Of a DNA stretch of 22,800 nucleotides, positions 1 to 22,800 are shown one piece after another. Positions within the stretch are counted from its first letter, which is position 1; each line of letters starts with the position of its first letter. The DNA is from a virus. Position numbers and translations under genes: made by a program. The notes under the pieces are model-generated. The model was not told the origin of the DNA. It saw only the letters and a program-made list of their open reading frames with translations, and ran no database searches. Where the stretch lies: the IMG/VR virus record IMGVR_UViG_3300006919_000491, positions 1 to 22,800 of that record; one strand, 5' to 3'.

Positions 1-1
1 A

Positions 2-451
2 AGAGATGCTTGGAATTCTTTAGTGATGAGTAAAGGTTGTCCTAAAGAAATAAAAGAGGCCAACAAAAAAGACTGTAACAAATTAAGAGAAGATGGTGCA
101 GTTGTTGAAGTTGGAGAAAACGATACTTTGATAATTCAAAAGTTACAAAGTGAAGATGAAAAGTTTGGCATCTTTGGTTACTCTTACTATTTAAGTAATA
201 AAGATAAAGCAATCGCTCACACAATTGAGGGTGTTAAAATATCTTTAGAAGGTATACAAGATGGTTCTTATCCAATCAGTAGACCTTTATACTTTTATGT
301 TAAGAAACAACACATTGGTGTAATACCAGGTGTTGAGGAGTATGTAAAATCATTTACATCTAAAAGAGCAATTGGACCTAGAGGTTACCTAACAGACTTA
401 GGTTTAATACCTTTGGCAAATCCACAAGAAGCAATCACTCCCGTAAAATAA
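2..451 (+). CDS. pstS: PstS phosphate-binding protein, C-terminal part (5' end outside window)
   Basis: The reading frame is open from the first bases of the window (R-D-A-W-N-S-L before the first in-frame GTG at 23), so this is the C-terminal ~149 residues of a longer gene and not a short protein. The segment reading DGSYPISRPLYFYVKK, followed by GVIPG, FTS and a GYL-x(4)-GLIPL ending, is the usual C-terminus of periplasmic phosphate-binding PstS proteins, in a form I associate with Alphaproteobacteria. PstS binds orthophosphate in the periplasm for the PstCAB transporter. Marine T4-like phages often carry pstS as an auxiliary metabolic gene, thought to sustain phosphate uptake during infection. 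Its promoter, and any Pho box, lie upstream of the window. It ends 30 bases before the next small ORF and has no U-tract terminator. Family assignment is firm; the host lineage is inference. Confidence 0.88.
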   Translation, partial: RDAWNSLVMSKGCPKEIKEANKKDCNKLREDGAVVEVGENDTLIIQKLQSEDEKFGIFGYSYYLSNKDKAIAHTIEGVKISLEGIQDGSYPISRPLYFYVKKQHIGVIPGVEEYVKSFTSKRAIGPRGYLTDLGLIPLANPQEAITPVK

Positions 452-458
452 AAATATA

Positions 459-511
459 ACCAGCGTTGTATAAATAATGCAATGCAACAAGAATTAGAAT
501 ACAACGCTGGT
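459..511 (+). repeat. Perfect 12-bp inverted repeat around a start codon
   Basis: The left arm ACCAGCGTTGTA (459-470) and right arm TACAACGCTGGT (500-511) are exact reverse complements separated by 29 bases. The left arm ends inside the late promoter at 469-476. The ATG at 482 lies in the loop, and the right arm is codons 7-10 of that ORF. RNA reading through from pstS would fold into a 12-bp stem; RNA starting at the late promoter would lack the left arm. There is no U-tract, so it is not a standard terminator. Confidence 0.8.
469..476 (+). promoter_or_regulatory. T4-type late promoter (TATAAATA)
   Basis: Exact match to the T4 late-promoter octamer recognised by gp55 with gp33/gp45. In T4 the octamer spans -13 to -6, which puts +1 at base 482. 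That is the A of the ATG of the small ORF, so a late transcript would be leaderless. Confidence 0.7.
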
Positions 512-610
512 AACTTCCAAGAGTATGACTATGAGTGCGAATTTATAGATTGTGAGTGGCGACAAATTTACAATCCAGACCTGTATGAAACACATATCTC
601 ATATAAATAA
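482..610 (+). CDS. Small acidic protein of unknown function (42 aa)
   Basis: An open frame of 42 codons starting with MQQELEYNAG and ending with ETHISYK. It is rich in acidic and aromatic residues, has two cysteines (C19, C24), and shows no membrane segment or recognised domain. No Shine-Dalgarno sequence precedes the ATG. A perfect late promoter is placed so that its predicted +1 is the A of this ATG, which favours leaderless translation. The start sits in the loop of a 12-bp inverted repeat. The last codons and the stop are themselves part of the next late promoter (TATAAATA 602-609). Coding is supported by this fit to the regulatory signals, not by homology. It could be a leader peptide or non-coding spacer. 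Confidence 0.45.
   Translation: MQQELEYNAGNFQEYDYECEFIDCEWRQIYNPDLYETHISYK
602..609 (+). promoter_or_regulatory. T4-type late promoter (TATAAATA) feeding the riboswitch leader
   Basis: Exact octamer overlapping the stop codon of the preceding small ORF. The predicted +1 is A615, two bases before the first P1 base of the glutamine aptamer at 617. The leader RNA would therefore begin essentially with the aptamer. Confidence 0.7.
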
Positions 611-614
611 TCCT

Positions 615-686
615 ATCGTTCAGCCAATAGGCCGGAAGTAGGCAATGCCGAAGGAACGCACCTAACTTTAACTAAAGGAGGGTGTA
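615..686 (+). promoter_or_regulatory. Glutamine riboswitch (glnA/Downstream-peptide class) in the 5' UTR of a 65-aa ORF
   Basis: P1 is CGTTC (617-621) paired with GAACG (654-658). P2 is GCC (623-625)/GGC (630-632) with loop AATA. P3 is GGC (641-643)/GCC (647-649). The conserved core strings CGGAAGTAGG (633-642) and CCGAAGGAACGC (648-659) match the glutamine aptamer consensus as I know it from the glnA and Downstream-peptide RNA families. Just 3' of P1, GCACCT (658-663) can pair with GGGTGT (680-685), including two G-U pairs, and would cover the end of the strong Shine-Dalgarno (AAAGGAGGG, 674-682). G658 belongs to both P1 and this hairpin, so aptamer folding and ribosome-site masking compete. 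This suggests glutamine turns translation on, as described for cyanobacterial Downstream-peptide RNAs. Class is firm; the direction of control is inference. Confidence 0.9.
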
Positions 687-884
687 ATGATAGACAGATT
701 CACCCATTTATGGAAAATGAGAAACAAGGAACAAAACTTGTTATCAAAAGCTAAAGCATTGTTTAGTGCAAGAAGCGAAGTTGACATAAATGCAAATGGA
801 ACATCTGGTTATGTAGTAAAACACGGTACAAATAAAGGTAAAGTGTTATCACATAGACCAACCAAGTCCACAAATAATTGGTAA
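687..884 (+). CDS. Small basic peptide under glutamine riboswitch control (65 aa)
   Basis: The ATG follows a strong Shine-Dalgarno (AAAGGAGGG, 4 bases upstream) at the end of the glutamine riboswitch leader, so the start is secure. The product is basic (about 12 K/R against 4 D/E), with a predicted helical N-terminal half (KMRNKEQNLLSKAKALFSAR, residues 10-29) and a Gly/Ser/Asn-rich, probably disordered, C-terminal half. It has no signal peptide and no cysteines. In cyanobacteria this riboswitch class controls short peptides, among them the basic inactivating factor IF17, which binds glutamine synthetase. Size, charge and regulation fit such a factor here, but I see no decisive sequence match, so that role is a hypothesis. 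The stop is followed closely by a hairpin at 892-915. It could act on nitrogen metabolism of the infected cell. Confidence 0.85.
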   Translation: MIDRFTHLWKMRNKEQNLLSKAKALFSARSEVDINANGTSGYVVKHGTNKGKVLSHRPTKSTNNW

Positions 885-886
885 AT

Positions 887-915
887 AAAAACCCCCTAGT
901 AGAAATACTAGGGGG
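887..915 (-). terminator. Intrinsic terminator for the leftward operon
   Basis: A perfect 10-bp stem, CCCCCTAGTA (892-901) with TACTAGGGGG (906-915), and a 4-base loop. On the minus strand the stem is followed by TTTTTATTTA, a proper U-tract. On the plus strand it is followed by AAAAC, so it terminates leftward transcription. It lies 25 bases past the last leftward gene. For the rightward 65-aa transcript the stem could only act as a 3' stabiliser. Confidence 0.85.
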
Positions 916-939
916 AAAACAAAAAGAGAAATTAAATTG

Positions 940-1272
940 TTATCTTAAATAGAGAGGGCCTGTCCATTGAATTGGATAATTACCGGCAAGAACATTACCT
1001 CTTGGTGAATTTAAAGCAGGCGCAGCCCAACTGGCCGCTTTCAACACATCACCCTTTTTAAAATGTTTAAAGTCTTCTTTAACAATAAAAGAGTGAACTG
1101 AGTTTCTATTAATAACTTTAATGAATTTTTTACCTGGTCGTACTCTCCAAGAATTTTCAAATTCATTTTTCATATTATCGTTGTCGATAAAATCTTTATA
1201 ATCAACGTTACAAGCGTTAATCATATTTTGTATACCTTCGTCTAAGGTTTTAGCTGATTGAACTTTTTGCAT
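940..1272 (-). CDS. Conserved phage protein of unknown function (110 aa)
   Basis: Third and last gene of the leftward unit. The frame is open to an ATG at 1314, but the ATG at 1272 is preferred. It lies 2 bases past the stop of the upstream gene (1275), is preceded by AAAGGCGG at a usable distance, and avoids a 40-base overlap. The N-terminal half is polar and helical. The middle has a WRVRPGKKFIKVINRNSVHSF stretch likely to be a beta-rich fold. The C-terminus ends in PIQWTGPLYLR, an ending I associate with conserved small proteins of T4-like marine phages. No catalytic motif or membrane segment is visible. Expression from a host-type promoter suggests an early role in takeover rather than a virion role. 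Confidence 0.75.
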   Translation of the reverse strand: MQKVQSAKTLDEGIQNMINACNVDYKDFIDNDNMKNEFENSWRVRPGKKFIKVINRNSVHSFIVKEDFKHFKKGDVLKAASWAAPALNSPRGNVLAGNYPIQWTGPLYLR

Positions 1273-1274
1273 AG

Positions 1275-1535
1275 TTAAGCCGCCTTTCTCATTAATGAAT
1301 AAGGAACTCTCCACTGAGCACCTTCAGATTTAATTTTAGCCTTGGCATTACCAAGAGCTTCAATAACACCTTTGTGTTTACGACCATTAGGTCTACCAAA
1401 GATTACTTCGTCACCTATGGCAAAGGCTCTAACTTTAGCCATTTTTACCATTTCAGATAAAATGTCTAATTCTTTTTCAGACATCTTATTAACGTTTTCT
1501 TTAAGTTTAATCCAAAATTGAGGGTTGTTTTTCAT
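1275..1535 (-). CDS. Small protein with KOW/SH3-like segment, unknown function (86 aa)
   Basis: Middle gene of the leftward unit. On the minus strand AAAGGAC precedes the ATG at 1535 at good spacing. The first 40 residues form a charged helical region (MKNNPQFWIKLKENVNKMSE). Residues ~41-83 read like a small SH3/KOW-type beta barrel (GDEVIFGRPNGRKHKGVIEA, then WRVPYSLM). Such barrels often bind nucleic acid or ribosomal partners, but no function can be assigned. The stop is 2 bases before the next start, which indicates translational coupling. It is probably made early because the unit starts at a sigma70-type promoter. Confidence 0.75.
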   Translation of the reverse strand: MKNNPQFWIKLKENVNKMSEKELDILSEMVKMAKVRAFAIGDEVIFGRPNGRKHKGVIEALGNAKAKIKSEGAQWRVPYSLMRKAA

Positions 1536-1554
1536 AGTTTAGTCCTTTCTTTAA

Positions 1555-1761
1555 CTATTGATTCTTATAATAAAGGTTTTTATTCAAATTGTCAAGCGAA
1601 ATCATAATATAAATTATCATAACACCTGAAAATATACCAAAAGCTGCAAAACCAGCGCCTATTAAGAAGTTATTTGCTTCAATAGCGCCTACGGCAAATA
1701 CCATTGAGAATACAAATAGAACTCCAAGAGTGTTCATTGTAAAATTAAGTAGTTTTTTCAT
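1555..1761 (-). CDS. Small two-pass membrane protein (68 aa)
   Basis: First gene of the leftward unit. The frame extends to an ATG at 1803, but that start lies upstream of the predicted promoter -10 element. The ATG at 1761 has AAAGGAT 5 bases upstream and is the sensible start. The protein begins MKKLLNF, then carries two hydrophobic stretches (about residues 11-26 and 30-52) separated by AIEANN, and ends in a polar tail (LDNLNKNLYYKNQ). It is probably an inner-membrane protein. Small membrane proteins of this shape in phages include holins, antiholins and superinfection-exclusion factors; the sequence does not discriminate. An early promoter argues against a holin. Confidence 0.72.
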   Translation of the reverse strand: MKKLLNFTMNTLGVLFVFSMVFAVGAIEANNFLIGAGFAAFGIFSGVMIIYIMISLDNLNKNLYYKNQ

Positions 1762-1791
1762 AATTATCCTTTGTTTTTTGTTTATATACAT

Positions 1792-1820
1792 ACTATACCA
1801 CAACTAAATAGATAAGTCAA
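1792..1820 (-). promoter_or_regulatory. Sigma70-type (early) promoter for the leftward operon
   Basis: On the minus strand the -35 box TTGACT (1820-1815) and -10 box TATAGT (1797-1792) are separated by exactly 17 bases. Each box is one base from consensus. The predicted start is near 1785, about 24 bases before the ATG at 1761. No late-promoter octamer is seen on this strand here. This is the only clear host-type promoter in the window. Confidence 0.82.
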
Positions 1821-1870
1821 GTAAAAAATTCAAAAAAAATAAAGAAAAAAGCGAGTAAAATCAACAAAAA

Positions 1871-2041
1871 ATGAAGTATTTTGTTCTTATTTTGTTCTTT
1901 TTTACGATTTCCTGTCAAAATTCAGTGAAAAATTGTAAAATTAAACCAAATGTTAAAGAAATTGCCGAATCAGCAATAGAAAATCATCAAAATTTAACGG
2001 AAACTGAGTGGAGAAGTGCGGATTTGATCTGTGAATACTGA
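1871..2041 (+). CDS. Putative small lipoprotein (56 aa)
   Basis: An open frame starting MKYFVLILFFFTISC: a short positive N-terminus, a hydrophobic core and a cysteine at residue 15 after TIS. This is an acceptable but not ideal lipobox, with Thr in place of Leu at -3. The mature part would be ~42 polar residues with C21, C53 and a helical segment (VKEIAESAIENHQNLTE). It probably anchors in the outer membrane or inner-membrane outer leaflet. Small phage lipoproteins include outer-membrane spanins (Rz1-like), but this one is not proline-rich and no Rz partner is adjacent. No clear Shine-Dalgarno precedes the ATG. The TGA stop overlaps the late-promoter-like GATAAATA of the next ORF. Confidence 0.5.
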   Translation: MKYFVLILFFFTISCQNSVKNCKIKPNVKEIAESAIENHQNLTETEWRSADLICEY

Positions 2042-2047
2042 TAAATA
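2040..2047 (+). promoter_or_regulatory. Late-promoter variant (GATAAATA)
   Basis: Seven of eight bases match the T4 late octamer, and the invariant-looking ATAAATA core is intact. The predicted +1 (last A plus 6) is base 2053, the A of the zinc-ribbon ORF start. This is the same leaderless geometry as at 469-482. Confidence 0.45.
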
Positions 2048-2052
2048 CAATT

Positions 2053-2226
2053 ATGACTTATTGCAACAATTGTGGACACGAATCTCACTGTGGAAATCGC
2101 TATTCTGTAACAGATATCGACATTACTACAAAAGAATCTTACGAAAGAGAAGTTTGTCCTCATTGTAATTGTAAAAAGTGTATAATAACAATAGAAGACG
2201 AAGAAAAATATAACATAGAAAGTTAA
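2053..2226 (+). CDS. Small zinc-ribbon-like protein (57 aa)
   Basis: The frame starts MTYCNNCGHESHCGN and later has EVCPHCNCKKC. Cysteine pairs C4/C7 and C35/C38 (plus C13, C40 and C43) make a plausible zinc ribbon. The C-terminal tail is acidic (TIEDEEKYNIES). No Shine-Dalgarno is present; the ATG coincides with the predicted start of a late transcript. The stop is 2 bases before the next gene, consistent with co-transcription. Such small zinc proteins in phages may bind nucleic acid or modify transcription, but nothing specific can be claimed. Cysteine spacing and tight packing support it being real. Confidence 0.62.
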   Translation: MTYCNNCGHESHCGNRYSVTDIDITTKESYEREVCPHCNCKKCIITIEDEEKYNIES

Positions 2227-2228
2227 TT

Positions 2229-2480
2229 ATGGCAAAAATGAGATTATTTAAGTTTTGGAATGAAGCTGGTGATGAAAAAGAAAAAGAAGAAGTTAGTTTG
2301 AAGAAGGCTATTAAAGCTGTACAAGGTGATTTTAAAGATAAAACTATCAATGTTGAATACATTAGTAAAAAGGGCAAAGAAATGTGCCATTCTGTAATAA
2401 TACCAATTGGTAGAAAAATAAGACAAGCAATTTTACAAGAAAAAAGAAGAGAAGCTTTAAAGGCTGCTAAGGCTAGATAA
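2229..2480 (+). CDS. Conserved hypothetical protein (83 aa) preceding the baseplate module
   Basis: Starts MAKMRLFKFW. A charged, helical protein with a short acidic/basic stretch (GDEKEKEEVSLKKAIKAVQG), a possible beta hairpin (INVEYISKKGKEMCHSVIIP) and a basic C-terminal helix (QAILQEKRREALKAAKAR). It has no membrane segment. Its TAA shares its last A with the ATG of the PAAR gene, so the two are translationally coupled. The position just before the spike-tip gene suggests a structural or assembly accessory role. I do not recognise a named family. Confidence 0.8.
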   Translation: MAKMRLFKFWNEAGDEKEKEEVSLKKAIKAVQGDFKDKTINVEYISKKGKEMCHSVIIPIGRKIRQAILQEKRREALKAAKAR

Positions 2481-2743
2481 TGCCAGGTATCAGTAGAAGT
2501 GGTGACGAAGCCGGAGGTACATTAAGTGCTTCGCAATCGACAGTAAAGGTAAATAGTAGAGCAGTTATTAGAAATGGCGATGCAGTTGCTGGTCACGGTA
2601 TCTTTCCACATATTCCCCAAACAGTGGTTGCTTCAAATCAATCAAAAGTTAAGATTGGTGGAGTTTTAGTAGTAATAGCAGGAGATCCAGCAGCTATTTG
2701 TGGTGAACCAGCATCAGGTTCAAATAATGTGTCAATAGGTTAG
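2480..2743 (+). CDS. 5.4: PAAR-repeat spike-tip protein (T4 gp5.4-like)
   Basis: 87 residues with the typical PAAR layout. MPGISRSGDEAGG starts the chain, NGDAVAGHG (residues 32-40) and FPHIP follow, then beta turns and a C-terminal GDPAAICGEPASG. H39, H44 and C74 are good candidates for the zinc ligands that stabilise the cone tip. PAAR proteins cap the trimeric central spike (gp5) of contractile tails and are the first part to pierce the host envelope. Length matches T4 gp5.4 (~97 aa). It overlaps the previous gene by one base and is followed after 25 bases by gp25, which has its own late promoter. The assignment is strong from sequence and baseplate context. Confidence 0.92.
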   Translation: MPGISRSGDEAGGTLSASQSTVKVNSRAVIRNGDAVAGHGIFPHIPQTVVASNQSKVKIGGVLVVIAGDPAAICGEPASGSNNVSIG

Positions 2744-2752
2744 TAAAAACTT

Positions 2753-2760
2753 TATAAATA
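2753..2760 (+). promoter_or_regulatory. T4-type late promoter (TATAAATA) before gene 25
   Basis: Exact octamer. The predicted +1 is base 2766, only 3 bases before the gp25 ATG at 2769. The late transcript from it would have almost no leader and no Shine-Dalgarno. Confidence 0.7.
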
Positions 2761-2768
2761 TTACCGTT

Positions 2769-3194
2769 ATGCCAAATTTCGATTCATCTACTACTAACAA
2801 AAGCCAAAGAGCTAACGTTACGTACAAAGATTTAGACTTAGATTTTGGTCGAAATATGGCGACAAATGACGTAAATAAATTAACAGACGTTAACGCAGTA
2901 AAAAGAAGTGTTAGAAATTTAATTAACACATCTCACTACGATAGACCTTTTCATCCAGAATTAGGTTCTAGTGTGAGAGCAATGTTATTTGAACCTATGT
3001 CACCTCTTACTGCTTTAAATTTACAAAGAAAAGTACAAGAAGTGCTTATAAATTTTGAACCAAGAATTAAATTAGTACAAATTACAGCTAATCCTGATAT
3101 TGATAGAAATTCTTACCAATTGAGAATATACTTTTATGTTGTAGGTTCGGATAATTTAGTAGAAGTAGAAACATTTTTAGAAAGATTAAGATAA
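2769..3194 (+). CDS. 25: gp25-like baseplate wedge protein
   Basis: 141 residues, close to the ~132 of T4 gp25. The core of the GPW/gp25 family is visible. DLDLDFGRN starts the fold, VNAVKRSVRNLINTSHYDRPFHPELGS (~41-67) includes the conserved R-P-F-x-P-x-x-G-S signature, and VRAMLFEP follows. The C-terminal half has alternating strands ending in a VEVETFLERLR tail. gp25 has a lysozyme-like fold but no lytic role in this family; it sits at the inner core of the wedge with gp6 and gp53 and helps seed sheath assembly. It is followed 1 base later by gp6, the usual partner. Very confident. Confidence 0.95.
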   Translation: MPNFDSSTTNKSQRANVTYKDLDLDFGRNMATNDVNKLTDVNAVKRSVRNLINTSHYDRPFHPELGSSVRAMLFEPMSPLTALNLQRKVQEVLINFEPRIKLVQITANPDIDRNSYQLRIYFYVVGSDNLVEVETFLERLR

Positions 3195-3195
3195 A

Positions 3196-5049
3196 ATGGC
3201 CAGTAATAAATTAGAAATTTCAGATTTTGATTTTGACGCAATTAAATCAAATTTAAAAACATTCTTACAAAGTCAATCAGAATTTCAGGACTATAACTTT
3301 GAAGGTTCAGGTTTTGCAATTCTCTTAGACACACTAGCATACAACACACATTACCTAGGATTTAACGCTAATATGTTGGCGAATGAAATGTATTTAGATT
3401 CAGCTGACATAAGAAAAAATATTGTATCATTAGCTAAGATGTTAGGCTACACACCTTCATCCGTTAGAACATCAACGGCAACAATAGACGTTACTGTAAA
3501 TGATGGTTCAGGTGCTTCAATCACAATGCCAAAAGGAACATCATTTAATACTTCAGTTGAAGGCACATCATATCAATTTGTTACTAATGAAGCTATTACA
3601 ACAACACCTACTGAAGGCATTTATAAGTTTTCAAATGTTCCTGTTTACGAAGGCACTTTAGTAACTTTTAGATATACAAATGATAACTTAGATCCAGATC
3701 AAAGATTTTTAATACCTTCAGAGTTTGCTGATACAAACACTTTAGTTGTAAAAGTTCAAACAAGTGTTTCTGACTCAACTACATTTACATACACTAAAGC
3801 AAATGGTTTACAAAATGTTGGTGCAACTACAAGATCATATTTTTTACAAGAAGCTGAAAATGGAAAATTTGAAGTTTATTTTGGTGATGGTGTTTTAGGT
3901 AAATCTTTGGATACAGGCAACATTGTAATATTAGAATATATTGTTTCAAACGTTGACGCAGCTAATGGTGCTTCAAGTTTTTCTATTAATTCAACTATTG
4001 CAGGATTTTCAGATTTAACAGTTGTTACAAAATCTAATGCTTCAGGTGGTACACCAGCAGAATCAAAAGAGTCTGTTAGATTTAATGCACCTCTTTCATA
4101 TTCAGCTCAAAATAGAGCAGTTACAACAAATGATTATGAAACTATAGTAAGATCAATTTATCCTAGTGCTCAATCAGTAAGTGCTTGGGGTGGAGAAGAT
4201 GATGAAACGCCATTATACGGAGTTGTAAAAATAGGTATAAAACCTCAATCAGGTTCTACTTTAACTGATACAACAAAAGAAAGTATCGTTCAACAATTAA
4301 AAACATATAATATAGCTTCAGTTAGACCACAAATAGTTGATCCTGAAACCACTTCAGTTATCTTAACATCAAATATAAAATTTGATGAAAAGTTAACAAC
4401 AAAAACTTCAGATACATTGAAGTCAAATGTAATTACTACTTTAACTAATTATAATACATCTACATTACAAAAATTTGATGGTGTGTTTAGATATTCGAAA
4501 GTTGTAGGACTTATAGACAATACAGACACAAGTATAATTTCAAATATTACAACTATAAAAATAAGAAAAACGTTTACACCTACATTAAATTCATCTACAA
4601 GATATGATGTATATTTCAGAAACGCATTATATAATCCACATTCTGGCCACAAAGCAGATCAAGGTGGTATTTTAGAAACTTCAGGTTTTAAAATTACAGA
4701 TGATACAACTGTGTATTACTTAGATGATGATGGTCAAGGAAATGTTAGACGTTATAGTTTAGATGGTTCAGTTAGGGTATATGCGAACAATACACAAGGT
4801 ACAATTAATTATTCAACTGGTCAAATAAGAATTAACTCATTAAGTATTGCTTCATTGGAAAATATTAGAAGTCAAACAACAAGCGTTTTAGAATTGACTG
4901 TTAAACCTAATTCAAATGATATTGCACCAGTAAGAGATCAGATTATAGAAATAGACGTTTCTAATTCTTCTATAACAGTTGAAACAGATACTTTTGTAGG
5001 AGGTTCTGCTGATGCTGGTGTAGGTTATACGACAACATCAAGTTACTAG
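3196..5049 (+). CDS. 6: gp6-like baseplate wedge protein (baseplate J family)
   Basis: 617 residues (T4 gp6 is ~660). The N-terminus NKLEISDFDFDAIKSNLKTF and the helical segment GSGFAILLDTLAYNTHYLGF (~37-56) with LANEMYLDSADIRKNIVSLA are hallmarks of gp6-type proteins. The middle (~306-350) carries NRAVTTNDYE and YPSAQSVSAWGGEDD with GVVKIGIKP, the baseplate J motif. The C-terminal ~130 residues are beta-rich. gp6 forms the dodecameric inner ring that holds the wedges together and drives the hexagon-to-star change. The start is one base after the gp25 stop. It is followed 8 bases later by the gene in the gp7 position. Confidence 0.95.
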   Translation: MASNKLEISDFDFDAIKSNLKTFLQSQSEFQDYNFEGSGFAILLDTLAYNTHYLGFNANMLANEMYLDSADIRKNIVSLAKMLGYTPSSVRTSTATIDVTVNDGSGASITMPKGTSFNTSVEGTSYQFVTNEAITTTPTEGIYKFSNVPVYEGTLVTFRYTNDNLDPDQRFLIPSEFADTNTLVVKVQTSVSDSTTFTYTKANGLQNVGATTRSYFLQEAENGKFEVYFGDGVLGKSLDTGNIVILEYIVSNVDAANGASSFSINSTIAGFSDLTVVTKSNASGGTPAESKESVRFNAPLSYSAQNRAVTTNDYETIVRSIYPSAQSVSAWGGEDDETPLYGVVKIGIKPQSGSTLTDTTKESIVQQLKTYNIASVRPQIVDPETTSVILTSNIKFDEKLTTKTSDTLKSNVITTLTNYNTSTLQKFDGVFRYSKVVGLIDNTDTSIISNITTIKIRKTFTPTLNSSTRYDVYFRNALYNPHSGHKADQGGILETSGFKITDDTTVYYLDDDGQGNVRRYSLDGSVRVYANNTQGTINYSTGQIRINSLSIASLENIRSQTTSVLELTVKPNSNDIAPVRDQIIEIDVSNSSITVETDTFVGGSADAGVGYTTTSSY

Positions 5050-5057
5050 GAAAGTAA

Positions 5058-7628
5058 ATGGCAAAGTTTACTGATAAAATATCAAATCTTTTAAACTCAC
5101 AACTACCAGATTTTGTAGTTGAAGATCACCCAAAGTTTCTTCAGTTCTTAAAAAGTTATTATACTTTTATGGAATCTGCCGAATTAACTTTGACAGATAT
5201 TCAAACTACAGATGGCATACAATTAGAAACAGAAACAAATCAACAAAATGAATTAGTTTTAGATGGTTCACGTATAGATACAGATAGAACACAGTTAGAC
5301 TCTGGTGATAAAATATTATTAGAAAGTTCGTCTTTTGGTAAATTTACTAGAGGTGAAACGGTAACCGGTCAAACTTCAAATGCTACAGCAACAATTTTAG
5401 GTGAAGATTTAAATAACAATAGATTATTCATATCAGCACAAGATAAATTTATAGAAGGAGAAATATTAGTAGGTTCTAGTTCAGCTGCTTCAGCAACCAT
5501 AAATTTATATCGTCCTAATCCAGTAAATTCAATACAAGAGTTATTAAGCTTCAGAGATCCTGATAAAGTAATTTCTAACTTCTTAACTAAATTCAGAAAT
5601 GAATTTTTAAATTCAATACCAGAAAATTTAACAGAGAGTATTGATAAGAGAACATTAATAAAAAATATTAAATCACTTTACAGACTAAAAGGTACACAAA
5701 GTGGTCATCAAATATTTTTTAGAATGTTATTTGGTTTAGAATCTTCTACAACTTATCCTAGAGAACAAATACTAAGAGTATCAGATGGTAATTGGAGTAC
5801 ATCAACAATTATCAGAGCAATAGGTACAGTAGGCAATACTTCAAATTTAATTGGTAGAACAATATCAGGACAAACCACAGGCGCAAGTGCGTTAGTTGAA
5901 AATGTATTTAAATTTCAAATTGGTGCAGATGAAGTTTCAGAATTTGTTTTAAACAAATCTAGTATATCAGGTACTTTTCAAGTTGGAGAAATTATCAGAG
6001 CTACAAGTTCAGATGAATCAGATATTTTTATTAAAGCAACAATTACAGGATTACCAGATAATGCAACAATAACAAATGACGGTAGTTTATATACAATTGG
6101 TGATACTGTATCTTTAACTGCTGGTGGACAAGGCGCAATTATTCAAGTAAATGATATTGGTCGAGGTAGCATTACAGAAATATTAATAGATGATAATGGT
6201 TCTGGATATGAAATAGGTGATAGTGTTGTTTTCAATAATACAGGCACAGGCGGTGGAGCTGCTGTTGCAAAAGTTTCAGTTGTTAACGGTGGATTCACAC
6301 AAGAAGAATCTACATCTACCGTTGACGATCACATAGTTTTAGAAGATGAAACTGTAAGAGGTGATCCTTACACAGGAAATAAAATCGTACAAGAATCTGG
6401 TTCAGGTGATATTACAGATGTTAGAATTATAAATGGCGGTAGTAACTATAGTAAAACACCTACATTAACAGTTTCAAGTTCAGGTGGTTCAGGTGCAAGT
6501 CTAGTAGCATATGGTTCAGAAATAGGAAGAGTATTAGATTTAAAAACTATTGAATCAGGAAAAGGTTACGAAAATTCTCCTACACCTCCAACTTTATCTT
6601 TACCGACAAATGTTTTATTTAAAGATATAACAGGAGGATTTACTGTAGGTGAAACAGTTACAGGTTTAGATTCTTCATCTTCAAGCGTAACAGGTACCAT
6701 TGTTAGTATAGATACGGATAGAAACGTTTTAAAATTAAGTTCAGTTTCAGGAACTTTTGATACAGAAACAATTATAGAAGGCAATACATCTGGTGCAACT
6801 TGTGTTGTTTTAAAATTGGATGAAGCTACAGCCTCTACAACTGTAGTATCACAATTAGAAACAGCAGGTACTTACATAAACCAAGACGGTCATATTTCTG
6901 AATCAACAATGAGAATACAAGATAGTTTATTGTATCAGGATTTTTCTTATGTGTTGAGTGTAGGAAGATCAATCACAGAATGGAGAGATTCATTTAAATC
7001 AACTATGCACAGTGCTGGTTTTTATTTCATAGGTCAAGTTAATATTGAATCACAATTAAATTTACAAATTAGAAATGTAACTACATTAAATTCTGGTGCT
7101 GAGGGCACACCAATACAAGATATATTAAATACACTATTTACTACACTCTTTGGTAGAAGATTAGGAACAGAAACAGATGGTACAACTTTAAGTTCAAATC
7201 CTCAATTGGGTGTCGGTGTTATACCAGGAGATAGTACAATTACACAACTAGGCGCTGGTGAGAGAGATGTTACATTAACACAAAAAGTAACTTTAAAATT
7301 ACCAAATTATAAAGAAGTTACCACTTATAGAAATAACTCTACAAGATTCGGTGTGGGTGTTACAGGTCCTATGTTTAAAACATTAAACAAACATTTACTA
7401 GGAACTAACTTTGGTAGTCAAATTAGAATTGAACAATTGGCAGATTTGAGTTTAGAAAGTACCAAAAATACATCTCTATACTCAATAACACCAACCTTTG
7501 ATGATTATCAACAAAGAATTAAAATTAACTTTGCGATACCATCTGAAATCGGTGAGAAAGATAATAATAGTTTTGATGAAACAAATATTACTTTTGATAC
7601 AGATTCATATAAATTTGATGTCGCTTAA
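5058..7628 (+). CDS. Large baseplate wedge structural protein in the gp7 position
   Basis: 856 residues between gp6 and gp8, where T4 has gp7 (1032 aa), so it is a positional candidate for the gp7 role. I could not recognise T4 gp7 sequence directly. Residues 1-45 form a conserved start (FTDKISNLLNSQLPDFVVED, then HPKFLQFLKSYYTFMESAE). Residues ~160-228 form a helical domain with FLTKFRNEFLNSIPEN and IKSLYRLKGTQSGHQIFFRM. The rest is built of beta repeats: six copies of an F-x-x-G-E-x-(V/I)-x-G-x-(T/S)-S-x-A-x-A-x-(V/I) unit (~96, 131, 264, 307, 528, 567) and several GSGY/GSNY-type repeats (~340-510). RBS AGGAAAG precedes the start. It is co-transcribed with gp6 upstream and is certainly a virion component by context. 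Confidence 0.85.
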   Translation: MAKFTDKISNLLNSQLPDFVVEDHPKFLQFLKSYYTFMESAELTLTDIQTTDGIQLETETNQQNELVLDGSRIDTDRTQLDSGDKILLESSSFGKFTRGETVTGQTSNATATILGEDLNNNRLFISAQDKFIEGEILVGSSSAASATINLYRPNPVNSIQELLSFRDPDKVISNFLTKFRNEFLNSIPENLTESIDKRTLIKNIKSLYRLKGTQSGHQIFFRMLFGLESSTTYPREQILRVSDGNWSTSTIIRAIGTVGNTSNLIGRTISGQTTGASALVENVFKFQIGADEVSEFVLNKSSISGTFQVGEIIRATSSDESDIFIKATITGLPDNATITNDGSLYTIGDTVSLTAGGQGAIIQVNDIGRGSITEILIDDNGSGYEIGDSVVFNNTGTGGGAAVAKVSVVNGGFTQEESTSTVDDHIVLEDETVRGDPYTGNKIVQESGSGDITDVRIINGGSNYSKTPTLTVSSSGGSGASLVAYGSEIGRVLDLKTIESGKGYENSPTPPTLSLPTNVLFKDITGGFTVGETVTGLDSSSSSVTGTIVSIDTDRNVLKLSSVSGTFDTETIIEGNTSGATCVVLKLDEATASTTVVSQLETAGTYINQDGHISESTMRIQDSLLYQDFSYVLSVGRSITEWRDSFKSTMHSAGFYFIGQVNIESQLNLQIRNVTTLNSGAEGTPIQDILNTLFTTLFGRRLGTETDGTTLSSNPQLGVGVIPGDSTITQLGAGERDVTLTQKVTLKLPNYKEVTTYRNNSTRFGVGVTGPMFKTLNKHLLGTNFGSQIRIEQLADLSLESTKNTSLYSITPTFDDYQQRIKINFAIPSEIGEKDNNSFDETNITFDTDSYKFDVA

Positions 7629-7631
7629 CGG

Positions 7632-7639
7632 TATAAATA
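7632..7639 (+). promoter_or_regulatory. T4-type late promoter (TATAAATA)
   Basis: Exact octamer starting 3 bases after the stop of the preceding gene. Predicted +1 is A7645, giving a 17-base leader for the 96-aa gene at 7662. Confidence 0.7.
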
Positions 7640-7661
7640 GTATTATTAGAAATTAAAAGAT

Positions 7662-7952
7662 ATGGCAAAACAAACAGTAAATATAGGAACAGTCGCAAAT
7701 GACGGTACTGGTGACGCAATCAGAACCGGTGGTGATAAGATAAATGATAATTTTAACGAACTATATGCTCATCTAGGAGGAGATACTCTTCCTTCAACTA
7801 TTAAGATTGATTATAGATCACCTACTAATACAGGACAATCTGGTGATGTACCAGGTTTAATTACATACGATAACTCTCATTTATATGTTTGCACAGGTAC
7901 ATATGACGGTACAACAGTAATTTGGAAAAGGATTACAATAAGCTCATATTAA
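7662..7952 (+). CDS. Small fibre/whisker-like structural protein (96 aa)
   Basis: Starts MAKQTVNIGTVANDGTGDAI, then a segment with G-D-K-I-N-D-N-F-N-E-L-Y (residues ~24-35). This D-G-T-G-D-x-(I/L)-R-x-x-x-x-K-(I/L)-N-x-N-F-x-E-L-Y module is a widespread N-terminal or linker module in fibre and appendage proteins of marine tailed phages. The C-terminal half is beta-rich (PGLITYDNSHLYVCTGTYDG, then WKRITISSY), a fold often found at fibre ends. It lies between the gp7-position gene and gp8, each flank carrying its own late promoter, so it may be made in excess of its neighbours. The role as baseplate-attached fibre or decoration is inference; virion location is likely. Confidence 0.75.
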   Translation: MAKQTVNIGTVANDGTGDAIRTGGDKINDNFNELYAHLGGDTLPSTIKIDYRSPTNTGQSGDVPGLITYDNSHLYVCTGTYDGTTVIWKRITISSY

Positions 7953-7955
7953 CAT

Positions 7956-7963
7956 TATAAATA
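7956..7963 (+). promoter_or_regulatory. T4-type late promoter (TATAAATA) before gene 8
   Basis: Exact octamer in the 29-base gap before gp8. Predicted +1 is A7969. The 13-base leader starts with the Shine-Dalgarno itself (AAAGGA, 7969-7974). Confidence 0.7.
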
Positions 7964-7981
7964 TTGTAAAAGGAATAACGA

Positions 7982-9451
7982 ATGGCAGCGATTATAACAA
8001 ATAAATTTAGAATCCACAACTCAGAGCAGTTTGTGGAATCTTTTTCAGAGGCTTCACCAAATGTATATTATTTGGGAATAGGAAGACCACAAGATTTTAC
8101 CACTTCAACAAGAGGTGACAGTAGAACCGAAAATGAAGGTTCAGACGTTTCACCAATCACACCAGTTGATTCAGTTGCAGATGAATTTTATGTCTATGAT
8201 GATTTACTAGCTGCCAAAAAAGTAACATCTACAGATGTATCATATGTTATTCCAAGAAGAAACTGGACTACAGGTACAGTTTACGATTACTATAGACACG
8301 ATTATGGTAACAGAATTACAGGAACAACTACTACACAAACAAGTGATAGCAGTGCTTCTACTTTATGGGATTCAACTTTTTATGTAGTATCAGCAGATTA
8401 TAACGTATATAAATGTTTAGATAATAATAACGGTGCAGCTTCAACTGTAGAACCTACAGGTACATCAACATCTATTTTAACAACTGCTGACGGATACAAA
8501 TGGAAATATATGTACTCATTATCTGCTTCACAACAAGTTAACTTTTTATCAACTGACTTTATGGCAGTTGCAACAGACTCAACTGTTTCATCAGCTGCGA
8601 CAGACGGTGCAATTAACATTGTAAAAATTAAAACTGCTGGTTCAGGTGCTACAGTAAATTCTACATTTACAGGTATTGCAATTAGAGGTGACGGTTCAGG
8701 TGGTCAGGTTTCTGTAACAACTTCAGGTGGTGCAGTAACAGCCGTTACAGTTACCAATGTAGGTTCAGGTTACACTTACGCTTATATTAGAAACGCTGAC
8801 ATTGTATCAGCCGGTGCAACAGACTTAACAGGTTCTGAAATAGATTGTATTATAGAACCAAAAGGCGGACACGGTTTTAATGCAGTTAAAGAGTTGGGTG
8901 GATATTACGTAATGTTAAATACTAATTTTGAAGGCGCAGAAACATCAAACTCAGGTGACTTCACAACTGCTAACAATTTTAGAAGAATAGCTTTATTAAG
9001 AGATCCAGAATCATCAGGATCAGCTGCAAGTGCAAATACTTTAAGAGGTATGAAAGCAGTTAGATTTGCAGCTTCACCAACACCAGGTTCATTTACTGTT
9101 GATGAAGAAATCAATCAGGCAACTACATGTGCTGTTGGTAAAGTAGTAGAATGGGATTCAACAAATAGAATTTTATATTACATACAAACAAGATTTAATG
9201 ACGAAGGAGTTGATAGTAACGGTAATTTAACTGCTTTTTCAGGTACAAATGTTATTACAGGTCAAGGTTCAAGTGCTACAGGTACACCATCAGGCACAAC
9301 TGAAACTGTTGATAGTATAGCATTTACTTCAGGTTATGCCGGTGCTGAAATTGATGCTGACTCAGGTGATGTTATCTATGTAGAAAACAGAGCACCGATT
9401 ACAAGAGCTTCAGATCAGACAGAAAACGTTAAATTAATTATTGAATTTTAG
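7982..9451 (+). CDS. 8: gp8-like baseplate wedge protein
   Basis: 489 residues; T4 gp8 is 334. Landmarks of gp8 are kept: an AIITNKFRIHNSEQFVESF start, LGIGRPQDF, VIPRRNW (89-95; T4 VIPRRDW), YKCLD (143-147), DGYKWKYMYSL (170-180; T4 has a DGYVWEYLFEI segment), and a C-terminus IYVENRAPITRASDQTENVK ending IIEF (T4 ends YMENRPPIIMAMDQTEEINI and then LFTF). The extra length lies between ~205 and ~460 and contains phage beta repeats of the type seen in the neighbouring wedge genes (VTNVGSGYTYAYI; FTVDEEINQATTCAVGKVVE at ~370). gp8 is a dimer in each wedge that binds gp7 and gp10. RBS AAAGGA is 8 bases upstream of the ATG. It is followed 10 bases later by the 2032-aa gene. Confidence 0.93.
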   Translation: MAAIITNKFRIHNSEQFVESFSEASPNVYYLGIGRPQDFTTSTRGDSRTENEGSDVSPITPVDSVADEFYVYDDLLAAKKVTSTDVSYVIPRRNWTTGTVYDYYRHDYGNRITGTTTTQTSDSSASTLWDSTFYVVSADYNVYKCLDNNNGAASTVEPTGTSTSILTTADGYKWKYMYSLSASQQVNFLSTDFMAVATDSTVSSAATDGAINIVKIKTAGSGATVNSTFTGIAIRGDGSGGQVSVTTSGGAVTAVTVTNVGSGYTYAYIRNADIVSAGATDLTGSEIDCIIEPKGGHGFNAVKELGGYYVMLNTNFEGAETSNSGDFTTANNFRRIALLRDPESSGSAASANTLRGMKAVRFAASPTPGSFTVDEEINQATTCAVGKVVEWDSTNRILYYIQTRFNDEGVDSNGNLTAFSGTNVITGQGSSATGTPSGTTETVDSIAFTSGYAGAEIDADSGDVIYVENRAPITRASDQTENVKLIIEF

Positions 9452-9461
9452 AGAGGAATAA

Positions 9462-12400
9462 ATGCCAAGTCCAACTGACTTTAACCTCACGCCTTATTAT
9501 GATGACTTTACGGAGAGTAAAAAGTTTCACCGTATTTTATTTAGACCAGCGTTTGCTGTTCAGGCGAGAGAGTTAACACAATCACAAACTATATTACAAA
9601 ACCAAGTAGAGAGAATGGGAGACCATTTTTTCGAAAAAGGTGCTATGGTTATTCCAGGTGAAATCGGATATGATTTAAAATATTATGCAGTAAAGTTATC
9701 AGCAAAATCAAACTCAACAATTTCGAATTATATAGGTGTTGTTTTAACAGGTGCAACATCAGGCATTAAAGCAACCGTTGTAAATGCAACTGCTACAGAT
9801 GGAACTGATCCAGATACTTTATTTGTAAAATATAACCAATCAGGTACTAACAATACAGATAGCGTATTTGCTAATGGCGAAACTTTAAATTGTACAATAA
9901 GTGGTTCAGCAGAAACAGCTACAGTTGACACAACAGCAACAGGTTCAGCTGCTGAAGTACAAGAAGGTGTTTATTACATTAATGGATTTCAAGTACAAGT
10001 TTCAAATCAAACAATAATCTTAGACAAATATACAAATACACCAAGTTACAGAGTAGGTTTAACTGTTACAGAATCTTTTGTAACTTCAAATGATGACGCA
10101 ACATTAACAGACAATGCGGCTGGTTCTTCTAACGAAAATGCTCCAGGTGCTCATAGATTTAAAATAGATTTAACACTTGCTAAGAAAACTTTAACAAGTA
10201 CCGAAGATTCAAATTTCGTAGAATTATTAAGATTAAATGAAGGTTTATTACAAAATAGAGTTAGAACAACTGACTACGCTGTAATCGAAGATACTTTTGC
10301 TAGAAGAACATTTGACGAATCTGGTGATTACTATTTAAAACCTTTTGATATAGATATTAGAGAACACTTAAAAGATGGCACAAGTTCAGACTTAGATATT
10401 CAAAGAGGTATTTACACAGCAGCTAATGGTGGTTCTTCAACAAAATTAGCAATTGGTTTATCTCCAGGAAAAGCATATGTAAAAGGTTATGAAATAGAAA
10501 AGTTAACAACTTCTTATGTTGATGTAGATAAGGCAAGAGATTTTGATACACAACAAAATTTTAATACTAGATTTGACATTGGAAACTTTATTAATGTAAC
10601 AAATGTTTATGGTGCACCTGATGTAGGATTTGTTTCAGGTGTTTCTGAGGCATTTGCTAATGTAAATTTATATAAAGAATCTACTTCAAGTAGAGGTACT
10701 GAAAATGCAGGTTCAGGTTCTAGTATTACACAAATAGGTAGAGCAAAATCAAAAGGCTTTGAATATTCATCTGGTACTGCTTCATCAAATATATTTGCAA
10801 GTTCAAGTTTAACAAGTGCTGTTTACAAACACTATCTTTTTGACTTTGTATTATTTTCTCATTTAAATATTAGAACATCACAAGGATTTACAACAGGTGA
10901 AGTTGTAACAGGTGGTACTTCAGGTGCAACTGGTGTTGTTCAAAGTATTTCAACTGATACAGACGAAACAATTAGTGGCGCAACAGCAGCTGATCCTGTA
11001 GTTATCACAGCAACAGGTCATACATTAAAAGAAGGACAACAAGTTACTATTTCAGGTGTTTCTGGTATGACAGAATTAAATGGCAATGTTTACACAGTTA
11101 GAAATCCAGGCACAAATGACTTTCAATTATATGACACAGATGGTACAACTTCAATTGACGGTTCTGGCTTTAGTGCATATTCTTCAGGTGGTGTAGCAGG
11201 TCACGGTGTTGTAGTAATATCAAATGTTAAGGGAGAATTTGTAACAGGAGAAACAATTACAGGTGGCACTTCTTCAAATACAGCAGTTATTCAATCAGAC
11301 GCAGTTGGTTTAAAAGGTGTTACTAACTTTGATATTGTTGATTTAAAACAAATAGGACAACCAGGTGGTGGTGATAGTGTAACTTATACTGCTGATGTAT
11401 CATTAGATAGTACAAATGGAGTTAACACACAAATTACAGGAACAATAGACATAGGTTCAGGTTCTGCTGATGTTCAAGGTATTAGTACAAGATTTACGGA
11501 AGACTTAAAAGTAGGTGACTCTATTTCATTTACAAATGATAGTGGTAATACCGAAACAAAAATAGTGGAAGCAATTATATCAGATACGAGTTTAACTTTA
11601 TCAACAGTATCAGCAGCTGCTTCAACTAAAACAATTGTTACAAGAAGAAGAACTAAAATTCAATCACCTGAAAAAAATATTTCTATATTTAAATTACCTT
11701 ATCAAAATATTAAAACTTTAAAAACTACTTCAAATTCAGGTTTATCTGACACTAATTTTTCAGTAAGACGACAGTTTACAGATACATTATCATCCGAGGG
11801 TATTGCTACAATAACTGCTGGTACAAATGAAACTTTTGTTGGTTTAAGTGAAAAAGATTTTTATGTTACAATCACAGCGACAGGTTCGGGTGGTACAGGT
11901 GCTGTTGGTGATGTTTTATCATTAACAGGAAATAACCACGAAGGTGATGATATCTTTACAAGATCAGGTTCACCTACAGGTAAAACATTAGAATTAGATT
12001 TTGGCGCTAACTATGCCGGACACGATATAAAAATTTTAGCAACAGTAAGTAGATCAGTTGCAAATTCAAAATCAAAAACATTAAACGAAGACCAAACCGT
12101 TGCTATATCAGATCAAACTACAATTGAAAGTGGTACTATTGGTTTAGGTAAGGCAGATGTTTATGTATTAAATAGAGTTTATATGTCTGCTGACTTTTCA
12201 ACAAATGCAACAACAAGTGATACAGATATAACAAGCAGATTTAATTTAGATTCAGGTCAAAGAGATAATTTCTATGACATTGGTAGAATTGTATTAAAAG
12301 ATGGCGAATTAGCACCTACAGGTAGATTACTAATTGACTTTGATTATTTCTCACACGGTTCTGGAGATTACTTTGATGTTGACTCTTATTCAGGTGTTAT

Positions 12401-15400
12401 TAATTATGAAGATATTCCAAGTTACACTTCAGTAACTACAGGAGAAGTTTATCAATTAAGAGATGTTTTAGATTTTAGACCACGTGTTGATGACGCAAGT
12501 ACAATTAATTCAGGTAATCAGGATAGAAGTTTTGATGGTACTGGTGCTTCGACAGTAGATGTGGTAAAATTTGAAACAGATGTAACAGCAGACTTTGAAT
12601 ATTATTTACAAAGAGTAGATAAAATCTTTTTAGATAAAGAAGGTAATTTCAAAGTATTAAAAGGTTCAAGTGCAAATACACCAGATATTCCTGGTAAGTT
12701 AGATAACGCAATGCACCTATACACATTATTTTTACCTGCTTACACATTGGATATTGCTGATGTGGGTATCGAAGCAGTTGATAATCGAAGATATACAATG
12801 AGAGATATTGGTAGATTAGAAAAGAGAATTGAAAACGTTGAATACTATACTCAACTTTCACTATTAGAACAATCAGCACAATCTTTACAAATACAAGACG
12901 CTGACGGTTTTGATAGATTTAAAAACGGATTTATAGTAGATAATTTTACAGGTCACAATATTGGTGACGCCGGTAATACAGATTATAAGGTTGCTATCGA
13001 TTATGCTAAAGGTGAAATGCGTCCTACTTTTAGTGAAGACGCTATCTCATTAATAGAAAGAGATGATGATGGTACAGCAATTGTAGCTGCAGATAGAACA
13101 GATTCAAATTATCAAAAGACGGGTGATTTAATAACACTGCCATACACAGAATCAACTTTAATAGATCAACCTTATGCAAGTAAAACTGTTAATGTAAACC
13201 CATTTGGTATATTTACATTTATTGGTTCTATTAAATTAACACCACCAAGTGATGAATGGAAAGAAACTGAGAGAGCGCCTGACCTAGTAATTAATAATGA
13301 TGATGGAAGTTGGGATACTTTAGTTAAAGAATCTGGTAATCCAAACTTACAATCAGTAGAATTAGGTACTATTTGGAATGAATGGCAAAATCATTGGACA
13401 GGTGTTTCATCAACTAACTCAACTGAAACATATAGAAGAAGAGCTGGTCACGGTTGGGCAGTTATGCAACGTGATATTCAAACTACAACTAGAACAGGTA
13501 CAAGAACACGTACAGGTATTAGACAAGTATTAGTTCCTAAAACTATTACTCAAAACGTAGGTGATAAAGTTTTATCTATTGCATTTGCACCATTTATTAG
13601 AAGTAGAACATTAACATTTGAAGCTACAAGATTAAAACCAAATACAAGAGTTTATCCTTTCTTTGATAATGAAGACATATCTTCTTATGTAACACCAGAC
13701 AGTGGTTCACTAGGTGGTAATTTAGTAACAGACGCTAACGGTGCTGTTTCAGGTACTTTTGCAATACCTGATCCTAAAGTAGATTCTAATCCTAGATGGA
13801 GAACAGGTGAAAAAGTTTTTAGACTTACAAGTTCATCAACAAACGATTTAACAGAAGCACCAGATACAGCTGCTAATACAGAATATTCAGCAAGAGGTAC
13901 AATTGAAACTGTACAAAATACAATTATTTCTACGAGAACAGCAGGTGTAGAATTTAGAGCAACAAATGAAACAGAAAATGTTGTACAAACAAGTATTCAA
14001 AGAGGAGCTGCTAGACAAGTAGGTTACCACGATCCTTTAGCTGAAACATTTATGATTGATGATGAAGGTGGTGTATTCTTAACATCTATTGATATTTACT
14101 TTAGTTCTAAAGATGATAATATTCCTGTAACCTTACAAGTTAGAAATACAGTCAATGGTTATCCTGGACAAAAGATATTACCTTTCTCAGAGGTAACATT
14201 AAATCCTAGTTCAATAAACACAAGTACAGACGGAACAACAGCAACAACATTTACTTTTGAAAGTCCAGTTTACGTACAAGAGAATACTGAATATGCTTTT
14301 GTTCTTATGGCAAATACACAAGAATATAACGTTTATGTTGCTAGAATGGGACAAACAGCTTTAAATTCTGATAGAACAATATCAGCACAACCATATGCTG
14401 GTGTATTCTTTAAATCTCAAAACGGTGTAACTTGGACTGCCGATCAAAACGAAGATATTAAATTTAAAATTAAAAGAGCAGAATTTAGCAATGTTACAGG
14501 TACAGTTACTTTAACAAATGATACTTTACCTACAAGAACATTAAAAAATAATCCTTTAAGAACAACAAATAGTTCAGGTGTTATTAGAGTTTTCCATCCA
14601 AACCACGGTATGCACGGTACATCAAACAATGTTACAATTTCTGGTGTTGCTTCAGGCACTTACAATGGTATTTCACACTCTGATATTAACGGAACATATA
14701 CAAGTATTTCAAATGTAACTTTAGACAGTTACGATATTACTACAAGTGGTACTGCTACAGCAACTGGTGATGTTGGTGGTACAACAGTAGTTGCAACACA
14801 AAATAGAACATTTGATGTTTTAAATTTATCAGGTGTACAAACAATGCAATTACCTGGAACAAATGTAAATTATTATGTAAGACCTACAACTGGTCAATCA
14901 ATCCACGGATCAGAATCAGAATTTAGTTTAACTTCTAACACAAATAAAATTGGTGTAGTAAAAGATGATAATATTTACTTTACATCACCTCAAGCAGTTA
15001 TGAGTGAAATAAATGAAACAAATGAAATGTCAGGTAACAAATCATTCTGGACTATTTTAGAATTTTCAACAACTAATACTAAATTATCGCCTGTATTAGA
15101 TACTCAAAGAATGAGTGCATTTACAATTACAAACAGATTAAATAATCCTACTACAGGTAATACTCCAGATTTTGTTGATGATATTGCTTCTACAGGAACA
15201 TCAACAGCAGCTGTGTATTGTACAAAGTCTATAGCTTTAGAAAATTCATCTACATCTTTAGATGTTAGATTAACACAAAACGTAAGATCAAGTTCAAGTG
15301 TAAAAGTTTATTACAGAGTTTTAGGTGCTGAAGATGAACAAACAATTGATAATAAAAGTTGGATAGCATTTAATGGTGACGGTAGTGAAGACACAACTGT

Positions 15401-15560
15401 AACACCTGCTGAAGATGATACAACATTTAAAGAATACAAATATTCAGCTTCAGATATACACGACTTTACAACTTTTCAAATTAAAATTACATTGACTGGA
15501 GATGTATCATCATATCCACCTATTGTAAAAGATATGAGGGCTATAGCATTAGCAGTTTAA
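9462..15560 (+). CDS. Giant baseplate/fibre structural protein with DUF4815-type N-terminus
   Basis: 2032 residues, the largest gene here. The N-terminus (FNLTPYYDDFTESKKFHRIL, then FRPAFAVQARELTQSQTILQ and QVERMGDHFF) is the DUF4815 signature of large marine-phage structural proteins. Along the chain are F-x-x-G-E repeats (~93, 136, 476, 593). A VTISGVSGMTELNGNVYTV beta module (~505-580) has a related one at ~1686-1776 (HPNHGMHGTSNNVTISGV). A Thr/Arg-rich patch lies near 1340-1357 (TTTRTGTRTRTGIR). A later conserved block includes GYHDPLAETFMIDDEGGVFL, and the C-terminus is beta-rich. It occupies the gp9/gp10 position after gp8 and probably links the wedge periphery to tail fibres. RBS AGAGGA precedes the ATG. 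Virion location is secure by context; the exact T4 equivalent is not. Confidence 0.88.
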   Translation: MPSPTDFNLTPYYDDFTESKKFHRILFRPAFAVQARELTQSQTILQNQVERMGDHFFEKGAMVIPGEIGYDLKYYAVKLSAKSNSTISNYIGVVLTGATSGIKATVVNATATDGTDPDTLFVKYNQSGTNNTDSVFANGETLNCTISGSAETATVDTTATGSAAEVQEGVYYINGFQVQVSNQTIILDKYTNTPSYRVGLTVTESFVTSNDDATLTDNAAGSSNENAPGAHRFKIDLTLAKKTLTSTEDSNFVELLRLNEGLLQNRVRTTDYAVIEDTFARRTFDESGDYYLKPFDIDIREHLKDGTSSDLDIQRGIYTAANGGSSTKLAIGLSPGKAYVKGYEIEKLTTSYVDVDKARDFDTQQNFNTRFDIGNFINVTNVYGAPDVGFVSGVSEAFANVNLYKESTSSRGTENAGSGSSITQIGRAKSKGFEYSSGTASSNIFASSSLTSAVYKHYLFDFVLFSHLNIRTSQGFTTGEVVTGGTSGATGVVQSISTDTDETISGATAADPVVITATGHTLKEGQQVTISGVSGMTELNGNVYTVRNPGTNDFQLYDTDGTTSIDGSGFSAYSSGGVAGHGVVVISNVKGEFVTGETITGGTSSNTAVIQSDAVGLKGVTNFDIVDLKQIGQPGGGDSVTYTADVSLDSTNGVNTQITGTIDIGSGSADVQGISTRFTEDLKVGDSISFTNDSGNTETKIVEAIISDTSLTLSTVSAAASTKTIVTRRRTKIQSPEKNISIFKLPYQNIKTLKTTSNSGLSDTNFSVRRQFTDTLSSEGIATITAGTNETFVGLSEKDFYVTITATGSGGTGAVGDVLSLTGNNHEGDDIFTRSGSPTGKTLELDFGANYAGHDIKILATVSRSVANSKSKTLNEDQTVAISDQTTIESGTIGLGKADVYVLNRVYMSADFSTNATTSDTDITSRFNLDSGQRDNFYDIGRIVLKDGELAPTGRLLIDFDYFSHGSGDYFDVDSYSGVINYEDIPSYTSVTTGEVYQLRDVLDFRPRVDDASTINSGNQDRSFDGTGASTVDVVKFETDVTADFEYYLQRVDKIFLDKEGNFKVLKGSSANTPDIPGKLDNAMHLYTLFLPAYTLDIADVGIEAVDNRRYTMRDIGRLEKRIENVEYYTQLSLLEQSAQSLQIQDADGFDRFKNGFIVDNFTGHNIGDAGNTDYKVAIDYAKGEMRPTFSEDAISLIERDDDGTAIVAADRTDSNYQKTGDLITLPYTESTLIDQPYASKTVNVNPFGIFTFIGSIKLTPPSDEWKETERAPDLVINNDDGSWDTLVKESGNPNLQSVELGTIWNEWQNHWTGVSSTNSTETYRRRAGHGWAVMQRDIQTTTRTGTRTRTGIRQVLVPKTITQNVGDKVLSIAFAPFIRSRTLTFEATRLKPNTRVYPFFDNEDISSYVTPDSGSLGGNLVTDANGAVSGTFAIPDPKVDSNPRWRTGEKVFRLTSSSTNDLTEAPDTAANTEYSARGTIETVQNTIISTRTAGVEFRATNETENVVQTSIQRGAARQVGYHDPLAETFMIDDEGGVFLTSIDIYFSSKDDNIPVTLQVRNTVNGYPGQKILPFSEVTLNPSSINTSTDGTTATTFTFESPVYVQENTEYAFVLMANTQEYNVYVARMGQTALNSDRTISAQPYAGVFFKSQNGVTWTADQNEDIKFKIKRAEFSNVTGTVTLTNDTLPTRTLKNNPLRTTNSSGVIRVFHPNHGMHGTSNNVTISGVASGTYNGISHSDINGTYTSISNVTLDSYDITTSGTATATGDVGGTTVVATQNRTFDVLNLSGVQTMQLPGTNVNYYVRPTTGQSIHGSESEFSLTSNTNKIGVVKDDNIYFTSPQAVMSEINETNEMSGNKSFWTILEFSTTNTKLSPVLDTQRMSAFTITNRLNNPTTGNTPDFVDDIASTGTSTAAVYCTKSIALENSSTSLDVRLTQNVRSSSSVKVYYRVLGAEDEQTIDNKSWIAFNGDGSEDTTVTPAEDDTTFKEYKYSASDIHDFTTFQIKITLTGDVSSYPPIVKDMRAIALAV

Positions 15561-15561
15561 G

Positions 15562-15783
15562 ATGGCAAAATTAAAAGTTGAAGGATTTACAAATTTAGTT
15601 AGAGATTTAAGTTCTTCAGCAATTGTAAATACAAATCAAAGTGAATACTTGTCTTATATGCGTAAAGTAAGAGCAAGACAAGAACAGAGTGATGAAATAA
15701 GAAGTGCTGTCAAAGAGATAAATACTTTAAAGATGGAATTATATGAAATTAAAAATTTGTTAAAAGAGGTAATTAAAAAATAA
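15562..15783 (+). CDS. Small coiled-coil protein of the tail region (73 aa)
   Basis: Starts MAKLKVEGFTNLVRDLSSSA. Residues ~30-73 form a long charged helix with heptad-like spacing (MRKVRARQEQSDEIRSAVKE, then INTLKMELYEIKNLLKEVIKK), a strong coiled-coil prediction by eye. It starts one base after the 2032-aa stop, and its own stop shares the A of the next ATG, so it is translationally coupled on both sides. It is likely a structural linker or assembly factor for the wedge or fibre. Small coiled-coil proteins in this position are, as I recall, common in T4-like marine phages, but no function is established from the sequence. Confidence 0.8.
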   Translation: MAKLKVEGFTNLVRDLSSSAIVNTNQSEYLSYMRKVRARQEQSDEIRSAVKEINTLKMELYEIKNLLKEVIKK

Positions 15784-16223
15784 TGGCTATAAGATCAGTT
15801 GCATCAACAGATACTATCGAAACATTTAGAACAACGTTTAATACGTTGGGGACAGATGTGGGAGATTTAGGTAATTTAAATACCTCTGATACATCTAATA
15901 TTGTGGCTGCTTTAAATGAAGTAAGATCACAAACAAGCTCATTTTTTGTTGTAGATGAAAGTTCTACTTCTACTGAAATAGAAACGGGTGAAACATTGGG
16001 TATTACAGGTGGTACAAACTTAACTACTACTATATCTGGTGATACTCTTAATATAACTTTAAATACAACAATTACTGGTCTAACAAGTGTTTCTGCTACT
16101 ACACTTACAGACGGTACGGCCACAATGTCTGGTGGTACTATAAATGCAACGACTATTACAGAAAATTCAATACAAGTTGCAACAAAACCTTTTGCTATTG
16201 CTCAAGCGATTGCTTTAGGATAA
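15783..16223 (+). CDS. Short tail-fibre module protein (146 aa)
   Basis: The N-terminus has a conserved fibre-type linker (DTIETFRTTFNTLGTDVGDL, NTSDTSNIVAALNEV). Residues ~54-95 carry one beta repeat (FFVVDESSTSTEIETGETLG, then ITGG and SGDTLNITL) also present three times in the 862-aa fibre at 20107. Residues ~96-146 are Thr-rich beta repeats (TTLTDGTATMSGGTINATTI) ending in a hydrophobic AIAQAIALG tail. It overlaps the coiled-coil gene by one base. It has the look of a trimeric fibre segment without a receptor-binding tip, perhaps a connector between baseplate and fibre. Fibre assignment is firm; the partner is unknown. Confidence 0.8.
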   Translation: MAIRSVASTDTIETFRTTFNTLGTDVGDLGNLNTSDTSNIVAALNEVRSQTSSFFVVDESSTSTEIETGETLGITGGTNLTTTISGDTLNITLNTTITGLTSVSATTLTDGTATMSGGTINATTITENSIQVATKPFAIAQAIALG

Positions 16224-16316
16224 CATAAATAGAGGATATAAATAAAAATAATATTCTTCTAAAACAAGAAAATTTATAAATATAGTTATAAAAGTTTATA
16301 AATATTGATATAAATA
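16224..16316 (+). promoter_or_regulatory. Cluster of five late-promoter octamers
   Basis: The 125-base gap between 16223 and 16349 contains CATAAATA (16224-16231) and four exact TATAAATA octamers (16237-16244, 16275-16282, 16297-16304, 16309-16316), plus a near-match TATAAAAG (16287-16294). An 11-base direct repeat, TTTATAAATAT, is present at 16273-16283 and 16295-16305. Predicted starts are near 16237, 16250, 16288, 16310 and 16322. The most proximal one leaves a 27-base leader with AAAGGA at 16335-16340. All would drive the 122-aa gene and the adhesin genes after it. Confidence 0.75.
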
Positions 16317-16348
16317 GTATTAGAAGAGAAAGTTAAAGGAAAAAAATA

Positions 16349-16717
16349 ATGGCTAACGATTTTAAAAGATTTACCGCATCCAGTTTATCAAACAACACCG
16401 GTGCTTCCGCTGATGCTGTTTATACTGTGCCTGCTGGTTCTGGTTCTTCGGCGCTAGAATCAATTGTAATAGGTATCACAATTGCAAACAAAACTACAAG
16501 TGATAGAACATTTGATTTGTTTTTAGATAACTACACAGGTTCAGATGACGTTTATTTAGCTAAAGGTGTTTCTATTCCAGCAAACACTACAGTTGAATTT
16601 ATGCAAGGTAACAAAATTGTTCTCCAAAACAGCGGTTCAGCTGGCGATGTACTTAGAGCAAGTGCAGACGCTGGTTCAGCATTAGATGTTGCCGTTTCTG
16701 TTTTAGAGGATGTATAA
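16349..16717 (+). CDS. Small abundant-type structural/decoration protein (122 aa)
   Basis: Starts MANDFKRFTASSLSNNTGAS. The chain is a beta-sandwich-like protein with DAVYTVPAGSGSSALESIVI, GITIANKTTSDRTFDLFLD, DVYLAKGVSIPANTTVEF and an ALDVAVSVLEDV ending. A strand pattern of V-Y-T-V-P-A, I-A-N-K-T, Y-L-(A/V)-K-G-x-x-I-P-A and LVLE-like ends recurs in small virion proteins of T4-like marine phages. It has no signal peptide, cysteines or enzymatic motif. AAAGGA lies 8 bases upstream of the ATG. The cluster of late promoters before it suggests a product needed in many copies, such as a head or tail decoration protein or a fibre subunit. High copy number is inference. Confidence 0.8.
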   Translation: MANDFKRFTASSLSNNTGASADAVYTVPAGSGSSALESIVIGITIANKTTSDRTFDLFLDNYTGSDDVYLAKGVSIPANTTVEFMQGNKIVLQNSGSAGDVLRASADAGSALDVAVSVLEDV

Positions 16718-16738
16718 TAACAGTTTTAAGGGATAAAA

Positions 16739-16978
16739 ATGAGATACTTACCAGGATTTAAAGTGCCGACAAGTGTTAATAGAAGAAACTTTACAGGCGA
16801 CGGATCAACTACAGGATTTACAATCACAAGCGGTATGACGGTTGATAAATTAATAGTTGACGTAAACGGTGTTGTACAACTTCCCACAACCAACTATACT
16901 ATTTCCGGTACTACTTTAACTTTTGATAGTGCTCCTGTATCAGGTCATACTATTCATATAATAGAATTACCAGTTTAA
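16739..16978 (+). CDS. Short fibre domain protein (79 aa)
   Basis: Consists almost entirely of one well-known phage fibre module: NRRNFTGDGSTTGFTITSGM, then VDKLIVDVNGVVQLPTTNYT and ISGTTLTFDSAPVSGHTIHI. This F-x-G-D-G-S-T-x-x-F-T-(I/L) ... V-x-V-N-G-V-x-Q-x-P-x-x-(D/N)-Y-T-(I/V)-x-G-x-x-(I/L)-x-F unit is a small beta domain in many tail-fibre and appendage proteins. Here it stands alone after a short MRYLPGFKVPTSV leader that resembles a capsid- or baseplate-binding peptide. RBS is AAGGG about 7 bases upstream. Co-transcribed from the upstream promoter cluster. A stand-alone copy may act as an adaptor between baseplate and the adhesin encoded next. Confidence 0.82.
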   Translation: MRYLPGFKVPTSVNRRNFTGDGSTTGFTITSGMTVDKLIVDVNGVVQLPTTNYTISGTTLTFDSAPVSGHTIHIIELPV

Positions 16979-16986
16979 TGAAGAGG

Positions 16987-16994
16987 GATAAATA
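16987..16994 (+). promoter_or_regulatory. Late-promoter variant (GATAAATA) before the adhesin gene
   Basis: ATAAATA core with G at the first position. Predicted +1 is base 17000, the A of the adhesin ATG, the third case of this exact 5-base spacing in the window. Transcripts from further upstream would instead use GAGGG (16983-16987) as a ribosome-binding site. Confidence 0.45.
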
Positions 16995-16999
16995 GAGAT

Positions 17000-18757
17000 A
17001 TGCCAAGACAAATTAGAGAACAAAACACAGATTTTGAATCAGATACTACGCAGTTACAATTACCAAGAGGTACAACTGCTCAAAGACCAAGTTCAGCTCC
17101 TGCTGGTGCTTTAAGATATAACACTACATTAGGTGCTATGGAACAATGGACAGGTGTGGCTTGGGATCCGATCTATGCAGCTCCTTCAATTTCAAGTATT
17201 TCATCATCAACAACAGGTCTTAACGAAGATGATAATGCTACGATTACTATTACCGGTGCAGGTTTTAACTCAGTTGACTCTGTAAAATTTTTAAACAATT
17301 CAGGTGGTGCAACATTATATACTGCTGGAACAGTTACTATTAATAGTGATACCGAATTAACTGCTGATTATGATGCTTCATTTTTTACAGCAGGTCAAAC
17401 AATTGATATTCAAGTTTCTTCTACAGTTTCAGGTAAATCTGATATAAGTGCATCAGCATTTACAATTAATGCCGATCCGATTTGGTCAACAAGTGCAGGT
17501 TCTTTAGGAACAGTTGCAGACGGAAGCAGATCAGGATATTCAGTAACAGTTACAGCGACAGGCGGTACAGTTACTTACGCATTACAATCAGGTTCATTGC
17601 CATCGGGTGCTTCATTAAACACATCAACAGGTGTTATTTCAGGTAACTTAGCTGCAGTTGGTAGTTCAACAACATCAACTTTTACAATTAGAGCTACATC
17701 TGACGGCGATTCAGTAAGACAAACAGACAGACAATTTACAATTACAGTTTCACCACCAGTTGTTACATTTTCACCAGACGGTGGTTCATTAGGTTCTCTA
17801 TTAAACTTTAATAGAAATGCTAACCAACTAACATCAGTAACTGCTTCAATCACTTCAGGTACAGTTGACAGTTTTGCCGTAACATCAGGTTCTTTACCTT
17901 CAGGTGTTTCAATGGCATCAAACGGTACTTTTTCAGGAACGGCAGCTGCTGTTGGTTCAGATACAACTTACAATTTTACAGTAACAGCTACTTGTAGTGT
18001 TACAACATCAGGCGACTTAACAGCTACAAAAGCATATTCTTGTGTAGTAGGTGCGCCTGTAACAGCAGTATTTAACGCCTCAGGAACATTTACAGTTCCA
18101 GCAGGATTAACAAGTGTTGACGTACTGGTTGTTGCTGGAGGCGGAAACGGTGGTGCTGCTGGCGGTGGTATTCAATATGAAAAAGGTGGCGGAGGTGGTG
18201 CCGGTGGTTTGATTTACAGACCAGGTTATCCAATTTCTCCAGGTTCACCAATTTCAGTTTCAGTAGGAGACGGTACAGGTCCAAGAACACACTCACCTTG
18301 GGGAACAGGTTCCAGAGGTGCTGATAGTAACTTCTCTGGTCTAAACGCACAAGGCGGTGGCGGTGGAGGAGCAACAACAGGAGGATCTGGTGGTGGTTCC
18401 AGAGGTAATGGTCCTGGAGGATTTTCAGGCAATCAACCTGGCTTACCAGGAGATTCAGGTTCTTATGGATTTGGAAATCCAGGTGGTAACAACTCAGGTC
18501 ACCAATCAGGTGGTGGCGGAGGTTCTGGAGGCCGAGGCGGTACTCCAAACGGAGGTTCATCACGTTCTTACTCAATTTCAGGTTCATCTGTAGCATACGC
18601 CGGTGGCGGTGGAGGTTACGGTGGTAACGGAGGTGGCGGTGGTGCCGGTAACTATAACGGACAAAACGCTACATCAAATAGAGGTTCAGGTGGTGCAAAC
18701 GGACACGAAACACCATCAGGCGGAGGCGGAAAAGGTATCGTTATCGTTTCTTACTAA
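17000..18757 (+). CDS. Chimeric tail-fibre adhesin: attachment module, TIG-like and two Ig-like domains, glycine-rich tip
   Basis: 585 residues in a clear domain order. Residues 1-58 are an attachment module (LQLPRGTTAQRPSSAPAGAL, RYNTTLGAMEQWTGVAW). Residues ~61-157 form an IPT/TIG-like domain (SISSISSSTTGLNEDDNATI, GAGFNSVDSVKF). Residues ~158-250 and ~253-350 are two putative-Ig repeats, each with a SGSLPSG turn. Residues ~351-585 are a glycine-rich domain opening with GTFTVPAGLTSVDVLVVAGG and closing with GKGIVIVSY, packed with GGGGG runs and G-x-x repeats. Such glycine-rich tips resemble the polyglycine-helix adhesins of T-even phages (gp38 type), which bind outer-membrane receptors. Glycine codons make this part visibly richer in G than the surrounding DNA. 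Receptor recognition is a strong inference; the receptor is unknown. Confidence 0.87.
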   Translation: MPRQIREQNTDFESDTTQLQLPRGTTAQRPSSAPAGALRYNTTLGAMEQWTGVAWDPIYAAPSISSISSSTTGLNEDDNATITITGAGFNSVDSVKFLNNSGGATLYTAGTVTINSDTELTADYDASFFTAGQTIDIQVSSTVSGKSDISASAFTINADPIWSTSAGSLGTVADGSRSGYSVTVTATGGTVTYALQSGSLPSGASLNTSTGVISGNLAAVGSSTTSTFTIRATSDGDSVRQTDRQFTITVSPPVVTFSPDGGSLGSLLNFNRNANQLTSVTASITSGTVDSFAVTSGSLPSGVSMASNGTFSGTAAAVGSDTTYNFTVTATCSVTTSGDLTATKAYSCVVGAPVTAVFNASGTFTVPAGLTSVDVLVVAGGGNGGAAGGGIQYEKGGGGGAGGLIYRPGYPISPGSPISVSVGDGTGPRTHSPWGTGSRGADSNFSGLNAQGGGGGGATTGGSGGGSRGNGPGGFSGNQPGLPGDSGSYGFGNPGGNNSGHQSGGGGGSGGRGGTPNGGSSRSYSISGSSVAYAGGGGGYGGNGGGGGAGNYNGQNATSNRGSGGANGHETPSGGGGKGIVIVSY

Positions 18758-18791
18758 ATAATTTTAAATTATTAATTTTGAGGAGTATAAT

Positions 18792-19217
18792 ATGAGTGAA
18801 GTATATGAAGAGAAGGATAGACCTGAAATAACTGGCGATATGCCGGAGAATTTTCAAAAATTATTTGATTATGGTCCAGGTTCTATCACTAAAGATCACA
18901 AAGATGTTGCTAGAGAATTAGCAAATTTTATAGAAGATAATCCTAACATACCAATAACAATGTACCCGGCTCTGTTAAGAGAGAGGTTTGAAATAGTTGA
19001 AAAACCTACTTTAAAAGTAGAAGATTCAAAATGGTACAAATATACAAAAGACGGACCTGATTTAGGACCATCTATACAAGGTTTTGATTTGGTTGATGGT
19101 GGAAAATTAAAAATTCCATATATCGGATTGGGAGCTAATGTTAATACACTAGACCAATTCATTGACCACGTCATTGAAAAACATAAGCAAATTGAAAGTG
19201 AAACTGAGGAAAAATAA
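18792..19217 (+). CDS. Protein of unknown function (141 aa)
   Basis: Starts MSEVYEEKDRPEITGDMPEN after a good ribosome-binding site (GAGGAG, 6 bases upstream). The product is acidic and soluble. The N-terminal half is helical (ITKDHKDVARELANFIEDN). The middle has YPALLRERFEIVEKPTLKV and SKWYKYTKDGPDLGPSIQGF. The C-terminus is a helix (FIDHVIEKHKQIESETEEK). There is no fibre repeat, signal peptide or catalytic motif. It lies after the adhesin and its TAA shares an A with the next ATG. Unlike its neighbours it does not look like a low-complexity beta fibre, so it might be an assembly chaperone for the fibre or adhesin, by analogy with gp38/gp57-type helpers. That is only a contextual guess. Confidence 0.75.
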   Translation: MSEVYEEKDRPEITGDMPENFQKLFDYGPGSITKDHKDVARELANFIEDNPNIPITMYPALLRERFEIVEKPTLKVEDSKWYKYTKDGPDLGPSIQGFDLVDGGKLKIPYIGLGANVNTLDQFIDHVIEKHKQIESETEEK

Positions 19218-19417
19218 TGGCAGATACAATTAAAATTGACGGTGTTGAATATAAAGATGAACAATTAACACCTTATTTAAAAAATATTATTGTTGCAAGA
19301 CAAGAAATACAACAAAGTAGAGTTAGACACAATATAGAAATTGAAAAGATTGATGTTTTAACTGAATACTACAATAAGAAAATTAAAGAAGAGATAGACC
19401 AAATAAAGGAAAAATAA
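19217..19417 (+). CDS. Small helical protein (66 aa)
   Basis: The ATG overlaps the previous stop by one base and has GAGGA upstream. The start DTIKIDGVEYKDEQLTPYLK is a short beta turn followed by a long charged helix (VARQEIQQSRVRHNIEIEKI, then ITEYYNKKIKEEIDQIKEK-like residues with LTEYYN) to the C-terminus. Small phage proteins with an I-x-I-D-G-x-x-Y start and a coiled-coil body are widespread in tail regions and of unknown function. The stop is directly followed by the next ATG (19418), so the three genes 18792-19756 are tightly coupled. Probably a linker or assembly factor. Confidence 0.75.
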   Translation: MADTIKIDGVEYKDEQLTPYLKNIIVARQEIQQSRVRHNIEIEKIDVLTEYYNKKIKEEIDQIKEK

Positions 19418-19756
19418 ATGTCAGCTATTGCTAACCTTACTATAATTCAAGGAACTACATTTAGTTCGGATGTAACGGTTACAGATAGTGCAGGTGATGT
19501 TTTTAGTTTAGTTGGTCATACATCATATGCTCAATTATCAAAGGGTTTTGGTGATAATCATACTAGAGTTTCTTTTTCCACAAGCAATAACGATAGTACA
19601 GGTGTTATAACTTTAACATTAACTTCACAACAAACATCAGCATTAGAAGAAGGTCGATATGTGTATGATGTTGTGATTGTTAATCAATCAAGTACAGTAA
19701 CAAGAGTTATTGAAGGTATTGCAACAGTATTTCCAAGAGTATCAGAAAATTATTAA
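19418..19756 (+). CDS. Ig-like tail protein (112 aa)
   Basis: Starts MSAIANLTIIQGTTFSSDVT. The layout I-x-Q-G-T-T-F-x-x-x-(V/I)-x-(V/L)-x-D, then a Y-A-Q-L-S-K segment, then TGVITLTLTSQQTSALEEGR and YVYDVVIVN with a VTRVIEGIATVFPRVS ending, is a common beta-sandwich protein of phage tail and fibre regions, with similarity by eye to BppU-type N-terminal domains. RBS AAAGGA lies in the end of the previous gene. No export signal. Probably a small baseplate- or fibre-associated subunit. It is the last gene of a tightly packed group; a 70-base gap with a late promoter follows. Confidence 0.78.
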   Translation: MSAIANLTIIQGTTFSSDVTVTDSAGDVFSLVGHTSYAQLSKGFGDNHTRVSFSTSNNDSTGVITLTLTSQQTSALEEGRYVYDVVIVNQSSTVTRVIEGIATVFPRVSENY

Positions 19757-19785
19757 ATTCTTGCTATTTTATAGTATAGTTTTAT

Positions 19786-19793
19786 TATAAATA
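19786..19793 (+). promoter_or_regulatory. T4-type late promoter (TATAAATA) for the tail-fibre unit
   Basis: Exact octamer in the 70-base gap after the Ig-like gene. Predicted +1 is A19799, giving a 28-base leader to the ATG at 19827. The gap is otherwise AT-rich without a convincing terminator. Confidence 0.7.
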
Positions 19794-19826
19794 TTAATAA
19801 ATTAAGGATTAATAGGTTATAAAACT

Positions 19827-20096
19827 ATGGTAAAAGCAATTGTAAATCAATCTGGAGGAGTTACTGCTAAAATAACTCCAAATTCAGGTGGACGACCACA
19901 ACAAGTTGCTGTAACTTTACCAGGTGGTAACCTACAAAATAGTGCCTTATCATTGAAATTATTAAATGATGTAGTAACAACAGGTATCGAAGAGGGTGCC
20001 TTATTACAATATAGAGCAAGTGACCAAAAATTTGTTGCTAGAACTGAATTAGATACGGATGCAGGTACGCTAACTTTTAACGGTGGAAGCTTTTAG
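19827..20096 (+). CDS. Small fibre connector protein (89 aa)
   Basis: Starts MVKAIVNQSGGVTAKITPNS. It is beta-rich, then has a segment (LKLLNDVVTTGIEEGALLQY, then RASDQKFVARTELDT) that recurs in phage fibre proteins of the form G-x-L-L-x-Y-x-A-x-x-x-K-F-V-A-R. It ends in LTFNGGSF. Ribosome-binding site is weak (AGG 10 bases upstream). It is followed 10 bases later by the 862-aa tail fibre. It probably joins that fibre or forms part of its base. No signal peptide or enzymatic motif. Confidence 0.75.
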   Translation: MVKAIVNQSGGVTAKITPNSGGRPQQVAVTLPGGNLQNSALSLKLLNDVVTTGIEEGALLQYRASDQKFVARTELDTDAGTLTFNGGSF

Positions 20097-20106
20097 GGAG
20101 ATTTAA

Positions 20107-22695
20107 ATGGCAACAGTAATTCAGATAAAAAGAAGTTCGGGAACTTCGGCACCAAGTACACTGAAACTTGGAGAATTAGCTTACACCTACGGAACTGGTT
20201 CACAAGGAAACTTAGGTGACAGATTATTTGTAGGTGAAGGAGGCGTTGACGGTAACGGTGACGCTAATAATATAACAGTAATAGGTGGTCAATATTTTAC
20301 AGACAAACTAGACCACGTTGACGGTACATTAACAGCAAACTCAGCAATAACAGTTGATACAAATAAAGCTATTGATGAACTGTTTATAGGAAATTCAACC
20401 ACAATCGGTGGTACTATCAAGTTTAACGAAGGTACAGATAACGGTACAAATTTTATTGCCTTAAAATCTCCAAACAATGTATCATCATCTACAACCTTTG
20501 TTTTACCTAACGGCGACGGTTCTTCAGGACAATTTTTAACAACTGACGGTTCTGGTAATTTATCATTTGCAACAGTAACACAAACTTTATCTATCGCTGC
20601 TGATAGTGGTTCAAACGACTCAGTAAGTACAGGTGAAACAATCACATTTACAGGTGATACAGGTATTTCAACAAGTGTTACAGATAATGAAATTACAATT
20701 GACTTAGACGACACAGCAGTAACACCAGGTTCTTATGGTTCTGCTTCAGCAATTCCAACTTTCACTGTAGACCAACAAGGTCGTTTAACAGCTGCAAGTA
20801 CAGTTAACGTTGCTACATCATTAACATTAGTTGATGAGTCTTCAACAGCAACAACAATTGATTTATTAACCGACACACTTAAAATTTCAGGCGGTACTGG
20901 TCTTGCAACTTCGGTTTCAGGCGACACATTAACAATAGACTTTGATGACAATGCTGTATTTAACGGCCTTGATATGAATGGTACTGAGTTAATTTTAGAC
21001 GCTGACCAAGACACAACAATTACTGCTGATACGGATGACCAAATAGATTTTAAAATTGGTGGTAATGATATTTTAACAGTAACACCAGGTGTTTTAGACC
21101 TTAAAAATGATGGTTCAACTGTTTCAAAAATATTATTATATTGTGAATCAAGTAATGCTCACGCACAAACACTTATAGGTGCACCACACTCAGAAAATGC
21201 AACTAATACTTTAACACTACCAAGTTCAGGTGGTGATGCTAAATTAGTTTCAACATCTTCAACAGCTACACTTACAAATAAAACAATTAATAGTAATGCA
21301 AATACTTTACATATTGATTTAGATGACTTAGCTACGTTTACTGGTACACTATCCGAGTTTAACGCAGGATTACAAGGTGACAGTTTTGCTGCTCTAGCTG
21401 CAACTCAAACCTTAACTAATAAAACTATAAATGGACCTGATAACACAATTACTAATTTAGTAAATGCTAACTTATCTGGCTCTGCTGGAATTACAAATGC
21501 TAACTTAGCAAATCCATCAATCACAATTGGTTCTGATGAACAAGCATTAGGTTCTACAATCACAGACTTAAATGGTATCACTTCTTTAGATGTAGATAAT
21601 ATCACAGTTGATGGAAATACAATTTCGACAACTAATACAGACGGTGATTTAGTTTTAGATCCAAACGGTAATGGTACAGTTGATGTAAATAATAGTAGAA
21701 TTACAAACGTAAATGATCCAAGTTCAGATCAGGACGCAGCTACTAAAGCATATGTTGATAGTGTTGCAAACGGTTTAGATGTTAAAGAATCTTGTGCTGT
21801 TGCTACTACAGGAAATTTAACAGCAACTTATGATAATGGTGCAGGTACTTTAACTGCTACATCAAATGGTGCATTATCAATTGATGGTGTAACACCAAGT
21901 GTTAGTGATAGAGTTCTTGTTAAAGATCAATCAACAGCAACTCAAAACGGTATTTACACAGTTACTACAGTAGGTGACGGTTCAACAGTATTTGTACTTA
22001 CAAGAAGTCCAGACGCAGACACAGCTGCTGAATTAACAGGCGGTACTTTCTTCTTCGTAGAACAAGGTACAGCAAACGCAGATAACGGTTATGTTGCAAC
22101 TCACAACGGCACGCCAACATTTGGTTCTACAAATATTACATTTGCTCAGTTCTCAGGTGCAGGTCAAATTAGTGCTGGTGACGCATTAACTAAAACAGGT
22201 AACCAATTAGATGTTGCAGTTGATGACAATTCAATTGAAGTATCAAGTGATGCTCTACAAGTTAAAGCATTAGGTATTACAAATGCAATGTTGGCTGGTT
22301 CTATTGCAAATGCGAAGTTAAGTAATTCATCAATCTCAATTGGTGGTATTACATTTAACTTAGGTGATACAGATGCAACGCCAGCTTTAGACTTATCTGA
22401 TGCGACAAGTTATCCAACAAGTTCACTTGTAGGTACTATTGATAATAACCAATTAACAAACTCTATTGTTTCATTTTCAGATGACAGTTCGACAACAGTT
22501 GATATAGACTTAGGTGCTACTTTAGCAATTGCAGGAGGTGAAGGTATTGACGCAACAATTTCAGGTACAACACTTACAATTGCGGGAGAGTTAGCAACAA
22601 CATCAAATAAAGGTGTTGCTTCATTTAGTTCTGATAACTTTGCAGTTTCTTCAGGTGCTGTTACAGTTACACAATTAGATGGCGGAACATTTTAA
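20107..22695 (+). CDS. Long tail-fibre protein with Mtd-type N-terminus (862 aa)
   Basis: Residues 1-45 (VIQIKRSSGTSAPSTLKLGE, then LAYTY and GDRLFVG) match the small N-terminal domain seen in Mtd-like and other receptor-binding fibres. The shaft is modular: three beta repeats of the VDESST/TLTISGG type (~161, 239, 787), two TLTNKTIN repeats (~384, ~431), TDGSGNLSFATV (~148), and a classic fibre segment (RITNVNDPSSDQDAATKAYV, then SVANGLDVKESCAV, VLVKDQSTATQNGIYTV, FAQFSGAGQISAGDALTKTG; ~531-705). It ends TVTQLDGGTF. RBS AGGGAG precedes the ATG. No obvious variable tip or chaperone domain is seen, so the receptor-binding part may be another protein. Recognition of host is inferred from family knowledge. 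Confidence 0.88.
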   Translation: MATVIQIKRSSGTSAPSTLKLGELAYTYGTGSQGNLGDRLFVGEGGVDGNGDANNITVIGGQYFTDKLDHVDGTLTANSAITVDTNKAIDELFIGNSTTIGGTIKFNEGTDNGTNFIALKSPNNVSSSTTFVLPNGDGSSGQFLTTDGSGNLSFATVTQTLSIAADSGSNDSVSTGETITFTGDTGISTSVTDNEITIDLDDTAVTPGSYGSASAIPTFTVDQQGRLTAASTVNVATSLTLVDESSTATTIDLLTDTLKISGGTGLATSVSGDTLTIDFDDNAVFNGLDMNGTELILDADQDTTITADTDDQIDFKIGGNDILTVTPGVLDLKNDGSTVSKILLYCESSNAHAQTLIGAPHSENATNTLTLPSSGGDAKLVSTSSTATLTNKTINSNANTLHIDLDDLATFTGTLSEFNAGLQGDSFAALAATQTLTNKTINGPDNTITNLVNANLSGSAGITNANLANPSITIGSDEQALGSTITDLNGITSLDVDNITVDGNTISTTNTDGDLVLDPNGNGTVDVNNSRITNVNDPSSDQDAATKAYVDSVANGLDVKESCAVATTGNLTATYDNGAGTLTATSNGALSIDGVTPSVSDRVLVKDQSTATQNGIYTVTTVGDGSTVFVLTRSPDADTAAELTGGTFFFVEQGTANADNGYVATHNGTPTFGSTNITFAQFSGAGQISAGDALTKTGNQLDVAVDDNSIEVSSDALQVKALGITNAMLAGSIANAKLSNSSISIGGITFNLGDTDATPALDLSDATSYPTSSLVGTIDNNQLTNSIVSFSDDSSTTVDIDLGATLAIAGGEGIDATISGTTLTIAGELATTSNKGVASFSSDNFAVSSGAVTVTQLDGGTF

Positions 22696-22712
22696 TTTTT
22701 AAAAGGAATTAA

Positions 22713-22800
22713 ATGGCTACAATTATAAAATTAAAAAGGTCAACATCAGCATCCAGTATTCCTACTGTTTCTGATTTAGTTGATGGTGAAGTTGCCTTAA
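22713..22800 (+). CDS. Start of a second tail-fibre gene (3' end outside window)
   Basis: The ATG at 22713 follows AAAAGGA with good spacing and lies 17 bases after the 862-aa fibre. The readable residues, MATIIKLKRSTSASSIPTVS then LVDGEVAL, match the layout of the preceding fibre's N-terminus (M-A-T-x-I-x-(I/L)-K-R-S, then a short Ser-rich stretch and G-E-(L/V)-A). It is therefore a paralogous fibre whose body lies to the right of the window. Confidence 0.78.
   Translation, partial: MATIIKLKRSTSASSIPTVSDLVDGEVAL

Follow-up and report, generated by a model that had tools for sequence, protein, structure and literature searches.

Why does a T4-like phage place a gene for a small basic peptide behind a glutamine sensor, and does the peptide bear on the nitrogen status of the host? 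The question is raised by a viral DNA of 22,800 nucleotides (positions 1 to 22,800 of the IMG/VR record IMGVR_UViG_3300006919_000491), the whole of which is called the window here. The locus comprises the following features.

482-610, + strand: ORF of 42 residues ahead of the cassette, recognized by tblastn and synteny, with copies in phage Mosig (83% identical) and other relatives
602-609, + strand: T4-type late promoter TATAAATA, an exact match
615-662, + strand: type 1 glutamine riboswitch aptamer, RF01739 (cmscan, 58.0 bits, E 1.2e-10)
658-685, + strand: expression platform hairpin 658-663/680-685 with an inner helix 666-669/674-677, which holds the Shine-Dalgarno sequence (fold of 615-700)
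676-681, + strand: Shine-Dalgarno sequence AGGAGG, read from the sequence
687-884, + strand: 65-codon ORF for a basic peptide of 65 residues, family F1, with a helix at residues 4-28 followed by an NGTSGYVVKxGxNKGK core
892-915, no strand assigned: strong hairpin (-18.9 kcal/mol) separating the peptide gene from the convergent gene (fold and sequence)

In a cmscan search of the whole window, RF01739 was the sole Rfam family above its gathering score, which is 35 bits. The alignment is full-length (model positions 1-53 of 53) and places P1 at 617-621/654-658, P2 at 623-625/630-632 and P3 at 641-643/647-649, all three present with the conserved core between them. Judged by this match, the window aptamer belongs to the known class RF01739. 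The glutamine aptamer of the initial annotation is thus borne out in its coordinates and helices; of the two covariance models named there, RF01739 passed, whereas Glutamine-II (Downstream-peptide, RF01704) stayed below its cut-off throughout the window.

The product of 687-884 (MIDRFTHLWKMRNKEQNLLSKAKALFSARSEVDINANGTSGYVVKHGTNKGKVLSHRPTKSTNNW) belongs to a family of SAR11 small proteins that we named F1 in this analysis. We consider 687-884 to be a real gene because relatives were found in about 80 viral contigs and because the median pairwise dN/dS among the 65-residue F1 members is 0.20 (279 pairs), which corresponds to conservative codon change under purifying selection. The small basic peptide gene initially annotated after the leader therefore stands, and the riboswitch together with its peptide gene is secure. 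In the alignment of window, phage and host sequences, the peptide has the invariant F1 core (G38, Y42, K45 and G47) and the basic N-terminal helix, which AlphaFold2 models with confidence at residues 4-28, the tail being poorly modelled (mean pLDDT 74, pTM 0.36). The peptide matches phrog_32989 (E 9e-11), a phage family without recorded function, and neither it nor its host relatives match any Pfam or NCBIfam family. Two other candidates were discarded. The PDB profile match to designed 'Cake' propellers is due to a stretch of 15 residues that recurs in those proteins, and no stretch passes alone. DUF1674 (succinate dehydrogenase assembly) was found in two of ten genomes, in both as a separate gene, and matches none of the F1 proteins.

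By its gene content, the phage is a T4-like pelagimyophage close to Mosig. The baseplate genes of the gp6, gp8 and gp25 types match T4-type families, in agreement with the 'T4-like phage' first proposed, and Mosig EXVC030M has the greatest DNA and protein similarity to the window, followed by HTVC008M and Melnitz. The gp8-like protein is 72% identical to its Mosig counterpart over the full length. Since the nearest relative is a Pelagibacter phage, the host is most likely SAR11 and not a cyanobacterium. The 42-residue ORF marks the locus, as it is retained in Mosig and other relatives. The genes after the peptide gene are on the opposite strand, and the peptide unit is therefore monocistronic; the hairpin at 892-915, which a T run adjoins on the - strand only, resembles a terminator for the - strand genes. 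Near the window start, 23-451 encodes the C-terminal part of a PstS-like phosphate-binding protein.

The Mosig locus itself has the same 42-residue ORF, a late promoter variant and an aptamer (50 bits, found by a covariance search of phage isolates), and then a gene for a 51-residue peptide of another family, F5 (Mosig_00116). A survey of pelagimyophages reported neither riboswitches nor a usable late promoter motif (PMC7029224); contrary to that reading, Mosig and the window each show both. In 35 of 126 distinct phage upstream regions, the promoter sequence TATAAATA lies no more than 40 bases from the aptamer (mean 1.3 and maximum 5 after shuffling), and TAAATA is present in 81 of the 126 (shuffled mean 10.4, maximum 18). 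Assuming T4 spacing, the transcript would start at about 615, the first aptamer base. We infer, with good support from these promoters, that the peptide is expressed late.

The family extends into the chromosomes of the presumed hosts. A profile built from phage peptides matched 236 of 297 Pelagibacteraceae genomes, nearly always once per genome. After addition of host members, it matched two of 240 sampled Alphaproteobacteria, both of them Pelagibacteraceae already seen, and F1 was not found in the non-SAR11 Alphaproteobacteria of this sample. F1 is therefore common to SAR11 and its phages, and its sequence identifies the window product as the viral counterpart of a small basic protein encoded on SAR11 chromosomes. 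In two SAR11 genomes, a glutamine riboswitch (60 bits) lies directly upstream of F1, amid housekeeping genes, and the F1 proteins of these two genomes group with a phage riboswitch member (99/97) in a tree of 65 columns in which many forks are unresolved. In another SAR11 group (L387-L403), the F1-like gene follows a gene whose product ends in a GCGESF motif, and some of these upstream proteins end in CSCC or CGCC. From the C-termini, we read them as the iron-sulphur carrier type, a context that would point away from nitrogen. Relatives of F5, the Mosig-type peptide, occur in seven of 99 SAR11 genomes, all seven among the 31 of the 99 that lack F1 (Fisher p 2e-4, uncorrected for kinship); this mutual exclusivity rests on seven genomes, possibly of one clade.

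Most other host F1 leaders examined contain two consecutive H-type pseudoknots before the gene, such as ACCAT-CCAC-ATGGT-AAGAAA-GTGG and CTCAT-CTAC-ATGAG-TTAAAA-GTAG (e.g. L340:1687-1839, - strand, and L345:1351-1503). They are absent from the host F1 relatives behind the iron-sulphur carrier-type gene. In 12 leaders, 99.5% of cells pair and eight of the 17 pairs have changed on both sides, compared with 24-35% pairing in slid versions of the structure; with F5 leaders included, pairing is 98%, again with two-sided changes at eight of 17 pairs, all these counts applying to a structure chosen from the very sequences counted and leaving aside one leader subgroup with an inserted hairpin. A covariance model found one copy per genome, always at the F1 gene, in 15 of 23 genomes, and gave no match in either of the two SAR11 genomes with a glutamine riboswitch. 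The same tandem pseudoknot precedes F5 in six of six genomes read, with a new compensating variant (GCC/GGC), and the SAR11 genomes devoid of both F1 and F5 have no clear pseudoknot. A strict pattern scan of viral contigs did not find it; a model search found a host-type copy (59.6 bits) in viral contig L188 (5864-5916), before an F1 gene at 5941. The leader has no Rfam match and is not described in the accessible part of the 2009 P. ubique motif paper (PMC2704228). It is a candidate for a new riboswitch class, and the link of F1 to a SAR11 family with a previously undescribed structured leader is firm at the level of sequence.

In the hosts, the pseudoknot is the leader of F1 or F5, a place taken in the phages by the glutamine riboswitch; thus, two leaders and two peptides appear to be interchangeable. 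When regulators are swapped at the same gene, it is commonly guessed that they respond to the same state, and the exchange suggests that the tandem pseudoknot may sense glutamine or nitrogen status. It is also the reason to propose that the F1 and F5 peptides would act in the control of glutamine or nitrogen status in SAR11. As the same interchangeable peptides stand behind a glutamine riboswitch or the second leader in host and phage alike, a putative role of the peptide in nitrogen status is plausible and even likely; also plausible is a putative steering of that status by the phage, and the virus would seem to tap a control used by SAR11 itself. The best explanation of the whole, to which we give slightly better than an even chance, is a late ON-switch cassette for a SAR11-type peptide that acts in glutamine or nitrogen-status control. 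More tentatively, and with somewhat less than even confidence, we propose that the tandem pseudoknot class is a sensor of glutamine or nitrogen status that governs either of two unrelated, mutually exclusive peptides, the phages using the glutamine riboswitch instead. If true, one and the same peptide-based control of nitrogen would operate in SAR11 and in its phages through different RNA sensors.

The peptide might be an inactivating factor of the IF7/IF17 kind, made at high glutamine, which would inhibit the host glutamine synthetase by binding. In cyanobacteria, the RF01739 aptamer indeed precedes IF7-like and DUF4278 proteins (PMC6316151), and the window peptide is similar in kind in its size, charge and basic helix, but size and charge fit any basic small protein. 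As kinship, the IF17 link of the initial annotation found no support. The hhalign probability of the peptide family is 0.5% against IF7 and 0.06% against DUF4278 proteins (DUF4278 is the N-terminal part of IF17), whereas phage 'YRG' peptides, the positive control, match DUF4278 proteins at 96%, and there is no NCBIfam IF7A match. The IF7 and YRG comparison sets were collected by sequence motif from riboswitch neighbours, and the one IF7 set member tested against NCBIfam scored E 3e-7, under the cut-off of the model. PII was not found in 11 of the 17 genomes searched, seven of these 11 having F1, and another protein could take its role there; against this, PII was found in the other six, some of them F1 or F5 genomes. 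The nitrogen-limitation response of Pelagibacter ubique is described in the literature as PII-independent. Glutamine synthetase is one candidate for the target of the peptide, and we regard an inactivating factor as unlikely.

Also doubtful is a role in the late phage programme (lysis timing, packaging or host takeover, for instance), for which glutamine would be a mere cue of the metabolic state of the cell. The late promoter ahead of the cassette agrees with it, podophage F1 relatives lie near a DUF3154 protein and a terminase gene, and a lysis role was proposed for the glutamine riboswitch of Melnitz, published as a control of ssrA (PMC9004378). However, F1 is a conserved chromosomal gene of the hosts, in which it shares a leader with its partner peptide F5. 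The Melnitz aptamer sits at the 3' end of the annotated ssrA, which makes control of that gene less likely than control of a 32-codon ORF with a ribosome site, MTLYQQWCYLKAQKEYRRRQKILMYFRIRLKG, that begins 25 bases after the aptamer. This ORF is absent from the annotation, which has one on the opposite strand instead (MZ577097, about 46471-46569; L215:1972-2070), and it is the more likely object of the Melnitz riboswitch.

The preferred reading, a late ON-switch cassette for a nitrogen-status peptide, also requires that glutamine raise expression. In the ligand-free fold of 615-700, the hairpin pairs have probabilities of 0.9-0.99 and those of P1 just 0.03-0.08, and G658 is common to both. A hairpin masking the Shine-Dalgarno sequence and sharing G658 with P1, as first proposed, is thus predicted at 658-663/680-685. 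Among 94 distinct phage leaders with a start codon 12-50 bases 3' of the aptamer, 70 can form such a hairpin (at least four pairs between the bases adjoining P1 and those just 3' of the Shine-Dalgarno core), compared with 50 on average and at most 60 when arms were permuted, a shuffling across related leaders; a second scoring gave a z of 7.5. The arms co-vary (CACC/GGTG, CACT/AGTG, CATCT/AGATG), and all 70 hairpin-forming leaders have C-G as the first pair, to which C659 belongs in the window. The 24 leaders that cannot form it include many with DUF4278 or F3 peptides.

In the solved aptamer, a junction G is brought to C60 at the base of P1 on ligand binding and pairs with it (PMC11477058). 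We take C659 as the equivalent of C60 because it directly follows P1. By this mapping, C659 would be needed by both the ligand-bound aptamer and the hairpin, so that binding and hairpin would be mutually exclusive, the logic of an ON switch. With the aptamer bases blocked in RNAfold, the outer part of the hairpin alone was freed, and the predicted switch is therefore incomplete. Glutamine turns expression on in cyanobacterial gifB and in a type 2 case (PMC6316151), and translational ON control of the window peptide is a well-supported prediction. The late promoter would start the transcript at the aptamer, and at low glutamine the GCACCU...GGGUGU hairpin would sequester the Shine-Dalgarno sequence. 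On glutamine binding, P1 would close and C659, its 3' neighbour, would be drawn into the ligand-dependent pair; the hairpin would thereby open and the ribosome start on the peptide gene. The phage would thus add its own copy of the peptide late in infection, when glutamine is plentiful, and the glutamine sensor probably turns on the peptide at that stage.

The converse, an OFF switch or a transcription-level switch by which glutamine would reduce peptide expression, is improbable. In other marine Proteobacteria, the RF01739 aptamer, often in tandem, precedes the ammonium transporter gene amt (TIGR03644) and the genes of type I glutamine synthetase (glnA), GlnII and glutamate synthase (gltB, gltD). 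Such ammonium-uptake and glutamine-synthesis genes are expected to be repressed by glutamine, and the class may work both ways. Nevertheless, their leaders have a different linker, the phage leaders hold a Shine-Dalgarno hairpin that competes with P1, and gifB and the type 2 case were shown to be ON. As for transcription, no T run lies 3' of the leader hairpin in the window. Circularly permuted ATP-grasp proteins were also seen behind glutamine riboswitches of marine Proteobacteria (L220, L281 and L317).

A pattern scan yielded at least 120 viral stretches with an aptamer. At nearly all the loci listed, a short ORF equipped with a ribosome site follows within about 40 bases, and the aptamers are in tandem at 14 of 120 viral loci among the matches listed. 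The 115 distinct peptides among these matches, with a median length of 45 residues, form nine multi-member groups and five singletons; in an all-against-all profile comparison, no kinship was found between groups except the two groups of DUF4278-like YRG peptides. YRG-peptide phages (L042, L082) have a single pseudoknot-like element of the CCAT-AGTC-ATGG-n-GACT type directly 5' of the aptamer. Searching phage records at the DNA level with just the aptamer returned chance matches only. Glutamine-aptamer-like elements with a CGCAAGTA core also precede small ORFs in the cyanophages P-SSM2 (L216, about 1655-1870; the P-SSM2 one matches phrog_504) and ACG-2014d (L217, about 1471-1690).

A search with the window peptide itself led to 80 viral loci, 32 of which have the aptamer directly upstream by pattern. 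In many phages, F1 has neither an aptamer nor a pseudoknot leader and in some cases lies directly after a holin-like or terminase-region gene; glutamine control is therefore not needed everywhere. Some aptamer-less F1 genes (L127, L142, L150 and L159) have a TATAAT-like -10 and, immediately ahead of the ribosome site, a conserved palindrome, TTAGGTTCACCTAA. The presence of at least nine peptide families behind the phage aptamer, and of F1 also without it, would suit a lateral cargo devoid of any glutamine role, captured by aptamer-promoter cassettes that take any small gene, but there is little chance of this, given that 97% of the aptamer-led peptides have a pI >9 compared with 48% of the other small led ORFs on the same contigs, and that in the hosts two of the families again share one dedicated leader.

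As far as the literature searched shows, an exchange of peptides and leaders between phage and host had not been described. SAR11 bacteria count among the most abundant marine cells, and F1 is a concrete candidate for their missing nitrogen control and for what phages alter there. The tandem pseudoknot is a candidate for a new class of RNA whose ligand can be tested. The results also bear on two published readings, the lack of detectable riboswitches in pelagimyophages (PMC7029224) and the control of ssrA in Melnitz (PMC9004378).

A close regulatory parallel is the glnA motif (RF01739) of gifB/IF17 in Synechocystis, with the same aptamer core, three helices, the expected ON logic and a small basic protein; the window differs in its SAR11 myophage setting, its late promoter and a peptide unrelated to IF17. 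The type 2 riboswitch of marine picocyanobacteria (RF01704) is likewise a glutamine sensor before very short ORFs, but it follows a different aptamer model and its peptides are of the DUF4278 type, to which the window peptide does not belong. The phrog_32989 entry matches the window peptide and lacks the riboswitch and the host link. Among phages, Melnitz, a methylophage and related myophage, has the same riboswitch class as the window. Mosig EXVC030M, isolated on SAR11, shares the upstream ORF, the promoter and the aptamer with the window and differs from it in the family of the peptide.
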